DNA of 64,000 bases from a virus: positions 1 through 64,000 of the IMG/VR virus record IMGVR_UViG_3300032223_002784. The stretch is one strand, 5' to 3'. Each line of letters opens with the position of its first letter. Within the stretch, counting starts at the first letter, position 1. The translations under genes and the position numbers were made by a program. Under the pieces are notes generated by a model, which searched no databases, had not been told where the DNA came from, and saw nothing but the letters and a program-made list of their open reading frames with translations. Below are positions 1 through 64,000 of this stretch, piece after piece.

Positions 1-36
1 ACTTATGCAATTGCTTTTGCAAAGGCGGGGAAGTAA
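1..36 (+). CDS. 3' end of a truncated gene
   Basis: The first 36 bases read in one open frame as the last eleven residues of a protein (TYAIAFAKAGK) followed by TAA. The TAA shares its last A with the ATG of the next gene (TAATG), the same stop-start coupling used throughout this operon. The function cannot be judged from so little. Confidence 0.6.
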   Translation, partial: TYAIAFAKAGK

Positions 37-257
37 TGGAATTCCTAGACACAGTAAACCAAATGTCATTAGACGCTATAGATGAAGATATCAAAGATCA
101 TTTATTGGACCAATGGATTAATACTCATGCAGATGAGGGCCCAGAATATATAGAACATCAAGTCATGATGTTTGCAGGGCCCGAACTGCAAAAGCAATAT
201 AACGAGTATTATAAATTAACTAAAGATGATGATTTCTATTTTAAGGTGGGGGAATGA
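36..257 (+). CDS. small acidic protein of unknown function
   Basis: A 73-residue acidic protein rich in Asp and Glu with no Cys and no hydrophobic segment, so probably a soluble cytoplasmic early protein. It is preceded by a GGGG-containing purine stretch that can serve as ribosome binding site. Its start overlaps the previous stop (TAATG) and its stop overlaps the next start (ATGA), which makes translational coupling likely. I recognise no family. Confidence 0.7.
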   Translation: MEFLDTVNQMSLDAIDEDIKDHLLDQWINTHADEGPEYIEHQVMMFAGPELQKQYNEYYKLTKDDDFYFKVGE

Positions 258-382
258 AGACCTATTTTGTTGAATTAGAGTTAGATGAAAAATGGTGGAA
301 TGCTGTACAAGATCTTATTAATGTAGACATATATGAAGGCGAAGTATGTCGTGTAAATAGAATAGAGGTTTTAAATGATTAA
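254..382 (+). CDS. 42-residue hypothetical protein
   Basis: A short frame beginning MKTYFVELELDEKWW and ending VLND. The start lies in an ATGA overlap with the preceding gene, and the GGTGGGGGA stretch just upstream is a good ribosome binding site. The stop lies inside the next gene, whose ATG at 375 precedes it. Gapless packing between two other coding regions is the main support. Function unknown. Confidence 0.6.
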   Translation: MKTYFVELELDEKWWNAVQDLINVDIYEGEVCRVNRIEVLND

Positions 383-683
383 TGAAGGTCTAGGTGATGA
401 ACTATATACTAAGTTAAATAGTATGCTAGATGACATTGCTACCCTCCCCGTCTCTGGCCTTGGTTGGCTCTTTGTCTGGGACACTATCCGTGACACTGTT
501 ATGGATATTGAAGCATATGGCGAATATCAGTTGACTCCAGAGATAGATCTGAAGAAAGTTTGGGATACATTATGGGAAACGCCCTGGGGCGGATTTGACA
601 TAGAGCCCTCAGATGTTGTAGACTGGCTGGTTGATAATGATTTAATTCAAGAAGTTGACTATGAAGAAGAGGAGGACCATTAA
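375..683 (+). CDS. acidic Trp-rich hypothetical protein
   Basis: A 102-residue acidic protein with eight Trp residues and a strongly acidic tail (EEEEDH). There is no signal peptide, and the one hydrophobic run (LGWLFVW) is too short to be a clear membrane helix. It overlaps its neighbours at both ends (8 bases, then TAATG), so it belongs to the rightward operon that stops at 976. Small acidic proteins in such strings are often early host-interaction proteins, but nothing here proves that role. Confidence 0.7.
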   Translation: MINEGLGDELYTKLNSMLDDIATLPVSGLGWLFVWDTIRDTVMDIEAYGEYQLTPEIDLKKVWDTLWETPWGGFDIEPSDVVDWLVDNDLIQEVDYEEEEDH

Positions 684-976
684 TGGCTAGTTTAGAAGAC
701 AAGGTTCATGATAAGTTAGCAGCAGGTCTCGCAGATAGCAGGTTCTCGCCTGCAGTCCTAGCACTACAAATGCAACGTGAGAATACATACGTGAATGAAT
801 CATTCATACAGTATTTCACAAACTATATCATCCAAATGGCAGATTCACATACTATACCAATGCACTTATCAGAAGTCAAGAAGACATGCCAAGCACTTAG
901 ATTTTCCCTGACGGAGTTGGGCCTGACGGGAGAAACGAGAATGCCAGTTAATAATACTGAGTATATCTCATCATAG
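683..976 (+). CDS. last gene of the rightward operon, unknown
   Basis: A 97-residue soluble protein beginning MASLEDKVHDKLAAGL, mostly predicted helical and without Cys. An AGGAGGACC stretch just before the ATG is a near-perfect Shine-Dalgarno. It is the final gene of the plus-strand operon and is followed 21 bases later by a strong hairpin terminator. No family recognised. Confidence 0.75.
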   Translation: MASLEDKVHDKLAAGLADSRFSPAVLALQMQRENTYVNESFIQYFTNYIIQMADSHTIPMHLSEVKKTCQALRFSLTELGLTGETRMPVNNTEYISS

Positions 977-997
977 AGGCTGCTACATAAAAGCCTT

Positions 998-1040
998 GGG
1001 CCTTACAGCGAATGAGCTGTAGGGCCCTATTTGTTTTATT
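998..1040 (+). terminator. rho-independent terminator of the rightward operon
   Basis: GGGCCTTACAGC (998-1009) pairs with GCTGTAGGGCCC (1016-1027) over twelve positions, with one G-T wobble, around a six-base loop. A T-rich tail (TATTTGTTTTATTA) follows. It sits just after the last plus-strand gene. Confidence 0.8.
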
Positions 1041-1088
1041 ATACATGTGATCACCCATATTTGCCGTGTCGGTTAATTAATCTATCGG

Positions 1089-1397
1089 ACATTACGAATG
1101 AATGATTATTTTGCCTGACATTACGAAGGGCGGGAATTTTCACTGGATCTTATAATACCATCTAGTACCTATATATAATACATTACGAATAGAGCTATAT
1201 TTCGCTGGACATGTGTGTATATGATCATATAAATGTATCAAAAAATAAATATATATAAAATGTGATCATTTTCACACAGAATAATGTACATTTAATCCAA
1301 TATTGTCCAATATACATCAGAAATGATCAAAAATGTGTGCAAAATCACCCTATTTTTTATGTGATATATATCATATGCACAGGATTTGACATTACGA
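1089..1397. repeat. four dispersed ACATTACGA repeats
   Basis: The nonamer ACATTACGA occurs at 1089-1097, 1118-1126, 1180-1188 and 1389-1397, all in the same orientation. Three copies are preceded by G and two are followed by A(T/A)GGG-like or AATG sequence. Four same-strand copies of a 9-mer in about 310 bases is far above chance. Candidate roles are origin iterons or operators. Confidence 0.6.
1261..1276. promoter_or_regulatory. CRP/GlxR-like palindrome
   Basis: TGTGATCATTTTCACA fits the TGTGA-N6-TCACA consensus of CRP-family regulators, which in actinobacteria include GlxR and Crp. No start codon or convincing promoter lies downstream on either strand, so function is uncertain and chance is possible. 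Confidence 0.25.
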
Positions 1398-1480
1398 TGG
1401 GCAATATGTTATGCTCAATAACTAGGTAACATGTATCTATATATATAAACTGAATTTATTATTCATTCTATGGAATCTAT

Positions 1481-1517
1481 TCTCCACTTTACTCCACTTT
1501 ATTCCACTTATAACCAC
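1481..1517. repeat. tandem CTCCACTTTA-type repeats
   Basis: Three consecutive ten-base units (TCTCCACTTT, ACTCCACTTT, ATTCCACTTA) are followed by TAACCAC. Each resembles a degenerate DnaA box but none matches TTATCCACA well. They lie in the AT-rich convergent gap. Confidence 0.45.
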
Positions 1518-1611
1518 AATATTCACATACAATAGCAAACGCTAGGATGGTGAATTTGTGTGTACAAGTATTTTGATCTTTGGACTTTATATCTATCTCC
1601 TTTTTCATATA

Positions 1612-1872
1612 TTAGTGTATATTTGGGGCGGGATATCCAGTATGTAATCCAGCCTTGAGTTCTGTATTTATAACCTTTATCTGCTCAATCTGAGCTTTTA
1701 GGGTTTCATTATCCTTATCAAGTGAAGAGATGATATCTACACTTTTGTAATATGATGCTATATGGGTCTCTATTTGAGAGTTTAAGTCTTTGATCTTATC
1801 TTCATATCTATGTATACCGTATATAATACCTATAGTATATATAGCTAGGATTACTAGGATTAAGGGATTCAC
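1612..1872 (-). CDS. small membrane-anchored coiled-coil protein
   Basis: 86 residues. An N-terminal hydrophobic helix (about 3-21, LILVILAIYTIGIIYGIH) is followed by a charged heptad-like region (25-75), and the C-terminus is Pro-rich. The layout recalls a single-pass inner-membrane protein with a cytoplasmic or periplasmic coiled coil, as in spanin-like or Rz-like proteins, but there is no sequence match to claim one. It is the last gene of the leftward early train and overlaps its upstream neighbour by ATGA. Confidence 0.65.
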   Translation of the reverse strand: MNPLILVILAIYTIGIIYGIHRYEDKIKDLNSQIETHIASYYKSVDIISSLDKDNETLKAQIEQIKVINTELKAGLHTGYPAPNIH

Positions 1873-2114
1873 TCGGATTCCCCCGCCTTGATTACCACAT
1901 CTTGATTCTTGTTGAATGCTAGGCGTAATTGATAGAATGGTTTGGGTTGTGGGATTTCTGGGTGCAAAATCTCCATATCCCTGATCATGACATAAAACCC
2001 ATTTGGATATACATCATTTTCCCTCATGAGTTGATCAATAACTGCACCAAAGGTAAATTGACCACCATGTAAGGGTTCTTTTGGAACCTCTATATCTAGG
2101 TTATATCTCTCCAT
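1869..2114 (-). CDS. 81-residue hypothetical protein
   Basis: A soluble 81-residue protein beginning MERYNLDIEVPKEPLHGG, with mixed beta and helical character and no Cys. Its ATG shares bases with the TAA of the tiny upstream membrane peptide (TAATG), and its stop overlaps the next start, so it is embedded in a coupled string. No family recognised. Confidence 0.65.
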   Translation of the reverse strand: MERYNLDIEVPKEPLHGGQFTFGAVIDQLMRENDVYPNGFYVMIRDMEILHPEIPQPKPFYQLRLAFNKNQDVVIKAGESE

Positions 2115-2197
2115 TATTTGTCCTTATTTCTTGGATCTGTTCTAAATAGCAATATGCATAGTGCTATGACTATACTTGCGTATTGATAGTTACTCAT
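2114..2197 (-). CDS. 27-residue membrane peptide
   Basis: The frame encodes MSNYQYASIVIALCILLF followed by a short basic tail. It has one hydrophobic helix and a positively charged end, so it should insert with the tail inside. Its start directly follows the dUTPase stop (TAAATGAG) and its stop overlaps the next start (TAATG). The perfect fit between two genes is the main reason to call it real. Confidence 0.5.
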   Translation of the reverse strand: MSNYQYASIVIALCILLFRTDPRNKDK

Positions 2198-2629
2198 TTA
2201 TACCCCCGAACTTCCAAATCCTGTATCCCCACGCTCTGAAATATTCAGTTGATTGGTTTCAATAAATTCAGCTGATTCCACTCTATGAAATACCATTTGA
2301 GCAATTCTATCGCCTTTGGTTATTTGAAACTTATTCCACTTATCATGGTTGAATAGGATAACCTTAATTTCGCCTCTATATCCAGAATCAATAGTTCCTG
2401 GAGCATTAAGTACAGTTACATTATGATTTGCAGCAACACCAGATCTAGGATTGATATAGCCTACATATCCCTCTGGAATTTCCATTGATATACCTGTAGA
2501 TATGATTTCTTTATCATTACACCATACTACTGTAGTTTCATTAGCATATAGGTCTGCTCCTGCATCCCCCGCCTTTGCATAGGTCGGAAGGATTGCAGAC
2601 GGATCAAGTTTAACTACTTTGACTTGCAT
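2198..2629 (-). CDS. dut: dUTP diphosphatase (trimeric dUTPase)
   Basis: Hydrolyses dUTP to dUMP and pyrophosphate, which keeps uracil out of phage DNA and supplies dUMP for thymidylate. All five family motifs are present in order in 143 residues: GDAGADLYA near 22-30, NPRSGVAA near 81-88, GTIDSGYRGE near 98-107, KGDRIAQ near 125-131, and the C-terminal RGDTGFGSSG that closes over the active site. The length is normal for the homotrimeric family. It is cotranscribed with SSB and other small early genes. Identification is firm. Confidence 0.95.
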   Translation of the reverse strand: MQVKVVKLDPSAILPTYAKAGDAGADLYANETTVVWCNDKEIISTGISMEIPEGYVGYINPRSGVAANHNVTVLNAPGTIDSGYRGEIKVILFNHDKWNKFQITKGDRIAQMVFHRVESAEFIETNQLNISERGDTGFGSSGV

Positions 2630-2789
2630 CTGCTTCTTCCTTTTGCTTGTTTACATAGTCCTGCATAAACTTAACTTGGGCAGCCATATGATTAAACTCC
2701 CGCAAAGCTTTTGCTCTCTTAAGTCTTGCCTTATTTTTTGAGTCCCTTTTAAGGCCTCTCTGCGAGACTGCTACATTGTTCTTCTTCAT
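2610..2789 (-). CDS. 59-residue basic helical protein
   Basis: Encodes MKKNNVAVSQRGLKRDSKNK and a Lys/Arg-rich helical stretch, then a more acidic end (NKQKEEADASQSS). It overlaps dUTPase by 20 bases and its ATG overlaps the upstream stop (ATGA). The strongly basic N-terminal half suggests binding of nucleic acid or a ribosome-like surface, but this is only composition. Function unknown. Confidence 0.6.
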   Translation of the reverse strand: MKKNNVAVSQRGLKRDSKNKARLKRAKALREFNHMAAQVKFMQDYVNKQKEEADASQSS

Positions 2790-2968
2790 GATTTTGGCGT
2801 TAGTCCTAACTTGTCCATGTACTCTTGCATCTTAGCAAAAACAGCGGAACGCTGTTCTTCTGTTCTGGCTGCCTCCATTTGGCGGTTGAGTTCCGCCATA
2901 TACGGAGTGCTTGGCATTTTTACCATCTTGATATCTTTTGGATCAAAATCTTTAATTTTCTTTTTCAT
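2786..2968 (-). CDS. 60-residue hypothetical protein
   Basis: A small basic, helical protein starting MKKKIKDFDPKDIKMVKMP, with no Cys and no membrane segment. Four-base overlaps on both sides (ATGA) place it in the same translationally coupled string as dUTPase. No family recognised. Confidence 0.6.
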   Translation of the reverse strand: MKKKIKDFDPKDIKMVKMPSTPYMAELNRQMEAARTEEQRSAVFAKMQEYMDKLGLTPKS

Positions 2969-3141
2969 TCTGGGTTATATCCTCCACCCTTATATGGTCC
3001 TAAAAAGGCTTCCATGAAGACTGCAAAGTCTTCATCAGATACTTCTGCTTTATCCATATCTTCGCCCAATTCTTTTACAATTCGTCGCTTTTGCGACTTA
3101 CTTTTAAATTCAATGATATTTTCATTTTCTTTATTTGTCAT
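2965..3141 (-). CDS. 58-residue acidic hypothetical protein
   Basis: I place the start at the ATG at 3141 (MTNKENENIIEFKSKSQKRR) because AAGGAG lies nine bases upstream. A TTG start at 3165 would extend the protein by eight residues but lacks a binding site. The protein has a basic middle, then an acidic helix and a Gly/Tyr-rich tail (GPYKGGGYNPE). It overlaps the membrane gene upstream by 11 bases. Function unknown. Confidence 0.55.
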   Translation of the reverse strand: MTNKENENIIEFKSKSQKRRIVKELGEDMDKAEVSDEDFAVFMEAFLGPYKGGGYNPE

Positions 3142-3286
3142 TTCTCTTTCTCCTTTTTCGCTCAATCATGCCGTCTACTTTATCAACATTTAAGCCTAAT
3201 ATTAAAGCAATGATAGGCATTACAAATACCATAAAAGCTAGCCACATTGCTACAAAAATGATTGCATAAACTATTACAGATGTCAT
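3131..3286 (-). CDS. 51-residue membrane protein with basic tail
   Basis: A long hydrophobic stretch (about 4-34, MTSVIVYAIIFVAMWLAFMV onward) is followed by a charged tail rich in Arg and Lys (IERKRRKRNDK). The hydrophobic part could be one long or two short helices, with the basic tail inside the cell. Start and stop overlap neighbouring genes. It could be a holin-like or host-membrane-modifying peptide; the sequence does not decide. Confidence 0.6.
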   Translation of the reverse strand: MTSVIVYAIIFVAMWLAFMVFVMPIIALILGLNVDKVDGMIERKRRKRNDK

Positions 3287-3498
3287 TCTTCTATCGCCTC
3301 TTGTTCAGGTTCTTTTGTATTTAGATTCTCCCCGTCAGGAGCAGTAACCGCACTGATTGCATAGTATGGGTCTAATTCATTAAAATCCAATAGCTCTAGC
3401 CCCATGCTTTCAGCAAGTTCATATGCTTTTTCATGGTCTTCTGCTTCTACCTCTATATTAGTATAAAGGGTCTTTGTTACTTCAATTAAAAATTTCAT
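3283..3498 (-). CDS. 71-residue hypothetical protein
   Basis: Begins MKFLIEVTKTLYTNIEVEA, a beta-alpha arrangement followed by a very acidic C-terminal end (NTKEPEQEAIEE). The pattern I-x-V-T-x-T-x-Y-x-N-I-E-V-E-A with EKAYELA resembles small DpnD/PcfM-like phage proteins, but I hold that loosely. It overlaps its neighbours by four bases on both sides. Confidence 0.6.
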   Translation of the reverse strand: MKFLIEVTKTLYTNIEVEAEDHEKAYELAESMGLELLDFNELDPYYAISAVTAPDGENLNTKEPEQEAIEE

Positions 3499-3677
3499 TG
3501 TTCTGGTTCCGCCCTAGTGTCTGGTGATCTTAGGTAAAATGACATTACCATTAGTTCCCCGCAAAAATGACAGGTAGGAGTTTCATCTATCTGTTTACTC
3601 AAATTAGAATTCATCTCGCCACCGCACTTACAAGTAAACTCATATGTGTGCAAATAGCTTTCCTGTTTTTCGCTCAT
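3495..3677 (-). CDS. small zinc-ribbon protein
   Basis: 60 residues with a CKCG pair near 15-18 and a CHFCG pair near 34-38, which together form a zinc ribbon. The ATG at 3677 follows GGAG at good distance and is preferred over a TTG twelve bases upstream. Zinc ribbons of this size in phages usually bind nucleic acid or a host protein; no target can be named. The hairpin at 3704-3752 lies just upstream in the mRNA. Confidence 0.6.
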   Translation of the reverse strand: MSEKQESYLHTYEFTCKCGGEMNSNLSKQIDETPTCHFCGELMVMSFYLRSPDTRAEPEQ

Positions 3678-3703
3678 TTTTCGCTCCAATTTTATAGTTG
3701 GTA

Positions 3704-3752
3704 ATATGAGGGGCAGAGAAGACAGTGCTTTGGACGAGCACTCCCCTCATAT
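3704..3752 (-). ncRNA. structured leader hairpin downstream of ssb
   Basis: ATATGAGGGG (3704-3713) pairs perfectly with CCCCTCATAT (3743-3752). Inside, AGTGCT (3724-3729) pairs with AGCACT (3737-3742). On the transcribed strand this gives a two-step stem-loop with a ten-base bulge and no U-run. It separates ssb from the zinc-ribbon gene and may act as an RNA processing or attenuation element. Confidence 0.55.
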
Positions 3753-3778
3753 CTTTACCTGTCCATGACCAATGTTAT

Positions 3779-4177
3779 TTAGAAGGGTGTGTTACCCGAA
3801 GTATCCCAGACATCATCTGAGCTATTGATTACTCGTGCAGGACTGGAGCTTTTAACATCTGTAAGGCCTACTGAGGTAGCCTTAATTTCAACTACAGAAC
3901 GTTTTGAGCCAGTCTTATCTTCAAACTGACGCTCTCGTGCCTTGCCTAGGATTTGAACGCCAGAGCCCTTTTGGAGCGTGTTGTGCCACTTATCAGCAAG
4001 GTTTCCCCATACTTCAATGTTCCAACCTGACGTATCCTTGTTTACCCAATTGCCCGAAGCATCTTGAGTCCGTTCGTTTGTAACAACCCGAAACTTCAAC
4101 AGATTTCCTGTTGAAAAAGTTTTAAATTCGGGATCTGATGCGAGATTTCCTCGCAGTACCATTTCTGGATTTGGCAT
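3779..4177 (-). CDS. ssb: single-stranded DNA-binding protein
   Basis: An OB-fold SSB of 132 residues that coats single-stranded DNA during replication and repair. Typical features are MPNPEMVLRGNLASDPEF at the start, RVVTNERTQD, the W-x-I-E-V-W-G-N-L-A segment and GVQILGKARERQFEDKTG. The C-terminal tip (DDVWDTSGNTPF) is mildly acidic and ends in PF like bacterial SSB tails that recruit partner proteins. It has its own promoter (4251-4280) and a leader of about 70 bases with a GGACTAAAAAGTCC hairpin. A second, gp32-like ssDNA-binding protein lies at 29367. Confidence 0.9.
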   Translation of the reverse strand: MPNPEMVLRGNLASDPEFKTFSTGNLLKFRVVTNERTQDASGNWVNKDTSGWNIEVWGNLADKWHNTLQKGSGVQILGKARERQFEDKTGSKRSVVEIKATSVGLTDVKSSSPARVINSSDDVWDTSGNTPF

Positions 4178-4250
4178 ATCTTTTTCCTTTTCTAGTCGTA
4201 GTAGGACTTTTTAGTCCCGCATTTCAAAGGCTTTCTGCCCTTGAATTCTT

Positions 4251-4280
4251 ATTGTATCACTCTTGTTCTTCATCTGTCAA
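4251..4280 (-). promoter_or_regulatory. promoter for ssb
   Basis: On the minus strand: TTGACA (4280-4275), an 18-base spacer, TACAAT (4256-4251). It lies in the end of the upstream gene and gives ssb a leader of about 70 bases. Confidence 0.75.
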
Positions 4281-4607
4281 GGGGACAGGCCATTTTTCCC
4301 AATATGGAATACCTTGATCATCATAATCAGAGCCAAGTTTATCTAAGATTTCTTCATTATCTTGCATCACTTCTTTTATAAATGAATCAGATATATTTCC
4401 TTTTGCAGGTACAACAGATCTCCCTGGTGTATATTTTACATGCACTATGTCATGCTTTGGAAGTCCTGTTAAGGCAAAATTAGCTTTATCTTCTACTTCT
4501 GTTAGGCTGTTGCCCATCCCGCCCAACTTATATTTTCCAAAAACTAAATCAAATCTCCATTTTTCCGCATGCATATAATATGTTATTATTACTTCTTTTT
4601 CGCTCAT
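4257..4607 (-). CDS. 116-residue hypothetical protein
   Basis: Starts MSEKEVIITYYMHAEKWRFD and is soluble, with mixed beta strands and an acidic end (PLTDEEQE). The ATG at 4607 overlaps the stop of the membrane peptide upstream (ATGA), which is why it is preferred over a longer frame. The end of this gene contains the ssb promoter. No family recognised. Confidence 0.65.
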   Translation of the reverse strand: MSEKEVIITYYMHAEKWRFDLVFGKYKLGGMGNSLTEVEDKANFALTGLPKHDIVHVKYTPGRSVVPAKGNISDSFIKEVMQDNEEILDKLGSDYDDQGIPYWEKWPVPLTDEEQE

Positions 4608-4678
4608 TTTCCGTCCCAAAACCAAGCAATGATTCCAATCAAAATTGAAATAATAAGTAAGTTTAATCCTATGCTCAT
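4604..4678 (-). CDS. 24-residue membrane peptide
   Basis: Encodes MSIGLNLLIISILIGIIAWF then WDGK: a single hydrophobic helix with a tiny tail. GGAGG lies seven bases before the ATG, one of the best ribosome binding sites in the window, and both ends overlap neighbours by ATGA. This is strong support for a translated micropeptide. Function unknown. Confidence 0.6.
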   Translation of the reverse strand: MSIGLNLLIISILIGIIAWFWDGK

Positions 4679-4833
4679 TTGTTTGCCTCCGAATTCTTTA
4701 ACCATTCTACTAATTCTTCACAGTCACATCTTTCTAGACCGTGATGATTTGTCCATTGAACTTTAAAATCACTACCATCTAAATGACGCTGCCAAATTTC
4801 ATTAGCTAATTCTTCACGACATTCTTTATGCAT
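4675..4833 (-). CDS. 52-residue hypothetical protein
   Basis: Begins MHKECREELANEIWQRHL and contains a CDC pair and a third Cys, so a metal site is possible but not complete by eye. The protein is acidic and helical. Its 3' end supplies the GGAGG binding site for the micropeptide that follows, and the genes overlap by four bases. Confidence 0.6.
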   Translation of the reverse strand: MHKECREELANEIWQRHLDGSDFKVQWTNHHGLERCDCEELVEWLKNSEANK

Positions 4834-4972
4834 CTTTTTCTTTCTGTTCTTTTACCCAAGCGGATCCAGCGTACTCTTCATAACAATCAATACATAGCTT
4901 TTTATCACCTAGAGGCATATGCCTTTTTCTCACATTCCCGCAATCTGGGCAAGTATTATATATATTGCTCAT
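4826..4972 (-). CDS. 48-residue zinc-finger protein
   Basis: Has CPDCG near residues 8-12 and CIDC near 27-30, two CxxC knuckles separated by a basic loop (NVRKRHMPLGDKK). This is a typical one-zinc treble-clef or zinc-ribbon miniprotein. It overlaps both neighbours. Such proteins are common in actinobacteriophage early regions, mostly without known targets. Confidence 0.65.
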   Translation of the reverse strand: MSNIYNTCPDCGNVRKRHMPLGDKKLCIDCYEEYAGSAWVKEQKEKDA

Positions 4973-5109
4973 TTGTAAAATTCAACTCCAACATACCACT
5001 TTAATAAATATAGCCCTATTTCCCATTCATGTTTTACTGGATATCCCCAGTTATGGACATATATTCCTAATGAAAAAGAAGATGTTTGCTTACCATAATT
5101 AATTTTCAT
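4969..5109 (-). CDS. 46-residue aromatic-rich hypothetical protein
   Basis: Encodes MKINYGKQTSSFSLGIYVHN and continues with many Trp and Tyr residues (WGYPVKHEWEIGLYLLKWYV). Overlaps by ATGA with the gene downstream and by 11 bases upstream. The content suggests a small beta-rich fold. Function unknown. Confidence 0.55.
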   Translation of the reverse strand: MKINYGKQTSSFSLGIYVHNWGYPVKHEWEIGLYLLKWYVGVEFYK

Positions 5110-5284
5110 TTTTTGATTTTTCATTTTTTGAAATTAAAATATTAGGAGGAATACTCAAAAATCCGCAGTTCGCAAATCCATCTCCAACATCTATAAATGT
5201 TTCTCCACAACCACAATATCTTAATTCATGAATATCTGTAGGAATAAGAATTTCACTACATTTTCCACATTGCACTTTATTCAT
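5099..5284 (-). CDS. small zinc-ribbon protein
   Basis: 61 residues with CGKC near 6-9 and CGCG near 24-27, forming a probable zinc-binding pair, then a Lys/Asn-rich tail. It is the third of several miniature zinc proteins in this operon. Start and stop overlap neighbours. No specific family can be named. Confidence 0.65.
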   Translation of the reverse strand: MNKVQCGKCSEILIPTDIHELRYCGCGETFIDVGDGFANCGFLSIPPNILISKNEKSKNEN

Positions 5285-5388
5285 TTATGTTCCTTTGATG
5301 TATGTCTGCTTAATGTTTCATTTGCCATGATTCCCGTGCGAACTTCAATTTCCCTCTTGCATATAGTGCATATTACAACCCTGGACAT
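5281..5388 (-). CDS. 35-residue CxxC...HxxxxH finger peptide
   Basis: Encodes MSRVVICTICKREIEVRTG with CTIC near 7-10 and RHTSKEH near 28-34, a classical C2H2-like spacing. A GGAG site precedes the ATG and the stop overlaps the next start. It is small, but the complete ligand set makes it a credible zinc-finger gene, perhaps DNA-binding. Confidence 0.6.
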   Translation of the reverse strand: MSRVVICTICKREIEVRTGIMANETLSRHTSKEHK

Positions 5389-5392
5389 TAAA

Positions 5393-5872
5393 TTAACTCC
5401 TTTTTAATGGGTGTGTAGGCCAAAAATATTGGCACTTTGGGCAACATGGCTTATTGTATTCATTATCAACTGCATAGGAATACTCAGCATAATAAATTGG
5501 ATCTTTGCGATATAAATTTGCTCTATGAGTTGCCACAACCCTAGATAATTTTACTTTGTCTAGCATCCAGTCTGGCTTTGAATTATCCCATTGAGTATTA
5601 TATTGTGCAGCTAAAGCATTAATGTTGGCTTCGTTATTTACTGTTTTAATCCCACGATGTTTAGCTTCTGTAATCATGTTATGAACATAATTTAACAAGG
5701 CACCTTCATGGCCTTCCCACATTAGTACTGCTGGGTGATTACGCCAAGCTTTGCCATTGGTGGCTAGAACTTTAAGGATTTGATACCCCTCAAGTATTTG
5801 TTTATTTAATCTTTTATTGTCTAGTATCTGTGCAGAAAATAATGAACTGCCTGATGGAAGGAATGTTTGCAT
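5393..5872 (-). CDS. pyrimidine-dimer glycosylase family (DenV/MSMEG_6728-like)
   Basis: Likely excises UV-induced pyrimidine dimers or a related lesion. The 159-residue protein has the family start MQTFLPSGSSLFSAQILDNK, then RLNKQILEGYQIL, WRNHPAVLMWEGHEGAL and the RKDPIYYAEY segment near 121-130. It ends with a CCPKC pair. The match is to the actinobacterial MSMEG_6728 branch related to T4 endonuclease V; repair activity is family inference. A promoter at 5879-5908 places transcription start on the ATG, so the mRNA is probably leaderless. Confidence 0.75.
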   Translation of the reverse strand: MQTFLPSGSSLFSAQILDNKRLNKQILEGYQILKVLATNGKAWRNHPAVLMWEGHEGALLNYVHNMITEAKHRGIKTVNNEANINALAAQYNTQWDNSKPDWMLDKVKLSRVVATHRANLYRKDPIYYAEYSYAVDNEYNKPCCPKCQYFWPTHPLKRS

Positions 5873-5878
5873 GACCTT

Positions 5879-5908
5879 AGTCTATCAAATAGTGTTGTGT
5901 TTTGTCAA
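5879..5908 (-). promoter_or_regulatory. leaderless promoter
   Basis: TTGACA, 18-base spacer, TAGACT on the minus strand. Only six bases separate the -10 element from the ATG at 5872, so the transcript should begin at the start codon. Confidence 0.7.
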
Positions 5909-5934
5909 TAGGAAATTCTTTATCAAACTCAGAC

Positions 5935-6186
5935 TCAGAATTCATCTTTATCAATATCTTCTGTCATGTCCCAGCTGATTATTGTATGCATTGTTCCCCA
6001 TTTGCTATAAATAGCCCATGTCCATTTCCACATAAAATGATGGTATCTCCATTTAATCCCGCTTGTTATACCTTCATCTTGAAAGTCAAATAAATATAAT
6101 ATACTAGGGGATCCAATATGGTTACAAAAATTAGCAAACCATCTCAATGGAAGGATGTTAGTTCTATGTTCTGCTTTTGTTATCAT
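5935..6186 (-). CDS. 83-residue Trp-rich hypothetical protein
   Basis: Starts MITKAEHRTNILPLRWF and contains many Trp, His and Phe residues (YHHFMWKWTWAIYSKW), then an acidic end. No clear membrane helix or metal motif. It has its own promoter (6193-6222) positioned for a leaderless mRNA, nearly identical in form to the next one downstream. Function unknown. Confidence 0.65.
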   Translation of the reverse strand: MITKAEHRTNILPLRWFANFCNHIGSPSILYLFDFQDEGITSGIKWRYHHFMWKWTWAIYSKWGTMHTIISWDMTEDIDKDEF

Positions 6187-6192
6187 GTCTTT

Positions 6193-6222
6193 AGTCTATC
6201 AGATAGCAAAAGCTTTTGTCAA
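6193..6222 (-). promoter_or_regulatory. leaderless promoter
   Basis: TTGACA, 18-base spacer, TAGACT, then six bases to the ATG at 6186. The -10 region GATAGACTAA is shared with the promoter at 5879-5908. Confidence 0.7.
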
Positions 6223-6309
6223 TTAATTCTTATGCCAACGCTTTAAATGGCATTTGAAGGATAGTCCAACAATAATGCCCATGCTAGCCCAAAGTAACAA
6301 ACAGTCCAT
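6223..6309 (-). CDS. 28-residue membrane peptide
   Basis: Encodes MDCLLLWASMGIIVGLSFK and a basic tail (CHLKRWHKN): a single-pass peptide with positive-inside orientation. Its ATG overlaps the stop of the DUF1003-like membrane gene (TAATG), preceded by GGAGGAATA, a strong binding site. Function unknown, perhaps a partner of the upstream membrane protein. Confidence 0.55.
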   Translation of the reverse strand: MDCLLLWASMGIIVGLSFKCHLKRWHKN

Positions 6310-6623
6310 TATTCCTCCTCATCCTTGAGGTTTCTAATGTCTTCCTGCATATCTCTAATGGCCTCATGAATATCTTCAACCATCCATTTAGTTTCTTTAG
6401 ATATAGATAGATCTTTACGTGCAATTTTCTTTTCTTGCTCCCCTTCACGATTACCTGAAGAAAGTAATAGGGAAGACAATATAATGGCCTCTAAGGACAC
6501 TATAAGGGTCAATAAACCATATGGGAAGGCTTCTACGCCACATCCAATCCATACTCCCCACCAAATAGCATGGAAAATAACAAAAAGTGGGTGTGCAGAA
6601 ATTTGAGCTGTCCAATCGGACAA
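6309..6623 (-). CDS. DUF1003-like membrane protein
   Basis: Two hydrophobic helices (about 12-29 and 34-55) separated by a short Pro/Tyr turn, then SSGNREGEQEKKIARKDLSI and a coiled acidic tail. That order (HPLF...W, PFP-like turn, LSLEA, S-x-NR) is the signature of the DUF1003 family of bacterial membrane proteins of unknown role. The given start is TTG; no ATG or GTG exists in frame. An upstream ATT preceded by AGAGG would add 17 residues, so the true start is unsettled. Confidence 0.65.
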   Translation of the reverse strand: MSDWTAQISAHPLFVIFHAIWWGVWIGCGVEAFPYGLLTLIVSLEAIILSSLLLSSGNREGEQEKKIARKDLSISKETKWMVEDIHEAIRDMQEDIRNLKDEEE

Positions 6624-6717
6624 TTCCTCAACTTTTACATTAAAACTTTTGAATAAATGCTTAATGATACACCTCTAATAAAAAGATTTTTATTACAAGG
6701 TAATTATACCATTATAT
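6624..6717 (-). other. leader of the DUF1003 gene
   Basis: Contains GGTATAAT (TATAAT at 6703-6708) without a good -35 and a self-complementary AATAAAAA/TTTTTATT stretch near 6677-6694. It may hold a weak promoter and a short hairpin. Confidence 0.35.
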
Positions 6718-6945
6718 TTATTTAATTACGGATTTTGTCTCTTGTGACGCTTGCATCATCAAGTTATTAAAATGCTCCATAAAATTATTAATAACAAAAA
6801 TGGTGTCTTCTACTACATTCTTTTTTGCTTCTTCAAGCTCTTCTAAGGTAAAACGATCATTGATTGCCCACTGCTCTAGCAAATCTCTTGCTACTGCTGT
6901 TGTAATATCCTCAAGTTGATTCATTGGAATTGGTACGCTAGACAT
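6718..6945 (-). CDS. 75-residue helical hypothetical protein
   Basis: An acidic helical protein (MSSVPIPMNQLEDITTAV...), without Cys or membrane segments. Its start overlaps the stop of the membrane gene upstream by one base (TAATG). The pattern of hydrophobic heptads suggests a helical bundle or dimer. No family recognised. Confidence 0.65.
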   Translation of the reverse strand: MSSVPIPMNQLEDITTAVARDLLEQWAINDRFTLEELEEAKKNVVEDTIFVINNFMEHFNNLMMQASQETKSVIK

Positions 6946-7226
6946 TATTTACTCCCTTTATTATAGTTCATAGGGTTAATATGAAACATGTTTCTAATTC
7001 TATTTTTTCTTGCTTCTTCAAGCCACTTATTAATGTTGAAAAAATACACTGAAATATAAATTGTTGATCCAAATATGAATCCCCATTGCTTTGTTGTAAT
7101 GGCATACCATACCCAAGCACATTCAGTTACTATTCCTACTGCATATCCCCGCCAGTTTTTACGACCAGTCAGGTAAATTCCTATAACACCAACACAAGAA
7201 AGTGCCCATGATTGCCATTGTTGCAT
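6945..7226 (-). CDS. three-helix membrane protein
   Basis: 93 residues with hydrophobic stretches near 5-20, 27-43 and 48-64, the phrase GRKNWRGYAVGIVTECAWVWYA, and a basic C-terminal tail. Related small membrane proteins with a GR-x-WGW-like turn are frequent in actinobacteriophages; some resemble the core of PnuC-type transporters, but at this size transport is doubtful. It is the first gene of the train left of the terminator at 7255-7276. Confidence 0.65.
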   Translation of the reverse strand: MQQWQSWALSCVGVIGIYLTGRKNWRGYAVGIVTECAWVWYAITTKQWGFIFGSTIYISVYFFNINKWLEEARKNRIRNMFHINPMNYNKGSK

Positions 7227-7250
7227 TTATTTCTCCAATTTTTTTATACC

Positions 7251-7276
7251 AAAAGGGGCAGGATTTCTCCTGCCCC
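7251..7276 (-). terminator. strong rho-independent terminator
   Basis: GGGGCAGGA (7255-7263) pairs perfectly with TCCTGCCCC (7268-7276) around a four-base loop, and the minus strand continues TTTT. It lies 15 bases after the stop of the secreted-protein gene and closes that unit. Confidence 0.9.
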
Positions 7277-7290
7277 CAAGGTTATACTAA

Positions 7291-8370
7291 TTACTTAGTT
7301 GTTGCAAAGCCATAACGCTTTGCCTTTGCATTGTACTTAGCAAGAAGTGCCTTGTACTTTGCGGTTGCTGTTGCGGAATCAGCAACATGTGTTGCCTTTT
7401 CTGTTGCAAGGGCAACATCTGCTAGAACCTTTGCATCTGCAGCGGATTTTACATCAGCAGCGTGTGCATCTGCAGCGGATTTTACATCAGCAGCGTGGGC
7501 TGCTTTTTCTGCTGCAAGCGCAGCGTTAGCATTAGCAAGTTGTGCAGACAATGATGAAATTGTTGCATTAAGGTCTGAAATAGACACTGAAATTGCTCCA
7601 GTTGTAATTGGAGTAGCAAGTCCTAGTACTGGTGTAATTGAAGCAGAAGTTGAAACTACTGCTGTAATTGAAGAACCAGTTGCTGGTGCAAGCTTATATG
7701 AAGCAGAGCCCCACACTGTAGCACCAGTTAGGTCTGCATCTGCTGCAGCCTTAGTTGATGTTACCAATGTCTTTGTTGTAGAAAGATCTGAGAATGTACC
7801 ATTAACTAATGTTACAGCCAAAGATGCTGACTCAACTGGGTTGCCAAATACGTCTGTTGCTGTTGCTGCTACAGTACCAATTGTACCTGTTGCAATTGCA
7901 CCTGGAAGTGATACAGAAACATTATAAATTGTTCCTGATGTTCCGTGAATATAAACTACTGTTGAATATGCACCATTTGTAATGGTTACAGAACCAACTG
8001 ATGTGCTAGTTGTGTAAGCATAGACAGTTACTGCTGAACCTTGTGAAGTTGCTGAATATGATGATATTCCTGATGCAACCGTCTTAGGTGCTGCTACTGA
8101 ATCAAGTGCAACAACAAGCTTAACGCCTGATGCTACGAATGATACTACAGTACCTGTATCTGCTGTTGCAGAAAGGGCTACTGAGTGACCCGCATCAATT
8201 ACATTTGATGATGGGACTGCTACTGCTTGTGAGCCAGCATATGTGTTTACAGTTGTGTTTGCACTGCCTGCTACTGTTACTGCCAGCGGGGCAGCGTGAG
8301 CAGAAGTAGAGAGTCCTACGATTGCTAGAGCTGCAGCAGAAGCAAGTGCGATCTTCTTTGTTACCTTCAT
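7291..8370 (-). CDS. secreted surface-type protein with coiled-coil end
   Basis: 359 residues. A Sec signal peptide spans 1-26 (MKVTKKIALASAAALAIVG, cleavage after AHA). A long Ala/Thr/Val/Ser-rich region with immunoglobulin-like repeats and no Cys follows, then an alpha-helical C-terminal part (about 270-345) with an 11-residue perfect tandem duplication, and a short basic end. It looks like an actinobacterial cell-surface or S-layer-type protein rather than a virion part. It has its own consensus promoter and a strong terminator, so it is an independent moron-like unit. It may act in superinfection exclusion or surface remodelling; this is inference. Confidence 0.7.
   Translation of the reverse strand: MKVTKKIALASAAALAIVGLSTSAHAAPLAVTVAGSANTTVNTYAGSQAVAVPSSNVIDAGHSVALSATADTGTVVSFVASGVKLVVALDSVAAPKTVASGISSYSATSQGSAVTVYAYTTSTSVGSVTITNGAYSTVVYIHGTSGTIYNVSVSLPGAIATGTIGTVAATATDVFGNPVESASLAVTLVNGTFSDLSTTKTLVTSTKAAADADLTGATVWGSASYKLAPATGSSITAVVSTSASITPVLGLATPITTGAISVSISDLNATISSLSAQLANANAALAAEKAAHAADVKSAADAHAADVKSAADAKVLADVALATEKATHVADSATATAKYKALLAKYNAKAKRYGFATTK
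7432..7497 (-). repeat. perfect 33-base tandem duplication
   Basis: Two identical 33-base units, 7432-7464 and 7465-7497, lie in the coiled-coil part of the secreted protein. Each encodes eleven residues (HAADVKSAADA register). The perfect identity points to a recent expansion. Confidence 0.85.
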
Positions 8371-8433
8371 GTTTTTCCTATCTAGTTAGTATCCCTGTAC
8401 AGGATAATGACTGCCAATCGCAGCCAATAATTG

Positions 8434-8463
8434 ATTATAGCGTATTAGTTATATTTTTGTCAA
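8434..8463 (-). promoter_or_regulatory. consensus promoter of the secreted-protein gene
   Basis: TTGACA, 18-base spacer, TATAAT: both hexamers are perfect. It starts right after the peptidase gene stop and gives a leader of about 55 bases with AGGAAAAAC before the ATG. Likely one of the strongest promoters in the window. Confidence 0.85.
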
Positions 8464-8466
8464 GTC

Positions 8467-9012
8467 TTATCTTGACCTTATATTCTTACTTTGTTTAACA
8501 ATTTGAAATGGACCTGCCGTATATGGACTAAGTTTCTCTGCAATTTCTAACGCTTTTTCTACAGTAGCACCTGTATGCAAAGCCCCCACAGCAAATGGTG
8601 CACCCGAACCAACACCATAAATGCCTGTTTGATCCATTAAAACACTAAAATCATCGCTTATGTTGAATAGTTCTCCATCTACAGCCAAAAGAATTTCAAA
8701 TCCAGAATCTTTATCTTCTTTATCAAGCTTATATCCATTTTCTTCAAGTGCTTCTTTCATGGAAGGCACAACATCTGTAATCATATACTTATAAAGATTT
8801 TTTCTTTGTGATGCATTTGGCATTGGTGGAATCCATAGATGCATAAAAATATCACATGCTGCTACATCACCAGCCCCGCCAAGTAAATAGCCGTTGTTAT
8901 TAATAATTTTTGCCATTTGTGGATGAATATGTTTGTTTGTTCCTGCAGTTACTAGACTATCAGCACCCATAATGACATGTCCGTTTTTAACTACACCCAC
9001 AATTGTTGTCAT
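8467..9012 (-). CDS. Ntn-hydrolase, proteasome beta/HslV-like peptidase
   Basis: 181 residues opening MTTIVGVVKNGHVIMGADS. Removal of Met exposes Thr1, the expected nucleophile; Asp17 (GADS), Lys in MAKI near 34, and the GVGSG segment near 133-137 match the proteasome beta/HslV fold. A threonine peptidase that degrades unfolded or host proteins is the family inference. No alpha subunit or unfoldase (HslU, Mpa) is in the window, so it may assemble alone or use a host ATPase. It is the last gene of the GroES-WhiB-thioredoxin operon and overlaps thioredoxin by ATGA. Confidence 0.8.
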   Translation of the reverse strand: MTTIVGVVKNGHVIMGADSLVTAGTNKHIHPQMAKIINNNGYLLGGAGDVAACDIFMHLWIPPMPNASQRKNLYKYMITDVVPSMKEALEENGYKLDKEDKDSGFEILLAVDGELFNISDDFSVLMDQTGIYGVGSGAPFAVGALHTGATVEKALEIAEKLSPYTAGPFQIVKQSKNIRSR

Positions 9013-9308
9013 GCTTTACCCAGTTCTCCTAATATTCCCTCGCTTGTACGAGATAGAATTGGTTTGAGGATTTCTCCCTTATTCATAACAAAAATCTGAG
9101 GAATGCTCTTCAGATTATAATATTCTAGCATATTTGCTGTCATTTCGTCAACATCAACCATATAATAATTAGTTTCAGGATCCATTACGGCTACTTTGCC
9201 ATAATGTGGCTTTAATTGTTTACATGGGCTGCACCATGTTGCTGTAAAATAAACTACACATTCATCTTCAGCAATAAATTCATTTACATCATTCGTAACC
9301 TTAAGCAA
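9009..9308 (-). CDS. thioredoxin
   Basis: A 99-residue thioredoxin fold that reduces disulfides. The active site is TWCSPCK (Cys26 and Cys29) and the cis-Pro loop is KSIPQIF. The CSPC variant differs from the common CGPC, which can shift redox potential. Possible partners are the phage WhiB iron-sulfur protein or a ribonucleotide reductase outside this window. It overlaps the peptidase gene by four bases and the zinc-finger gene by eight, so the products should be made together. Confidence 0.9.
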   Translation of the reverse strand: MLKVTNDVNEFIAEDECVVYFTATWCSPCKQLKPHYGKVAVMDPETNYYMVDVDEMTANMLEYYNLKSIPQIFVMNKGEILKPILSRTSEGILGELGKA

Positions 9309-9531
9309 TTAATTCCTCCGCAGATATTGTTTTACCTAAATAACGACGCTTAATAATGTAATCTCTAACTGAGTCAGCACCATTCTGCCTACCGCCCAAA
9401 ATTACAACCCACCTAGGTTCTAACTTAAGGTCTATACATTCTTGACACATAAATAAATTAACTCCATTAATAATTGCAGATTTAAATGGATGTAGCTGAT
9501 CTTTTTGCTTATCGCACGAAAAGCATTTCAT
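9301..9531 (-). CDS. two-knuckle zinc-finger protein
   Basis: 76 residues with CFSC near 3-6 and CQEC near 29-32 forming one zinc site, then a conserved-looking segment (EPRWVVILGGRQNG) and a helical end. Small proteins of this layout recur in freshwater actinophage genomes, usually as hypothetical genes. It overlaps thioredoxin and the gene before it. Role unknown; a regulatory or chaperone partner in this operon is plausible. Confidence 0.65.
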   Translation of the reverse strand: MKCFSCDKQKDQLHPFKSAIINGVNLFMCQECIDLKLEPRWVVILGGRQNGADSVRDYIIKRRYLGKTISAEELIA

Positions 9532-9749
9532 TCTAATTCTTCCTCTTCTTCAATTTCATCTACATACCCTATGCCTATTTCATCTATAATTATAAAGTCA
9601 TCATTAATAACTTCAATGGTATATCTTATTCCCGCATCATAATATTCAATTATTGATGCATATGCGCCATAAGAAACAATGGTGCCGTAAATGCCTTCAT
9701 CTGAAAGATAAACATACTTTACTGTATCTTCATTTTCATTTATTGACAT
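9528..9749 (-). CDS. acidic beta-rich hypothetical protein
   Basis: 73 residues, strongly acidic, with alternating beta pattern (VKYVYLSDEGIYGTIVSYG) and a tail of Glu. The fold could be a small SH3- or Tudor-like barrel by pattern alone. It overlaps the zinc-finger gene by ATGA and the upstream gene by 14 bases. No family recognised. Confidence 0.65.
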   Translation of the reverse strand: MSINENEDTVKYVYLSDEGIYGTIVSYGAYASIIEYYDAGIRYTIEVINDDFIIIDEIGIGYVDEIEEEEELE

Positions 9750-9993
9750 TTGGAGTTGCTATCCCTTCTATTTCACATGGTGTTCCGTAAGCCATTATTA
9801 ACTGTCTTACCAACAAAAGATATTCCATTAATTGAAATCTTTGGCTTTCATTATATTCCATAACATTCTCTTCATACACGGTTACAGCCAGATAATTAGG
9901 TCTAGCCCTAATATCCATTTTTAAATGCTTTACGGGACATTTAATTTCCCGTATTTTTTTAGCCATTTCAATTGTGTATTGTATTTTTGCCAT
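9736..9993 (-). CDS. 85-residue hypothetical protein
   Basis: Begins MAKIQYTIEMAKKIREIKCP, a basic N-terminal half followed by a helical middle (RFQLMEYLLLVRQLIMAYG). No complete motif is visible. It overlaps WhiB by 26 bases. Its place directly downstream of WhiB suggests joint expression only. Confidence 0.65.
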   Translation of the reverse strand: MAKIQYTIEMAKKIREIKCPVKHLKMDIRARPNYLAVTVYEENVMEYNESQRFQLMEYLLLVRQLIMAYGTPCEIEGIATPNVNK

Positions 9994-10303
9994 GAATTTT
10001 TTTCAGTTTCTTCCAAACTTCTTGATCTTTATGTGAATTATGTTGCTTATCTGGTCTTCCAAGATCCATATAAACACCACCCCTTACACCCTTTTCTTTA
10101 TTCTCAATTCCTTCTGCATGACATTGTTTAATAACAGGACAACTCAAACAAACTTGATCTATTTGTTTAGCAAGCTCCTTGTCATTTTCATAATCATCGT
10201 AGAACCAATTGATTGACATATTTTTACAGGCTGCTAAGTGATACCACTTTACATCTAGTTCATCTATCCCAAGCTTTTCAAATAAGTTGGGCATATTTAT
10301 CAC
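9968..10303 (-). CDS. WhiB-family [4Fe-4S] transcription regulator
   Basis: WhiB proteins are restricted to actinobacteria and their phages, bind sigma-A region 4 and sense redox or nitric oxide. The four cluster ligands are visible at Cys26, Cys52, Cys55 and Cys61 (AACKNM, VCLSCPVIKQC). The turn motif is GVRGGVY at 72-78 where most members have GVWGG, so the Trp that packs on sigma is replaced by Arg. A basic tail follows (KKLKKIHGKN). Length 111 residues is normal. It sits in the middle of the GroES-to-peptidase operon and is probably a takeover regulator of host transcription. Confidence 0.9.
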   Translation of the reverse strand: MINMPNLFEKLGIDELDVKWYHLAACKNMSINWFYDDYENDKELAKQIDQVCLSCPVIKQCHAEGIENKEKGVRGGVYMDLGRPDKQHNSHKDQEVWKKLKKIHGKNTIHN

Positions 10304-10508
10304 TTACATCCCAAGTACCGTCCGACTTTAAACGATAACGATTTGCAAATCCCCACTTGTTATTTCTGAACATGCCTTTTGGATCCATAAAAGCACTTTT
10401 GCTTGGAGCCCATCTTACGATAGTATATCCATCCCAAAAGAAACCTTCTTTTTTGTTTTTTTCAACAAAATTGTGTGCTTGTTCATAATTCAATGTAATT
10501 TTAGCCAT
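10278..10508 (-). CDS. 76-residue basic hypothetical protein
   Basis: Begins MAKITLNYEQAHNFVEKNK and contains many aromatic and basic residues (GFFWDGYTIVRW, NNKWGFANRYRLK). This pattern resembles small DNA- or RNA-binding modules but no known family is evident. It lies between GroES and WhiB, overlapping them by 8 and 26 bases. Confidence 0.65.
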   Translation of the reverse strand: MAKITLNYEQAHNFVEKNKKEGFFWDGYTIVRWAPSKSAFMDPKGMFRNNKWGFANRYRLKSDGTWDVSDKYAQLI

Positions 10509-10806
10509 TTTTATCTACTCCAAATAGGTTGCGCCAATTGACGAATTGATATGTATTGTTTTGTGAATCTTTAACTTCTGTAGCATTAGCATCGTTATAA
10601 AATACAATTTGTCCAACTTCTAGGGGGACCGTATGAATTCTACCTTCTTGATCTCTTTCTCCTGGTCCAATCGCAATGATTGTCCCACGACTTAATTCTG
10701 CATCAAGAGTAACTGCAGATAAAACAAGTCCTGATGCCGTTGTTCTATCTTCTTGCTCTAGCTTTTCTAGCAATACAAGGCCACCCAATGGCTCAATGTT
10801 TGTCAT
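10501..10806 (-). CDS. groES: GroES-like co-chaperonin
   Basis: Cpn10/GroES caps the GroEL ring and sets the folding chamber; phages such as T4 carry a substitute to fold large capsid proteins. In 101 residues it shows IEPLGGLVLLEKLEQ, a mobile-loop region (TTASGLVLS, 23-31), GTIIAIGPGERD, VGQIVFYND and a C-terminal VNWRNLFGV. It is the first gene of an eight-gene overlapping operon with its own promoter. The leader carries the TAACAAAGGA ribosome-binding motif seen before several other genes. Confidence 0.85.
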   Translation of the reverse strand: MTNIEPLGGLVLLEKLEQEDRTTASGLVLSAVTLDAELSRGTIIAIGPGERDQEGRIHTVPLEVGQIVFYNDANATEVKDSQNNTYQFVNWRNLFGVDKNG

Positions 10807-10839
10807 ATCTTTCCTTTGTTAGTAGGGTTGTTATACTTA

Positions 10840-10869
10840 ATTGTATCATCTAGATACTGTATGTGTCAA
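10840..10869 (-). promoter_or_regulatory. promoter of the GroES-WhiB-Trx-peptidase operon
   Basis: TTGACA, 18-base spacer, TACAAT on the minus strand, giving a leader of about 27 bases before GroES. It is the only clear promoter before the next one at 8434-8463, so it should drive all eight genes. Confidence 0.8.
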
Positions 10870-10871
10870 GC

Positions 10872-11240
10872 TTATTCTTTAATGAATCTAAAAGGTATTC
10901 CAAAAGTTTCAAGGATTTTTACGCATGCAAGATTTCTTGATGATGAGCCAAATACCAATGCAAAGTCAGGAGTAGACTCAATTAAAGTAACATCTGAAAA
11001 TGAAGATTTATCTCTAACTAATTCTTCTTTGATTTTATAGCCTTTTTGACGTAAAAATTTTTCAGTCTTACCTATGTATTCAGTGATCATATTTTCAGCA
11101 CCTTTTTGCCCAGTATGAATAAACAAGTATTCTTTGTCATCTGGGAAAAAGTGTTTACGGTCATCCAATAGGACAGTAACTTGACGAATTAATTCGCTGT
11201 AATCTGTCCATTCTTTACTACCAAAAACTAATACTCTCAT
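10872..11240 (-). CDS. SLOG/YspA-like Rossmann nucleotide-binding protein
   Basis: 122 residues beginning MRVLVFGSKEWTDYSELIR, then a LFIHTGQKGAENMITEY segment and a final ALVFG-S turn. The order (VxGS, helix, HxGxxGA) matches the DUF2493/YspA branch of the SLOG superfamily, which binds nucleotides or nucleoside derivatives. Some relatives act in nucleotide-signal-dependent conflict systems; here no effector is adjacent. It has the TAACAAAGGAG leader motif and a hairpin upstream at 11261-11287. Confidence 0.65.
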   Translation of the reverse strand: MRVLVFGSKEWTDYSELIRQVTVLLDDRKHFFPDDKEYLFIHTGQKGAENMITEYIGKTEKFLRQKGYKIKEELVRDKSSFSDVTLIESTPDFALVFGSSSRNLACVKILETFGIPFRFIKE

Positions 11241-11260
11241 GATTTCTCCTTTGTTAAATG

Positions 11261-11287
11261 CAAGAGGACGGGGTTACCGTCCTCTTG
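11261..11287 (-). terminator. hairpin, probable terminator or leader structure
   Basis: CAAGAGGACGG (11261-11271) pairs perfectly with CCGTCCTCTTG (11277-11287). The minus strand continues CATTTAAC, a poor U-run, so termination may be weak. It separates the low-complexity gene from the SLOG gene. Confidence 0.6.
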
Positions 11288-11309
11288 AATATATATACGT
11301 ATATATGGT

Positions 11310-11945
11310 TTAAAGTTTTGGAATTAGTGGAGCACTGAAAGCTCCGCCCCAAATTGACTTTTTCATTTCTGCTTTTTCATCTGCTGGAGTTTCTTTTGCA
11401 GCTTCTTCTTTAGATTCTGCTTCATCCGCAGCTTTACCCATGCAATCGCAAAGACTCATAGCCTTACCGCAATCTGCACATGTATCTGCTTTAGCAATTT
11501 CATCTGCCTTTTCAAGCTCTTCAGTTACTTCATCAGATGATGCTGCTTTTTCAACTTTCTCAGCTGGTAGTGTTTGACCACACTCTGAGCAAGTTCCTGC
11601 CTTAGCAATGTTAACAGTATCTGCTACCGCCAAATCCTCTGAAGTTGGAGCAATTGCTGCGCCTTCTGCTGGAAATGTCTCGTTTGTAGGTACTGGACCT
11701 TCTGGTGCATCTGTAACTGATTGATCGCCAGCAGGTGCTGTTGCACCACTGATTACCTTTGTTACTGCAATATCACCCTGTGGATCTGGTTCTGTTGTAT
11801 TTTCCATTGTATTACCTCCGTCCCTTACATAATTTTCAACGCTTCTTTCGTCACGCTCTTCATTAATTGAAGATGAAGTTCCAATGGCCTTTGTAAGAGC
11901 ATCTTTTACATCATCTATAAATTTATTAATCTCTTGTGTATTCAT
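11310..11945 (-). CDS. low-complexity protein with two CxxCG knuckles
   Basis: 211 residues, very acidic and Ala/Glu/Thr-rich. CSECG near 119-123 and CADCG-x-x-x-SLCDC near 156-169 are probable zinc sites within disordered sequence. It ends KKSIWGGAFSAPLIPKL, a compact basic/aromatic tail that may be an anchoring or capsid-binding peptide. It is coupled to the similarly disordered gene upstream. A virion-associated or scaffold-like role is possible; the sequence does not prove it. Confidence 0.6.
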   Translation of the reverse strand: MNTQEINKFIDDVKDALTKAIGTSSSINEERDERSVENYVRDGGNTMENTTEPDPQGDIAVTKVISGATAPAGDQSVTDAPEGPVPTNETFPAEGAAIAPTSEDLAVADTVNIAKAGTCSECGQTLPAEKVEKAASSDEVTEELEKADEIAKADTCADCGKAMSLCDCMGKAADEAESKEEAAKETPADEKAEMKKSIWGGAFSAPLIPKL

Positions 11946-12184
11946 TATGCGTGTGACCCCGCTTCAGTTGATGCGATTGGTCCACCAGCATGCTGAGGTG
12001 TTGTCATTGATACATCTTTACCAGTGAAAGATGTTCCAACATTAAGAGTCCCTGCGTTATTTACACCGAGATCTACTTGTGGTGCAGCAGCCAATGCTGA
12101 TGCAGGACCTGCTTGCTCTGTAACTGGTGTTGCTGATGAAGGTTGCTCTACGCCACCCTCTGTACCTTGTTGATTATTATCCAT
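11945..12184 (-). CDS. low-complexity hypothetical protein
   Basis: 79 residues rich in Gln, Ala, Thr, Gly and Ser without predicted structure (MDNNQQGTEGGVEQPSSATP at the start). It overlaps the next gene by one base (TAATG). GGTATAATAAG at 12210-12215 and GGCGG before the ATG mark its start. It resembles the disordered tails of capsid-associated proteins, but the function is unknown. Confidence 0.55.
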   Translation of the reverse strand: MDNNQQGTEGGVEQPSSATPVTEQAGPASALAAAPQVDLGVNNAGTLNVGTSFTGKDVSMTTPQHAGGPIASTEAGSHA

Positions 12185-12217
12185 ATTTAAATCACCGCCT
12201 TATTGTCTTATTATACC

Positions 12218-12559
12218 CTAAAACTCGTCTTCTGCAGAACCATCTAAATCAAATCCCTGCTCTATAAGACGGGCTTTTCCTTCTTCTGAAATAGACATTT
12301 GTGCATTCAGATTTTCATCATATGAGACATCTATTAGTCCTTCTTGATATAAATCAATTAAAACTTTGTCCATATCATCTACCATTACTTGATGTAAGTC
12401 TGGCATAACTTCTTCCAAAACTTCCATATCAAACATATAAATTGGTTCACCATCTTCATCTACGCCGTCAAAAATAGCAGCACCTTCACTAACAAGGTAA
12501 TCCATTATTCTTGCATGCTCTTCATCTGAAGGATCATATTCCAATTTGCACTTCCTCAT
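12218..12559 (-). CDS. acidic 113-residue hypothetical protein
   Basis: Begins MRKCKLEYDPSDEEHARIMD and is highly acidic, mostly helical, with a beta hairpin (EPIYMFDME) reminiscent of a winged helix. TATAAT at 12565-12570 ends five bases before the ATG, so the mRNA would be leaderless if that element is used; no good -35 is seen because the tRNA-Arg gene lies there. Read-through from the tRNA promoter is the alternative. Confidence 0.6.
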   Translation of the reverse strand: MRKCKLEYDPSDEEHARIMDYLVSEGAAIFDGVDEDGEPIYMFDMEVLEEVMPDLHQVMVDDMDKVLIDLYQEGLIDVSYDENLNAQMSISEEGKARLIEQGFDLDGSAEDEF

Positions 12560-12579
12560 TTCTTATTATACCTTATTTG

Positions 12580-12652
12580 CGCCCTTAGAGAGATTTGAAC
12601 TCCCGACCTTATCGGTAGAAACGATCTGCTCTATCCACTGAGCTATAAGGGC
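12580..12652 (-). tRNA. tRNA-Arg (TCT)
   Basis: Full cloverleaf: acceptor GCCCTTA/TAAGGGC, D-stem GCTC/GAGC, anticodon loop TTTCTAC (anticodon TCT), T-arm GGGAG TTCAAAT CTCTC, discriminator G. CCA is not encoded. It reads AGA, a codon favoured in this AT-rich genome. Confidence 0.92.
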
Positions 12653-12653
12653 A

Positions 12654-12727
12654 TGGCAGGGATAGTAGGAATTGAACCCACTCCAAGAGGTTTGGAATCT
12701 CTTGTGCTACCGTTACACTATATCCCA
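12654..12727 (-). tRNA. tRNA-Trp (CCA anticodon)
   Basis: Acceptor TGGGATA with TATCCCT, D-stem GTGT/GCAC, anticodon loop TTCCAAA (anticodon CCA), T-stem GTGGG/CCTAC, discriminator G73 and an encoded 3' CCA. Position 1-72 is a T-T mismatch. Only one base separates it from tRNA-Arg and from tRNA-Gln. Confidence 0.88.
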
Positions 12728-12728
12728 G

Positions 12729-12800
12729 CTTCCCGTCGTGGATTCGGACCACGATTCTTGGCTTCAAAGGCCAATGTCCTGCCAGTTGGACGAACGGGAA
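12729..12800 (-). tRNA. tRNA-Gln (TTG)
   Basis: Acceptor TTCCCGT/ACGGGAA with the U1-A72 pair typical of tRNA-Gln, D-stem GTCC/GGAC, anticodon stem TTGGC/GCCAA with loop CTTTGAA (anticodon TTG), T-stem CGTGG/CCACG, discriminator G. First tRNA after the promoter at 12849-12878. Confidence 0.92.
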
Positions 12801-12848
12801 ATGAAAAAGGCCTTCATTTAAGAAGACCTTTTATCAAGTTATAATTGT

Positions 12849-12878
12849 ATTATACTATGGCTTTAAGGTCGCTGTCAA
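12849..12878 (-). promoter_or_regulatory. consensus promoter for the three-tRNA cluster
   Basis: TTGACA, 18-base spacer, TATAAT, both perfect, overlapping the end of the Dps gene. It lies about 50 bases before tRNA-Gln and probably makes the Gln-Trp-Arg tRNA precursor. Confidence 0.85.
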
Positions 12879-13295
12879 TTGCCATTGCCAAAAATTATGC
12901 TTGTCTAATCTATCAGCAAGAAAATTAACTAATCCTTGTTCGTCTAACTTGTTTGCATTATCGCATGCTCTTTTTAGCATAGCAATAACCACAATATTTG
13001 TTGAAGATAATTCTTGTAGCATTTGTTTGGCGGATATGTCCGAACTATTATTAGTAATTAAATCACTATTGTGACTCCATGTTTCTAATCCAAATGGTGC
13101 TTTAAATCCAAGTTTTCTCATGTTTTCTGAAATTGGATCAATTGATTCATAAACATCTGAATAAATTTTTAAAAGAAATTTATGGTATTGTGGAAAATTA
13201 GATCCTTCAACATTCCAATGATACCCATGTGATTGAATATACATTTTAACTACCATTGATTGTAGTTTAATTAAATCTTGTTCTAACTCATTCAT
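12855..13295 (-). CDS. dps: Dps-like mini-ferritin
   Basis: Dps dodecamers oxidise Fe(II) with peroxide, store iron and protect DNA. The 146-residue protein shows HGYHWNVEG near 23-31 with His26, His38 twelve residues later, then Asp53 and Glu57 in IDPISENM: the inter-subunit ferroxidase set. The C-terminal helix includes FLADRLDKHNFWQWQLTATL. It overlaps the membrane gene upstream by ATGA. Likely shields phage DNA or cell from oxidative damage, or supplies iron-safe conditions for the WhiB cluster; this last is inference. Confidence 0.85.
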   Translation of the reverse strand: MNELEQDLIKLQSMVVKMYIQSHGYHWNVEGSNFPQYHKFLLKIYSDVYESIDPISENMRKLGFKAPFGLETWSHNSDLITNNSSDISAKQMLQELSSTNIVVIAMLKRACDNANKLDEQGLVNFLADRLDKHNFWQWQLTATLKP

Positions 13296-13570
13296 TTCTT
13301 TCCCCCGTCATGCATATCTTTAAACATTTCAGCAATTATTGTGTCATCTGGCTTGTGTGGATCATTTTCAGTATATAAAGCTTTAAGAGTTTTTCTATCT
13401 TCTGCTCTTTGACTTGCTTCTCCCATACCTATAAGTAACATTGCTGCTGGAATCAATAAACTCATTGGAAGATCTTTCCACATTTTAGAAGCATTTAAAA
13501 CAATAGCAGACAGATAACCAGACACTCTCGCTGGATATTTATCTAAGTATAATGCCATACGCTTCCACAT
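13292..13570 (-). CDS. single-pass membrane protein
   Basis: 92 residues: a basic aromatic N-terminus (MWKRMALYLDKYPARVSGYL), one hydrophobic helix about 36-50 (MSLLIPAAMLLIGMG), then a charged cytoplasmic-like tail. TATAAT at 13578-13583 ends seven bases before the ATG, so a leaderless mRNA is possible. Could be a holin or membrane anchor; no family recognised. Confidence 0.65.
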   Translation of the reverse strand: MWKRMALYLDKYPARVSGYLSAIVLNASKMWKDLPMSLLIPAAMLLIGMGEASQRAEDRKTLKALYTENDPHKPDDTIIAEMFKDMHDGGKK

Positions 13571-13585
13571 ATGACTAATTATACA

Positions 13586-13717
13586 TTATTTTGATGCTTT
13601 AGCGTAACCAGTCTTTTTCTTATTCATGGAACCAGGTTTCTTAAACCCCGCACCTTTAGGCATGCTTGCAATACGAATTTCTAGTGCTTTTGCAACTTTA
13701 TGTTGTTTTTGAGTCAT
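13586..13717 (-). CDS. 43-residue basic protein
   Basis: Encodes MTQKQHKVAKALEIRIASM and a Lys/Gly-rich tail (PKGAGFKKPGSMNKKKTGYA). The net charge is strongly positive, which suggests nucleic-acid or capsid-interior binding. The ATG follows the TAACAAAGGA leader motif and a structured 5' region (13736-13800). Function unknown. Confidence 0.6.
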   Translation of the reverse strand: MTQKQHKVAKALEIRIASMPKGAGFKKPGSMNKKKTGYAKASK

Positions 13718-13735
13718 GATTATCCTTTGTTAGAT

Positions 13736-13800
13736 GAGCAGTTTTACGCAGACATGCTCAGGTCCTTCCCTGCGACTCCCCGATGAAAGGGTGCAGATTT
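13736..13800 (-). ncRNA. structured 5' leader with possible pseudoknot
   Basis: On the minus strand CGCAG pairs with CTGCG about 18 bases later, and GAGCA inside that loop can pair with TGCTC downstream. The order CGCAG, GAGCA, CTGCG, TGCTC is an H-type pseudoknot. A CCC/GGG hairpin precedes it and TATAAT at 13803-13808 lies upstream. It leads into the 43-residue basic protein. It fits no riboswitch class I can name. Confidence 0.45.
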
Positions 13801-13811
13801 ATATTATATCA

Positions 13812-14294
13812 TTATTTGATTTTGATTGTTTTTGGCTTAGCTTCTTCTGGAAGTTCACGTTCAATTTTTACTGTTAGTAAACCATTTTCCAGGGCTGCGG
13901 ACTTCACAACCATATATTCACCTAGGGTGAAAGTTTGTGTGAAATTGCGACCAGCAATGCCTTTGTGCAAGAATTCAGACTTATCGTCATTTTCTTTTTC
14001 ACTTTTTATGGTGAGAGTATCTTTTTCAACCTTTATATCAAGATCTTCACGGTCATATCCCGCAACCGCAAGTTCAATAATATAATTATCTTCATCAACT
14101 TTTTTTACATTATATGGAGGGAATGAAGATAGTGTCTTTTTATTTGTGTTCCATCTTACAAATTGATCATTAAATCCAAGGAAGAATGGATCATTAAACC
14201 AATTTTCAATTTGAATAAATGGATTTGTTGTGGTTGTGTAGTGATGTGATGCGTTATATGTTGATGGGGTTGTTACCCATTTTTCGTTTGTCAT
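13812..14294 (-). CDS. Hsp20-family small heat-shock protein
   Basis: 160 residues with an alpha-crystallin domain about 65-155: YIIELAVAGYDREDLDIKVE, DTLTIKSEKE, FTQTFTLGEYMVVKSAALENG and LLTVKIERELP, ending in the I-x-I type anchor TIKIK. It holds unfolding proteins in soluble complexes. Phages, notably cyanophages, carry such genes and may use them during virion assembly. The leader contains a UUCG-capped hairpin (14330-14350). Confidence 0.9.
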   Translation of the reverse strand: MTNEKWVTTPSTYNASHHYTTTTNPFIQIENWFNDPFFLGFNDQFVRWNTNKKTLSSFPPYNVKKVDEDNYIIELAVAGYDREDLDIKVEKDTLTIKSEKENDDKSEFLHKGIAGRNFTQTFTLGEYMVVKSAALENGLLTVKIERELPEEAKPKTIKIK

Positions 14295-14329
14295 TTTACT
14301 TAGCTCCTTTTCAGCAAGTTAGTTATATT

Positions 14330-14350
14330 CAGGACCCCGAAGGCATCCTG
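14330..14350 (-). other. UUCG tetraloop hairpin in the hsp20 leader
   Basis: CAGGA (14330-14334) pairs with TCCTG (14346-14350) and the transcribed strand places TTCG between CC and GG at the tip. No U-run follows. It may stabilise the transcript or act as a thermosensitive or attenuating structure. Confidence 0.45.
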
Positions 14351-14368
14351 TAAATATATTATACCAGA

Positions 14369-15388
14369 TTATTGGTTTGAGCTACCCTTTGGGCTAGATG
14401 AATTACCATATCCTACTGATGGCTTGCCATCATGTTGTGGAGGGCTATTATAAGTAGATTGCCACCCAGTATCCCCTTCAATTGAGCCATAGTTTGTACC
14501 AGACATCGCATCACCTAGTGGCAGAAATATTCCGTCCCATATAGATGTTGAATCTTTTGTTGGAGTAGGATTTGCTGACTTAGTTACATCTGGTTGATTT
14601 ACCGCAATTGCATTCATAGCTTCCTGTGCATGTTCTTTGGTTGTATAACATCCAATTACCTGCCCTGTACCTGCCTTTAGGATTGCATAGCCACCTTGAC
14701 AGTCTGGAACATTAAATTCAATTTTAAATCCATATCCACCAGATAGAATATCTTTTTCAATTTTATTTTCTTTATTTACTATGGCACGAGACCAGGCATA
14801 ACCTGCATCTCCGCCCCAAGCATTCCACATAATTTTTCCATGTGATGGCTTGTCCCAATCTTTACCCTTTTTATCAACTTCATGACGTGAAAAGAAAGAA
14901 TACATTCTTTTAACTGTATCAAGGGACATTGATCTTCCTGCAACAATATCACTTGCACGACCCCAACCTACAGGAGTTCCTGCACCTGTTGCCATACCAG
15001 CATCTCTCCACTTTAACGCACGACGTGCTGCTGCTTTCATGCCTGCGTTTGGTTGATAACCGCCGTCTGATTTTTTGACGGGAATACAATTAGGAACAGT
15101 TTTGCCATCTTGATCTTTAGTCCCTGCGTATTCATATCCATCCCAGCAAGGTCCTTGACCTTTATCAATACATGATGTGCATTTTTCTGTATCTGAAATA
15201 TAATGATGATCATTTCCTAGATCATCACATCCACAAGTCATACACTTTTTAACATCTTTAACATTAGCATATAATGCAGCAAGTTGATCTTGTGCTTTCT
15301 TTTTAGATGGATGAGTTCCAACCACTTTACCAGTATTAGTTGCAATTACTGCAAATTTATCTCCAACTTGTTTAATATTATATGGCAT
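14369..15388 (-). CDS. multidomain phage protein, possibly virion-associated
   Basis: 339 residues. An N-terminal repeat (YNIKQVGDKFAVIATNTGKV..THPSKKKAQDQLAALYANV) is echoed near 225-265 (GYAILKAGTGQVIGCYTTKEHAQEAM). Between them lie a Cys-rich patch (CMTCGCDD, CTSC, 49-75) and a domain with GMATGAGTPVGWGRASDIVAGR, DTVKRMYSFFSRHEVDK and IMWNAWGGDAGYAWS. That domain appears in many phage head or portal-linked proteins without a known activity. The end is disordered, Ser/Gly-rich. It lies close to terminase, which suits a structural role. Confidence 0.55.
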   Translation of the reverse strand: MPYNIKQVGDKFAVIATNTGKVVGTHPSKKKAQDQLAALYANVKDVKKCMTCGCDDLGNDHHYISDTEKCTSCIDKGQGPCWDGYEYAGTKDQDGKTVPNCIPVKKSDGGYQPNAGMKAAARRALKWRDAGMATGAGTPVGWGRASDIVAGRSMSLDTVKRMYSFFSRHEVDKKGKDWDKPSHGKIMWNAWGGDAGYAWSRAIVNKENKIEKDILSGGYGFKIEFNVPDCQGGYAILKAGTGQVIGCYTTKEHAQEAMNAIAVNQPDVTKSANPTPTKDSTSIWDGIFLPLGDAMSGTNYGSIEGDTGWQSTYNSPPQHDGKPSVGYGNSSSPKGSSNQ

Positions 15389-15873
15389 TATTGCTCCTTA
15401 TCTGTTTTAATTATATCACTAACTTTACGAGATTTAATACTATTATTAGGTATTACCTCTGCTGCAGGCTTAGTTCCTGCCTTTCTAAACCTAAGAGACT
15501 CCCACAAAGCGTGGGGTAAAGTATGAATGCCGTAGTGTGTTCTATGATGATTTGTGCATAATACTTCAAGATTTCCTGGACTTTCCAGCCATTCAGCAAA
15601 TTCTTGGTCATTTGTAAAATGTAAGCCAAAATACTCTTCTATTTTATGCTTATCAGCATTTGGTATTTGACTAAATTCTACATGTGTGTGGTGTAATTCT
15701 GGTTGACCTCCACATAAATCATCATTAATGACACATTTCCAAAGTCCCGCCTTTTTAATCTTTTTTTTAGCTGCAATAAAGAATTTATAGTTTGGGTCTT
15801 TTTCTCGTGGATCATGTTCTGGAATATGTGCCAGAATTGAAAAAGTCATATTTTGATCATGTGCATCTGTCAT
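15388..15873 (-). CDS. HNH endonuclease near the terminase genes
   Basis: A beta-beta-alpha-metal nuclease: LHHTHVEFSQIP carries the HH pair, NLEVLCTNHHRTHYG the N and H. A Cys pair (KCVINDDLC) may bind zinc. HNH proteins close to the large terminase are often required for DNA packaging in long-tailed phages, so that role is preferred over homing. I start at the ATG at 15873 (MTDAHDQNMTF) because a longer frame would run into tRNA-Gly; another ATG is at 15891. Confidence 0.8.
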   Translation of the reverse strand: MTDAHDQNMTFSILAHIPEHDPREKDPNYKFFIAAKKKIKKAGLWKCVINDDLCGGQPELHHTHVEFSQIPNADKHKIEEYFGLHFTNDQEFAEWLESPGNLEVLCTNHHRTHYGIHTLPHALWESLRFRKAGTKPAAEVIPNNSIKSRKVSDIIKTDKEQ

Positions 15874-15894
15874 TATAAATCTATTATACATTAT

Positions 15895-15968
15895 TGGAGC
15901 GAATAGCGGGAATTGAACCCGCACATTAACCTTGGCAAGGTTACGCACTACCACTATGCAATATTCGC
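15895..15968 (-). tRNA. tRNA-Gly (GCC)
   Basis: Acceptor GCGAATA/TATTCGC perfect, D-stem GCAT/GTGC, anticodon stem TAACC/GGTTA with loop TTGCCAA (anticodon GCC), T-stem GCGGG/CCCGC, discriminator T and an encoded CCA. Confidence 0.93.
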
Positions 15969-15974
15969 AAAAGG

Positions 15975-16093
15975 GGCTATAGGTAGATATTCCAGCACAG
16001 AATGACTCTGCCCTATCTCCCCGAACTCTTACATGCGGGTACCTATATTTGTTATATGTAACTATACCATTCTAAGGTGTGCTACCTATAGCC
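15975..16093 (-). ncRNA. 119-nt structured RNA between tRNA-Met and tRNA-Gly
   Basis: A perfect 12-bp terminal helix joins GGCTATAGGTAG (15975-15986) and CTACCTATAGCC (16082-16093). Inside, AGAATG (15999-16004) pairs with CATTCT (16068-16073), CCCG (16020-16023) with CGGG (16036-16039), and GTTA (16051-16054) with TAAC (16059-16062). The minus strand continues CCTTTT. It has no open frame and is not a tRNA. It should be co-transcribed with the flanking tRNAs. No Rfam class comes to mind. Confidence 0.6.
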
Positions 16094-16096
16094 TTG

Positions 16097-16170
16097 TGTG
16101 GAAGGTCGGACTTGAACCGACGATTACCGAATTATGAGTTCGGGGCTTTAACCAACTAAGCTACTCCCAC
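16097..16170 (-). tRNA. tRNA-Met (CAT)
   Basis: Acceptor GTGGGAG/CTTCCAC, D-stem GCTT/AAGC, anticodon stem CCGAA/TTCGG with loop CTCATAA (anticodon CAT), T-stem GTCGG/CCGAC, discriminator A. G1-C72 pairing indicates an elongator; a lysidine-modified Ile tRNA cannot be fully excluded. Confidence 0.9.
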
Positions 16171-16178
16171 TTATTTTA

Positions 16179-16415
16179 TTAAGCGTGAGCATCCCCCACT
16201 AATTTGTTCTCTATTAACTTATCTCTTTCATCAACAATTTCATATGCAAAGTTTACTAATGCTGCTTCATTGCGGTTATAGTGATGACCACAAAACATCA
16301 ATTCTCCATTAACACCTTTAATAAGAACTAAGGCTTCAGCAGAACATTGATCACAACGATCAATAGGCCCTAAAATATATTTCTTTTCTTCTGATACTTC
16401 TTGTTCTACTGTCAT
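16179..16415 (-). CDS. DUF7455-like zinc protein
   Basis: About 78 residues. IDRCDQCSAEALVLIKGVNG followed by ELMFCGHHYNRNEAAL gives two Cys, then Cys-x-His-His, the pattern of a small actinobacterial zinc protein (DUF7455-type) of unknown role. Two ATG codons are possible (16421, 16415). The -10 element at 16423-16428 is seven bases from the second, so a leaderless start MTVEQEVSEE at 16415 is preferred. It supports an actinobacterial host. Confidence 0.7.
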   Translation of the reverse strand: MTVEQEVSEEKKYILGPIDRCDQCSAEALVLIKGVNGELMFCGHHYNRNEAALVNFAYEIVDERDKLIENKLVGDAHA

Positions 16416-16422
16416 ATTCATA

Positions 16423-16452
16423 ATTATACTCTCTCTGTTAGGTTATTGGTAA
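16423..16452 (-). promoter_or_regulatory. promoter before the DUF7455-like gene
   Basis: TTACCA, 18-base spacer, TATAAT on the minus strand, directly after tRNA-Asn. It should drive the zinc protein, tRNA-Met, the structured RNA and tRNA-Gly. Confidence 0.6.
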
Positions 16453-16456
16453 TTTG

Positions 16457-16529
16457 CTGGGGTGGTAGGACTCGGACCTACGACATTCCGATTAACAGTC
16501 GGACGCTCTGCCAGCTGAGCTACACCCCA
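16457..16529 (-). tRNA. tRNA-Asn (GTT)
   Basis: Acceptor TGGGGTG/CACCCCA perfect, D-stem GCTC/GAGC, anticodon stem TCCGA/TCGGA with loop CTGTTAA (anticodon GTT), T-stem GTAGG/CCTAC, discriminator G. Confidence 0.93.
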
Positions 16530-16536
16530 ATACTGC

Positions 16537-16824
16537 TTATTCTATATTACCATTATTTCTTTTGTCAAACATATCCAAGATATCTTGTGGAGTATCAATC
16601 ATTCTACGCTGTGCTTCAAACTTACCCAATTCAACAATTTCTGATGCAATAGTTCCCATCATATCAATAAGACCTTGTGCATAACGTTTGTCTTTTGAAT
16701 CTACATCTTCAATTTCTTTATTCATGTTTACTACAGATTTTACAAAATAATCACACAATTGCGTCAAAGAGATATAAATATCTTCTTCATTATCAATCGT
16801 TTTCATTGTTCCATTTGCTAGCAT
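16537..16824 (-). CDS. 95-residue helical hypothetical protein
   Basis: Acidic and helical (LTQLCDYFVKSVVNMNKE in the middle), with a polar end NNGNIE. It is the gene directly after terminase in transcription order but has its own promoter and the TAACAAAGGA leader motif. Its end overlaps the tRNA-Asn promoter. No family recognised. Confidence 0.65.
   Translation of the reverse strand: MLANGTMKTIDNEEDIYISLTQLCDYFVKSVVNMNKEIEDVDSKDKRYAQGLIDMMGTIASEIVELGKFEAQRRMIDTPQDILDMFDKRNNGNIE
16539..16568 (-). promoter_or_regulatory. promoter for tRNA-Asn
   Basis: TTGACA, 18-base spacer, TAGAAT, ten bases before the tRNA 5' end. Confidence 0.75.
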
Positions 16825-16854
16825 TTCTATCCTTTGTTAGTAGTTATAGACTGT

Positions 16855-16883
16855 AGTCTACTATAGAATTCTAAAGCTGTCAA
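16855..16883 (-). promoter_or_regulatory. promoter with 17-base spacer
   Basis: TTGACA (16883-16878), a 17-base spacer and TAGACT (16860-16855), overlapping the end of the terminase gene. It gives the 95-residue protein a leader of about 25 bases. Confidence 0.6.
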
Positions 16884-18702
16884 CAGGGATTTCATCTTCA
16901 TCATCTTCCAGCCCCATATATTCACGCAAGTTTGAGGGCATAACTGGTCTATCTGGCATCTTAATGGTTCCTTTTAATCTGGCATCAGATTCTTTCTTTA
17001 ATTGCTCAATCTCATCAGCAAAGACACCATCATAAGAGTAGATCTCAACCTCTTGGTCAGCATCTGGAGGGGTCAATGCAATAGCATTGTAAACAGCCCC
17101 ACAAACAGCGTCAGAAAGGTCCTTAGAGCCCTTTCTAGGGTGATCTACCTTATCCTTTACAATTCTTAGCTGTAACAACTCATCTATAAGTAATTGAATA
17201 TGTGGTCCATGCAATCTTTCTTCAGTTAAAGTAAGAGACATGTCTTCATAATGCTTTTTAGCAACTGAAAGTAATTCAGTATTGATTCCATTGGCTTTTA
17301 ATTGCTGCATCATATCATGTGAATTCCAACGGTCAAATGTAACCATCTTTAAATTAAAACCACGTTGCCTTAAACTAATTATATAATCTTTAACTTCTGT
17401 AAAATCTACAGACCTTGATGCTGTAGGTGTCCAATATCTTACTGCATCTATAATAACTCTGGGTGCTGATTCTTTATATTTATCGCCAATCTTCATTGTT
17501 ACCCACCCGCCAACATGGCTTAGTGCTACGGCACAATGGTCATGCTTTTGAGCAAGGTCAACGTGCACAAAATATGTTTTTTCTGGATCTGGTTTAAAGT
17601 CATCATCAAATCTGCCATAACTATCTACACCTTGCTTTGGATTGGAAAAAGCTTTTTCAATTACGACTCTATTCTTAAAGAACGCATCAGTAGCATCTGG
17701 TGGCATGCAAGCAAAACGAGACAATGCATCCGTTGGGTCTGAATAAAAGTCAATAGTAAAATCTTCAATCGTTCTTGTTGGATTAATATCCCATGTTGGT
17801 CTTTTTAGGGCAAACATTCTAGGGACTTTGTAGGATATGATGTGATCTTCTTCCCACTCAATCTCAAATTCATTTCCAACCGTTCCATCTGGCAAATCTG
17901 GATCAACTTTAAATCTATGATGTCTAAGAACTACTTCTTTCTCCGCTACCGCTTCATTATATTTTTGCTGAATATAATCCATTTTAAAGCGTGGGAATGA
18001 AAGTAAAATTACTTTTCCAAAATCTGGAAAACGTGAATTAACTGAAGCACGATACATCTTGTAAATAGACGATGCAGTTTTAGCTTGTGCATGACCAGAT
18101 GTTGATTCAAGTTCAAAACCTGAAATTTCGTCAAGAATAATTACAATAACGTTATATCCTTCCCATGATTCACTTTCTGAGTGACCTGAGTGAACTGTAA
18201 TTGATTTATCAAATTCAACCATATTGGCTTTTGGAATATATTTTCCTTGGAACCAAGGAGACCTAGTAATGCGTTGATTAAATCCTTTAAAGAAAACTCG
18301 GTTAGCCTGTACTGCGTTAATAGCAATGTTAATAATATCAATGGCATCCCCTGGAGGCTTTCCATAATAAACTGCTGGATCTGCTAAACATAATAATAAA
18401 TGCACTACATAAGCACAAGCAATAGTAGATGTATAGTCTTTTCCAGAACCCTTTCCAAGTTGTAGAATAACTTCACTACAAGTTTGCTTCCAAATCTTTT
18501 CGCCTTCTTCTGGGCCATAAAGTTTTATTAATGTGTCTCTTTTATAAACTTGGGTGGAAGCACGAATCATTTGATATTGGTATTCGGATAATGGTGGTAG
18601 CCCTAGATATTCTTTATCTGTTACAAATTGTTCAATTGTAACAGGCTTTTCTGAAAATTCATCACCTTCAAGTGCATCAATGAAAGCACTAAAATCAGCC
18701 AT
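16861..18702 (-). CDS. terL: terminase large subunit
   Basis: The packaging motor: an ATPase that drives DNA into the capsid plus a nuclease that cuts concatemers. In 613 residues: Walker A LGKGSGKD near 82-89, Walker B VIIILDE-like segment near 187-193 (VIVIILDEISG), then the RNase H-type nuclease with YFVHVDLAQKHDH near 376-388 and the late acidic motif DLSDAVCGAVY. It overlaps the putative small subunit by eight bases. The length is typical. Confidence 0.93.
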   Translation of the reverse strand: MADFSAFIDALEGDEFSEKPVTIEQFVTDKEYLGLPPLSEYQYQMIRASTQVYKRDTLIKLYGPEEGEKIWKQTCSEVILQLGKGSGKDYTSTIACAYVVHLLLCLADPAVYYGKPPGDAIDIINIAINAVQANRVFFKGFNQRITRSPWFQGKYIPKANMVEFDKSITVHSGHSESESWEGYNVIVIILDEISGFELESTSGHAQAKTASSIYKMYRASVNSRFPDFGKVILLSFPRFKMDYIQQKYNEAVAEKEVVLRHHRFKVDPDLPDGTVGNEFEIEWEEDHIISYKVPRMFALKRPTWDINPTRTIEDFTIDFYSDPTDALSRFACMPPDATDAFFKNRVVIEKAFSNPKQGVDSYGRFDDDFKPDPEKTYFVHVDLAQKHDHCAVALSHVGGWVTMKIGDKYKESAPRVIIDAVRYWTPTASRSVDFTEVKDYIISLRQRGFNLKMVTFDRWNSHDMMQQLKANGINTELLSVAKKHYEDMSLTLTEERLHGPHIQLLIDELLQLRIVKDKVDHPRKGSKDLSDAVCGAVYNAIALTPPDADQEVEIYSYDGVFADEIEQLKKESDARLKGTIKMPDRPVMPSNLREYMGLEDDEDEIPVDSFRIL

Positions 18703-19222
18703 TTATTATTACTGCCTCAACTTGTCCAGTTACCTCGGACAATCTTCTTGAAACTTCCCATTTACAATGATCACAATTGGCTGTTACTTCTTTAAGTATT
18801 CCAACTAAAATCTCTTGCTTTCTTTCATTCTCTAGAAGAGTATCTGTCATGCTGTCATTTTCTAAGACTCCCGCCTTATTCAACATATCAATGCGTTTTG
18901 CTTCAATGTCAGCAATCAACTTAAGTGTCTGTGCCTTTACATTTAATGCATCCTGAGCATCAGCTTGTTCAACTGTACGCCAAGCTTCCTTGATCAACAT
19001 ATTGTAATGCTCATCTGCCCCAGCTAAAGCTTCCTTAGCACGAGATTTTATGGCATTGTTATCTTGGACCAATACTTTCCAAGTATTAATATGTGTATCT
19101 ACTTGAACACGAGTAAGTTCTAGGCTACGTGAAATTTGTGCGGGAGTATTACCTTTAAGTAATTCCTCAACCACCTTGTTCATTTGGTCAAATTGACCTG
19201 CAACTTCTATTTCATTATCCAT
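18695..19222 (-). CDS. probable terminase small subunit
   Basis: 175 residues: a helix-turn-helix-like N-terminal part (LLKGNTPAQISRSLELTRVQ, about 22-41), long helices, and a C-terminal segment with CDHC and SRRLSEVTGQV. Small terminases bind the packaging site through such an HTH and oligomerise through the helices. Position directly before terL with an eight-base overlap is the strongest evidence. Confidence 0.65.
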   Translation of the reverse strand: MDNEIEVAGQFDQMNKVVEELLKGNTPAQISRSLELTRVQVDTHINTWKVLVQDNNAIKSRAKEALAGADEHYNMLIKEAWRTVEQADAQDALNVKAQTLKLIADIEAKRIDMLNKAGVLENDSMTDTLLENERKQEILVGILKEVTANCDHCKWEVSRRLSEVTGQVEAVIING

Positions 19223-19397
19223 TATCTGTTTTATAAAACCCTGATCCTTTGAATTGAACTCCTACGTTATTTACCACTACCCGAGACATATAAGAACCAC
19301 AAGCACAAGTCATATCAAGATCCCGATCATCTATACTTCTTTGCTCTTCAACAATATGACTTTCATCATCTAAGCATTTATACACATATGTTGGCAT
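19215..19397 (-). CDS. FmdB-like zinc-ribbon protein
   Basis: 60 residues: MPTYVYKCLDDESHIVEEQ, CACGSYMSRV, then FKGSGFYKTD, the order of FmdB regulatory-protein zinc ribbons. The first knuckle has lost its second Cys (C-x-DDE instead of CxxC), so zinc binding is weakened or uses other ligands. A TATAAT ends five bases before the ATG, so the mRNA should be leaderless. It opens the terminase operon. Confidence 0.7.
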   Translation of the reverse strand: MPTYVYKCLDDESHIVEEQRSIDDRDLDMTCACGSYMSRVVVNNVGVQFKGSGFYKTDNG

Positions 19398-19402
19398 AAC
19401 TA

Positions 19403-19432
19403 ATTATACCGCTTTGTTCCTCTTCATGTCAA
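19403..19432 (-). promoter_or_regulatory. consensus promoter of the terminase operon
   Basis: TTGACA, 18-base spacer, TATAAT, both perfect, inside the end of the upstream gene and five bases before the ATG at 19397. Probably a late promoter with a leaderless first gene. Confidence 0.8.
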
Positions 19433-19745
19433 GTCCAACTTTATACAAGATTAAATAACCAATCAAATCATCAACATCATTATCTCCCGCATATGATTGT
19501 TCATTCTTAATACGACTTAACTTATCATCAATTCTATTTCTAAGGCCATCTAAATCATCACCTTTTGAAAAAATGCTGATAGGCTGCAAAGCTGAATTAC
19601 CATATGAAATATTCTTATCAATAAGCATATGTGCAATTTCATGACATTTTTCCAAGATTTTGTGTCCTGCTGGAGCATTTATGGCATGCAAATATAGATC
19701 ATCACATCTAAACTCTTTTACATCTTCATATATTGGCTTAAGCAT
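19404..19745 (-). CDS. DUF1599/Nmad1-like protein
   Basis: 113 residues with KNISYGNSALQPISIFSKGD, then GLRNRIDDKLSRIKNEQ and DVDDLIGYLILYKVG. This K-x-x-YG, R-I-D-D-K-x-x-R-I, DLIGY order resembles the DUF1599 (nucleotide modification associated domain 1) proteins common in phages, proposed to act in base modification; I am only moderately sure. The ATG overlaps the stop of the epimerase upstream. Confidence 0.5.
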   Translation of the reverse strand: MLKPIYEDVKEFRCDDLYLHAINAPAGHKILEKCHEIAHMLIDKNISYGNSALQPISIFSKGDDLDGLRNRIDDKLSRIKNEQSYAGDNDVDDLIGYLILYKVGLDMKRNKAV

Positions 19746-20641
19746 TACTTATTCTCCTCTATCCATTTTTCAAGCATTATCGTTGATTTCCAGCCAAAAT
19801 CTGTCCTGATTTTAGATGTATCTGAAAGACTCATTCTAACCTCCGCAAGTCTTGGTGGAATATATTCTATCCTATCAGATATCATTGATGCAAGTTCATT
19901 AATTGAATAATTTTTTCCAGCCCCGACATTATACAATGTACCAAAAGATATACTTTCATCTGGAAGTGTGGCAGCCAAAATATTAGCATTTACTGCATCA
20001 GAAACATGCGTAAATTCTCTTTTTTGTTCGCCATCCCCGACAATTGTTAATGGCATGCCTTCTTTAAATTGCTTAAGGAATAAACCAACAACAGGGGCAT
20101 ATTGACCCTTTAAAGGTTGCCTTTCGCCATAAACGTTAAAATATCTAAAGAATACAGTATCAAGTCCGTGAAGTTTTGTATACATAGAGCAAAGTTTTTC
20201 TCCTGTAGTTTTTGATATTGAATAAGCGTTTAAACAATCATCTGGATAAGATTCAATGCTTGGGATTGGATTGTTCCCATAGGCAGATGATGTTGATGAA
20301 TAAATAACTCTTTTTACTCCTGCTTCTCTTGAGCATTGCAAAACTGTTACTGTTCCTACAGCGTTGACAGAAATTGCTTGTATTGGATTTTTTATGGCTG
20401 GCTGAATTCTTGATTCGGCAGCTAAATGAAAAACATAATCAACTTCATTATATAAATCTCTTGTATTTTCATAATCACGTATGTCTAATTTATGATTAGA
20501 TGCTTTTTCATTCCAGTAAAACTGATCATGACAATCTGAAGATTCATTATCTATTACAACAACTTCATGACCTAGATTTATCAAAGCATCAACTAAATTT
20601 GAACCTATAAATCCTGCTCCGCCTGTTACTAAAGACTTCAT
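19745..20641 (-). CDS. NAD-dependent nucleotide-sugar epimerase
   Basis: An extended SDR of 298 residues similar to UDP-glucose 4-epimerases. NAD-binding GGAGFIG at 7-13, FHLAAESRIQP, SSTSSAYG with the catalytic Ser/Thr, and Tyr-x-x-x-Lys in NAYSISKTTGEK near 139. It probably makes UDP-galactose or a related sugar for glycosylation. The next genes upstream are a glycosyltransferase and a methyltransferase, each overlapping, which together make a sugar-transfer cassette. Confidence 0.88.
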   Translation of the reverse strand: MKSLVTGGAGFIGSNLVDALINLGHEVVVIDNESSDCHDQFYWNEKASNHKLDIRDYENTRDLYNEVDYVFHLAAESRIQPAIKNPIQAISVNAVGTVTVLQCSREAGVKRVIYSSTSSAYGNNPIPSIESYPDDCLNAYSISKTTGEKLCSMYTKLHGLDTVFFRYFNVYGERQPLKGQYAPVVGLFLKQFKEGMPLTIVGDGEQKREFTHVSDAVNANILAATLPDESISFGTLYNVGAGKNYSINELASMISDRIEYIPPRLAEVRMSLSDTSKIRTDFGWKSTIMLEKWIEENK

Positions 20642-21300
20642 TATTTCACTCCATTAAACGGTATAGTATAAATTTCATTATCATTTGTTCCGCCCCATTT
20701 TTTAATATAGTGAAGAACAACTGATTGTGATTGCTCTAGCCAGATTTGTGCTTGTATCGGGTCTTTTATTGTATTTGAAGCAATATGAGAAACTTGGCAA
20801 TCTACTAATGATGAACTTTTATAACCTGCAAGCTTTAATCTTCTATAATAATCGCAATCTAGATAATAACCAGATTTCTGTGGAGGCCAAGATTCGTCTC
20901 CCCACTCTCCTATTTCTTTTACAGCTTCTGTATTAAATGCACAAAAAACATCATAATGGGTAAAAACAACTCCCCATTTTTCACTTAAATTCTCAACATG
21001 ATTAATCAATCTAACATCTGAATCATCATGAATCTCACCATCATTATGCATAAAAGAATAATAATCAAAATTATTATCAATGGCATATTGCCTCATAATG
21101 TTTTGAGTTTCCATAAAACTTCTTGGATTGAATGGTTCCCAAATTCTAAAGGGTGTGCCATAATAAAGTTTCTCTGGGATTGTAGAGCCAGAATTATTAA
21201 AAATAATATAATCATCATATAGCCTTGGCTTTACACTTCTTGCTGCTTTTTCTAAAAGATCAAAATTATTTACAACTGGAATAAATATAAATTTTTTCAT
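20641..21300 (-). CDS. GT-A type glycosyltransferase
   Basis: 219 residues beginning MKKFIFIPVVNNFDLLEKAA, a family-2-like nucleotide-sugar binding start. A metal-site analogue is HNDGEIHDDSD near 92-102, and a later acceptor-side segment is DCDYYRRLKLAGY with VSHIAS. It likely uses the sugar made by the neighbouring epimerase. Its target, virion protein, DNA or host surface, cannot be read from sequence. Confidence 0.7.
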   Translation of the reverse strand: MKKFIFIPVVNNFDLLEKAARSVKPRLYDDYIIFNNSGSTIPEKLYYGTPFRIWEPFNPRSFMETQNIMRQYAIDNNFDYYSFMHNDGEIHDDSDVRLINHVENLSEKWGVVFTHYDVFCAFNTEAVKEIGEWGDESWPPQKSGYYLDCDYYRRLKLAGYKSSSLVDCQVSHIASNTIKDPIQAQIWLEQSQSVVLHYIKKWGGTNDNEIYTIPFNGVK

Positions 21301-21923
21301 TTAGCAAGCCAGCCAATAATTCTGCTATCTTTGCTCTCCTCTATTAAGGTATATCCTGATTTTGCAGCAAAGTCATTTACAGCTTTTCTTACACTTGGCA
21401 TAGATAAATCATCCACTAAGATATTGTTTATCTTAAGTCTCGCACACTGCTCTAGGTCCGACATTGCATATTCATATGCGTGATGACCATCTACCCATGC
21501 AAGATCAAATTTTACTTTATCATTAAACTCTGGCATTGTTTTGGTTGAATCACCTTCAATAAAAGTAATAAAATTTTCACCAAAATGTTCATTAATTAGA
21601 TCTGTGCAAGTTTTGCTTTCAGGATCAATCCCAAACGTCCATATCTTACAACTTGGAATTTCCATCTTACAGAAATAAGAATATGAGCCTTTGTGTGTAC
21701 CAACTTCTAAGATATTTTTTGGCTTTAACAAAAGAAAAGCTTTTTTATGCAAGGATGTTTGTTGAAAACTTCCATTCATATCATCCCAACCAAAAGTTGA
21801 GCCTTCAATTTGATCCCAGGTCCCAAATAACTTATTTAAAAAATCGTAATCATAATTTGGGAACATGCTGTTAAATCTTGACTTATCTATAGATAAAGAA
21901 TTTTTAAACATTATTTTGTCCAT
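21297..21923 (-). CDS. SAM-dependent methyltransferase (class I)
   Basis: 208 residues with motif I ILEVGTHKGSY near 70-80, motif II TFGIDPES, and FDLAWVDGHHAYEYAMSD, the pattern of Methyltransf_24-type enzymes often found in glycan clusters. It probably methylates a sugar or glycan. An alternative ATG at 21911 would give a TAATG overlap with the HTH gene upstream, so the first four residues are uncertain. Confidence 0.75.
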   Translation of the reverse strand: MDKIMFKNSLSIDKSRFNSMFPNYDYDFLNKLFGTWDQIEGSTFGWDDMNGSFQQTSLHKKAFLLLKPKNILEVGTHKGSYSYFCKMEIPSCKIWTFGIDPESKTCTDLINEHFGENFITFIEGDSTKTMPEFNDKVKFDLAWVDGHHAYEYAMSDLEQCARLKINNILVDDLSMPSVRKAVNDFAAKSGYTLIEESKDSRIIGWLAK

Positions 21924-22072
21924 TTTCTAGGTTTTTTAATCAAGCCGTATCTTTCTAACTCACGCTGGATAGTCATGTGAGAACATTTAGCCTCCATTGC
22001 CATTTGCAATACAGTCTTTTTCTCTATAACATATCTTTTGTAAATCCAATCTTTACTATCATATAACTTCAT
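21911..22072 (-). CDS. 53-residue helix-turn-helix protein
   Basis: MKLYDSKDWIYKRYVIEKK then TVLQMAMEAKCSHMTIQREL, followed by ERYGLIKKPRKW. This is the HTH layout seen in resolvase-like and homing-nuclease-associated DNA-binding segments, standing alone. It overlaps the RuvC-like gene by 14 bases. Either a small repressor or the remaining DNA-binding half of a lost homing gene. Confidence 0.6.
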   Translation of the reverse strand: MKLYDSKDWIYKRYVIEKKTVLQMAMEAKCSHMTIQRELERYGLIKKPRKWTK

Positions 22073-22616
22073 TTATTGCATACCACGCTATTCCCGCTGC
22101 ATCAGCGACGTTATCATTTTCAGTGTCAATGCCCATTCCTTTAACAAAGGTAATTGTCCGAGCTTTTCTAAGTTCTCGGATTCTTCCTTTGTACCAATTT
22201 TCTGACTTGCCTGGAAACTCATCTTTAACCGCCTGCTTTTCAGCTTTTGTAAAATTTTTATTACCCAGATAGGATTGCCAAGTTATTGGATGAATCTCCA
22301 CAACTTCTACTCCATCACTAAGTAACTCTCCCATTATAGCACCAAATACGTATGCCATCTTAATTCCAGTGGCTACGGATTTGACTGAAATAGCTGCTTC
22401 CATTACAACAAAATCTGTATCTAATTCATGCTTGAACGCCTTGATCTTTCTTTTAGCATCAAGTATTCTTTCGTATACATCTGATCCTTCAAAAACTATT
22501 TCCCCCCACTTTACAGCAACCTTTTCTTGCATAAGACAAAACGCAAAGCTATTTGTGCTAGCGTCTATACCCAATACCTTATGTGCTTTAGGTTTAACTA
22601 ATTTAGCCAGAGACAC
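22059..22616 (-). CDS. RuvC-like Holliday junction resolvase
   Basis: 185 residues with an RNase H fold: VLGIDASTNS with the first catalytic Asp (18), VVMEAA with Glu near 72, and ENDNVADAAG with the last acidic pair near 168-171. It would cut branched DNA before packaging. The strand exchange partner RecA and a Cas4-like nuclease are in the same operon. Start overlaps the zinc-finger gene upstream by 14 bases. Confidence 0.8.
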   Translation of the reverse strand: MSLAKLVKPKAHKVLGIDASTNSFAFCLMQEKVAVKWGEIVFEGSDVYERILDAKRKIKAFKHELDTDFVVMEAAISVKSVATGIKMAYVFGAIMGELLSDGVEVVEIHPITWQSYLGNKNFTKAEKQAVKDEFPGKSENWYKGRIRELRKARTITFVKGMGIDTENDNVADAAGIAWYAINEVI

Positions 22617-22890
22617 GTTTTATCATTTCTACAAGGGCTTTTCTTTCAGCTTCTTTTTTAGCACCAACGCATTTATCGCAAATGCTTGTAGAATTATATC
22701 TACTTAACTCTACATTACAGCCTTTAGTCTTACAATATCTTTTTGCTCCCGCTAACCTTGCCTTTTTCTCATAGTATGCTTCTTTTAATTTATCGTTTGT
22801 AGCAATACGGCAACATTCATCAGAACAATACTTTTGATTATGGGTTTTTGGAGTAAAATCTTTTTTGCATTCTTTATAAGAACATTTCAC
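22603..22890 (-). CDS. zinc-binding protein with two Cys clusters
   Basis: 95 residues. The first cluster is CSYKECKKDF with YCSDECC (about 3-28), similar to HNH-associated zinc fingers; the second is CKTKGCN with CDKC (about 53-74). A basic helix ends the protein. It may bind DNA next to the resolvase and nuclease it is translated with. Confidence 0.65.
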   Translation of the reverse strand: MKCSYKECKKDFTPKTHNQKYCSDECCRIATNDKLKEAYYEKKARLAGAKRYCKTKGCNVELSRYNSTSICDKCVGAKKEAERKALVEMIKRVSG

Positions 22891-23672
22891 TTTTCAAGCA
22901 CCAATGGTTCTATATAAACTTCGCCAAGGTCTTTCTTATCTTCCCAACATACTTTCTTTACTGGACAACCCTTACAAGCCCATTGCGACTTGGTGAATGT
23001 TCTCTCTGGCAAAGTTCCAGCCTCGTATGCACCATAAACTTTACGCATCCAGTCCCATACTCCGTCAACAAGTTTAGTATTCTTTTCGTCCATATTAATT
23101 GGAATAATTAAGAAACTATTATCATTCTTATTTTCATAGAAAAAGAAACCTTGTTCTGCTCCACGAATTTTCATATATGTAAGAAGCTGAACTTTATGAT
23201 AAGGTAGACCCTGCATTTCAGCTTGTCTAATTGCAAAAATTTCTTCCTTAGCGGATTTAATTTCCCCTACTACTTCTTTTCCATTCCAGTCAATAAAAGT
23301 GTCTGCAAATCCTCTAATTGGTGGATCATCATTGGTAACTTCTGTTTCATTCGCCTTGAATACTGGTGTTTTAGCCATGACTTTCTGTATGCGATCATGG
23401 ACATACGTACCATTATCCATATTAACGACACCCATAGCATCGGTTTCATTTTCAAATTCAGCACCAGTAAAAGCAATGAACCAATATCTAGGGCAGTTAC
23501 CGTTACCATAACCAACACCGCTAGGACTAAAAGTTTTCTTTTGAGTAAATTCATTTGGCCTCTTTCCACTTAAAACTGCTTCTTCATACATTTTTGCAAA
23601 CTCATTTGGGTCAAATCCATTTGGATCTAACACCTTTTGAAACTTTAAGTTTGCTATTAAATCTCTAGCCAT
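22887..23672 (-). CDS. Cas4/RecB-like PD-(D/E)XK exonuclease
   Basis: 261 residues. NCPRYWFIAFTG carries the first Cys near 60, VVGEIKSAKEE the E-x-K of the nuclease core near 132, and CKGCPVKKVCW the last three Cys near 237-246, so a 4Fe-4S cluster as in Cas4 is likely. Phage relatives process DNA ends for recombination and replication. No cas genes or CRISPR array are near, so a phage recombination role is preferred. It shares an operon with RecA and RuvC-like genes. Confidence 0.85.
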   Translation of the reverse strand: MARDLIANLKFQKVLDPNGFDPNEFAKMYEEAVLSGKRPNEFTQKKTFSPSGVGYGNGNCPRYWFIAFTGAEFENETDAMGVVNMDNGTYVHDRIQKVMAKTPVFKANETEVTNDDPPIRGFADTFIDWNGKEVVGEIKSAKEEIFAIRQAEMQGLPYHKVQLLTYMKIRGAEQGFFFYENKNDNSFLIIPINMDEKNTKLVDGVWDWMRKVYGAYEAGTLPERTFTKSQWACKGCPVKKVCWEDKKDLGEVYIEPLVLEK

Positions 23673-23998
23673 TATGCCCCATATCTTGCAGAATACTTAA
23701 GAGCATCTACTAGTCTATTTATTGCTTCTTCTGCTGTGTAGTATACGTTCTTCTTTTTTGCATTCTCCCCGCCTTTTTCAAAGGTGGTATAGTATCTAGA
23801 AAGGACTGCAAATTTAGCACTGAGAGCTTGCATCTTTACTATAAGATCAGGAGCCTTAGATGAAGGAACATCTGGCTTGGCAATTAACTTGATAATTAAA
23901 TCAAGTGCAAAGTCTAGATCTTTATCGTTCATAAAATCTTTGAGATCATTGAATTCTGTTAATTCACTAATTAATTCAATAGTTGGCTTTTCTGTCAT
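23672..23998 (-). CDS. 108-residue helical hypothetical protein
   Basis: An alpha-helical protein beginning MTEKPTIELISELTEFNDL, with VKMQALSAKFAVLSRYYTTF in the middle. No Cys and no catalytic motif visible. It overlaps the Cas4-like gene by one base and the upstream gene by ATGA. Possibly an accessory of the nuclease or recombinase. Confidence 0.65.
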   Translation of the reverse strand: MTEKPTIELISELTEFNDLKDFMNDKDLDFALDLIIKLIAKPDVPSSKAPDLIVKMQALSAKFAVLSRYYTTFEKGGENAKKKNVYYTAEEAINRLVDALKYSARYGA

Positions 23999-24177
23999 TC
24001 CATAATCCTAACACAGAATTGACATGGATCTCCGCCTTCTTCCCATTCATTTTCTTCTTCTTCTGTTAAAGATGGAACGCCATCGTGTGTGGCACAAAAC
24101 ATATCTGTAATCCAACCACGCTCAACTCCATTATTAAACCAAATTTGAAATTCATTAAGGTCTTCATCTTTAATCAT
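23995..24177 (-). CDS. 60-residue acidic protein with Cys/His
   Basis: Begins MIKDEDLNEFQIWFNNGVER and contains CATHDG and CQFC, a possible zinc site, with many acidic residues (TEEEENEWEEGGD). It overlaps both neighbours. Function unknown. Confidence 0.6.
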   Translation of the reverse strand: MIKDEDLNEFQIWFNNGVERGWITDMFCATHDGVPSLTEEEENEWEEGGDPCQFCVRIME

Positions 24178-24478
24178 TATGTGTCTCCCAACACTCTATT
24201 AATTGTTCTAGCAATGCCCATTCTATGACCGCAAGTCTAGTTTTAGAACCTTCGCCACCGAGTACCAGTTTAAGTACTGGGCTTTTATTCCTACTAACTT
24301 TAAAAGTATCTGTACAAATTTTAGCCCATATAGTTTTTGAGATAGATATTGATTTTTCGTACTCTTTATAATCAACCACAAAATCATGCCAGATAGCATC
24401 CCCTTTTTGGTAGTCCCCACGACCAGAATTTTTTTGACCTTTTGCTCCATCACGCTTAATTTCCCCACGCTCTGACAT
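24170..24478 (-). CDS. possible restriction-endonuclease-fold protein
   Basis: 102 residues: NSGRGDYQKGDAI, FVVDYKEYEKS, ISKTIWAKICTD, PVLKLVLG and RLAVIEW. The D-x(n)-V-D-Y-K segment resembles the (D/E)-x-K core of VRR/Hjc-like nucleases found in phage recombination clusters. This is a pattern reading, not a secure assignment. It lies between RecA-side and Cas4-side genes. Confidence 0.45.
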   Translation of the reverse strand: MSERGEIKRDGAKGQKNSGRGDYQKGDAIWHDFVVDYKEYEKSISISKTIWAKICTDTFKVSRNKSPVLKLVLGGEGSKTRLAVIEWALLEQLIECWETHND

Positions 24479-24669
24479 TAAATAACCACACTAGAATCAT
24501 GACCGTTTGAACAAGTCCAATGGATTCTGTTATGCATTCTATCAATGTATCCGTCATATGTAATCTCTTTACAGTCATTGTCTTGGCATTGAAAAGAACC
24601 ACTTGCAGGTTCATTAATAACTACATCTACTTTTTTATCTTTACTTAAAAACTGCTCAAGACTTGTCAT
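24478..24669 (-). CDS. small Cys-rich protein
   Basis: I place the start at the ATG at 24669 (MTSLEQFLSKDKKV), which has AAGGAAA upstream; a TTG at 24684 is possible. CQDNDCKEI and WTCSNGHDS give a Cys/Cys and Cys/His pair for zinc. It overlaps the end of recA by 14 bases. Function unknown. Confidence 0.6.
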   Translation of the reverse strand: MTSLEQFLSKDKKVDVVINEPASGSFQCQDNDCKEITYDGYIDRMHNRIHWTCSNGHDSSVVI

Positions 24670-25654
24670 AGATTTCCTTTTCAAGTTTTGTTACAACTTC
24701 TGGATTCTCTCTAAGGTACTGCACAGCTTTTGCACGACCTTGAAATCTTTCTTCATTAACTGTATACCAAGCACCGCCTTTTTGAACAATACCCATCATT
24801 TCGGCTGTATCAAGGATTTCTCCAACACCGTCAATTCCCACATTTTCCCCTTGATAATAAAAGTCGTATTGACCTGAAAGGTTAGGGGGTCCGAGTTTGT
24901 TATAGTCAACAATCCAGTTAACGGGACGGCCAACTCTTTGTTCAATAATCTTATCGCCAACTTGGATGCCAGATTTAATAGCATTTGCTTCGGCTTCAGA
25001 AGACCAAAGCTTAATGATGGTTGATGAGAAAAATTTAACAGCCATGCCCCCTGTTGGAATGTGAGAGGCATGCATAGATCCGAACTGATTTCTCTGCTGC
25101 GAAATAAGTACAAGCAGCGTATTTTTATTGGCATAATTAAGCATTTTGACTGCATGTGTCATGTCCTTTGCTTCTGCACCAATCTGTTTGGTGTCTTCAA
25201 GTTTCTTTAAATCTGTGCTATCTTTTTCAAAATAGATAGCGGGGAGTAGTGCTGAAATAGAATCAACCACTATTAAATCTACTCCCGCTTCCATCAATTG
25301 TTGTGCAACATCAACCATATCATTAATAGATTTAGCAGATGAATAAATAAGCTTATCTGAATCAACTCCAAGCTTTCTTGCCCAATCTGCTGAATAAGAT
25401 GCTTCTGCATCAATCCAAGCACAAGTCTTACCATTTTTTTGTGCATCAGCAATCATCTGTAAACAAAATGATGATTTACCAGCGGATTTATTTCCCCATA
25501 CAAGAATTTGACGACCATAACCAAACCCGCCCTTTAAGGCCATGTTCAATCCAATACTAGGTGTCTTTTGCTTTTCTACGTCTATCTTTGTTGCTAACTG
25601 CACTCTTGCTCTTGTTTTTGGGTCCAGTTTTGCTAGAATCTCTTCCGCTATCAT
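24656..25654 (-). CDS. recA: RecA recombinase
   Basis: 332 residues: PSIGLNMALKGGFGYGRQI, Walker A GNKSAGKSS near 54-62, LIVVDSISALLP as Walker B, NTLLVLISQQRNQFGSMH near 190-208 with the L1/L2 DNA-binding region following (IPTGGMAVKFFSST). It polymerises on ssDNA and pairs homologous strands. It should work with the phage RuvC-like resolvase, Cas4-like nuclease and SSBs. Overlaps the upstream gene by 98 bases, unusual for this window. Confidence 0.93.
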   Translation of the reverse strand: MIAEEILAKLDPKTRARVQLATKIDVEKQKTPSIGLNMALKGGFGYGRQILVWGNKSAGKSSFCLQMIADAQKNGKTCAWIDAEASYSADWARKLGVDSDKLIYSSAKSINDMVDVAQQLMEAGVDLIVVDSISALLPAIYFEKDSTDLKKLEDTKQIGAEAKDMTHAVKMLNYANKNTLLVLISQQRNQFGSMHASHIPTGGMAVKFFSSTIIKLWSSEAEANAIKSGIQVGDKIIEQRVGRPVNWIVDYNKLGPPNLSGQYDFYYQGENVGIDGVGEILDTAEMMGIVQKGGAWYTVNEERFQGRAKAVQYLRENPEVVTKLEKEIYDKS

Positions 25655-25811
25655 TCATACTCTTTTCTAGGTCTATTGCTAATTCTTTAATCTGTTCATT
25701 ACGGCTTGTTGCTAAGAAATCTATAATATTATAGATTGCCCTTTCGTCTTCTGCTCTTATTACTAGCAGATACTCGTTTTCCGTTCCTTTAAGTACATAG
25801 GATTGAGCCAT
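25557..25811 (-). CDS. 84-residue protein with basic tail
   Basis: MAQSYVLKGTENEYLLVIRA gives a beta-alpha start and the end is a highly basic disordered tail (NKSKSAVSNKDRRRKAKDT). TATAAT at 25819-25824 ends seven bases before the ATG, so it could be leaderless. The last third overlaps the start of recA in another frame by 98 bases. One of the two starts may be misplaced, but recA needs this N-terminus. Confidence 0.5.
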   Translation of the reverse strand: MAQSYVLKGTENEYLLVIRAEDERAIYNIIDFLATSRNEQIKELAIDLEKSMNDSGRDSSKTGPKNKSKSAVSNKDRRRKAKDT

Positions 25812-25830
25812 ATACTTTATTATACCTTAT

Positions 25831-26064
25831 TTATTCGGTTTCTGCTTGCTCTTCCTCTGGCTTATCAGCCAAAGTAAAAGTCAAAGCCTTAGTAGTTTCA
25901 TCTTGGTTAACTGCAATATTCTTACCAGAATAATCTTTGATTAGATTTTCTAGAGATACCTCAACTGATCCAAGTGTTGTTAGAATTGATGCTAGGATTT
26001 GTTCAACTGAAATTTGAACGTTACCATCTGCTTCAACTGCCTCTTGTGTTGTCTCTTCTGTCAT
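25831..26064 (-). CDS. acidic 77-residue hypothetical protein
   Basis: MTEETTQEAVEADGNVQISV, then a helical section and an acidic end (PEEEQAETE). Its stop-start relation with dnaE (one-base overlap) suggests coupled expression with the polymerase. Function unknown; acidic tails sometimes mimic ssDNA or recruit SSB partners. Confidence 0.6.
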   Translation of the reverse strand: MTEETTQEAVEADGNVQISVEQILASILTTLGSVEVSLENLIKDYSGKNIAVNQDETTKALTFTLADKPEEEQAETE

Positions 26065-29000
26065 TAGTTCACCTCCTTTACAAATAGGGTTCCATCATCC
26101 ATTTTAGCTATGGCAGGGTCACAGATAGATCCCGCCTTCATTTTACCCAAAGCTTTCGTATACAGCTTTGGGAAAGCAATTACTCTCTCAAGATTCTTAT
26201 CTGCATCAGACAAAATTATATGTGCCATCATTTTGTTAGCCTTTGTTTTGTAGTTAGTAAAATCAAGAACCAAACGCTTTCCATTTTCAATCTTTAATTT
26301 ATCCTTATAAAGCCAATGAACAAATGGGTCATCAACTTTTTCAACAACATCGTTAATTGTAATATACTTGTGAATACGATTATCTCCTACAAGGAAAAAA
26401 TACATCATTCCAGTCTCAATCTGAGTATTTTCAGAATGGAATATACCAACAGATCCAGTGTCATCAACTAATTCTACTCTAGACCACCCCTGCCCTTTCT
26501 TGATTGACTTTACCATTGCAAGAATAACAAAACATCCTTCTTCAAGAAAGTCTTCTAGCGGGTTAACCTGAGATTTAATCTTTGGGCTAAGCTTTCCTGT
26601 ATCAAACTTCGGTATGCCTAAGTATTCATAAAGCTTTTCATTCTCTGTACCGCTTCTTGGATTATCTGGAAAAGCAGCAGCACCAATCATATTAAGAGAA
26701 TCAATGGCCCTTGAATTAATACCACTGCCTTTTTCTCTTGCCTTATCTATAAAATCTGAATACGATTTAAATGGTCGTGTTAAAGTTATCTTACTTCCAA
26801 TATTATCTGAGATATACTTAATGTTTGATAGACCAAACCTTATTGAGTTACCTTGGATACTGAAGTCAAGCTCCGACTCGTTAATATGCGGAAGCAAGAC
26901 TTTGATACCCAATCGCTTTGCTTCCAACAAATAGTCAGTACGTGCATCCTTATCTTTTTCATTCTTGAGAACGGCAAACATAAACTCAAGGGGATAATAA
27001 TGCTTAAGCCAAGCAGTGTAATAGCTAAGCATGGAGTAAGCAATAGCATGCGAACGGTTAAAAGAATAGCCTGCGTGGGCTTCAAAATCGTGCCATAATT
27101 TTTGGGCATCTTCGGCAGTAATATACTTGCTAGCACCCGTGATAAATTGGTCTTTATATTGATCAAATTCACTTGCATCTTTCTTCTTTCCAATAATCTT
27201 TCTAACCTTATCAGCATCTACCCATGACATCCCGCCCAAATGTACGCAAGCTTGCATAACCTGTTCCTGATAAATAATAACTCCATAAGTTCTGGCTGTA
27301 AACTCTTGCATAATTGGGTGTGCATAAGTTGTCATCTCCTCACCACGCTTACGTCTGATATAGGATCCTCCAACCGTATTCATGGCCCCTGGACGAACTA
27401 AAGCGTTTGATGCAGCCAAATCTTCAAAGTTGTTTACACCCATTTTCATAAGAAGGTTGGTGTATGGAGTTGCTTCTGCTTGAAACACACCCTTTGTATA
27501 TCCATTAGATAAATCTTCAAATACTTTTGGATCATCCAGCGTTATGTCTTTAAGATTAATTTTCTTCTTTTTAATATGTTCAATAGTCCTTATTGCATCA
27601 TCAATAACTGAAAGTGTTTTAAGTCCAAGTACATCCAACTTAATCAAACCAATATCCGCAGCCTGCTCCATGTCATAAGCTACTACAGGAATACGACCAG
27701 AGACGGATTCATTTGGATCTTTGCGTGTTTCAATTGGAACATATTTACTGATATCATCCTTTGCTACAACTACTCCTGCAGCATGCATTCCATTGCCACG
27801 AATTTTGCCACGCAGCATTGAAGCATATTTAGTTACTTCTGGATATTTCTTACGAAATTCTTCTGTGGATGCACTTGTTTCATATTCTTCAAACGTCTCA
27901 ACACCCTTAAGTGCCTTATTAACTTCACCAAGTGGGATAAGGAATGTTCTAGCAACGTCACGAATTACTCCCTTGTCTTTAAAGTATTGAAATGTAGAAA
28001 TAGAAGCAACATGCTTAAACTTCTTACGCAAATATTCTTTTACTTCTCCACGACGACGATCCATAAAATCTGTATCAATATCGGGAAAATCATTACGCTC
28101 TGGATTAATAAAGCGAAAAAACAATAAGTCATAAACGATTGGGTCTACTTCTGTAATACCCATCAAATAACATACTAAAGATCCAGCAGCGGATCCTCGT
28201 CCTGGGCCAACCATGATTTCATTTGTCTTTGCCCAACCAACCATATCACCAACAACAAGGAAATAACTAGCAAAGTTTTTGTCATCAATGATCTTAAGCT
28301 CTTCTTGGAGTCTTTCTCTGTATCTCTCATTATCTAGTCCTTTTTCTATTAGAGATTCTTCACACATTTTTTTAACTGTTTTTAGTGCATTTGCTTTTGG
28401 TACTGGCAGCAAGTCAAGATTCTCATGAAAATCATAAACTTCAACCTTATTAGATATTTCTATTGTTGATTCGTATATATCTTTTCTTGTAATCCCCGCT
28501 TTTTCAAAGTCCATACTAATTTCAGAATAGGATTGAATATAAACGTTAATATCAGCGAAAGAAATAGGGCGATTGGGATAAAGATGATCAAAGCGATCAA
28601 TAATATTAGATTGTGCACGACCACTTGCGTAATCTGCTTCTTTGTTTTGCGTAGGCTTTGTGGATAAGATAAGGAGGAGTTCTTCCAAATCCCTCTCTTC
28701 TTTCTTTGCAAAATGACAGTCTCCTGTAGCAACTGGCTTCACCCCAAACTCGTCTGCTAATGAAAGCAATGCGGTATTTAAACTTTCAGGGTTATGGGCT
28801 TGAACTTCAATGTAAAAATCTTTTCCAAAACGTTCTTTGAATGATTTAACATATTCTCTTGCCTTTTCATTATCCCCACGTTCAATTGCTTTGGAAATAA
28901 GTCCATTCATACACCCTGACACTACAATTATACCGTCACCGAATTCAAAAAGGGCTTCCATATCAATTCGTGGCTTGTGATAATAACCTTCGGTCCAAGC

Positions 29001-29339
29001 AATCTGTGAAAGCTTTTGTAAATTCTTTACGCCTTCATCATTTTTTGCAAGCAAAATAATGTGATTATAGAGTGAAGTATTGTCATCACGCTTTGAAACA
29101 GCTCTTTTATCAAATCTATCTGTTGCAGAGATATATGCTTCTAGACCTAGAATGGGCTTCATTCCCAATTCTTTTGCAGCAATCTGCATGTCTCTATGGG
29201 AAGCTAGCGACCCATGATCTGTAATAGACAAACATGACTGACCTTGATTCTTTGCAGCCTCAAGTAATTCGTGAGGTGTATTAAGCCCATCCATCAACGA
29301 GTAATGGCTATGGACATGTAAATGTACAAAGTCAGACAT
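26064..29339 (-). CDS. dnaE: DNA polymerase III alpha subunit
   Basis: A C-family replicative polymerase of 1091 residues. The N-terminal PHP domain has HVHSHYSLMDGL (8-19) and ITDHGSLASH. The palm has GPGRGSAAGSLVCYLMG and the catalytic PDIDTDF near 415-421, with a third acidic residue further on. The fingers, helix-hairpin-helix part and a C-terminal OB-like domain (GQGWSRVELVDDTGSVGIF) follow. PHP metal ligands look mostly conserved, so proofreading-like activity is possible. No clamp or clamp loader is in the window. It is near full length for DnaE. Confidence 0.95.
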   Translation of the reverse strand: MSDFVHLHVHSHYSLMDGLNTPHELLEAAKNQGQSCLSITDHGSLASHRDMQIAAKELGMKPILGLEAYISATDRFDKRAVSKRDDNTSLYNHIILLAKNDEGVKNLQKLSQIAWTEGYYHKPRIDMEALFEFGDGIIVVSGCMNGLISKAIERGDNEKAREYVKSFKERFGKDFYIEVQAHNPESLNTALLSLADEFGVKPVATGDCHFAKKEERDLEELLLILSTKPTQNKEADYASGRAQSNIIDRFDHLYPNRPISFADINVYIQSYSEISMDFEKAGITRKDIYESTIEISNKVEVYDFHENLDLLPVPKANALKTVKKMCEESLIEKGLDNERYRERLQEELKIIDDKNFASYFLVVGDMVGWAKTNEIMVGPGRGSAAGSLVCYLMGITEVDPIVYDLLFFRFINPERNDFPDIDTDFMDRRRGEVKEYLRKKFKHVASISTFQYFKDKGVIRDVARTFLIPLGEVNKALKGVETFEEYETSASTEEFRKKYPEVTKYASMLRGKIRGNGMHAAGVVVAKDDISKYVPIETRKDPNESVSGRIPVVAYDMEQAADIGLIKLDVLGLKTLSVIDDAIRTIEHIKKKKINLKDITLDDPKVFEDLSNGYTKGVFQAEATPYTNLLMKMGVNNFEDLAASNALVRPGAMNTVGGSYIRRKRGEEMTTYAHPIMQEFTARTYGVIIYQEQVMQACVHLGGMSWVDADKVRKIIGKKKDASEFDQYKDQFITGASKYITAEDAQKLWHDFEAHAGYSFNRSHAIAYSMLSYYTAWLKHYYPLEFMFAVLKNEKDKDARTDYLLEAKRLGIKVLLPHINESELDFSIQGNSIRFGLSNIKYISDNIGSKITLTRPFKSYSDFIDKAREKGSGINSRAIDSLNMIGAAAFPDNPRSGTENEKLYEYLGIPKFDTGKLSPKIKSQVNPLEDFLEEGCFVILAMVKSIKKGQGWSRVELVDDTGSVGIFHSENTQIETGMMYFFLVGDNRIHKYITINDVVEKVDDPFVHWLYKDKLKIENGKRLVLDFTNYKTKANKMMAHIILSDADKNLERVIAFPKLYTKALGKMKAGSICDPAIAKMDDGTLFVKEVN

Positions 29340-29366
29340 GTTTATCTTTTCTATTAGTTTTTTAGT

Positions 29367-30044
29367 TTACCACTCAACGGCTGATGAGGATGATGAAGCA
29401 GTTTCTCCAGATGAGTCTGAAGTAATTCCTAGATAGAAATTCTCCTGCTCTTCGTATGGAACATCACGTACTGCTGATTTTTCAAGATCAAATAGTTCGT
29501 GCTTAGTTAAATCAATTGGAGAAGCATCTGCAGTTGGCAGAGGAATAATTGAATAATTAGTCTCTGTTGAAGTGCCTGTACGCTTTAACTTCCAATTAAG
29601 ATTTGAAATGCTTCCAGTCTCTCCTGCATAATTAATAATCTCAGGAGTTGCAGATTTTGGTCCTGCGCCTTGTGAAAAGATTGCAACGTAAGGCTCTTCA
29701 GTACCGTCATCAACAAGAACGTTGGCGTAGAATCGTGAACGACCCTTCCAGCCAGCCTTGATGTCACGGCGATGTTGTTCGCAACCAAAGCAACGGCCTT
29801 GGTCTTCAATTGTGCAAAGAGCTTTTCGCTTGTAATCTTTTGGATTTGTGTGTTCAATTGCAATAAATGCTAAACCAGCTTTTTCCAAATAACTTGGTGA
29901 GTCTGGATCAATTTCTTGCATAAAACGGATTTTTAGAGATTGACCATCTTTAAGTTGTAGCCATCTTCCTTTTTGTGAATCACCAGTGTTTGCTGGTTTG
30001 TCCATTGCCTTGTTCATGGCATTTAAGCCTTTTACTATTCCCAT
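29367..30044 (-). CDS. gp32-like ssDNA-binding protein
   Basis: 225 residues. GRWLQLKDGQSLKIRFMQ starts an OB-like domain; a zinc site CTIEDQGRCFGCEQHRRD near 77-94 recalls T4 gp32. The end is a Ser-rich linker with a short tip AVEW, like the acidic/aromatic protein-interaction tails of ssDNA-binding proteins. It sits directly before dnaE in the operon. It is distinct from the bacterial-type SSB at 3779, so the phage seems to have two. Confidence 0.7.
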   Translation of the reverse strand: MGIVKGLNAMNKAMDKPANTGDSQKGRWLQLKDGQSLKIRFMQEIDPDSPSYLEKAGLAFIAIEHTNPKDYKRKALCTIEDQGRCFGCEQHRRDIKAGWKGRSRFYANVLVDDGTEEPYVAIFSQGAGPKSATPEIINYAGETGSISNLNWKLKRTGTSTETNYSIIPLPTADASPIDLTKHELFDLEKSAVRDVPYEEQENFYLGITSDSSGETASSSSSAVEW

Positions 30045-30095
30045 ATATTTCTCCTTAGTGTAAGGGGCTGTTTGGTGCCCTGTGTTTCTATTATA

Positions 30096-31055
30096 TCATA
30101 AAAGTGCATACTCAAAGTGCGGAATTGCACTCTTTACGCATATTTTTATTTCTTCATCTGTGAGATCTCCCACATCTTTGGCTCCATGTGGATAGACTGT
30201 GTTATAGTCATATGATGCCCAAAGAATATTTTTATTCTTTAATTTGTTAGCGATTGTACTTCCAAGTGCTCTTCCAGCAGTATCATTATCTGTCATTATA
30301 ATAATGGTAGATGAATACTTGTTTAAATGATTAATGTTGGTATCTGAGATACTTCCACCTAATGTAGCGACAGCATTTGGATATCCCGCCTGCCATAATC
30401 GTATAGCATCAAAGCTAGACTCAACAACGATTATTGTTCCACCTTCACGCTTAGCTCTATGCAAATTAAACATTGTTTTATTTCGTGGAAGGTTGGGGCT
30501 ATTTTTAAAAGACTTGCCCTCTATTGATCTTCCAATAATACCAACGGGTAGGCCATCTGGTGAGTGTAATGGCACAGTGACCATGCTCATATTTTCAGAA
30601 TATCCTAATGAAAAGTGTGCAATGGCATCATAATTAATTTTACGTGAGGCAAAATACTCTTTGGCTTTTTCATTAGACAACAGATTATTATATAACTTGG
30701 CAAGAGTCTCTTTTGGAAATTCTGTAAAGTCTGGCTTTTCATCAAGAAGTTCTTTTAACCCGTCCTCAAATGCTTCTCCCTCAGATTGCTTGTTTGCGGA
30801 TATAAAACGCAAAGCTTCAAAATCATTTCTTTTTGTAAGTGCTTTAACTAAATCTAATATTGTTCCAGAGGAGTTGCAATTTTGGTTATAGCAGATGTAT
30901 AAGCCTTTTGAATAACTTACTGCAAATGCTGGAGAGTCTGTATTATGATGAAAAGGACATAGGCATAAAAAGTCTGTTCCTGTTTCTGAAACTACTTCAA
31001 TATTGCAAGAACGCAGAATAGAGCGGAGATCCGCCTTACTATATGCATCTGTCAT
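30096..31055 (-). CDS. dnaG: DNA primase (DnaG type)
   Basis: 319 residues, shorter than bacterial DnaG because the helicase-binding end is missing. A CHC2-type zinc finger (CLCPFH...YICYNQNCN) spans about 26-62; the Toprim domain shows IVVESSFDAIRLWQAG with Glu near 208 and IIMTDNDTAG with the DxD pair. Makes RNA primers for DnaE. The stop is followed by a leader hairpin of the gp32-like gene. Confidence 0.9.
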   Translation of the reverse strand: MTDAYSKADLRSILRSCNIEVVSETGTDFLCLCPFHHNTDSPAFAVSYSKGLYICYNQNCNSSGTILDLVKALTKRNDFEALRFISANKQSEGEAFEDGLKELLDEKPDFTEFPKETLAKLYNNLLSNEKAKEYFASRKINYDAIAHFSLGYSENMSMVTVPLHSPDGLPVGIIGRSIEGKSFKNSPNLPRNKTMFNLHRAKREGGTIIVVESSFDAIRLWQAGYPNAVATLGGSISDTNINHLNKYSSTIIIMTDNDTAGRALGSTIANKLKNKNILWASYDYNTVYPHGAKDVGDLTDEEIKICVKSAIPHFEYALL

Positions 31056-31340
31056 TTATTTTCCTTTAAGTATTAAACTCTGACCCGAAAATCCTTCATA
31101 TTGAAGTGCCTTGGATTTTCCAAGATACATTCCATACATAACGAGATTGAAAGAATAGTGATCTTTCTCTTCATTATATTTTACATTAAACTGTGGCTGC
31201 ATGTCAAGTACAGGAACATATCCTTTATCCCGCATCTGCTGGACTAGAAGTCTCTCGTAATTTTCTCTTGAGCTTTGGAATATAGAGTCATCTTTGATTG
31301 TCCCACTAATCCAAAAGTCATGTATCTTTCTTGGGTACAT
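31056..31340 (-). CDS. 94-residue hypothetical protein
   Basis: Begins MYPRKIHDFWISGTIKDDSIF and contains LLVQQMRDKGYVPVLDMQPQ and a beta-rich end. It lies between primase and helicase with TAATG-like contact to the primase gene. A TATAAT at 31362-31367 precedes it. No known family. Confidence 0.65.
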   Translation of the reverse strand: MYPRKIHDFWISGTIKDDSIFQSSRENYERLLVQQMRDKGYVPVLDMQPQFNVKYNEEKDHYSFNLVMYGMYLGKSKALQYEGFSGQSLILKGK

Positions 31341-31391
31341 GATCCACCTATCTTTGGTACAATTATACCAAGATAAGCAGTCATTACATAT

Positions 31392-32633
31392 TTATTGAAT
31401 TGGGTTATCATAAAGCTCAGTTACAATTCCCCGATTTATATCCCAATCTAAATAAAAGCCAAACTCTGTACCATGACGATTTTTTCTACTAACAATTTCC
31501 ATGATGTTTGTATCTGGAGTTTTGTGAATTGCAATTGCCATATCTGCATCATATTCAATAGCCTTTGACCAAGCCACCTGATTAAGCATTGGTGGAGAAT
31601 CATGGTCTGATGACTCTTCGGCGGTTGCTGCAGTAATATCAATTACTGGAATATTATTTCTGACTGCAAGCATTTTAAATTCACGAGAAATATTCATGTT
31701 ACGCTCTGTAGGAGCTTTTGAGTTATTTGAATCAGAAAATAATTGATGATAATCTACAATGACAAGATCTGGCTTATGCTGGTCAATCTTGGCTTGAACT
31801 GTTGTAGGTGTTACTTGACCTGAACCTTCATTGGACACCAAGATGAATTGATTTTTGTCTGCAAACTTTTTTGTTCCCCAGTCATCAAAAGCATCAATAT
31901 CAATTGCTCCTCTTGAAAAATCTGAAGCTTTAAATAAACCAGAGCCCATCATAGTATAAATACGGTCTCTCATGTTTTCTGGAGTCATTTCAAGTGAAAC
32001 AATCATAGGCTTAAAACCCTGTTCCCAAGCCTTACAGGCTAGATAAGATGAGAACCATGTCTTACCCTTACCTGGCCAACCAATCATCACTATAAGGTGT
32101 CCTGGAGCCATTCCAGTGGGGTAGGCATAGTCAATAGCCTTAAACCCTGTCATAATTCCTGGACTTCCGCCCATCGCATTTGAACGATCTCTTACTGCTT
32201 CAAAATGCTTTTCTGCAGATTTAAAATCTGTAAGGTCAACATCTCTTACATTAGCAGTTAATTTGCCAAGACTATTTAGTTCAGATTGCATTTGAGAAAT
32301 AACTCTTCCCGACGCTTCTGTTTTTAGACTTGCACCAGAGGTGAGAAGAAGGTTTCTTAATCTACCAGCAAGGTATTCATTTTTTAATCTGTCAACATAA
32401 TAAGCAGTCTCGCCTTTTACCTTCTCTGGTTCAAAGTCTTTAAATCTTTCAGTAAGAACTGAGATATCTGGAACAGCCTTAAATTTAAGGTAATAGGACT
32501 TTAGGCCTTCCCAAACATCTCTGTGGGAAGTAAAGACTTCATCAATATTATCTGCAAGAACCGTAGAAATATCTTTGTTCTCACATACTGCCGTGATGAC
32601 TGCGGATTCAGTGTTCATTGTCTCTTTCTTCAA
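31392..32633 (-). CDS. dnaB: replicative DNA helicase (DnaB type)
   Basis: 413 residues. RecA-like motor with Walker A GWPGKGKTW near 184-192, MIVSLEMTPE, Walker B LVIVDYHQL, and SRKNRHGTEFGFYLDW as the arginine-finger region. The N-terminal domain is short but recognisable. It unwinds the fork for DnaE and recruits primase. It starts within the end of the upstream gene (26-base overlap), which is a candidate loader. Confidence 0.92.
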   Translation of the reverse strand: MKKETMNTESAVITAVCENKDISTVLADNIDEVFTSHRDVWEGLKSYYLKFKAVPDISVLTERFKDFEPEKVKGETAYYVDRLKNEYLAGRLRNLLLTSGASLKTEASGRVISQMQSELNSLGKLTANVRDVDLTDFKSAEKHFEAVRDRSNAMGGSPGIMTGFKAIDYAYPTGMAPGHLIVMIGWPGKGKTWFSSYLACKAWEQGFKPMIVSLEMTPENMRDRIYTMMGSGLFKASDFSRGAIDIDAFDDWGTKKFADKNQFILVSNEGSGQVTPTTVQAKIDQHKPDLVIVDYHQLFSDSNNSKAPTERNMNISREFKMLAVRNNIPVIDITAATAEESSDHDSPPMLNQVAWSKAIEYDADMAIAIHKTPDTNIMEIVSRKNRHGTEFGFYLDWDINRGIVTELYDNPIQ

Positions 32634-32940
32634 CCATAGATTTTGTCTTTGCCCTGATTAATTCCCGACGGGATTTATCTTCTTGTGTTTGTTGTAAAGT
32701 TAAATCTAGCTTTTCAAAGTTATAAAAAAACCAAGATATAGGATGCCCTGGCTTTGAGATCTTAAAATAATATTCTAATAGTACCTTGGCTCTGTCATAT
32801 CCAACACTATCAACTACATCTTGCATAGCCCACTTTTCACGGTACCTATTTACAATTGCAGTCTTCTTATAAACTTCTTTATAAAGAGTACAATAAAGCC
32901 CAACTAAGCCGTAGGCTAGCTTTGCTTCATCTTTGGTCAT
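32608..32940 (-). CDS. possible helicase loader or replication accessory
   Basis: 110 residues, helical and basic (AYGLVGLYCTLYKEVYKK, then REKWAMQDVVDSVGYDRAK). Immediately upstream of and overlapping dnaB, the place where loaders such as DnaI or gp59 analogues are often found. No ATPase motif, so a DnaC-type loader is excluded; a small adaptor remains possible. Function otherwise unknown. Confidence 0.5.
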   Translation of the reverse strand: MTKDEAKLAYGLVGLYCTLYKEVYKKTAIVNRYREKWAMQDVVDSVGYDRAKVLLEYYFKISKPGHPISWFFYNFEKLDLTLQQTQEDKSRRELIRAKTKSMVEERDNEH

Positions 32941-33155
32941 TTCTTTCCTTTACCCTTAGTCAATTCATCTTCAATTTCGTTAACTTTTTCCATTAACTTG
33001 TTCTCAACGAAAGTATACACCCTATTGGTGGCTTCATCAATACTTTCATTGTCCCTCTTAAAATCTTCAATTCCAATTCCAACCTTAAGGCTTTCATAAT
33101 TTCCTAGGTTGCGAGTAAATTGTAATTCAACCTTAACGTTCGTTTGGTTCGTCAT
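32937..33155 (-). CDS. 72-residue hypothetical protein
   Basis: MTNQTNVKVELQFTRNLGNY then FKRDNESIDEATNRVYTFVE and a Lys-rich end. Its beta start and helix end resemble small SSB-interacting or recombination-mediator proteins in phages, but this is a shape resemblance only. It overlaps both neighbours. Confidence 0.6.
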   Translation of the reverse strand: MTNQTNVKVELQFTRNLGNYESLKVGIGIEDFKRDNESIDEATNRVYTFVENKLMEKVNEIEDELTKGKGKK

Positions 33156-33372
33156 CTTTTACATCGTCCCTTTCAATTAAAGCAAACCCTGGCTTAAACT
33201 TCTTAGTACCTTTGTCTGCAAGATGCTGATACAACATCATCAGTCTGTCTGATATGGCTATCATACCATCTAGGTCATCCTTTTGTCCAGCGATCTCCAT
33301 TGCATATTCTAAAACTCTAATTGCTGAATCTAATACTTGTTTTGCTTCTTTACTTAATTTATCATTTACCAT
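33133..33372 (-). CDS. 79-residue helical hypothetical protein
   Basis: MVNDKLSKEAKQVLDSAIRV, two or three helices, then a polar end (ERDDVKDDEPNER). It overlaps the next gene by 23 bases and the HTH gene upstream by seven. No family recognised. Confidence 0.6.
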   Translation of the reverse strand: MVNDKLSKEAKQVLDSAIRVLEYAMEIAGQKDDLDGMIAISDRLMMLYQHLADKGTKKFKPGFALIERDDVKDDEPNER

Positions 33373-33881
33373 TCAGGTTGCTTCCAAACTGGGACAAATT
33401 CCCCTTCATTGTTTTTAACATATAAGATGTTCTCTTGTTTCATTATAGCTTCTATTTCCGCTCTACTAGGCATATCTCCTGGGGTGATCCCGCCATCTAA
33501 TCTTGGTCTACCTCTATGAACTGTTTTAAAGAAATCATGCATTTTTCTAACGTCGTCTTCACTCCAAAAATATTTTCCTGGAGTTTTATTTCCATTTAAA
33601 GAATAAATTTGTTGCGGAAACTTTATATCTCCACGATATAGATGCCACTTAATGGTGTCTTCATGCTTACCAATAATTTTAACAACTTCAGAGATTGGGT
33701 AAGCGTGTTGTTTATTTTTATTAACTTCCGTCAAATTATAAGCAACACGCTTTTCCAACTGATAGTCCCAAGCGACTAATAGGTCCTCGGCTCGTGAACG
33801 TCTTAAAACTTTATGCAACTTGGAATTTAAATAGAAATACCGAAGTTGTGGTGTAGTTTTTCCTCGTTTTTTGCGATCCAT
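33366..33881 (-). CDS. MerR-like helix-turn-helix protein
   Basis: 171 residues. A basic N-terminus (MDRKKRGKTTPQLRYFYLN) is followed by an excisionase/MerR-like HTH: AYPISEVVKIIGKHEDTIKW, RGDIKFP, KYFWSEDDVRKMHDFF. The rest is polar with GRPRLDGG. It may regulate the replication operon it heads, or act as an origin-binding initiator. Overlaps the zinc-ribbon gene by 55 bases. Confidence 0.65.
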   Translation of the reverse strand: MDRKKRGKTTPQLRYFYLNSKLHKVLRRSRAEDLLVAWDYQLEKRVAYNLTEVNKNKQHAYPISEVVKIIGKHEDTIKWHLYRGDIKFPQQIYSLNGNKTPGKYFWSEDDVRKMHDFFKTVHRGRPRLDGGITPGDMPSRAEIEAIMKQENILYVKNNEGEFVPVWKQPEW

Positions 33882-34012
33882 GATGCAAACCTATTTTCTC
33901 TTCTGACCATCCATCTTTTGCCACACATAATGCAAAAAAGCTCCACACGTAAATTCTGGGCATAAACCCTGTCTACGAATACTCTTCCCTTGCATTTTTT
34001 GCATTTCATCAT
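33827..34012 (-). CDS. small zinc-ribbon protein
   Basis: 61 residues: CKKCKGR near 4-10 and CIMCGKRW near 27-34 form a zinc site; the end is basic and aromatic. Similar to short ribbon proteins elsewhere in the window. It overlaps the HTH gene by 55 bases, so the start of one of them could be shorter than assumed. Confidence 0.6.
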   Translation of the reverse strand: MMKCKKCKGRVFVDRVYAQNLRVELFCIMCGKRWMVRRENRFASWIAKNEEKLHHNFGISI

Positions 34013-34031
34013 TATTTAATTGTTTATCTGA

Positions 34032-34211
34032 TTACTTAGCTGCTGGCTTTGCCTTGTCAATAACAGCCTTAAGAACTGGACCAAGTACACCAACGAGTGC
34101 TGCCCATGCTACCTTCTTAATATCATGGTTTCCACCCTGATAAATGGCTACTGCTGCGGTTGCAGTCGCATATAGATAATGCTCTACAAGTACCTTTGTC
34201 TTTGCGTTCAT
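34032..34211 (-). CDS. small holin-like membrane protein
   Basis: 59 residues beginning MNAKTKVLVEHYLYATATAA and continuing with VAIYQGG, a charged turn, then AWAALVGVLGPVLKAVI and a basic tail. Two hydrophobic segments with a short polar link and a basic C-terminus resemble class II holins. GGAGAAACAA precedes the ATG. No endolysin is recognised next to it, which weakens the assignment. Confidence 0.5.
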   Translation of the reverse strand: MNAKTKVLVEHYLYATATAAVAIYQGGNHDIKKVAWAALVGVLGPVLKAVIDKAKPAAK

Positions 34212-34228
34212 TTGTTTCTCCTTATATG

Positions 34229-34990
34229 TTATGCGGTAAAAATTTTACCGTCAACTACACAAGTGTAGTCTCTTGTTATTTGGATTAATTGCATGTGTGG
34301 ATAGTCATTGACAACATGTGCCACTGCAAATCCAGCCTGCCAATTCTTTTGAATTGAATAATCCATCTTGGTTTCATCGCATAGGTGGCCAATTTCATAT
34401 CCACGTTGCTCTTGCCCCGTGATATTGTATGTTTGAAAATAGGCTCCCATGCGGTGAGAATGTCCACGAACTAGAGAAACTCCCCAGTTGTTGACATCAT
34501 TACGTACAGATTCTCCAGAGTGTTTAGAAATGGACTCGCCATGATGACCATACATATCACCATAGCGTTTAACAGGAGGCTCGTTATATTCGTGCCAGTT
34601 AATGCCATGCTTTTTATATTCATAGAGTGAATCTGGTGTAATGAATTCTAGAAATGCTGGAGCTTTCTTTGCCAAGTAATCACCATGTCTTGTCCAGCCA
34701 TGATTACCATCGTGAAAATGTAATTCTGCTTCTGGTCCTGCAATCTGTCTAAGATCTGCAAGAAAATCTCTTGTTCCTGTTACTCCGCCATCACTGACTG
34801 GAATACTAAATTCTGCAGGATATTCTGCTGCCCAACGTGATGTTGAATCTGCATCGTCAATGTCTCCAAGTAGGTCAACTGCGTCTGGCTTGAACCACTT
34901 CATAACTTTCATAAAGAGTTCTACTTTTCTTGGATCATGGCGGGGGAAATGAATATCCGATACCATCATCCACTTTAAGTCATTAGTCAT
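34229..34990 (-). CDS. calcineurin-like metallophosphoesterase
   Basis: 253 residues with the four metal motifs in order: DIHFPRHD near 12-19, LLGDIDDAD near 39-47, FHDGNHGW near 92-99, and VRGHSHR near 178-184. Substrate is unknown; phage relatives hydrolyse nucleic acid ends, cyclic nucleotides or phosphoproteins. The promoter at 35016-35045 gives it an mRNA leader of about 20 bases. Confidence 0.85.
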   Translation of the reverse strand: MTNDLKWMMVSDIHFPRHDPRKVELFMKVMKWFKPDAVDLLGDIDDADSTSRWAAEYPAEFSIPVSDGGVTGTRDFLADLRQIAGPEAELHFHDGNHGWTRHGDYLAKKAPAFLEFITPDSLYEYKKHGINWHEYNEPPVKRYGDMYGHHGESISKHSGESVRNDVNNWGVSLVRGHSHRMGAYFQTYNITGQEQRGYEIGHLCDETKMDYSIQKNWQAGFAVAHVVNDYPHMQLIQITRDYTCVVDGKIFTA

Positions 34991-35015
34991 ATAATCCTTT
35001 TTCTAGGTTTAGTTA

Positions 35016-35045
35016 ATTGTAGCGTACTATGTTATATTCTGTCAA
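35016..35045 (-). promoter_or_regulatory. promoter for the phosphoesterase gene
   Basis: TTGACA, 18-base spacer, TACAAT on the minus strand. The spacer (AATATAAC...TACGC) is strikingly close to that of the promoter at 8434-8463. Confidence 0.8.
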
Positions 35046-35302
35046 GCAACGTGTGCTTTGTTATGTTCTATTCTTGAGCATAAAAAAAGATTAACTAATC
35101 TATTATCTGTTTTATCTTTATTTATGTGATGAATGGTTTCCCAATCTTCAATAACTCTATTTAGTTGTTTTTCTATCATCAGTCTGTGTTCATAATAAAA
35201 GCCCCTGAAGGCTTTTGGATGTTCGGGGACTCTGATTAATACATAGCCTTCCCGACTAATTCTTCTATCACGTTTTGTCCAAACTCTGATAGGAGTATAC
35301 AT
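35042..35302 (-). CDS. HNH endonuclease (free-standing)
   Basis: 86 residues with YYEHRLMIEKQLNR, TIHHINKDKTDNRLVNL and CSRIEHNKAH, the HNH pattern of small homing-type nucleases. There is no split gene or intron nearby that I can see. Unlike the HNH gene next to the terminase it is isolated between promoters and is more likely a selfish element. Confidence 0.8.
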   Translation of the reverse strand: MYTPIRVWTKRDRRISREGYVLIRVPEHPKAFRGFYYEHRLMIEKQLNRVIEDWETIHHINKDKTDNRLVNLFLCSRIEHNKAHVA

Positions 35303-35323
35303 TATTAAATTTTAGAACTTCTC

Positions 35324-35728
35324 TTAAGCATCTAGTGTATCTCCTTCAACGTGCGTGGATATATCTTTTTCACTAACTTTAAGAACTTCTTTACTAACCC
35401 ATTCTATCACATCTGGATTGGTAATGTGCCTTCTTTTTGAATCGCTTATAAGATATATTTTACCATCTGCAATGTTTTGGACCAAAGATCCATCTCTAAA
35501 GCCCAACACTCCTGTTATTCCAAATCCCGCCATTTTGGATTCTGTTGTAATAACGACGGGAAGATCCCATGACAACATTGCCTTTTCTGAAACAAATTTA
35601 AATCTTTTTACACCTTTGATGTAAAAATATCCTTTTTCAGTATGAGCAATTAATCCGCTAGGGACTATAGGGTTGTATGTTTTATTGCTTTGTGTTTGTT
35701 TTTTCTGAAAGGCTTTGAGAATATTCAT
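35324..35728 (-). CDS. protein with KRxI-type beta repeats
   Basis: 134 residues. FRDGSLVQNIADGKIYLISD with SKRRHITNPDVIEW resembles the short beta repeat seen in bacterial surface proteins (DG-x-L-I, G-x-x-Y-L-I, KRxI). An earlier segment KGYFYIKGVKRFKFVSEKAM may be a second copy. It starts inside the coiled-coil gene upstream (47-base overlap). A virion decoration or tail accessory role fits but is inferred. Confidence 0.55.
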   Translation of the reverse strand: MNILKAFQKKQTQSNKTYNPIVPSGLIAHTEKGYFYIKGVKRFKFVSEKAMLSWDLPVVITTESKMAGFGITGVLGFRDGSLVQNIADGKIYLISDSKRRHITNPDVIEWVSKEVLKVSEKDISTHVEGDTLDA

Positions 35729-35870
35729 CTATAGCTTTCTGCTTATCTTCTTGATCCTGCATTACTTGTGTAATTTCTGCTCTAAGTACAGCGATTTGAG
35801 TCTCATAATTTGAAACTAATTCACCAATACGTTGTTGTAGAGCAGTAATGATTAATTCTGCTTTATCCAT
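35682..35870 (-). CDS. 62-residue coiled-coil protein
   Basis: MDKAELIITALQQRIGELVS followed by a continuous helical heptad pattern (AVLRAEITQVMQDQEDKQ). No other motif. It lies between two other helical or beta small proteins near the tail module. May be a tail or assembly accessory. Confidence 0.6.
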   Translation of the reverse strand: MDKAELIITALQQRIGELVSNYETQIAVLRAEITQVMQDQEDKQKAIDEYSQSLSEKTNTKQ

Positions 35871-35886
35871 TGTATTCCGTTTCTAT

Positions 35887-36168
35887 TTACTTGGTTATAG
35901 TAGAGGCTGTTTTGTCTGCTGCTGCTTGAGCTGACAATTCTGCTGCCTGAGCTGCTTCAAGAGATTTAATCTCATTTTGCAAAACTAACTTTTGAGAAGC
36001 AATACTTGCAAGTTGTAAATTTACGCCATCAATGTTTGATTGATTTGGAATTGTTACTGCTTGAGACTCAAGTAGGCTAATCTGTTGATTATACTCAGAA
36101 TATAGGATATTCTTCAAGTGTTGCTGCACAATTGTGAGCTTGTCTTCTACGCTTAATTCTAGATTCAT
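35887..36168 (-). CDS. 93-residue coiled-coil protein
   Basis: MNLELSVEDKLTIVQQHLKN then long heptads and an Ala-rich helical end (AAQAAELSAQAAADKTAST). GGAGGAAAC precedes the ATG and a promoter (36187-36216) lies just upstream. Probably an oligomeric helical protein; function unknown. Confidence 0.65.
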   Translation of the reverse strand: MNLELSVEDKLTIVQQHLKNILYSEYNQQISLLESQAVTIPNQSNIDGVNLQLASIASQKLVLQNEIKSLEAAQAAELSAQAAADKTASTITK

Positions 36169-36186
36169 TTTGTTTCCTCCTTTCTT

Positions 36187-36216
36187 ATTATACCATTATA
36201 GCTTACTTTGAGTCAA
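36187..36216 (-). promoter_or_regulatory. promoter before the coiled-coil genes
   Basis: TTGACT, 18-base spacer, TATAAT on the minus strand, inside the end of the glycosyltransferase gene. Gives a leader of about 14 bases with GGAGG. Confidence 0.75.
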
Positions 36217-37108
36217 CTAAGACTTCTCTGTTTTCAAAGTCTAACCCCGCAAAAAGGCCATATTCAGATAAAGACCTTTCCTCGCCTAAATGTAATTTTC
36301 CAACTTTTTTAAAGACAAAAGTATCTATAATTTCTTTTTTAGAGATTACATCAATTTCTGCAAATTGATCTTGAAAATCAGACCATATTAACCTTCTCAT
36401 ATTTTTAGGCGGGTTTGTGTGGTCAAAGTATAAATGCGACATAAATTGTTTTGTTGGAACCACTGGGGTAAATCCGTTAGTATATGCCCTTGCTGCAATA
36501 AAAATTTCTTCTCCATAAAAAGCTATGTCTGTATTGGGTGTTATAAATGGCCCAACTGTAAAAACAGAGCCACCTGAGATTGATCTTGAAAAAATGTTGT
36601 CTTTTGGGTTTGGCATAGCTGTTTGTGTTGGTATCATTATATCTTTAAACTGTTGTACATTTTCATGAAAACTAATTTCTGAAACTGAATTTCCACGATC
36701 TTCGTCTATTGAGAAATCATCATTATACCAATAGTTTTTTGGATAATTAGTTATTAATGGTTTTTTAATTCCCATAGACTGATATTCTTGTGTAAGATTA
36801 ACTAAATATTCATCCCATCCATCTATAAATCTGCTATGTGAATCTATTTGAAAATAATAATCTTCTCCGTTATAAAAACTATGAGCTATTGATCTTCCAA
36901 CTCCCAGCCCTATATTCTCTGGAGCCTTGCTTACTTTATACTTTACACATTCTAGTTCTGGTATAGTAATTTCTTGTTTTTCAAAATAACAAAGATGTAC
37001 TCCAAAATTAATTTGATATTTTCCAGAACTTTTATTTATAGCATCCCTGATAGTTCTAGGTAACTCAAAATCATGATATGCAGCTAATTGAATAAATATA
37101 CTTTTCAT
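36203..37108 (-). CDS. GlcNAc-transferase-like glycosyltransferase
   Basis: 301 residues. IFIQLAAYHDFELPRTIRDA, INFGVHLCYFEKQE, and YYFQIDSHSRFIDGWDEYL near 94-112 match the GT60-like GlcNAc transferase group, with DSH as the metal-binding triad. A late segment HLYFDHTNPP is typical too. It likely adds a sugar to Ser/Thr-rich proteins; the neighbouring giant adhesins are rich in these residues, an attractive but unproven target. Confidence 0.75.
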   Translation of the reverse strand: MKSIFIQLAAYHDFELPRTIRDAINKSSGKYQINFGVHLCYFEKQEITIPELECVKYKVSKAPENIGLGVGRSIAHSFYNGEDYYFQIDSHSRFIDGWDEYLVNLTQEYQSMGIKKPLITNYPKNYWYNDDFSIDEDRGNSVSEISFHENVQQFKDIMIPTQTAMPNPKDNIFSRSISGGSVFTVGPFITPNTDIAFYGEEIFIAARAYTNGFTPVVPTKQFMSHLYFDHTNPPKNMRRLIWSDFQDQFAEIDVISKKEIIDTFVFKKVGKLHLGEERSLSEYGLFAGLDFENREVLVDSK

Positions 37109-38085
37109 AAATTTTCTCCGTATGGTTGCTCTTTATTATACTTTATTTGTGGTATTCCAGCAAATACTTCTGGCAAAGGTTCGTTGTTAAATGTGGGTTT
37201 TTTAAATAATTCTGGGTTTTCTTCACCCATTTTTTTTCTTTTTAAATAAAGATTAATACAGTATGCTGCTGCTGAGTTGCCTGCCTGATATTCTAGGTTA
37301 TTATATGACCCGTATCTTGCTTGAAACTTAGAGTATATAAAATCGTGATGATAACAATGAAAATGATAATAGTTTTTGTAATAATCTAACCAGTCAGATC
37401 CAGAATCAATGGTATCAATTACCTTAACATTTTTTTCTTTATATACAGAAGACAAGATTATTTCTGCTGCGTACAATGAACATACGCCAGTGCTTAAGCC
37501 TATTGTTCCTCTAAAAAAGGATTTGCCCCATTCACCATCATCATGCCATCCATAATATATATTTTTACAAAGATCATCTGATAACCTCATAATTTCTATT
37601 AAATTTTCTTTTGAACAAATTATTGTTGGACCCATATCGCTTATTCTTTTATACTCTGGATAACCAAACATTCTGGCTGCAACATAATAGTCTTTTATTT
37701 GATTTTCATTTGTCGTATAGTTCCCTCTTCCAATATATATATCATGTTTATTAAATGGAAATTCATTCATTTTTGAAGTAAATAAAACATCTGTATCTGT
37801 TTTACAAACATAGTCATATTCTTCAAGATATTCTGGTTTATCATATGGAAAAACTAAAGATTTAGCAAAACTATAATCTTTATAATATTTTTTTTCTGGA
37901 ACAATATATTTAAATACTTTAACATTTGTGTATAAATCTATATAATCCGCTACATCTGGATGAGCATAAATTATAAAAGTAAATCTTTCATCTAAATCCT
38001 GACCGCTAAAAGTCATTAGATTGCATTCGTCTATAAATTTATTATTCCAAAATTCATCAACATATGCTGTTATTGCAATTTTCAT
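37105..38085 (-). CDS. glycosyltransferase-like protein
   Basis: I start at MKIAITAYVDEFWNNKF (38085), which shares ATGA with the stop of a tiny gene upstream. 326 residues with YVCKTDTDVLF near 94-104, a DxD-type metal site, and GWHDDGEWGKSFF. The rest resembles phage GT-A proteins of no fixed family. It overlaps the GlcNAc-transferase-like gene by ATGA and likely acts with it. Confidence 0.65.
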   Translation of the reverse strand: MKIAITAYVDEFWNNKFIDECNLMTFSGQDLDERFTFIIYAHPDVADYIDLYTNVKVFKYIVPEKKYYKDYSFAKSLVFPYDKPEYLEEYDYVCKTDTDVLFTSKMNEFPFNKHDIYIGRGNYTTNENQIKDYYVAARMFGYPEYKRISDMGPTIICSKENLIEIMRLSDDLCKNIYYGWHDDGEWGKSFFRGTIGLSTGVCSLYAAEIILSSVYKEKNVKVIDTIDSGSDWLDYYKNYYHFHCYHHDFIYSKFQARYGSYNNLEYQAGNSAAAYCINLYLKRKKMGEENPELFKKPTFNNEPLPEVFAGIPQIKYNKEQPYGENL

Positions 38086-38177
38086 TTTAACCCCAAATTG
38101 CTGATGCACAAGTTGCATAAACCATTTGGATCTATTTGCGCCATACTTATTGGAAAAAAGTATTTATTATTATTCAT
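38082..38177 (-). CDS. 31-residue frame resembling a broken radical-SAM start
   Basis: Encodes MNNNKYFFPISMAQIDPNGL followed by CNLC and a short end. The phrase I-D-P-N-G-L-C-N is how radical-SAM enzymes of glycan clusters begin, where a C-x-x-x-C-x-x-C cluster would follow. Here the frame stops after eleven more residues with an ATGA overlap to the glycosyltransferase. Either a decayed gene or an unrelated micropeptide. Confidence 0.35.
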   Translation of the reverse strand: MNNNKYFFPISMAQIDPNGLCNLCISNLGLK

Positions 38178-38186
38178 TTTATTGAA

Positions 38187-38255
38187 TCACTGGTCCTTGT
38201 CTGTTAATGTATATTTGTAGTGTTGTGTAAAAATCTTATATGAATGAAGAATCAT
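38187..38255 (-). CDS. possible 22-residue frame
   Basis: MILHSYKIFTQHYKYTLTDK in the gap between the adhesin gene and the small frame at 38082. There is no clear ribosome binding site. I give it low weight; the gap of 143 bases otherwise shows only AT-rich sequence. Confidence 0.15.
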   Translation of the reverse strand: MILHSYKIFTQHYKYTLTDKDQ

Positions 38256-38261
38256 TATTTA

Positions 38262-41200
38262 TTATCCTACAGCTCCAACATATGCTGAAGCACCTGCACT
38301 ATTTTTTGCACGTACATAAATTCTTACCCATTTATAGCTTCCAGTAGTTTGTGTACCCGCTAAAGAAAGTCCAGCTGTTGTGCCTGGTGAAGTTGGTGTT
38401 GCGTTTGTATAAACATTAGAAAATGGACCTGCCTGTAACATTCCGCATTGTACATAAAAGTCATATCCCGTAGCTGCACTATGTGTTGAATCAACTGTTG
38501 GTGCTGACCAACTTGCACTAAATGGTAAAGTTACTCCCGATGCTGCTGAACTGGCTGTCAAATTATTTACCGTATTTGGTATAGTGATAGGTGCTGCAGT
38601 AGTAGTTGTAGTTGGTGCTGCAGTAGTAGTTGTAGTAGTTGTAGTAGTGGTTGTAGTAGTTGGTGCTGCAGTAGTAGTTGTAGTGGTTGTAGTAGTAGTT
38701 GTAGTAGTGGTGGTTGCACTAGTAGTAGCACCACCTAAACTTACCCAGGATCCATTTCCATTATAATTAACTCCTCTAACCCAGTAGTATCTTGTTGTTG
38801 CAGCTGCTAAGGAGTCAACATATGAGCTTGCCGTATCTAGTGCTGTGTAGGTTGCAGCTGTTGAAGAAATTGGTGCAGAGTTAATTGAAGATGAATAAAT
38901 ATCATATCTAGCAGCTGTAGCTGGGGAAGTATTATGAATATTGTTTTTAATGGTAGACCAATAGTTATATGTAGAATCATTATATTGGGTCCATGAAGGT
39001 GTAAGAGTAGTTGTACCTATTGTTACTCCTTTGGATGTTGGTGATTGTGGAGCACCAGGATAGAACCAGTTTGCCGTTGTTCCTGTTTGACCACTAACAT
39101 TTGAATATGTTGTTGTGCTGTTTTGCCCTGTACCATTTGGACCACTCCATCCAGTTGCTACCATATAATAATATCCAGCTTCTGGTATATCGTATAACTT
39201 ATTTAACGATGTATCTATTGTTCCAGAATCATATAATAAATAAGTGTTTACATTTCCATATGAAGAAACCCCGCCACCATTTGTAGCTCTATATATTGAG
39301 ACTACAATACTAGAAGCATTTGTTGATGAAACAGATATGTATCCTTGTGTACCAGAAACTCCTGAAGAGCCCTGAATAACTACAAATGTAGGTGCTGATG
39401 GAATAACAGAATATGTTGCATTAAATGACCCTAGGCCTCCTGCTGCTGTTGCATAGCTTGGAGTAATTGCTGTTGTTGTTGGCAGAGTTCCTAAATTTGT
39501 ATTAGTTCCAGTTCCATCTGTTGTTGAATATGCAGTTACATTGTTTAATGTAAATGTTCCTCCATTTGCAGTCATATCTAATGTAAAGGTTGTACCTGTT
39601 TGAGAAGCACTTGTAAATGTTCCATTTCCAGAAGTGGCTCCAGATATTGTATAATTTACTTTATAGCTTCCAGCATTTGTTGCTGATGCCCAGCTTACTC
39701 CCGCCACCTTGTTAGCTCCAACTGCAGTTATAGTGGCATAAAAAGTTCCAGAATTAGTTATGGGCCAGTAATCATCATATGTTCCATTCCCTTGGCCTAA
39801 TGACGTAGATGTAGATAAAAAATCAGTTGCTGTATGACCCGTAGATATATATGGGGATAAAACTGTATAGTTTCCATTGCTAAAACTTGTTCCATAAATA
39901 GTTTCTGTATATGAAGATGTATTAGATGGCTTTGAACCAACAACCCAATCCAACATAACAGCATTTATATAAGTTGATCCAGTTCCTTGAACTATTGTTG
40001 GTGTACTTGGAGTTGTTGGTGCAGTACTTGCATTGTACACATTATTAATTGTAAATGCACCCACAGGTGCAACAGGAACTGCTGTCTGATTTAGTTGTGA
40101 ACCAGAATACGATAGTCCTGTAGCATATTTATATTTTGGAGTAACATAAACAGTATATGTTGATCCATTCGTTAATCCCGTTGGCGAAACAGATGTTAGG
40201 GTTGAATCTGTAAGTGGATATCCAGTTAGTGATGTTCCTAAGTTATTTCTAACATCTATGTCATAAACATTTGCAGTGGTGGAAGACCATCCTTGAGTAA
40301 ATGTACCTGATCCTTGAGTTTGAGTTCCCCACGATATTGTTGGAAAATCTTGTCCAGTAGGTACTATCCCACCTGAGAATGCTGCACTTCCAGGAACCCC
40401 CTGCATTGATGAGCCTGTATATGGATACATATCTGTTGTTGTAGTATAAGAACTTCCTGGTGATGCTGTAAAGACATAAGCGGTATTAGCACTTGTATTC
40501 ACATAATTTGTAATGTTTGGCAAATAAACAGACACGCCTGCGCCACTTATATAATAATATCCATAGATGTTAACAGAAAGAGTATTTGTTCCTGTTGTAT
40601 AATAAGTCCATGTATTTCCAGATGTGAAACTTTTTATTACTATATTACTAATATTTCCTGGTGGCCCTGGCGTAATAGCTGATCCCATATATATCCATCC
40701 AGAGTACCCAAGAACGGGATCATTATTTCTTCCTCGTACCCAATAATAATAAGTAGTATTTCCAGTAAGTGGCACCACTGTATCAGTAAATGTATTGTTT
40801 GTCGTATAAGATCCAATTGGAAGAGTTCCAGTAGCGGTAACACTTGAAGATGGTGTTGTAGCTGATGAAGAACCATAATATTCAAGAGTATTATTATTAC
40901 TTTGAAATGTTACGTTATCTCCTAAATAGCTACTTTGAGCTACTAATTTCCAGTTTGACGGAATATAACTTAAAGTTATTCCTAGGGAAGTTGTAGCTGC
41001 AACTGATTGTGATGAAGTTCCTATTGGCACTCCAGGATAAAATATATTTGTGTTATATATTGTAGAATAATCGCTTGTAGTTCCATGAGAATTAGTAGCC
41101 GTTACATACATATAATAATATCCATAACTTGGTATACTATAAATTAATGTCCCAGTGCTTGATGTGGCTGTATCATATGTTGTCTGTGTTGCCCAGCTAC

Positions 41201-43025
41201 TACTACCTGATCTATATATAGTCGCAGTCATAGATGTTGCGCCTGTTGCGGTAGCTTTTATATAACCATTATTACCAATAAGTCCACTTAAGCCTTGGCT
41301 ATATGTAAATTGCAATGTTCCAGGTGCGGGTGTAGAGTTATATGGTCCATATGAGGCACTTCTTATTCCTACCCCCGCTGCGTTATAAGCGATAACACTA
41401 TAATAATATGAGCCAGCTGGCAATCCCGTATAATTAATTGCACTATTATTTGTTGTTTTTGTTGTTCCTATGTTAGTCCAGGGACCGCTAGAAGCAGAAG
41501 AATAAGATAATTGATAATATGAAGAAGAATAAAGACTTCCCCAAGTTACGTCTGCAGCTTGATCTGCTGTCCAGGTCATAACAGTAATTGATTGTTGCTC
41601 TGGTAAATCATACATTAATTGAGGAATATTATAATAAAAATCGGAATATGCCCCACTTGTTCCATTTTCTGCTATTGTTTCGCTTGTAATATATTTACCA
41701 CCACTTGTTACTCCTCCCGCTCCTGTTGCAGTTGTATATTGATATGCTGGAAGAATAAATGAGTGATTTTGGTTTTGAGATGTATCAAGCCCACCTGCAG
41801 AATAAAATATTCCAGGTACGGGGACATATGTTGTATAAACTTTTCCAGATGAGTTTGTGATATACCCTCCCGTTCCATTTGTTGTCACCGTTGAAGAATT
41901 CAGCCAATATGGAAGCCACGACACTGCATATGTACCGCTTGGTGCTGGAGTCCAAGTTCCTGTATTAATATTTACTGTTCCCCCAGCAGTGAAAGATATT
42001 GCAGAATTTGTTTTAGCAGAATCATAAATATAACCTACTGGCGAACTTGCCGTCATTGTTGGAGCAGTTACAACTACTGGAGGAGAACTCATCAAACTTG
42101 TTGATCCAAAAGCAATTACTGGTGATCCAGAATAATCTGTACCGCTATTATATTCTGTTTCAATAACATAAAAATAATTATTCAAATCTGTAGTTGTATT
42201 TGTTGTATATGTTGATATTAATTGCATATTTGTTGCATTCCATCCCTGAGATATTCCTATCCCAGAAGTTATTGGAGTAGCATTTGACACTATGCTTGCA
42301 GCATCAGTATATAGAGTTGTACTTTTATACCATTTAACTGTTCCCCTTGATGCATCTGTTGCATATGGTTCGGTATTATCCCAGTTAGCGGTCCATGTTA
42401 TTGTTGCCCCAGGCTTTAAGGTTCCAGTAGAGTATGTAAACCCATAATTAGTATTTGAAGGAGATTGAGAAACAACCCATACTTTATACCAACCTGTTGA
42501 TTGTAAATCAACCCCTGGAATATTTTGTGTATTATTATCAGTTATTTCAAAATCTAAATACTGCCCAGCCCATTGTGAGTTAATGGTAAGTCCATTATAA
42601 TTTTTTGTTCTTAAATCAACTTTTACAGCTGAAGAATACGTTCCAGATAACGGTGATCCTGTTGTGTAATCTGTTGGAATAGTTAAAGTTCCACCCGTTG
42701 AAGTGCTATTTAATAAAACACGATATGCATAGCTTGTGCCCGTAAAACCAGTATTGTCCCATGTACCATTTAATCCATAAAGTATATTGCCAGCGGTGGT
42801 GAGTCTTACATAAGTATTTACATATACGGGTGATCCAGTAGTGCTAGTTGAAAACCAGGGGGAAACTGTTGTATACGGACCTACTTTTGGCCAAAATTGT
42901 TTCCAAACTCCTACTGCAGTTTTTATATATAATCTTTTTGCAGGAGACCATGTACTTACTGCTGTTTTAATAAAGAATTTTTTAGTTGTTGTCCATGTAT
43001 TTGTTGCTGTTTTAAAATATAACAT
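38262..43025 (-). CDS. giant tail-fibre adhesin with Thr-rich linker
   Basis: 1587 residues. The N-terminus repeats a short beta unit four times (YFKTATNTW, FIKTAVSTW, YIKTAVGVW), typical of phage tail-tip proteins. A long array of fibronectin-III-like domains rich in Ser, Thr, Gly and Tyr follows, then near 1430-1482 poly-Thr runs broken by AAP, and a last Fn3-like domain. Probably a host-binding fibre; the linker should be flexible or glycosylated. Its start is directly after the stop of the 2313-residue gene. Confidence 0.7.
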   Translation of the reverse strand: MLYFKTATNTWTTTKKFFIKTAVSTWSPAKRLYIKTAVGVWKQFWPKVGPYTTVSPWFSTSTTGSPVYVNTYVRLTTAGNILYGLNGTWDNTGFTGTSYAYRVLLNSTSTGGTLTIPTDYTTGSPLSGTYSSAVKVDLRTKNYNGLTINSQWAGQYLDFEITDNNTQNIPGVDLQSTGWYKVWVVSQSPSNTNYGFTYSTGTLKPGATITWTANWDNTEPYATDASRGTVKWYKSTTLYTDAASIVSNATPITSGIGISQGWNATNMQLISTYTTNTTTDLNNYFYVIETEYNSGTDYSGSPVIAFGSTSLMSSPPVVVTAPTMTASSPVGYIYDSAKTNSAISFTAGGTVNINTGTWTPAPSGTYAVSWLPYWLNSSTVTTNGTGGYITNSSGKVYTTYVPVPGIFYSAGGLDTSQNQNHSFILPAYQYTTATGAGGVTSGGKYITSETIAENGTSGAYSDFYYNIPQLMYDLPEQQSITVMTWTADQAADVTWGSLYSSSYYQLSYSSASSGPWTNIGTTKTTNNSAINYTGLPAGSYYYSVIAYNAAGVGIRSASYGPYNSTPAPGTLQFTYSQGLSGLIGNNGYIKATATGATSMTATIYRSGSSSWATQTTYDTATSSTGTLIYSIPSYGYYYMYVTATNSHGTTSDYSTIYNTNIFYPGVPIGTSSQSVAATTSLGITLSYIPSNWKLVAQSSYLGDNVTFQSNNNTLEYYGSSSATTPSSSVTATGTLPIGSYTTNNTFTDTVVPLTGNTTYYYWVRGRNNDPVLGYSGWIYMGSAITPGPPGNISNIVIKSFTSGNTWTYYTTGTNTLSVNIYGYYYISGAGVSVYLPNITNYVNTSANTAYVFTASPGSSYTTTTDMYPYTGSSMQGVPGSAAFSGGIVPTGQDFPTISWGTQTQGSGTFTQGWSSTTANVYDIDVRNNLGTSLTGYPLTDSTLTSVSPTGLTNGSTYTVYVTPKYKYATGLSYSGSQLNQTAVPVAPVGAFTINNVYNASTAPTTPSTPTIVQGTGSTYINAVMLDWVVGSKPSNTSSYTETIYGTSFSNGNYTVLSPYISTGHTATDFLSTSTSLGQGNGTYDDYWPITNSGTFYATITAVGANKVAGVSWASATNAGSYKVNYTISGATSGNGTFTSASQTGTTFTLDMTANGGTFTLNNVTAYSTTDGTGTNTNLGTLPTTTAITPSYATAAGGLGSFNATYSVIPSAPTFVVIQGSSGVSGTQGYISVSSTNASSIVVSIYRATNGGGVSSYGNVNTYLLYDSGTIDTSLNKLYDIPEAGYYYMVATGWSGPNGTGQNSTTTYSNVSGQTGTTANWFYPGAPQSPTSKGVTIGTTTLTPSWTQYNDSTYNYWSTIKNNIHNTSPATAARYDIYSSSINSAPISSTAATYTALDTASSYVDSLAAATTRYYWVRGVNYNGNGSWVSLGGATTSATTTTTTTTTTTTTTTAAPTTTTTTTTTTTTTAAPTTTTTAAPITIPNTVNNLTASSAASGVTLPFSASWSAPTVDSTHSAATGYDFYVQCGMLQAGPFSNVYTNATPTSPGTTAGLSLAGTQTTGSYKWVRIYVRAKNSAGASAYVGAVG
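38591..38731 (-). repeat. triplet-repeat tract coding poly-Thr
   Basis: Near-perfect repeats of ACT/ACA codons broken by GCTGCACC-type units give about 40 Thr residues with three AAP breaks. Such tracts can change length by slippage, so this fibre linker may vary between phages. Confidence 0.8.
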
Positions 43026-46000
43026 TTAGTATGATACCCACAAATCTCCTACGTACCCGCTTGAAGCTTGTGGGGTTGTTGCTGCTGGTGCATTATATAT
43101 TGCATATCCACGAATTATATCTCCTGCTGTAATTCCTGCTGAAGTAACGGTGTTAGGAGCAACCATTATTGTTCTCAAGAAATTAGCATTGGTTGTCAGG
43201 GTTGAGCTTCCTGCAGCACCATCGCTTGTACCAGATTGTGAAATATCTCCATACACGCTAAGGCCATTGATTGATAATCCATTAGTTCCAAGTTTTACAT
43301 ACTGTGTCCCTGCATTAAAGTACTGTGTTCCGTTATTATAATAATAATATGTATTTGATGGCACGAGGGTTTGCATAACAATTCCAGTTGATGCAAAAGA
43401 TTGAAAAACATTTGAGTTTGCCTGCATATAAATTCCACTTGAATTCATAGCTTGATAAACTCCTGTTGCTGCTTGCATATACACGCTATTTGTGGTTGCT
43501 CCTGTTGGCGAACCTGTGGGTAAAGTTGGTCCAAATAAACTTATAAATGTATTTGTACTGGCACTTAGATTAATTGTACCATTAGAGAATGTAGCCCACG
43601 AACCATATGTTGTTGATGGTGTGTATGTTGTTGGATTGGTTGAAGTATATATTAATATTCCAGCAGTTGTTGGAAAGTTTGTTGATCCCGCTTTATCAAT
43701 TATCATTCCAACTGCAGGTCCACCAGAAAGTTGTAGTCCTGTTGTTGTTGCACTAATAAATGGGCTGCTTGATCCAGTGCTAAAGTAATCCCATGCACCA
43801 GTATACATACCAATTCCATTAACTCTTGTGCCATATGAATCTTTAAATCCGCCACCGCTTGCTGATGTTCCCATTGCAAGAAATGGTGTGCCCGTAGGTG
43901 CTGTTGAATCAGTAAGAGAAGGGGACGATCCTCCCCAAGGTTGTGTACTAGTAGCTGCTGGTGCGGTTAAATAAACATTGTTATTTCTTGTTATTAAATA
44001 TGCAGTTCCAGCAACATCACCTAAAGATATCCAGTCTTTAGCTGCATCAATTGTTATAATATTTTTTGTGCTTGCTGTTCCAGCTGTTGAAACTGTAATA
44101 GCACCAGTTATATCTGCTCCTCTTGCATAAAGTTTTCCACCTAATGTGACTCTAAAAGCATTTGTTGTTGAATCACCTGCTGCACCACCTGTTCCCGCCC
44201 AAAATACGTTAGTGCCAGTTGTTGTGGCTGCACCATATATACCAGCAGAATATCCAGCTACGCTTCCATTTGATACAGATATTGTTCCTGCAGACGAGTC
44301 TAGGGCTATATTTCCATTTCCACCAGAGGATATGCTGGCTATTTTACTTGCATTAATTGTCCATCCGCCTAGATATGCAGCAGTACTATAAAGATTATAT
44401 AGCGTTCCATCTGGGGCGGTAGATGGCGTTGTAAGTAATTGTGTTGAGGTAGAGCCAGATGTCCAAGCATATAGTCCGCTAGGATTAAATATTAATCCTG
44501 GAGTGCCTGATGCTGGCAATGTTCCAGATGTTTGTGGAGAATATAATGAACCTCCAGATATCAATACGTTTCCAGTAAAAGATCCACCAGTTGCATTTAT
44601 TGGGCCAGATAGGTATGCACTTGATGCATACAGCGTTCCATCAGTTCCAATATGTGCTCCAGATGCTGGTCTAAAGATAATTACTGTTGATGTTGGAATA
44701 TTAGCTGATACGCTTGCACTTAAAACAACTGTTGTGGATGTTACAGAGCTTACAGTGGTTCCTGCTGGCAATAATGGAATTCCCGCTGCAGTATATGCAT
44801 AAACAACCATACCTGCAACTGGTGAAACTGACGCTCCATTAATTGTAGTTGCTGTAGTAGTAAATGTAAGTGTGGTTCCAGATGCAGTTGCTGCTGATGT
44901 TGTAAGCTTTAATGGCTGTACTATAGATCCAACATCTAATGTTCCACCTGTAATAATTGCATTGTTGGCATATAGCGTACCTGAAGGTGTCACTGCAAAT
45001 TTAGTATTATCTCCACCTGATGCTGTTGATCCTGCCCATATAGAATATGATGCTGCTGCAAGCGAATTAATTCCAACGTATGAACCCGCTGATCCAAGGT
45101 TTTGAATAGAATTTGTTCCAACTATCCAGTTACCAATTCTTGCATCAGTTGTGGTAAATGTTCCAGTCCCAGTAGTTACATTTCCTAGAATCTGTGTGGT
45201 TGGATTTCCAGATGAATCGTATGCAGAAATATTATTTGATTGAATTGTAACTCTTCCACCACTATTTGTTAACATGGCGGTTCCACTATTTGCATAAGTA
45301 TATGTATTTAATCCAGTTGATGCTACAGAGAATGATGTTGTTGAAGGTGCTGGGGTAGCAAGAATGGTTCCTGATGTTACATTAAATACTGAAGGATAAA
45401 CTCCAACTACTGTAACTGATTGACCCGCTACAAATGTTGAAGCAGCTGCTGGAGATATAGTATATGTTGTATATGTTGTTGTAGCCACTACATTAGAAAT
45501 TGTATAGCTTGTAGCAGCAATAATAGAACCAGTTGAAGAAATTAATAACGGTCCATTAAATGAACCTCTACTTGCATTAACTTGTCCCGATATATTGAGT
45601 GCATTTTGATCCCATACAACTTGATTTCCTGAAGCTCCTACTGAAAAATATCCATTTGAATACCATTGGTTGTAGTTATTAATATACATTCCATCAAGCG
45701 ACCCCGCTGCTGTTCCACTTACTGGAATATTTATAGGGTTTACGCCTTTACCAATTTTCATGGTTCCACTATTAACAGTCATTGCTCCAGCGAAATTACC
45801 TGCTGTAGCATTAATGGTTCCTGTTGCAGTCAAAGCATTTGTTGATGGGTCAAATTTAAATTGATCATTTAATGAAAAGTATCCAGCAGTGTCAATATAG
45901 AATGGAGTTCCATTGTTAAACCAAACGCCAGTACCTGAATAAAGTCTATTTACTGGTTGTGCAGTTTGTATATTGCTATATGTTCCTGATCCATCAATAT

Positions 46001-49000
46001 ATATTGCATAAGGGCTTGTTGAGCCAACTCTGAATGATTTTGTATTTAATATTGTTGCGTCAACTTGACTTGCAGTTACTGCACCCGCTTGAATTTGATT
46101 TGCAGCAATAGTATTTGCAGCGACATCTCCATTGGATACTTGTAATGTAGATCCACTTGCTTGTGGGCTTGCTGCTGCTGCACCATTAAAGTCTTTAGCA
46201 ACGACCTTAGTATAATAAACTTGCGGAGTAGTTCCAGATGAGAAATATACAAGCTGTGTCGTAGCTGCTCCATATGTGGCACCTGGTAAAGCTTTAATAA
46301 GTGCAAAGGTTGACGATGTTTGAATTGCAAGAGTTGTGCTATATGCCATCGCTGTTGCATACTGACCAATAATAGATCCTGTAGCACCAATGTTATTTGA
46401 TACAGCAAACGTAGTAGATGTAGGTGCTGGCGAGGCTAAAACAGTTGCATTTGAAATTCCAAACGTTGGCGATATACCAGATAAAGAAATTGTTTGTCCA
46501 GCAATAAATGTATGAGTAGCAGAGGTTGTATAAATAATATTTGCTCCTGATACTTGTGCACCTGTCACTATTGCAGTATTTCTATCTGGAGTAAAATTAT
46601 TTGTAGTTGATATATGTACTTCATATGTAACTGGATCTGGATTAGAAACAAGAGGCCAAGCTACCTGTAGTGCACCAAACATGGGTGTAATTGTTGGTGA
46701 CACTGTTAAGCCATTTGAAGCAACCCCATCATTACTTCCACCCAAAGCATTTAGAGTTACTGTTACTGGATTAGTTGGAATACTTTCAACATTATAGATA
46801 TCTTTTGTATATACTGCAACGCCATAAGAGGTTGATGCTACTAAGCCAGAAATAGCAAAAGTTGTTCCTGGGGTATATTGCTCAAAAAGTAATGGATAAA
46901 AAGTAATGGTATTTCCAGTTACGGCAGCTGTATTTTTTACATTTAATGTAACTACGCTTGTTCCAGCATTAATAGCGGTTATTTCTGCTCCCGTGCCAAT
47001 ACCAGTACCAGATACTGCCATGCCAACAGATAGCCCCGTTGTATTTGCAAAAGTTATAGTAAATGTATTTATTGCTCCCGCTGTTGCAGTCTTTGTAATA
47101 ATGTTTGTATTATCAAACAATAATACTCCATATGTACTGATTGTAGTAGTAGGTGAAGCAAGAGACATATCGTTCCATGATGCTAAAGCTGAGTATGATT
47201 TTGCTGATACAGAAAGGCCAGTAGGTGTTGCTACAGTTTGTGTTGTTGTAGATGAAGTTAGGGTTGTACTATTTACGCCAACATTATTATACTGATCATA
47301 TGCCTGTGCAATAAAATCATAAGATGTTCCAGGTGTGAGATTGGGTATGGAATAGTTTGTTGTAGATGTTCCACTTACAAAATTTACAGATGGAATATTT
47401 ATCATAGTCATATTTGCCTGCAAGGTACCTGTTGTACCATAACTCAAGAAATATCCTTTAGTTGATGTAGCAGTAGTTTGAAGTTGAATTGTTATGCTAT
47501 TTAATGCTTGTGCGGTACTTGCTATAGAAGGCGGGTTTGGTGCTGTAGTAATAATAACCGCTGGATTTGAAGGAGTTACTGAAACAACATTTGAAGATAA
47601 AGATTCATATCCAAATGCATCCACATACCTTACAATAACATTTCTTGGTGCATAGAATATTGAAGGAATAGTTGCTGGTCCACCACCAGTATATACAATT
47701 GAAGTAAATGTATATGTTCCTGATGCAGTTGTAGTTAAATTAGATGCAACAACAGAACTTGTAGAAGTGTTATATGTTGATAAAGTAAGTTGATATGTTC
47801 CTGCACTCAACAATGTTATTGCTGAAACAAATGTATTTGCTGGAACTCCCGCTCCAGTAATCAAATATCCTGGATAATTTCTAAAGTCTGCGATGGCAGT
47901 TATTCCATTGTCATCTAGCACGTTGTTTACCGTAAGAAGATTTTGACTTGCAACGTTTGATCCACCAGTTGCTGTAGCTACTGATCCAGTCATATAGTCT
48001 GGGAAGTCATTTGTTAAGGCATAAGTTGTGTATGCAGTATATGACTCATATATTTCTCCAGCAATAGCGTACGGCGTTGTTGTAAAATCAAAAGTAGAAA
48101 TATATCCATTTGTGATTGGAACAACTCGTGCTACTGGAATTGTAGTAATCAATGGATTTAATCTTGTTGCAATTGATATTGCCGTTCCTGTGCTTGATAC
48201 ATCAACAGAAGAATAACTATTTAATGTTCCAGTATATGCTGTACTTATGTTTGAAGCTCCAAATTGCCCCGTTAAATCTGATAAAGAAATTACTTGTGTT
48301 TGATTAACCCCAATTACGTTTCCAGTGACACCTGTTGCTGTTCCCACTGTTGTGGTAGTAGCATTCAATACTTTAAATCCACCCGTAACTAAAGAAGTGA
48401 TACTATAGGTTCCATTATATCCAGATGGTGTCGCACCTGAAATAGTTACACTTGATCCAACTGATACTGTTGAGGATGTATAGTATGTTGCATATGTTCC
48501 ATCTCCAGACATTCCAGTGATGGTTATTGAAGATGTTGTTGGATAAAAATAAAACTTTCCCGTCGCTCCATTTGCTGAGTTTAATGTTGTAACATATCTA
48601 ACTCCTGCATTTGATGTTGGTAATGTGAAAGGTATATATATATTATTTAAAGAATTTGCTGCTGGTAGGAAACTAATTGTTCCTGAAACCGCCGAATAAT
48701 TAGCTACCGTTAACGGCACCGTAGTTGAGCCAGGTGTATAAGAACTTGCTACTAGGGCTGCACTACCGATACCAGTTCCAAATACTGACATTCCCGCAAC
48801 AATATTTGTTGCACTTCCAACTGTTATTGAAGTTGCAGAAATTGATCCCGATGCAGTTGTTGATGTAACTCCGCCCCACGTAGGTGTTCCAACTACTACA
48901 TCGCTTGGCTGTGTGGTATTGACATATCCGAGTGTCTGTGGTGTTGCTGGTTTTCCTGGTGTAGAAAAAGTAGTATAGACTCCTCCAGAAGAAGAAAACC

Positions 49001-49967
49001 TGGCGTAGACATATCTTTGATTATAGTTTGGGCTTGTTATATTTGCTGGATTAATTTTAGAAAAATAAGTTCTTACTGCTACCCCAGGCCATGCCGTTGT
49101 TGTTCCACCAACAGTATAGCTTGCTGGCGTATATCCATCTGCAGCATATGTTATTGTTGGGGCTGAGCCAGATGTAGATTCAATTTCCCAAATATCAATA
49201 GCATCAAATGCACCTTTTGCCATTTCTGATGTATTTGTAACTGTTGCTACATATCCATTAATTGCATTTACCACATTTATTGTTGGTGGATTAAGATTAA
49301 GTACATAAGTTGGTACGCTGGTTGCACATACTGTAGCACTTACGTTATTAAGTACATCTGCTACAGACACACAAATTGCAGTAAGTTGTGGTGTAAAAAT
49401 ATTGAAAAGATAAGTGTTTATTGCTTTTGTTACATATATTACTTGAGATGTTGTTCCTGCAGCTATTGGGTATCCAGTATACCTATTTGTTACTGCAGAA
49501 GATCCAGTTCCCGCCGTTAATGACACTATAAATTGAGACATTGTTGTGTTTGTAGATAAAGTTGGATCCCAAGTAAATGATATCTGTAAATCATCTCCAG
49601 AGCCTGCTGTCCAAACCCCAGCAACATAAGTTCCCCAAGCTGCTACAACATTTGTTGGATCAGTTGGAACAATTACTGTTGGTCCACTACCCCCTGGATA
49701 TACTACTGGCGGTTGATTATTTATTGGAGGAATAACAAAAGAATCTGGATTTCCTGGCAATTTTGTTACAAGAGAAGCATCTGAACGAGATGTTAAATTA
49801 GCCATATTGATTGGTCTTCCAGTACCATCAACAATTACAACTTCTGCACCTTGTCTTGCTAAGGTCTGAGCATACTTACCATTTTTTAGGCGTGGGTCAT
49901 TAACATCAATGAAGACTGTTTGTCTTTTACCAACCGTATTAGGAGATTGGTAATTGTTTTTTGCCAT
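43026..49967 (-). CDS. giant tail-tip/central fibre protein
   Basis: 2313 residues, the largest gene here. It starts MAKNNYQSPNTVGKRQTVFI with a short alpha/beta head that names virion attachment, then many Fn3-like domains (about 100-1330), and from about 1360 a series of INATGGSFTG, GTLYANNAIITGG, GKLYARGADITG repeats. These recur in tail proteins that wrap the hub (J-like and phage-fibre triple-beta units). Rich in Thr, Ser and Gly with hardly any Cys. Probably the central fibre that contacts the cell surface. Confidence 0.7.
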   Translation of the reverse strand: MAKNNYQSPNTVGKRQTVFIDVNDPRLKNGKYAQTLARQGAEVVIVDGTGRPINMANLTSRSDASLVTKLPGNPDSFVIPPINNQPPVVYPGGSGPTVIVPTDPTNVVAAWGTYVAGVWTAGSGDDLQISFTWDPTLSTNTTMSQFIVSLTAGTGSSAVTNRYTGYPIAAGTTSQVIYVTKAINTYLFNIFTPQLTAICVSVADVLNNVSATVCATSVPTYVLNLNPPTINVVNAINGYVATVTNTSEMAKGAFDAIDIWEIESTSGSAPTITYAADGYTPASYTVGGTTTAWPGVAVRTYFSKINPANITSPNYNQRYVYARFSSSGGVYTTFSTPGKPATPQTLGYVNTTQPSDVVVGTPTWGGVTSTTASGSISATSITVGSATNIVAGMSVFGTGIGSAALVASSYTPGSTTVPLTVANYSAVSGTISFLPAANSLNNIYIPFTLPTSNAGVRYVTTLNSANGATGKFYFYPTTSSITITGMSGDGTYATYYTSSTVSVGSSVTISGATPSGYNGTYSITSLVTGGFKVLNATTTTVGTATGVTGNVIGVNQTQVISLSDLTGQFGASNISTAYTGTLNSYSSVDVSSTGTAISIATRLNPLITTIPVARVVPITNGYISTFDFTTTPYAIAGEIYESYTAYTTYALTNDFPDYMTGSVATATGGSNVASQNLLTVNNVLDDNGITAIADFRNYPGYLITGAGVPANTFVSAITLLSAGTYQLTLSTYNTSTSSVVASNLTTTASGTYTFTSIVYTGGGPATIPSIFYAPRNVIVRYVDAFGYESLSSNVVSVTPSNPAVIITTAPNPPSIASTAQALNSITIQLQTTATSTKGYFLSYGTTGTLQANMTMINIPSVNFVSGTSTTNYSIPNLTPGTSYDFIAQAYDQYNNVGVNSTTLTSSTTTQTVATPTGLSVSAKSYSALASWNDMSLASPTTTISTYGVLLFDNTNIITKTATAGAINTFTITFANTTGLSVGMAVSGTGIGTGAEITAINAGTSVVTLNVKNTAAVTGNTITFYPLLFEQYTPGTTFAISGLVASTSYGVAVYTKDIYNVESIPTNPVTVTLNALGGSNDGVASNGLTVSPTITPMFGALQVAWPLVSNPDPVTYEVHISTTNNFTPDRNTAIVTGAQVSGANIIYTTSATHTFIAGQTISLSGISPTFGISNATVLASPAPTSTTFAVSNNIGATGSIIGQYATAMAYSTTLAIQTSSTFALIKALPGATYGAATTQLVYFSSGTTPQVYYTKVVAKDFNGAAAASPQASGSTLQVSNGDVAANTIAANQIQAGAVTASQVDATILNTKSFRVGSTSPYAIYIDGSGTYSNIQTAQPVNRLYSGTGVWFNNGTPFYIDTAGYFSLNDQFKFDPSTNALTATGTINATAGNFAGAMTVNSGTMKIGKGVNPINIPVSGTAAGSLDGMYINNYNQWYSNGYFSVGASGNQVVWDQNALNISGQVNASRGSFNGPLLISSTGSIIAATSYTISNVVATTTYTTYTISPAAASTFVAGQSVTVVGVYPSVFNVTSGTILATPAPSTTSFSVASTGLNTYTYANSGTAMLTNSGGRVTIQSNNISAYDSSGNPTTQILGNVTTGTGTFTTTDARIGNWIVGTNSIQNLGSAGSYVGINSLAAASYSIWAGSTASGGDNTKFAVTPSGTLYANNAIITGGTLDVGSIVQPLKLTTSAATASGTTLTFTTTATTINGASVSPVAGMVVYAYTAAGIPLLPAGTTVSSVTSTTVVLSASVSANIPTSTVIIFRPASGAHIGTDGTLYASSAYLSGPINATGGSFTGNVLISGGSLYSPQTSGTLPASGTPGLIFNPSGLYAWTSGSTSTQLLTTPSTAPDGTLYNLYSTAAYLGGWTINASKIASISSGGNGNIALDSSAGTISVSNGSVAGYSAGIYGAATTTGTNVFWAGTGGAAGDSTTNAFRVTLGGKLYARGADITGAITVSTAGTASTKNIITIDAAKDWISLGDVAGTAYLITRNNNVYLTAPAATSTQPWGGSSPSLTDSTAPTGTPFLAMGTSASGGGFKDSYGTRVNGIGMYTGAWDYFSTGSSSPFISATTTGLQLSGGPAVGMIIDKAGSTNFPTTAGILIYTSTNPTTYTPSTTYGSWATFSNGTINLSASTNTFISLFGPTLPTGSPTGATTNSVYMQAATGVYQAMNSSGIYMQANSNVFQSFASTGIVMQTLVPSNTYYYYNNGTQYFNAGTQYVKLGTNGLSINGLSVYGDISQSGTSDGAAGSSTLTTNANFLRTIMVAPNTVTSAGITAGDIIRGYAIYNAPAATTPQASSGYVGDLWVSY

Positions 49968-49979
49968 GATCCCCCCGTT

Positions 49980-50471
49980 TTATCTTGGACCTATTGCTAT
50001 CCAATTCACATATAGCGATGCATTTGAACCAGAGCCATCAAGTGTTTTTGTGGTCCCAGGTCTATACAGTCTGTAAGAAAATCCTGTGGAGGTTATATTA
50101 TATAAGCTAATTACAATGTCAGAGTTTGATGTTGAAAAAGAAGTTCCCGCAGAACATGTTGCTGTTACTACGGGTATTGAAGAAAATGCATTTGCCCCCG
50201 TTGTTGCATTTGCAAATGTAACTGTGTTTGTATAAATATTAGATGTAGCCGTATCGCTATGATATGAAGTTGCTCTTCCAAAAAGGATTGCTTGAGACCC
50301 TGAATCAAATTGATGAGAAAATGAGACTGAACTCCAGTCTACTGTTCCAGCCGAACCAAAGTTATTAGTTAGATTATTTAAACTATCACTATGCTGATTT
50401 ACTACGTTAATAACCTGATGCCAAGCTGCCAGATCTATAATAGAAGGATCTGATATTTTAACATATGCCAT
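49980..50471 (-). CDS. small tail fibre with lectin-like end
   Basis: 163 residues. A helical start (SIIDLAAWHQVINVVNQHSD) that suits trimerisation precedes a beta-sandwich with FSYRLYR and a closing ASLYVNWIAIGPR, similar to H-type lectin domains of phage fibres that bind sugars. It sits between the hub-like protein and the giant fibre. Likely a receptor-binding or attachment subunit. Confidence 0.65.
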   Translation of the reverse strand: MAYVKISDPSIIDLAAWHQVINVVNQHSDSLNNLTNNFGSAGTVDWSSVSFSHQFDSGSQAILFGRATSYHSDTATSNIYTNTVTFANATTGANAFSSIPVVTATCSAGTSFSTSNSDIVISLYNITSTGFSYRLYRPGTTKTLDGSGSNASLYVNWIAIGPR

Positions 50472-50537
50472 TTTTACCCGCCCTTTTTACGCTTATTTAT
50501 AGTAACATTATACCATTTAATTGGTTTTTAGGCCATA

Positions 50538-53500
50538 TTATAGTGCTGTGCCTTTGCCAAGCATATTTAATACTAGGGTGGTTTTGAATCCTTGATCAAA
50601 TGAATGAGAAACAGAATGAACAAAGTATGTTTGAGCATTAATTCTAGATAGGCTATATGTCAAAGTTATTACATCTCCCACCTGTATAAGTGGGTTTCCA
50701 AATATAGTTAATGAAGTATCTTTTGAGAACCCGTCAAATCCCTGGGCAATTACTTTTAACATTTTATTTGCAGAATCAGGGGACTGTATCCATTGAGAAT
50801 CTACTTGTGCAACTTCAGATGCATTTGCTGGATCAGTAATTTTTTCAAGCAAAACGGGATCTGATGGAGCTATAATTTCATGTGTCCAAAGATTAAGATT
50901 AATGTTAAAGGAATTTGTTGCATCTGATTGTTTGCTTAAATAAACCATGTGTGATGAGTTATTAACAATTGCCATCTTTGCCCTAAATCCAGTATTTATA
51001 GGTGTTGAGTAGGAAAGAGAATATTCATCAACATTTTGTTTTTGATAGTAAGATTGGTCAGTAGGTTGTGTGCCTGGGAAATAATACCATAGATATTCAA
51101 TTGGTAATACATCTACGGAAACTGCTGCTGGGGTAGTATATTGAACATCATATACATTTATTCCAACAACCTCTGGGGTTGTTTGCATCATGTAATTACT
51201 ATACTTTGAATATAAATTTTGTCCTTGAATCAATCCATTTAAAAATTCTCTATCTTGATACCAGTAACTTACACTTCTTTCTCTTAATGGCTTTGTTGAT
51301 GCATAAATTTCTCTTAAATTAGCAGAATTTGTTGAAGAACTAATTGTTGATGGATATGTTATACTAGTAATTGGGACTGGCAGAGTTGATGTGTAGAATC
51401 CAAACTTTGTTCCAACTGTGTTTATTGTAGATCCAGCATTAATATTTACTTTCTTTCTTAGCCCAGTCAACGTATTTTTTGCTGTTGTGCTCCACCCATA
51501 TGCAATGTCAGAATTTGATAATGTTGCAGCTGTTTGCCATCCTGTAATTTCAGTATTATTTAAAAATACTTGTATAAGCTCTCCGTTATCTTCTCCCAGA
51601 TTTGCATCTGTTCCATCTGAATAAAAATGAGCAACCTTTAATTTAAAAGCTTGATCTGTGGCTGCACGATATGAATAGTTGCTAGCTGCTCCAGAACCTG
51701 GCACTTTAACTAAAACTTTTTCAAAATTATTGATAATAGAGTTTACTGTTCCAGTTACTTCTGTCCATGCAATTACGGTTGGAGTTGTACTAACAACTTT
51801 ATATATAGCCATGATATATCTATATATTGGTGTTGTGTATAGTTGGCCAGTTTTTGGATCTAATTGATTATACTTAATAAGTTCTACAAAATATGCTCCA
51901 GATGGACTTGATCCAGTCAAATTAAAAAATAAACCAGAGGCAGATACTGCAATATCTGGGAGATCAAATTTAACTGAGTATGTTTTGTATCCAGGATCTG
52001 TAACTGATGTTGGGTAAACCAAGCTTTTTGTTGAAGCTGGAGCGGTAAGTGCTATTTTATTCACGCTTGGGTTTTTTGGATCAGAGGTTGTGCTATTAAT
52101 AATTGAAGTTGTTGAGGTTCCCGTTGTCATAGCATAAGACGAGCTTATTGTTGCTTCGGACAAACTCTTGCTTGCAATATTTGTTGCAACCCTTGTATGT
52201 GCTGAAGGAACCGTGCCAAAAAGGCCTCTTTGAACATTTGTAATGTATCCTGTCGGGGAAATAATAACATTGTAATCAGTTGCTGATGTTGGCATCCCAT
52301 TAGAATCCAGAGAAGACACCGTAAGTCCTATTTGATTGTTCTTGATGTATCTATTAATTTCAGAAGATAATTCAATGTCACTTTTAACTGATACGGTAGA
52401 TGAACCTACGGTATATTCTTTATAAACAAAAGATACAAGTTCATTTTCTATGACTGCATAACCATTATTATTCAATGTAAACGTATGGAATATATCAAGA
52501 AGATCATTTGTATTTAATTGAAATTTATTTGCAGTCTGTGACATATCAGAAGCAAGGTAATTAAATCCAACAGAATCTAGAGTGGTCTGTTGCCATACAA
52601 CATCGTTAGATGTAGTATAAATAAATGAAGGCGATTGTGCCACATTTGGATTTGTTGCATTTTGTAAAGCCAGGGATTGCTTAATTTTTGGAGTTTGATA
52701 TTTCAAAGCTATTTTTCCAGGTTTTGCTTTATTGCTTACAGAATATCCACCTTCAATTACACTTGAATCATTTATTGTAAGCTGAGATGTGCTATTGGAT
52801 AAAACATCAGCCAAGCTTTTGAAGTTCATAACCCCATACTCATCAATCCAAGCACCTATTTGATAGGCTAGGAATATGTCTGCCAATGTGTCTACAATTG
52901 TAGAATCTCTACTATTGCAATAGAAATAGGCTAAATCTAATGGCATGGTCTTGCTATTACAGATCTTATACAAAGAGTCATAATCATAATCTGTGAATCC
53001 CGCCAAATCTAAGATGTTGGTTATTACCTCAAATACTGGTTTTAGATTAGATACATAATCTGGCACTGGAGTTGTTTGAAGATATCTGGTGACATCAAAA
53101 CATTGGATCTTAACATCTTTAATGTCTGTCTCATCCCAAGTATCTGAGTAGAATACTCCTCCTGGGATATATGTTCCCGTTGGAGAGTTTACTTGAATAA
53201 AAGCTTTTGTTGTTGAGTCAAAATAAGACTTAAGCCTAAAATTAATATAAAATTTAATATTTTTTCTTAACATGTTTGACAAAATATTTGTTGATAAATT
53301 ACTTTGGCTGGCAAAAATAGGAATGAATGTTGTACTTGTTACAATAGGAATTGCAGTTAAATTAAGAGTTGCATCATTTGCATTGATTGAGGAAATTGGA
53401 ACAAAGTTGTTTTTGCTGTCTAATGACTTACTGATATCAAGAGTTTTAACAAACTTGGTTAAATCAATTTCAAGTCTTGGAGAAATTTCTACTACCTGCA

Positions 53501-54701
53501 TTCTTGATGCATCTGAGGTAAAATTTGTATTTGAAGAGGTAAATGATGAATTTGTAGTTTTGCTGATTTGAGTAATAGTTATTTTTTTAAAAGATGTGTA
53601 AGGTGAGACTAGACCCGCATTAGTAATGGCTGGCATCGTAGACCATTTTGTTTTAGTCCATGCAGTGCCTGTCCAATAGAGCACGAGCACTCCAGTAGTA
53701 AAAGAATCTGAATTGGCTGGAGGTGTTATTGAGGTACTTCCATCAACCGTAAGTATTGTTCCATCAAGATAGATATTTATGGTTGGAACAGTTATTAATG
53801 TATTAAATTTTATGACAAGCTTGTTTGAATTAATATTTTGTGAATATAGACCCGTAATGCTTAAAGATGAAGAATCTGAAACAAAATATTTGTATGGAGC
53901 CATATCATTTGCCAATGCATTTTTAAATACAGGGACTGGTGGGGATGCCATAGTAAAGCTTGGAGTTTGAATAATTGGACTTACTGGAGAATATGTTGTA
54001 GGCTGACTGGTGAGTACAGAGCTTGTTACTTTTCTGAATGCTGTTGGAAATGTAGCATTAATATTTCCAGATCCAACATATGATTCTCCTGGGCGGAAAA
54101 ATGTGAATGGGCTTTCTGTAGGCCAAAGGGGGTTGTGTTGATAATCAAAATATGTAGTCTTGTATATTTCAGGCGTAGTATAATAAATTGTTTTATTAGA
54201 GCCTTGATCAGAACTTAATGTGTTTACCTGCAATGTAAATGTAATTGATGTAATATTATCTGAAGTTCCAGATGAACCAATATATGTAACAATTTTAGTC
54301 CAACCTAGGGAATTGATTTCTGCTGAAGATGAACCAAATTGAGTTGATGAACCACCTTGAGCAAATGCACTTAACATTACTGGAGTTGCATCACTTGTTT
54401 TCATATATGTTACTATCTTATATGCATTTCCAGCACTTACTGTTGTATTAGATGTATATACTACAGATCCTGTATTGCTTGTTAATGCAAAGCTATTTGT
54501 TGTAAATCCCGCATAAGCATTAGCTCCTGTTATTCCCGCCACAATAGTGCTTGAGGTTGATACAGTTTCTGCTACACCAGTTCCTGCTACTGTAAGATAT
54601 GGTGGATTAAATAAGTTTTGATTCCATTCGGCTGAAACAACTGGTTGCAATTCAATTGAACTGGAGTTCAAAAAGATATTTGAAGATACATTACTAAGCA
54701 T
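50538..54701 (-). CDS. large minor tail/baseplate hub protein
   Basis: 1387 residues. Central region: VFEVITNILDLAGFTDYDYD, DTLADIFLAYQIGAWIDEYG and NKAKPGKIALKYQT, followed by late QVGDVITLTYSLSRINAQTY and VHSVSHSFDQGFKTTLVLNM, the end seen in tail hub proteins of the gp27 fold. N- and C-terminal parts add beta domains. By order (after tape measure and distal tail protein) this is the Tal/hub equivalent; no peptidase motif is evident. Confidence 0.7.
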   Translation of the reverse strand: MLSNVSSNIFLNSSSIELQPVVSAEWNQNLFNPPYLTVAGTGVAETVSTSSTIVAGITGANAYAGFTTNSFALTSNTGSVVYTSNTTVSAGNAYKIVTYMKTSDATPVMLSAFAQGGSSTQFGSSSAEINSLGWTKIVTYIGSSGTSDNITSITFTLQVNTLSSDQGSNKTIYYTTPEIYKTTYFDYQHNPLWPTESPFTFFRPGESYVGSGNINATFPTAFRKVTSSVLTSQPTTYSPVSPIIQTPSFTMASPPVPVFKNALANDMAPYKYFVSDSSSLSITGLYSQNINSNKLVIKFNTLITVPTINIYLDGTILTVDGSTSITPPANSDSFTTGVLVLYWTGTAWTKTKWSTMPAITNAGLVSPYTSFKKITITQISKTTNSSFTSSNTNFTSDASRMQVVEISPRLEIDLTKFVKTLDISKSLDSKNNFVPISSINANDATLNLTAIPIVTSTTFIPIFASQSNLSTNILSNMLRKNIKFYINFRLKSYFDSTTKAFIQVNSPTGTYIPGGVFYSDTWDETDIKDVKIQCFDVTRYLQTTPVPDYVSNLKPVFEVITNILDLAGFTDYDYDSLYKICNSKTMPLDLAYFYCNSRDSTIVDTLADIFLAYQIGAWIDEYGVMNFKSLADVLSNSTSQLTINDSSVIEGGYSVSNKAKPGKIALKYQTPKIKQSLALQNATNPNVAQSPSFIYTTSNDVVWQQTTLDSVGFNYLASDMSQTANKFQLNTNDLLDIFHTFTLNNNGYAVIENELVSFVYKEYTVGSSTVSVKSDIELSSEINRYIKNNQIGLTVSSLDSNGMPTSATDYNVIISPTGYITNVQRGLFGTVPSAHTRVATNIASKSLSEATISSSYAMTTGTSTTSIINSTTSDPKNPSVNKIALTAPASTKSLVYPTSVTDPGYKTYSVKFDLPDIAVSASGLFFNLTGSSPSGAYFVELIKYNQLDPKTGQLYTTPIYRYIMAIYKVVSTTPTVIAWTEVTGTVNSIINNFEKVLVKVPGSGAASNYSYRAATDQAFKLKVAHFYSDGTDANLGEDNGELIQVFLNNTEITGWQTAATLSNSDIAYGWSTTAKNTLTGLRKKVNINAGSTINTVGTKFGFYTSTLPVPITSITYPSTISSSTNSANLREIYASTKPLRERSVSYWYQDREFLNGLIQGQNLYSKYSNYMMQTTPEVVGINVYDVQYTTPAAVSVDVLPIEYLWYYFPGTQPTDQSYYQKQNVDEYSLSYSTPINTGFRAKMAIVNNSSHMVYLSKQSDATNSFNINLNLWTHEIIAPSDPVLLEKITDPANASEVAQVDSQWIQSPDSANKMLKVIAQGFDGFSKDTSLTIFGNPLIQVGDVITLTYSLSRINAQTYFVHSVSHSFDQGFKTTLVLNMLGKGTAL

Positions 54702-55219
54702 TAGATCTCCGTAAATTCTATTTTGAGATCAACATAGTCATAACCTAAGTTTACTGCACCCGCTCTTCTCTTTTTTATGTTATAAGTAAATGTTGTCATA
54801 AAAGCATTATAAACTTGACCTGGGCTGGAATCAGCATCTACATATGTTGTAGCATCAGGTATTTTTGGATCAACTGTTGGAATTGTATCTTGAGCAAATA
54901 TGAGCTTTACGTATACTGGCTGAAAAGCATTTGCCTCATAGAAAGCTTTTATCCATGCTCCGCCCTTGGCTCCATATACACCTTCTGAAGCACTATAATC
55001 AACAAGGTTGCTATCAAGTGTTGGAAGATCTACCCAATCTGCTGATATAACAAATTTCTTAGCAATTATAAACTTTCTTAAAGTTCCATCAGCCATTCTA
55101 TCTGTTGACTCTATGAGGTTGTACGAAATATCAATCGGTTGACGATTATGGTCTGTTAGCTTGTACCAAGTTACATTATCTAGGGAGATCTGAACTCCTT
55201 GTGGAATTTGGAATATCAT
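54701..55219 (-). CDS. distal-tail-like protein
   Basis: 172 residues of mostly beta structure: VQISLDNVTWYKLTDHNRQP, TLRKFIIAKKFVISADWVDL, WIKAFYEANAFQPVYVKL, NLGYDYVDLKIEFTEI. The gene order tape measure, this, hub identifies it as the Dit equivalent or its partner, even though sequence alone would not. It overlaps the tape measure by four bases. Confidence 0.6.
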   Translation of the reverse strand: MIFQIPQGVQISLDNVTWYKLTDHNRQPIDISYNLIESTDRMADGTLRKFIIAKKFVISADWVDLPTLDSNLVDYSASEGVYGAKGGAWIKAFYEANAFQPVYVKLIFAQDTIPTVDPKIPDATTYVDADSSPGQVYNAFMTTFTYNIKKRRAGAVNLGYDYVDLKIEFTEI

Positions 55220-58200
55220 TGCGGTACCGCCTTTACCTTTGTATGAGTAACAGTAGATCCATTTTTAGTGGTCTTTTTTTCATGAGTTGCAAGTGTCTTT
55301 AATAGTTTATCATGAACTGCTTTAGCGGTAGCTGCAGCATTAGCACCAGCCTGTACGTTTACATGTACAGTTGTAGAAGCTCCGCCAGCTGCTGGAGCAC
55401 CACTCAAAATTGGCATCTTTGCAACACTTAAAATTTTCTTATCTATAACTTTTACATTATTAGCAATTGCGTCAGTCAATGTTCCAAGTGCCTCTGAGAA
55501 GACATCTGTTCTGGCTTGAATTGTATCAATTTGTTCTTGTGCTTTTGCATCTTTAGTCCCAGCATTAAAATCTACTGTGGCTCCCGCTGCCTGCTGCTTA
55601 AGCATTGCAGCTTGCAAGAAGTTTCCAGATATGAGTGCTTCTTTTGCTTGATTTGCAAGATCTTGTCTTTGTTGATCATAATCAAATTGACGTTTCTTTT
55701 CAGCAGTTACTTTTTGCTCTGCTGCAAGTTGATCTTTAAGTCCTTTAAGAATTTTATTTTCAGCACCAACTCTTGCTTCCAAAATCTTTTTGACTTTCTT
55801 TTCTTCTGCAGTTCCTGCAAATGGAGCTGATGCTGCTGCAGATGCTGCTGCTGTTTTTGCGTCTGCTGCTGCTTTTGCTTTTGCGTCTGCTGCTGCTTGA
55901 GCTGCTGCTGCTTTTGCTGCATCTGAGTTGTATTTAGCAATTTGAGCAGCAAGGGTTGCCATTGCTTTTGGATCTTTAATTAATTTAGTTAAAGCTAATT
56001 TATCCAAATTCTTAATGAGTCCATCTGCTTCTGCAGTTGCAATCATCATGGATTTTCCAGTGTCCCCAACTACCGAATTAATTGTTGTAAATCTTTTAGC
56101 AAGATCTGTTTGTCCCATTTCATTAAGTTTTGCTGCAAGTAGTGTTCCAGATGTATATGCATCTAACCCACTTTTATCTAAGGCGTTCATTGATGCTATT
56201 AATGTCTTGGCAGTTGCATTTCCATCAATCATGCTTGTTCCTACTGTGCCAAATCCGTCAGCTAAATTCTTTTGTTCCTTATTTAAATCTTTATAGGTTT
56301 TTATAAAACCACGATTTATACTCCAAGAAGTGTTTGTAGCACCTGCTGCTGCAACTAGTTTACTCAACAATGTTTGTTGTGCAGTTCCAGCATCTTTTGT
56401 TGCGGGAATAATTTCTTTTAATGCTGCTTTAAGATACTGTGTTTTCCCAGCATATTGAAGCATTGCAGCAACCATCTTTTGAACACCTTTTGGATCCATG
56501 CCTGCTGCTACTTGTGCTGCAGCAAATTGCTTAATTGTTCCAACAACAGAGCCAACACTCTTATAGCCTTTAATTGCATCTGCAGTTTTCTTCATTGGAT
56601 CATCTTTTCCAAGTTTTCCAATTGCTTGTGATGCTGCTTGAATTTCAGTTAATGTTTTTTGAGATGTAATTCCAGCTTGCTTTATATCTTCTGTGAAATG
56701 AATTACTCTATCTGTAGGAGGCTTTAATGATCCCCCGAATGCGGTTATTGCTGCTGCACTTGCAGTAAATGATGCTTGTGCAATTGCTTGATGTTCTTTC
56801 TCGGCCTTCATTAATGCGCCAATACCACCCGTTACAAGGCCTAGTGCAGCTCCTGCTGCTGCTCCCCAAGGTCCGAACATCATTCCCATTCCAGCCATGC
56901 TAGAAACGCTGCTAGTAATATTAGAAATATTTGAGCCCTTTGGTAATTGGCTGGCAATCATTTGACCGCCCATCATTAATCCACCAGACAAGGCCATCTT
57001 TGACTGAATGCCAAGTTTTCCTTCTGGGGTCATTACTTTGCCCTTTATTTTTCCTAAAAGCCCAGTGTTTTGTGTAAACTTTCCATTTTCCATACTTGGG
57101 CCAAATGGTTCTTCTGTTGGTCCAACAGTTCCATAATTTTCAAATCCTGGAAGGGAAGTTTGAGAAACAGATTGGCTTGTTGAACGTACTTTAGGTGCAC
57201 CTTCTTTAATTCCCGTAACAACTCCATCAACTAAATTTGTCGCTGCACGTTTTGTTGCTTTTGAAGGAGATGCTGCTTCTGCTGCAATATTAATTTCAGA
57301 AACAACATTTTCTGCAGTTCTTTTTGCTACAATTTCTCCAGCATCTCTTGCGCCTTTACTTAAATTTGGACGACTCAATATTTCAGTCATGCTTTCTTCT
57401 CTTGGCCCATAAACATGTCCCATTTCCATGCCTGTAGCAGAAGTATTTGACCTTCTTTCAAATAATGCTCGTGCTGCTTGACCTAGACTAGAGAAGCCTC
57501 TTACATTTGTTGATTTAACATTTTGTATTGGCTTTCTTGCTTTTGAAGGAGTTGTCTCTGTTGGCCTATCCGTTGCAGTTTGAATAGATCCATAAACATC
57601 TGGATCTAATCCAAATACTTTTCTTATGACACCTTTATCAACATCCTTACTTATTAAATTTACTTCTTTTTCAACATCTTGACCCGCTTTTGTCCATGCC
57701 AATTTATATCTTTCATCTGCATCAGTAATATGCTTAAATGTATCATCATAATGCTTTTTAAGCTTATCGTTAAAATTCTTTACTATCCCAGAGTATTCTT
57801 CAGCTATTGGGTCAAAGCTTCCTGCTGCAACTTGAGTTTTTGAAGGTTTAATTCCTCTTGCTTCTCCAATTCTTAATGCTAAAGGACTTAGGATTTCTTC
57901 ATCCCTACCTGGGGCACCCGCACCTATTGAATTTTGGGCTCCTGATTGAAGTCTTACGGCATATTCTGGATACGTAGCAATTTTATCTCCAGATCTTCCA
58001 ATTCCCAGACCTTTAGCAAAACCTGGTAAATCTCCTTGAATCATAGCATTAATAAATGGTGCATATTTAGCTGCTTTATCCTTTGGAATAATTTTCTCAC
58101 CTGGAGTTAATAATGCAGGATAAGTATCTCCATTTCCTGTTCCAGGGACTGTTCCCCCAGAGGCAAAACCTGGAAGATGCATTTGAGTAATGATTCCTGC

Positions 58201-60129
58201 TTCTTTTGCAATTAATCCAACCTCTGTGCTTGCACCCATTGTAGATACAAGACCTTCCATACTAATAGTTAAATTCTTAATTGCTTGATTTAATAGATCA
58301 ACAGAATCAACATCATTCATTATTCCTTTACTAAATAAATCTGCAGCTTGTGTTGAAGCAATTACTTCTGGAGTAAACAATTGTTTTAATGTTGTTCCGC
58401 CCGTGATTAATTGTTTAAAGCTAAATACTGTCTTTATAATATATCCTAGGAAGTTAGCCATAAGACCAGTTAACATAATTACTGGTCCCGCCAAAGCTGT
58501 TCCAATTGCTGCAATTCCAAGGATTGATTTAATTGGGCCTGGAAGTCCAGCAAATGCTTTACTGATAGAGTTTGCAAAGCCCATTAATGCTGTGGCAATT
58601 TCAAGAATCTTTTGTCCTACTGGAATTAAATCAGCCTTAAATGTTTCCATAGCTCTTTGATATTTTCCAGTTACTGACTCTGTAGCAGTTTTCATTTCAG
58701 AGTTTGCTACACCAGCAAGCTGTGCACTATTTGCATTCATTAAATCAAAAGCAGTTTTAGTCTGGCTATTCGCAGCACCTAAGTTTGTAATAAGTGCTTG
58801 AATTCTTGCTTCTTGGAACTTACCAAAAAGCTTTTCAATTAATTGTGATTGAGCAAGTGGAGCAAGTCCTTTAAGTGCCTGTTGTAAAGACATAATCATC
58901 TTAACAGGATTGCCCTTGTTTTCTGTAGCAATAGATCCTACATCAATGTTAAATGCAGCAAATGCTTTCTTTGCTGCTACGGTTGGATTGATAAGTGATG
59001 CAATTGCAGATTTAATAGCGTTAGCAGATTGAGCTGCTGGAACTCCCGCTTCTTTCATGGCAACCATCATTACAGCAGTATCCTTGAATGAGCCTCCAAG
59101 TTGTTCAACAATTGGCCCAACTTTTGGTATACCTGCTGCTAAATCTTGTAAGCTTGTTGAGGTTTGGTTTTCTACGGCGTTTAAGAAATTTACAGCATCA
59201 GATAATTGATTTGTATTAAGCTTATAAACATTTTGCAAAGAAATAGTTGTATTCATAGCATCTTGAGTGCTTAATTCACCAAGCTTTGAAAGTCTCATAG
59301 CTTCTCTGGTCGCTGTTATAAGATCCACGCCAGTTTTACCTGTAGCAGCAAGGTCAGCTGCCATAGACGCTGTATCTTTTACTGCAATACCCATAGATGA
59401 TGCAAGTTCTTTTGCAAGACCGAGTGTCTGTTGTTTAATTGCATCAAGTGCTTGCTTTGAAGGCTGTTGTAAGCCTGTTCCATAAACTTTTTGAAGTCTT
59501 ACAATTTGATCATTTACATCTTTAAAAACACTTGCTGCTTGTTGACCAAATAGCATAAGTGGAACTGACATACCAACAGTTAGCTGACGACCAGCCCACT
59601 GAGTATTTTTACCCCAGTTAATTAAAGACTTAGAACCTTCTTGTACCGCTAAATTATAAATATTTTGTTCATTAGCTGCAATCTTTGTAGCATTTGTTAC
59701 TTCATTAATTCTTGTTGGAGTAAATACAGAATAGAATCCCTGTTTTGTAGGATCAGCAGTAATTACAGAATTTTGAAGCTTTGTTTGTTCTAATGCGAGA
59801 GCTTTAACGTTTGACATTGCAGTACCAGATTGCTGTCTGATAATACTATAATATTGTCCTAGTGATAGCTTTCCGTTCTGAAGTGCCTGCCCAAATTTTT
59901 CAGTTTCTGTTCTTAACTGGACAGTTTGTTGGGTAAACTGACCCGTTGAAAGCATTGTATTTTTAAATGCAGCTGATGCTGAATTTAAGTCTTTTGTTAA
60001 ACTAGTACCTAGTCCAACTCCAGCAACGCTTTTATTTAATGCGTCTACTTGTAGCTGAAGAGCCTTGATGCTTGAATTTATAGATGTAAAGTCGCCAAGT
60101 GCGACTATATTAAGTTCTACTCTTGCCAT
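55216..60129 (-). CDS. tail tape measure protein
   Basis: Sets tail length and forms the DNA channel. 1637 residues: N-terminal coiled coils, a TP901-type core (VNDQIVRLQKVYGTG, IPKVGPIVEQLGGSFKDTAV, SAIASLINPTVAAKKAFAAF), hydrophobic helices near 535-575 and 1000-1050, a Gly/Pro turn LPGFASGGTVPGTGNGDTYP, and an Ala/Lys-rich coiled end. At roughly 0.15 nm per residue the tail would be about 245 nm; this is inference. Confidence 0.93.
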   Translation of the reverse strand: MARVELNIVALGDFTSINSSIKALQLQVDALNKSVAGVGLGTSLTKDLNSASAAFKNTMLSTGQFTQQTVQLRTETEKFGQALQNGKLSLGQYYSIIRQQSGTAMSNVKALALEQTKLQNSVITADPTKQGFYSVFTPTRINEVTNATKIAANEQNIYNLAVQEGSKSLINWGKNTQWAGRQLTVGMSVPLMLFGQQAASVFKDVNDQIVRLQKVYGTGLQQPSKQALDAIKQQTLGLAKELASSMGIAVKDTASMAADLAATGKTGVDLITATREAMRLSKLGELSTQDAMNTTISLQNVYKLNTNQLSDAVNFLNAVENQTSTSLQDLAAGIPKVGPIVEQLGGSFKDTAVMMVAMKEAGVPAAQSANAIKSAIASLINPTVAAKKAFAAFNIDVGSIATENKGNPVKMIMSLQQALKGLAPLAQSQLIEKLFGKFQEARIQALITNLGAANSQTKTAFDLMNANSAQLAGVANSEMKTATESVTGKYQRAMETFKADLIPVGQKILEIATALMGFANSISKAFAGLPGPIKSILGIAAIGTALAGPVIMLTGLMANFLGYIIKTVFSFKQLITGGTTLKQLFTPEVIASTQAADLFSKGIMNDVDSVDLLNQAIKNLTISMEGLVSTMGASTEVGLIAKEAGIITQMHLPGFASGGTVPGTGNGDTYPALLTPGEKIIPKDKAAKYAPFINAMIQGDLPGFAKGLGIGRSGDKIATYPEYAVRLQSGAQNSIGAGAPGRDEEILSPLALRIGEARGIKPSKTQVAAGSFDPIAEEYSGIVKNFNDKLKKHYDDTFKHITDADERYKLAWTKAGQDVEKEVNLISKDVDKGVIRKVFGLDPDVYGSIQTATDRPTETTPSKARKPIQNVKSTNVRGFSSLGQAARALFERRSNTSATGMEMGHVYGPREESMTEILSRPNLSKGARDAGEIVAKRTAENVVSEINIAAEAASPSKATKRAATNLVDGVVTGIKEGAPKVRSTSQSVSQTSLPGFENYGTVGPTEEPFGPSMENGKFTQNTGLLGKIKGKVMTPEGKLGIQSKMALSGGLMMGGQMIASQLPKGSNISNITSSVSSMAGMGMMFGPWGAAAGAALGLVTGGIGALMKAEKEHQAIAQASFTASAAAITAFGGSLKPPTDRVIHFTEDIKQAGITSQKTLTEIQAASQAIGKLGKDDPMKKTADAIKGYKSVGSVVGTIKQFAAAQVAAGMDPKGVQKMVAAMLQYAGKTQYLKAALKEIIPATKDAGTAQQTLLSKLVAAAGATNTSWSINRGFIKTYKDLNKEQKNLADGFGTVGTSMIDGNATAKTLIASMNALDKSGLDAYTSGTLLAAKLNEMGQTDLAKRFTTINSVVGDTGKSMMIATAEADGLIKNLDKLALTKLIKDPKAMATLAAQIAKYNSDAAKAAAAQAAADAKAKAAADAKTAAASAAASAPFAGTAEEKKVKKILEARVGAENKILKGLKDQLAAEQKVTAEKKRQFDYDQQRQDLANQAKEALISGNFLQAAMLKQQAAGATVDFNAGTKDAKAQEQIDTIQARTDVFSEALGTLTDAIANNVKVIDKKILSVAKMPILSGAPAAGGASTTVHVNVQAGANAAATAKAVHDKLLKTLATHEKKTTKNGSTVTHTKVKAVPQ

Positions 60130-60132
60130 TCA

Positions 60133-60444
60133 TCACCCCTCCATTTGCATAAAGCCAAGTCCTTCATTAATTCCAAAGCCTTCACTTGATGCAACATTAC
60201 TACTCTTTAATTCTGTAATATCATTTGGCGTTTCATCTTCTTCAATGTCAACACCATTTACAGCAGCAGTAAATCTTTTGTCATCATTGTCTTTCTTTCT
60301 AAGTGCCTCTATAATTACTATAAGCTCTTCTAAAGAAAGACTGCTTTCTAATTCGTCAAAGTTTTTCCAATGACCAAGTAGAAATACTTCGGACTCCAAG
60401 GAGCGTAGGTCTAGTTCGTCCCAACTAGTGCCGCTCCCAGAAGG
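60133..60444 (-). CDS. tail assembly chaperone, frameshifted C-terminal part (GT)
   Basis: An open frame without ATG (only TTG at 60399) lies downstream of the chaperone in the -1 frame. Reading back, it is continuous (PSGSGTSWDELDLRSLESEV) to a CCCAAAC heptamer within the upstream gene. A -1 slip there gives a 204-residue G-T fusion, 101 residues from G and 103 from this frame. The T part is acidic and helical and ends GFGINEGLGFMQMEG. As in lambda it should bind the tape measure during assembly. Confidence 0.75.
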   Translation of the reverse strand, partial: PSGSGTSWDELDLRSLESEVFLLGHWKNFDELESSLSLEELIVIIEALRKKDNDDKRFTAAVNGVDIEEDETPNDITELKSSNVASSEGFGINEGLGFMQMEG

Positions 60445-60746
60445 TTTGGGTCTGTCAACTTCAAACCACCGCAGATTTCAAGAATCTTCATCATGGTAGG
60501 GACTTCAATAATTTCTTCAAACTTATCTTTATCTACAGATAGTTCAGGGCGTAGTGTTTCTAAGCAGACCATTGCTGCTTTGATAAAAATGTCCATAGCA
60601 ATATCTTCAGATGAGTTTTCCTCAAGATCCATTTCTCTAATTACAGTCATGAATTTTCTTAATTGCTTTATAGGTAGGGGTTTCAGAGTCAGTACTGACC
60701 CATCAACTAGTTCAATCTCTAATACATCATATATTGTCGTTGCCAA
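60411..60746 (-). CDS. tail assembly chaperone (G-like)
   Basis: 111 residues. MATTIYDVLEIELVDGSVLT then LPIKQLRKFMTVIREMDL, a helical middle and LKLTDPNLLGAALVGTN. It lies between tail tube and tape measure genes, where siphoviruses keep gpG. A slippery heptamer near its end lets part of the ribosomes read on into the next frame. The leader carries a TAACAAAAGGAG ribosome-binding motif. Confidence 0.8.
   Translation of the reverse strand: MATTIYDVLEIELVDGSVLTLKPLPIKQLRKFMTVIREMDLEENSSEDIAMDIFIKAAMVCLETLRPELSVDKDKFEEIIEVPTMMKILEICGGLKLTDPNLLGAALVGTN
60444..60450 (-). promoter_or_regulatory. -1 ribosomal frameshift site
   Basis: C CCA AAC in the zero frame of the chaperone gene is a canonical X-XXY-YYZ heptamer (CCCAAAC). 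A slip by one base joins the downstream phase exactly. The zero frame ends 33 bases later. Confidence 0.75.
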
Positions 60747-60807
60747 TTTATAGCTCCTTTTGTTAGTTAAATTATACCAATAAATTGAGCATATACAAAT
60801 TCAAAGA

Positions 60808-60828
60808 CCCCGCCTTTTATTGACGGGG
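60808..60828 (-). terminator. hairpin after the major tail gene
   Basis: CCCCGCC (60808-60814) pairs with GACGGGG (60822-60828) with one wobble; on the minus strand TCTTTGAATTTG follows. It should reduce read-through from the abundant tail tube transcript into the chaperones, which need less product. Confidence 0.65.
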
Positions 60829-60862
60829 CCCCTGAGTACAATATTAAATTGTTATTAAGTTT

Positions 60863-61654
60863 TTAGTAAGCACCGTATACACGGTCAATAACGACACCAT
60901 ATTCCATACCTGAGTATGCTGGATCGCTATCTGGTAAGCAACGGAAGTTCACTGGGAACACTGTTGCTGCATCACGCTTAAGCGCATGCATTGTTGTATC
61001 AATAGAAACAACACGACGTGCAACATATACACGCTCTTTTTGACGAGCAACTGAAGTAGTTGAACCTATACCTACTGTTACTCCTGCATCTGCTGTAGTT
61101 ACTGAAGCACCAATCTGTGCTGGAGCTTGTCCAACTGCAACTAGAGTGCGCTCTACTGGAGCATCTCCCAATGCACCTGCAGCCATTTTTAATGTTGCTG
61201 CTGGAGAATCTACTGATGTGTAAATAGTAGAATCGTTAGGAATCAAGGTTGTAACTGCTTGAACAGCGGTTCCAGATGAGTTTGTTCCATATACATAGTC
61301 AAGTTGACCCCATGAAAGTTGAAGATTCTCAAGAGTTGCCTCTGTAAGTTCTGTCTTAAGCATAACCTTTAGAGATTGCTTAAATAGACGAGCTGCGTCA
61401 AGAAGCTGATCTACTGCTACTTCGCCGTATGAAGGTTCGTAAGAAACTTCAAATCCTGTTGCTGTATATCCAACCTCACGGAATAGATTAGATGCAAGAA
61501 GACCTGAGCGAGCTGATGTTGTATTATTTGATCCGAACAATGTTGTTAGGTCAGATGCTTTTGTAGTTGGGCGTTGCTGATCGTTTGAGCTGTTTCCAAC
61601 GCTAACGAAAATAGATGCTGCACCAACAATAATATTTTTTGTATTTGTAGCCAT
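60863..61654 (-). CDS. major tail (tube) protein
   Basis: 263 residues beginning MATNTKNIIVGAASIFVSVG, then GFEVSYEPSYGEVAVDQLLD, TEATLENLQLSWGQLDYVYG, ERVYVARRVVSIDTTMHAL and a final YGVVIDRVYGAY. Position before the chaperones and tape measure and the tube-like beta pattern identify it. AAGGTGGTG before the ATG is a strong binding site, and a terminator follows, in keeping with high output. Confidence 0.8.
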   Translation of the reverse strand: MATNTKNIIVGAASIFVSVGNSSNDQQRPTTKASDLTTLFGSNNTTSARSGLLASNLFREVGYTATGFEVSYEPSYGEVAVDQLLDAARLFKQSLKVMLKTELTEATLENLQLSWGQLDYVYGTNSSGTAVQAVTTLIPNDSTIYTSVDSPAATLKMAAGALGDAPVERTLVAVGQAPAQIGASVTTADAGVTVGIGSTTSVARQKERVYVARRVVSIDTTMHALKRDAATVFPVNFRCLPDSDPAYSGMEYGVVIDRVYGAY

Positions 61655-61754
61655 TTTTTTTATTTCACCACCTTATTTATTTTTAGATTAAAAAAAAGAT
61701 GACATTTTACTTCCTCATAGAAAATCATATCATCAATGTCTAATAAATCAAAGT
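61655..61754 (-). other. leader of the major tail gene
   Basis: AT-rich, with TATTAGACATTGATGATATG and an A-rich run near the start codon; no open frame longer than a few codons. A promoter is not obvious. Confidence 0.3.
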
Positions 61755-62270
61755 TTAAGCATATCTTCCAGTAATTGGGTCTAGGTCTCTGACATAGGCA
61801 TATGAGATTGAAATATCTCCACTCATAAACCCGCCTTCATCTGTAAAAGATTGAACTGGGTCTGCAGAGTCTAGCCTAAAATACATAAACTTAAATGGGC
61901 TATTTGGGGTCAATTGAACATTTATATCCCCCGCTGATTGATCATATCTTCTGAATAGATCAACTAAAAAGTTGGTAATTGCTTGTATTTGAGCACCATT
62001 TCTTGAAATAATTTCAAGCATAATTACTTCCTCAGACATCCACCAGCTAACACCTGTTTGTTTTTGCTGAATATCATATGTGAAATATGGTTTTCCAGGC
62101 AATAGGTTGTTCATTTCTGGTATTTGCTGTGCTGGAAAAATTGGTATTAATGCATCTGTAAATCCATCTGCAAAATAATCACTTGCTTTAAAAAGTCCTG
62201 CATTTTGTAGTTCTAGCCATATTGCATTTATAACATCCCTAGAAGCTACTTTTGTGTAGTCTGGAGTCAT
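61755..62270 (-). CDS. tail terminator-like protein
   Basis: 171 residues: SRDVINAIWLELQNAGLFKA, FPAQQIPEMNNLLPGKPYFT, QIQAITNFLVDLFRRYDQSA and ISISYAYVRDLDPITG. The alpha-beta arrangement with late IxISY strand and gene order (just before the tail tube) match tail terminator/completion proteins. It overlaps the next gene by four bases. Confidence 0.6.
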   Translation of the reverse strand: MTPDYTKVASRDVINAIWLELQNAGLFKASDYFADGFTDALIPIFPAQQIPEMNNLLPGKPYFTYDIQQKQTGVSWWMSEEVIMLEIISRNGAQIQAITNFLVDLFRRYDQSAGDINVQLTPNSPFKFMYFRLDSADPVQSFTDEGGFMSGDISISYAYVRDLDPITGRYA

Positions 62271-62986
62271 GATATCACATCCATTCCGCCACTAATACTG
62301 TTGGCAATTTTTGCTACTGCTGTTTTTACTTGTGAAACTTTTTGTCCATTTGTGCTTAAAACTAATGATACATCATTTGCTATTTTTTCATATACTCCAG
62401 ATGAATCCATGATGGTGTTTCCATTCCTTACATACCAATCATACATAAATGATTCAAAAGATCCTTTTGTTTGAATACCGCCTGGATGAGCTATGTTGAT
62501 GGTAGTTCCAGGTCTGATGAATACCATTCCGTTTCCGCCCATAAATGCTAAAACTCTTCTTGCAGTAAAAGAAACCATGTTTCCTGATTCCATTACACTT
62601 GCTTTATCTTTAAAAATGCTTCTTCGTGAAACGATTTTTCCAGTTCTTCCTGGGGATAATAACTCAGGGTTAATTGGAACTGGCATTTTAGATGGAAGAA
62701 ATCTTGAAGATATAATTAGATCTCCACCAATTACGGACGAACGTTCTAAAACAAACAATCTTTTTGTTGAGTTTCCAATTGAGCCCCATTCATAAACATG
62801 GTGCATTTTCTTAGGATTTCTTCTAGCATAGTTGTCTGCTGCCTTCATAAATCTTTCACCAGTAATAGCAAATGTTGCTTTTCCAAGTTCTTCTAAAACT
62901 GATGGGGATGTTAAAGCTTTGACTCCCGCCAATTTATTTTGAACTTCTTCCATAAGTTGCTTAGTATCAATTTGAAGTTGGATCAT
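62267..62986 (-). CDS. HK97 gp10-like tail-completion protein
   Basis: 239 residues: MIQLQIDTKQLMEEVQNKLA helical start, KMHHVYEWGSIGNSTKRLF, then LSPGRTGKIVSRRSIFKDKA and a helical end. The size and place between connector and terminator genes fit the gp10-like or minor-head group. Overlaps the connector gene by 20 bases. Sequence similarity itself is weak. Confidence 0.5.
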   Translation of the reverse strand: MIQLQIDTKQLMEEVQNKLAGVKALTSPSVLEELGKATFAITGERFMKAADNYARRNPKKMHHVYEWGSIGNSTKRLFVLERSSVIGGDLIISSRFLPSKMPVPINPELLSPGRTGKIVSRRSIFKDKASVMESGNMVSFTARRVLAFMGGNGMVFIRPGTTINIAHPGGIQTKGSFESFMYDWYVRNGNTIMDSSGVYEKIANDVSLVLSTNGQKVSQVKTAVAKIANSISGGMDVIS

Positions 62987-63419
62987 TATCCTGCACCTGT
63001 ACTCTTAGCAAGGTAGACTCATAATAAGATATCTTGCCAAATGGGTCAAGAACTGCATGTGCTGCAGTAATTTCAAATATTGTATCTGGAGTATCAATTT
63101 GATCAGTTTCAATAAATACTTGTTTGCCATCGCTTGAACGAATATTTTCTATTCTCCAACGCTTTGAAAGTAACTCTAGACCTTTTAATTTAAGCTGAAC
63201 CTTTTCAGAATATTCTCCTTCTTGGCCTTTTCCAAAAATTTTATTGTCAGATCTTGACGAAGATCCACCAACTTTAATAGGTTCTATTTTGCAATTAATT
63301 GTCTTGTAATATACCCATTCTCTGACAATAGCACCAGTTGATGGGTCTTGGCGATTTTGTTGCTTATACACATCAGCCTTCATGTTCATGACAGAGGCTA
63401 TGAAGGATGAATTAAACAT
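62967..63419 (-). CDS. head-closure/head-tail joining protein
   Basis: 150 residues. MKADVYKQQNRQDPSTGAIV is the opening strand-turn seen in SPP1 gp16-like head completion proteins (x-V-x-x-x-x-R-x-x-P-x-T-G). The rest is beta-rich (KCKIEPIKVG-like; TLLRVQVQDN). It shares one base with the connector gene upstream. It should seal the neck between portal and tail. Confidence 0.65.
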   Translation of the reverse strand: MFNSSFIASVMNMKADVYKQQNRQDPSTGAIVREWVYYKTINCKIEPIKVGGSSSRSDNKIFGKGQEGEYSEKVQLKLKGLELLSKRWRIENIRSSDGKQVFIETDQIDTPDTIFEITAAHAVLDPFGKISYYESTLLRVQVQDNDPTSN

Positions 63420-64000
63420 TAGATTATCACGATATTCATATTGCGGTATTGATCAAGAATATTATCAACTGTAATATTCCCTGTGCCATTGAATGCACCT
63501 TTAGCCATTTCAAATGAAATTTCGCTAAGATCAACTTTTTGCAAATATTTATTTCTCCAATTATAATCATTTGAAAGAATATCTTGAATAAGCAGCATTG
63601 AAGCTAGCTTGATGTCTTCTGGAATATACTTATATCCTATTTGACCAGTAAAACTATATCTTGAGCCATCTCTGAAGCGTCCATAATAGAGCACAGTAGG
63701 GTCTATCTGGTTGTCATATCTTAAATCCCAACCTGGGTATGTGATTCTAATCTGCTTGCCTGTAGGGCTAACCTCAAGCGGGAAACCAAAAGTATTGTAG
63801 ATTGGAGATACTGTATTATCAATAATAAGAATATCGTTTTCATAAACTTTATCAATCGTCAATACTCTTTCAGTCATTTCACAAGCATCTGAGCCCATTC
63901 CTACAACTTCTTGTGAGCCATAGTATGTATAAAATTTAATGCCCGTATATCCATTAATAATTGTTCTTGCTACTTTTTCAGCACTGACAATATCTTTGGG
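63419..64000 (-). CDS. head-tail connector, 5' end beyond the window
   Basis: The frame is open to the right edge (PKDIVSAEKVARTIINGYTG at the truncated start), so an internal Met at 63898 is not the real beginning. At least 193 residues: a helical start, TERVLTIDKVYENDILIIDN, RFRDGSRYSFTGQIG, MLLIQDILSNDYNWRNKYL. The mainly helical end and place fit a gp6/gp15-like adaptor that binds under the portal. The portal and capsid should follow upstream. Confidence 0.65.
   Translation of the reverse strand, partial: PKDIVSAEKVARTIINGYTGIKFYTYYGSQEVVGMGSDACEMTERVLTIDKVYENDILIIDNTVSPIYNTFGFPLEVSPTGKQIRITYPGWDLRYDNQIDPTVLYYGRFRDGSRYSFTGQIGYKYIPEDIKLASMLLIQDILSNDYNWRNKYLQKVDLSEISFEMAKGAFNGTGNITVDNILDQYRNMNIVII

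Follow-up and report, generated by a model that had tools for sequence, protein, structure and literature searches.

Gene content of the eight-gene operon

The window analysed here is a stretch of 64,000 nucleotides from a 92 kb virus record (IMG/VR IMGVR_UViG_3300032223_002784) with a G+C content of 36.9%. Positions 8467–10806 of its minus strand are occupied by eight open reading frames which, in 5' to 3' order, encode a GroES-like co-chaperonin, a small protein that we call u76, a WhiB-like protein, two further small proteins (u85 and u73), a zinc-finger protein (ZnF), a thioredoxin (Trx) and a proteasome/HslV-like Ntn peptidase. The first-pass annotation described eight genes that all overlap by 4–26 bases, and this description is accurate at seven of the seven junctions: the overlaps are 8 nt (GroES/u76), 26 nt (u76/WhiB, counted from a GTG start, or 17 nt from the ATG at 10294), 26 nt (WhiB/u85), 14 nt (u85/u73), 4 nt (u73/ZnF), 8 nt (ZnF/Trx) and 4 nt (Trx/peptidase). 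A rough gene call finds overlap in about 39% of the genome's same-strand neighbour pairs and at most seven overlapping junctions in a row, a length that the eight-gene operon reaches. At that frequency seven consecutive overlaps have a chance of about 0.0014 at one fixed place and of roughly 0.1 over the genome as a whole. Overlap by itself is therefore weak evidence of association that could be due to luck; conservation across viruses (below) is strong evidence.

The four family assignments made at the outset were right, three of the proteins scoring above their Pfam cut-offs and the fourth, the peptidase, belonging to the HslV-family peptidases of PHROGs. The GroES homologue (10501–10806, minus strand, 101 amino acids) scores 57.5 bits against a Cpn10 cut-off of 21.1 and carries an SGLVL mobile-loop motif of the GroEL-binding type, including the loop's hydrophobic tripeptide. 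The thioredoxin gene (9009–9308, minus strand) has a TTG start with a strong Shine-Dalgarno sequence, GGAGGAA; its product scores 51.4 bits against 23.5 and has a WCSPC active site, and the WCxPC pattern is kept in relatives.

The WhiB-like protein (9968–10294, minus strand) has cysteines in the arrangement C-x25-C-x2-C-x5-C, scores 38.3 bits against the Pfam Whib cut-off of 23.6, and finds WhiB1 as its best PDB match (E 1.7e-13). All four cysteines, of the [4Fe-4S] type, are invariant in 40 aligned sequences. The ATG at 10294 is more likely to be its start than the alternative GTG at 10303, because the resulting 17-nt overlap with u76 is the one most commonly found in relatives. At the position of the G[VI]WGG motif the window protein reads GVRGG, as in 9 of 51 loci, 38 of which have GVWGG; this substitution may alter sigma-A binding.

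The first-pass annotation also singled out the three small genes and the zinc-finger gene between the recognizable ones as candidate new parts; they are real genes, conserved across phages. Gene u76 (10278–10508, minus strand) belongs to phrog_10869, whose function is unannotated, and its protein has invariant W/G positions; the structure is confidently predicted as an alpha/beta fold (pLDDT 90.2) with no convincing match in the PDB. The u85 protein (9736–9993, minus strand) is confidently modelled (pLDDT 88.8) with an alpha-beta-beta-alpha-alpha-beta fold, for which the significant structural matches are phage proteins only, those of Trina and Coruscant among them, and nothing in the PDB is convincing. 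A KH/BolA-type identity was considered for u85, since its topology is type II KH-like and several S3 KH domains were matched (best PDB E-value 0.022), and was rejected on TM-scores of at most 0.5 and the absence of GxxG between the helices; a match to Elf1-like proteins (E 0.0083; 16 bits against a cut-off of 109) was likewise rejected. The u73 gene (9528–9749, minus strand) encodes a small protein with an acidic tail, which gave no significant match in a family search. ZnF (9301–9531, minus strand; phrog_11425, function unannotated) combines CxxC-x22-CxxC with an EPR...R..G motif. We do not claim it as a ClpX zinc-finger mimic or adaptor: the match to that domain has 12.4 bits against a cut-off of 27 (E 0.15), a weak match to it occurs in 5 of 41 family members, and the PDB match to ClpX is non-significant (E 0.18).

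Promoters and likely expression

A single promoter, TTGACA-18-TACAAT (10840–10869, minus strand; an 11/12 match, with TG before the −10 hexamer), precedes the operon exactly as had been described, and it is kept in relatives: it is present in 19 of the 20 loci in which GroES is the first gene, in 18 of which the −35 hexamer sits 57–67 nt before the start codon. Most of these GroES-first promoters have AAGC or AGGC before the −35 hexamer, TGA before TACAAT and an AAGGAAA-type ribosome site. Just upstream, beyond this promoter, lies a SLOG/YspA-like gene (10872–11240, minus strand; the profile match is below its cut-off), which occupies that place in 33 of the 41 dereplicated loci that could be tested. 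Strong promoters of a like class precede genes of the replication region, so early or middle expression by the host sigma-A is likely, the timing resting on the promoter class.

Two other promoter-like sequences bear on the end of the operon. One (TTGACA-18-TATAAT, 8434–8463, minus strand; 12/12) directly follows the peptidase gene and starts the next transcription unit. The other (ATGACA-18-TATAAT, 9114–9143, minus strand) lies inside the thioredoxin gene, upstream of the peptidase, and most loci with these two genes side by side have a site of this kind, about 131–142 nt ahead of the peptidase. Across 19 such loci, which are non-independent, the mean best score is 9.9 as opposed to 6.6 after synonymous recoding of the thioredoxin gene (for the window alone, P = 0.25), so the internal site may give the peptidase an additional transcript of its own.

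A five-gene core held together across distantly related phages

Relatives of the operon were collected from IMG/VR with GroES, u76, ZnF and the peptidase as queries, and from annotated phages with the peptidase, u76 and ZnF, which gave a comparison set of about 180 related, partly redundant loci; a distant blastn search of annotated phages with the operon gave zero matches. Adjacencies were counted in 51 loci dereplicated on u76, the denominators being those loci with room for the gene in question. Taken in core order, the four adjacencies hold in 50 of 50 (u76 to WhiB), 48 of 49 (WhiB to u85), 43 of 47 (u85 to u73) and 38 of 44 (u73 to ZnF). When loci are anchored on ZnF, u76, WhiB, u85 and ZnF occur in order in 82/82, with u73 undetected by profile in two of the 82. 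The overlaps are kept as well, that of u76 with WhiB in 93/93 loci and that of u73 with ZnF in 71/72.

The block u76-WhiB-u85-u73-ZnF has one and the same order in virus contigs from freshwater and soil, and the Streptomyces phages Circinus, Wakanda, SparkleGoddess, Annadreamy, Wofford and Mildred21 have it between other neighbours; the order holds even in Mildred21, whose block contains an HNH gene. Rhodococcus phage NiceHouse keeps at least u76-WhiB-u85 of the core, again among other flanking genes. Between the freshwater proteins and those of the Streptomyces and Rhodococcus phages, the core proteins of unassigned family align along their length with about 20–40% identity, and ZnF reaches up to 51%. 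Judged by these comparisons of sequence and gene order, the five genes are an old unit that has been held together across distantly related phages.

The core also appears to be virus-only. A pattern scan of 84,980 prokaryotic species (one genome each), which reaches only relatives keeping the conserved stretches, found no relatives of u76 and one of ZnF, the latter on a 110-kb contig of a cyanobacterial metagenome-assembled genome (MAG). That contig, which carries the whole array from the SLOG gene through the gene after the peptidase, is most plausibly phage DNA binned in error.

One alternative explanation for all of this is that the operon is bookkeeping, eight functionally unrelated small genes placed behind a single promoter in a compact genome, whose order reflects common descent and overlaps that are hard to break. 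It gains from the high frequency of overlapping neighbours, from the coming and going of GroES, thioredoxin and peptidase, and from the structural and replication genes, which are also collinear with those of Circinus and NiceHouse. However, the core has stayed intact while the genes on both sides of it were replaced several times, and it is kept in a region where, beyond the Circinus terminase, little besides the block is common to the window genome and Circinus. We therefore regard bookkeeping as a somewhat unlikely explanation.

GroES, thioredoxin and peptidase as accessories of the core

The suggestion that folding, redox, transcription control and degradation are delivered as one package holds in part. 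Close relatives have all eight genes in one order, some of them with one more gene, for a protein of about 180 amino acids with a signal-peptide-like start, placed between thioredoxin and peptidase, whereas in distant relatives GroES, thioredoxin and peptidase move, separate or vanish. Of the 41 testable dereplicated loci, 21 have GroES near the module, 24 thioredoxin and 30 the peptidase. In the window-like group the operon begins with GroES; a second group (loci L050–L070) has GroES behind the peptidase, and some more distant relatives lack it. Thioredoxin, too, is lost or relocated further away. The check that the first-pass annotation proposed, a search for the same gene order in related phages, thus has a divided outcome: close relatives have the full order and the core has it widely, and the scattering that would speak against a package is seen for the accessories of distant relatives. 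On present comparisons, GroES, thioredoxin and the peptidase are interchangeable accessories around the core, and "one package" fits the close lineage, not an ancestral unit; the long-range unit is u76-WhiB-u85-u73-ZnF rather than a proteostasis package.

The peptidase (8467–9012, minus strand, 181 amino acids) is a member of phrog_1040, "peptidase HslV family" (E 5e-33), and falls just under the Pfam Proteasome cut-off (22.2 against 22.4). It has Thr1 after the initiating Met, Asp17 and a Lys33 equivalent; the corresponding residues M1, T2, D18 and K35 are invariant in eight phage peptidases, and an MT start is present in every peptidase among the relatives listed. It fails the HslV equivalog cut-offs by a wide margin (28.7 against 137 and 26.8 against 157.75 bits), and its top PDB match is BPH, with HslV entries next at similar E-values. 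No AAA_2 ATPase that could be an HslU/ClpX-type partner was matched in the 92-kb record, which is possibly incomplete. From the BPH match and this result, the peptidase most likely functions without HslU. The peptidase also turns up in phages such as those of Arthrobacter and Microbacterium with no module gene detected around it, and in DSL-LC01 it lies beside a WhiB gene alone. As no GroEL was found in the record, possibly a fragment, the phage GroES most likely works with the host GroEL.

These distributions bear on the idea that the peptidase, GroES, thioredoxin and the small proteins cooperate physically as a single proteostasis or takeover machine. The common order of all eight genes and the conserved promoter in close relatives are what such a machine would predict, but the Streptomyces and Rhodococcus phages have the core with no adjacent GroES or peptidase and with thioredoxin elsewhere, GroES stands behind the peptidase in L050–L070, the peptidase occurs without the module, and it may have a promoter of its own. 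We judge this idea very unlikely.

Source genome and probable host

The structural and replication genes of the window genome are collinear with those of Streptomyces phage Circinus and, more weakly, with those of Rhodococcus phage NiceHouse, from which we conclude that the virus is a distant relative of Stanwilliamsviridae and Trinavirus. One WhiB gene was found in this genome; it and the phage relatives point to an actinobacterial host. The Nanopelagicales, freshwater actinobacteria of low GC (PMC10202952), would suit the low G+C content of the virus. An Rfam scan at gathering scores found tRNAs and nothing else.

A model for the operon

The explanation we prefer, to which we give a probability of about one half, is that this is an early or middle actinophage operon built on an old, virus-only WhiB module, to which a freshwater lineage has added genes for folding, redox and proteolysis, and whose WhiB protein and partners would reprogram host transcription. 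Its observed part consists of the gene order, the overlaps, the promoter, the conservation across divergent phages and the conserved metal-binding and catalytic residues; the remainder we infer. Host RNA polymerase with sigma-A would transcribe the operon from the strong promoter, and the overlapping starts and internal Shine-Dalgarno sequences would couple translation, giving WhiB and its four small partners in matched amounts. By analogy with the cellular WhiB3 and WhiB7, which bind the primary sigma factor (PMC10245118 and PMC3905903), the phage protein would bind an Fe-S cluster and region 4 of the host sigma-A, and would redirect or block host promoters. The four small proteins, in their presumed role as partners, would work toward the same end, perhaps within a single complex. 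The accessory genes would share the core's message: GroES would steer host GroEL toward phage proteins, thioredoxin would keep thiols reduced, and a ring peptidase with no phage unfoldase would degrade unfolded or small substrates without ATP. The operon products might in this way bring about the "coordinated takeover" that was originally proposed; however, a common operon is no proof of a common process, and GroES, thioredoxin and peptidase come and go.

A stronger version, in which WhiB and four obligate small partners make up a viral complex dedicated to transcription takeover and together reprogram the host sigma-A holoenzyme, in phages ranging from those of Streptomyces to those of freshwater actinobacteria, is speculative and, we think, rather improbable. 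In such a complex at least two of WhiB's partners would be proteins without a convincing PDB fold match.

Comparison with known systems

Among the closest known parallels is the whiB locus of Stanwilliamsviridae (Circinus, Wakanda, Annadreamy, Wofford and Mildred21), which has the same five core genes, in the same order and with overlapping starts, and in some members a promoter-like site at a similar place. It differs from the window in that tRNA and membrane-protein genes, not GroES, thioredoxin and peptidase, flank the block. In those genomes the core genes are annotated just as WhiB and hypothetical proteins. The WhiB of mycobacteriophage TM4 (Rybniker et al. 2010, as cited in PMC8612146 and PMC10202952) is also a phage WhiB-like protein that likely acts on host transcription. 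It is said there to exclude superinfection and to repress host whiB2, which raises the alternative that our core serves superinfection exclusion or counter-defence rather than general transcription takeover. Yet no core feature points to defence, and six operon proteins have no match among the PADLOC defence profiles; we give this alternative little credence.

The synteny of actinophage WhiB genes has been surveyed and was termed cluster-specific (PMC8612146). In the accessible portions of the literature searched, that survey included, we found no description of the five-gene module and no report of it around TM4 WhiB.

The phage GroES can be compared with T4 gp31 (PMC6318259): in both cases the host GroEL is expected to serve, the record here having no phage GroEL, but the window protein is recognisable by sequence and heads a WhiB operon. 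Phage members of the proteasome-like proteins are already known (PMC8665760), and the window peptidase has the Thr1/Asp17/Lys33 triad in common with the group I proteins BPH, HslV, PPH and AAH (PMC8665760, PMC5777263). Like BPH, a ring peptidase with no known unfoldase (PMC5777263), it is without a partner unfoldase as far as the record goes. PPH proteins have about 140 residues and lack helix H2, and at 181 amino acids the window protein is too long for that class. AAH, the alpha-proteobacterial/actinobacterial homolog, is a type defined by membership of a sequence cluster and was stated not to be found in any actinophage (PMC8665760); beside that statement our results show that many actinophage genomes encode a proteasome-like peptidase of the HslV/BPH group.

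Phage GroES proteins, phage thioredoxins and proteasome-like phage proteins are thus already known. What is new is the recognition of a five-gene, apparently virus-only module that is conserved over long range, together with the split between core and accessory genes. The fixed set of four candidate partner genes of WhiB is a direct, testable handle.

A conserved leader in the next transcription unit

The transcription unit that follows the peptidase gene opens with a conserved 5' leader (window 8371-8434, minus strand), which lies upstream of gene 7291-8370, whose product is a signal-peptide-like protein. In an alignment of 20 sequences the leader hairpin has two-sided changes in six of its seven pairs, and 92% of the cells are paired. 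On its 3' side lies the near-invariant ATTATCCTGTACAGGGATACTAA; the predicted fold of the window sequence has the TCCTGT of this stretch base-paired to the ribosome site. The leader has no match in Rfam, and its exact 22-nt core is present in 22 IMG/VR stretches; it is possibly a new regulatory RNA leader. Two genes lie downstream of this unit (6309-6623 and 6945-7226): the first encodes a DUF1003 membrane protein, the second a small protein with a weak NMN-transporter match.

Neighbors and insertions of the operon

The SLOG/YspA-like gene (10872-11240) is conserved beside the operon despite its position beyond the promoter; of the 41 dereplicated loci in which this could be tested, 33 keep it as the upstream neighbor. 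Also near the operon is a ferritin-like gene (12855-13295; Pfam Ferritin, 54.3 bits vs 24.5), which by eye is of the Dps type.

Four related loci (L040, at 6553-7098, L044, L046 and L015) carry an inserted gene between those for thioredoxin and the peptidase. Its product of about 180 amino acids has a signal-peptide-like start and contains EEDHLISLQLGG...NLWP; a Pfam search with it gave no match, and by eye it appears HNH-like. Small proteins of about 100 amino acids recur in the gap between the zinc-finger and peptidase genes of loci L077, L085 and L197, and resemble a membrane anchor combined with a coiled coil.

The complete array, SLOG-GroES-core-thioredoxin-peptidase with WhiB included, is also present on contig L135 (CAINGU010000031.1; 110 kb), which was binned with a cyanobacterial MAG and is likely a mis-binned actinophage.
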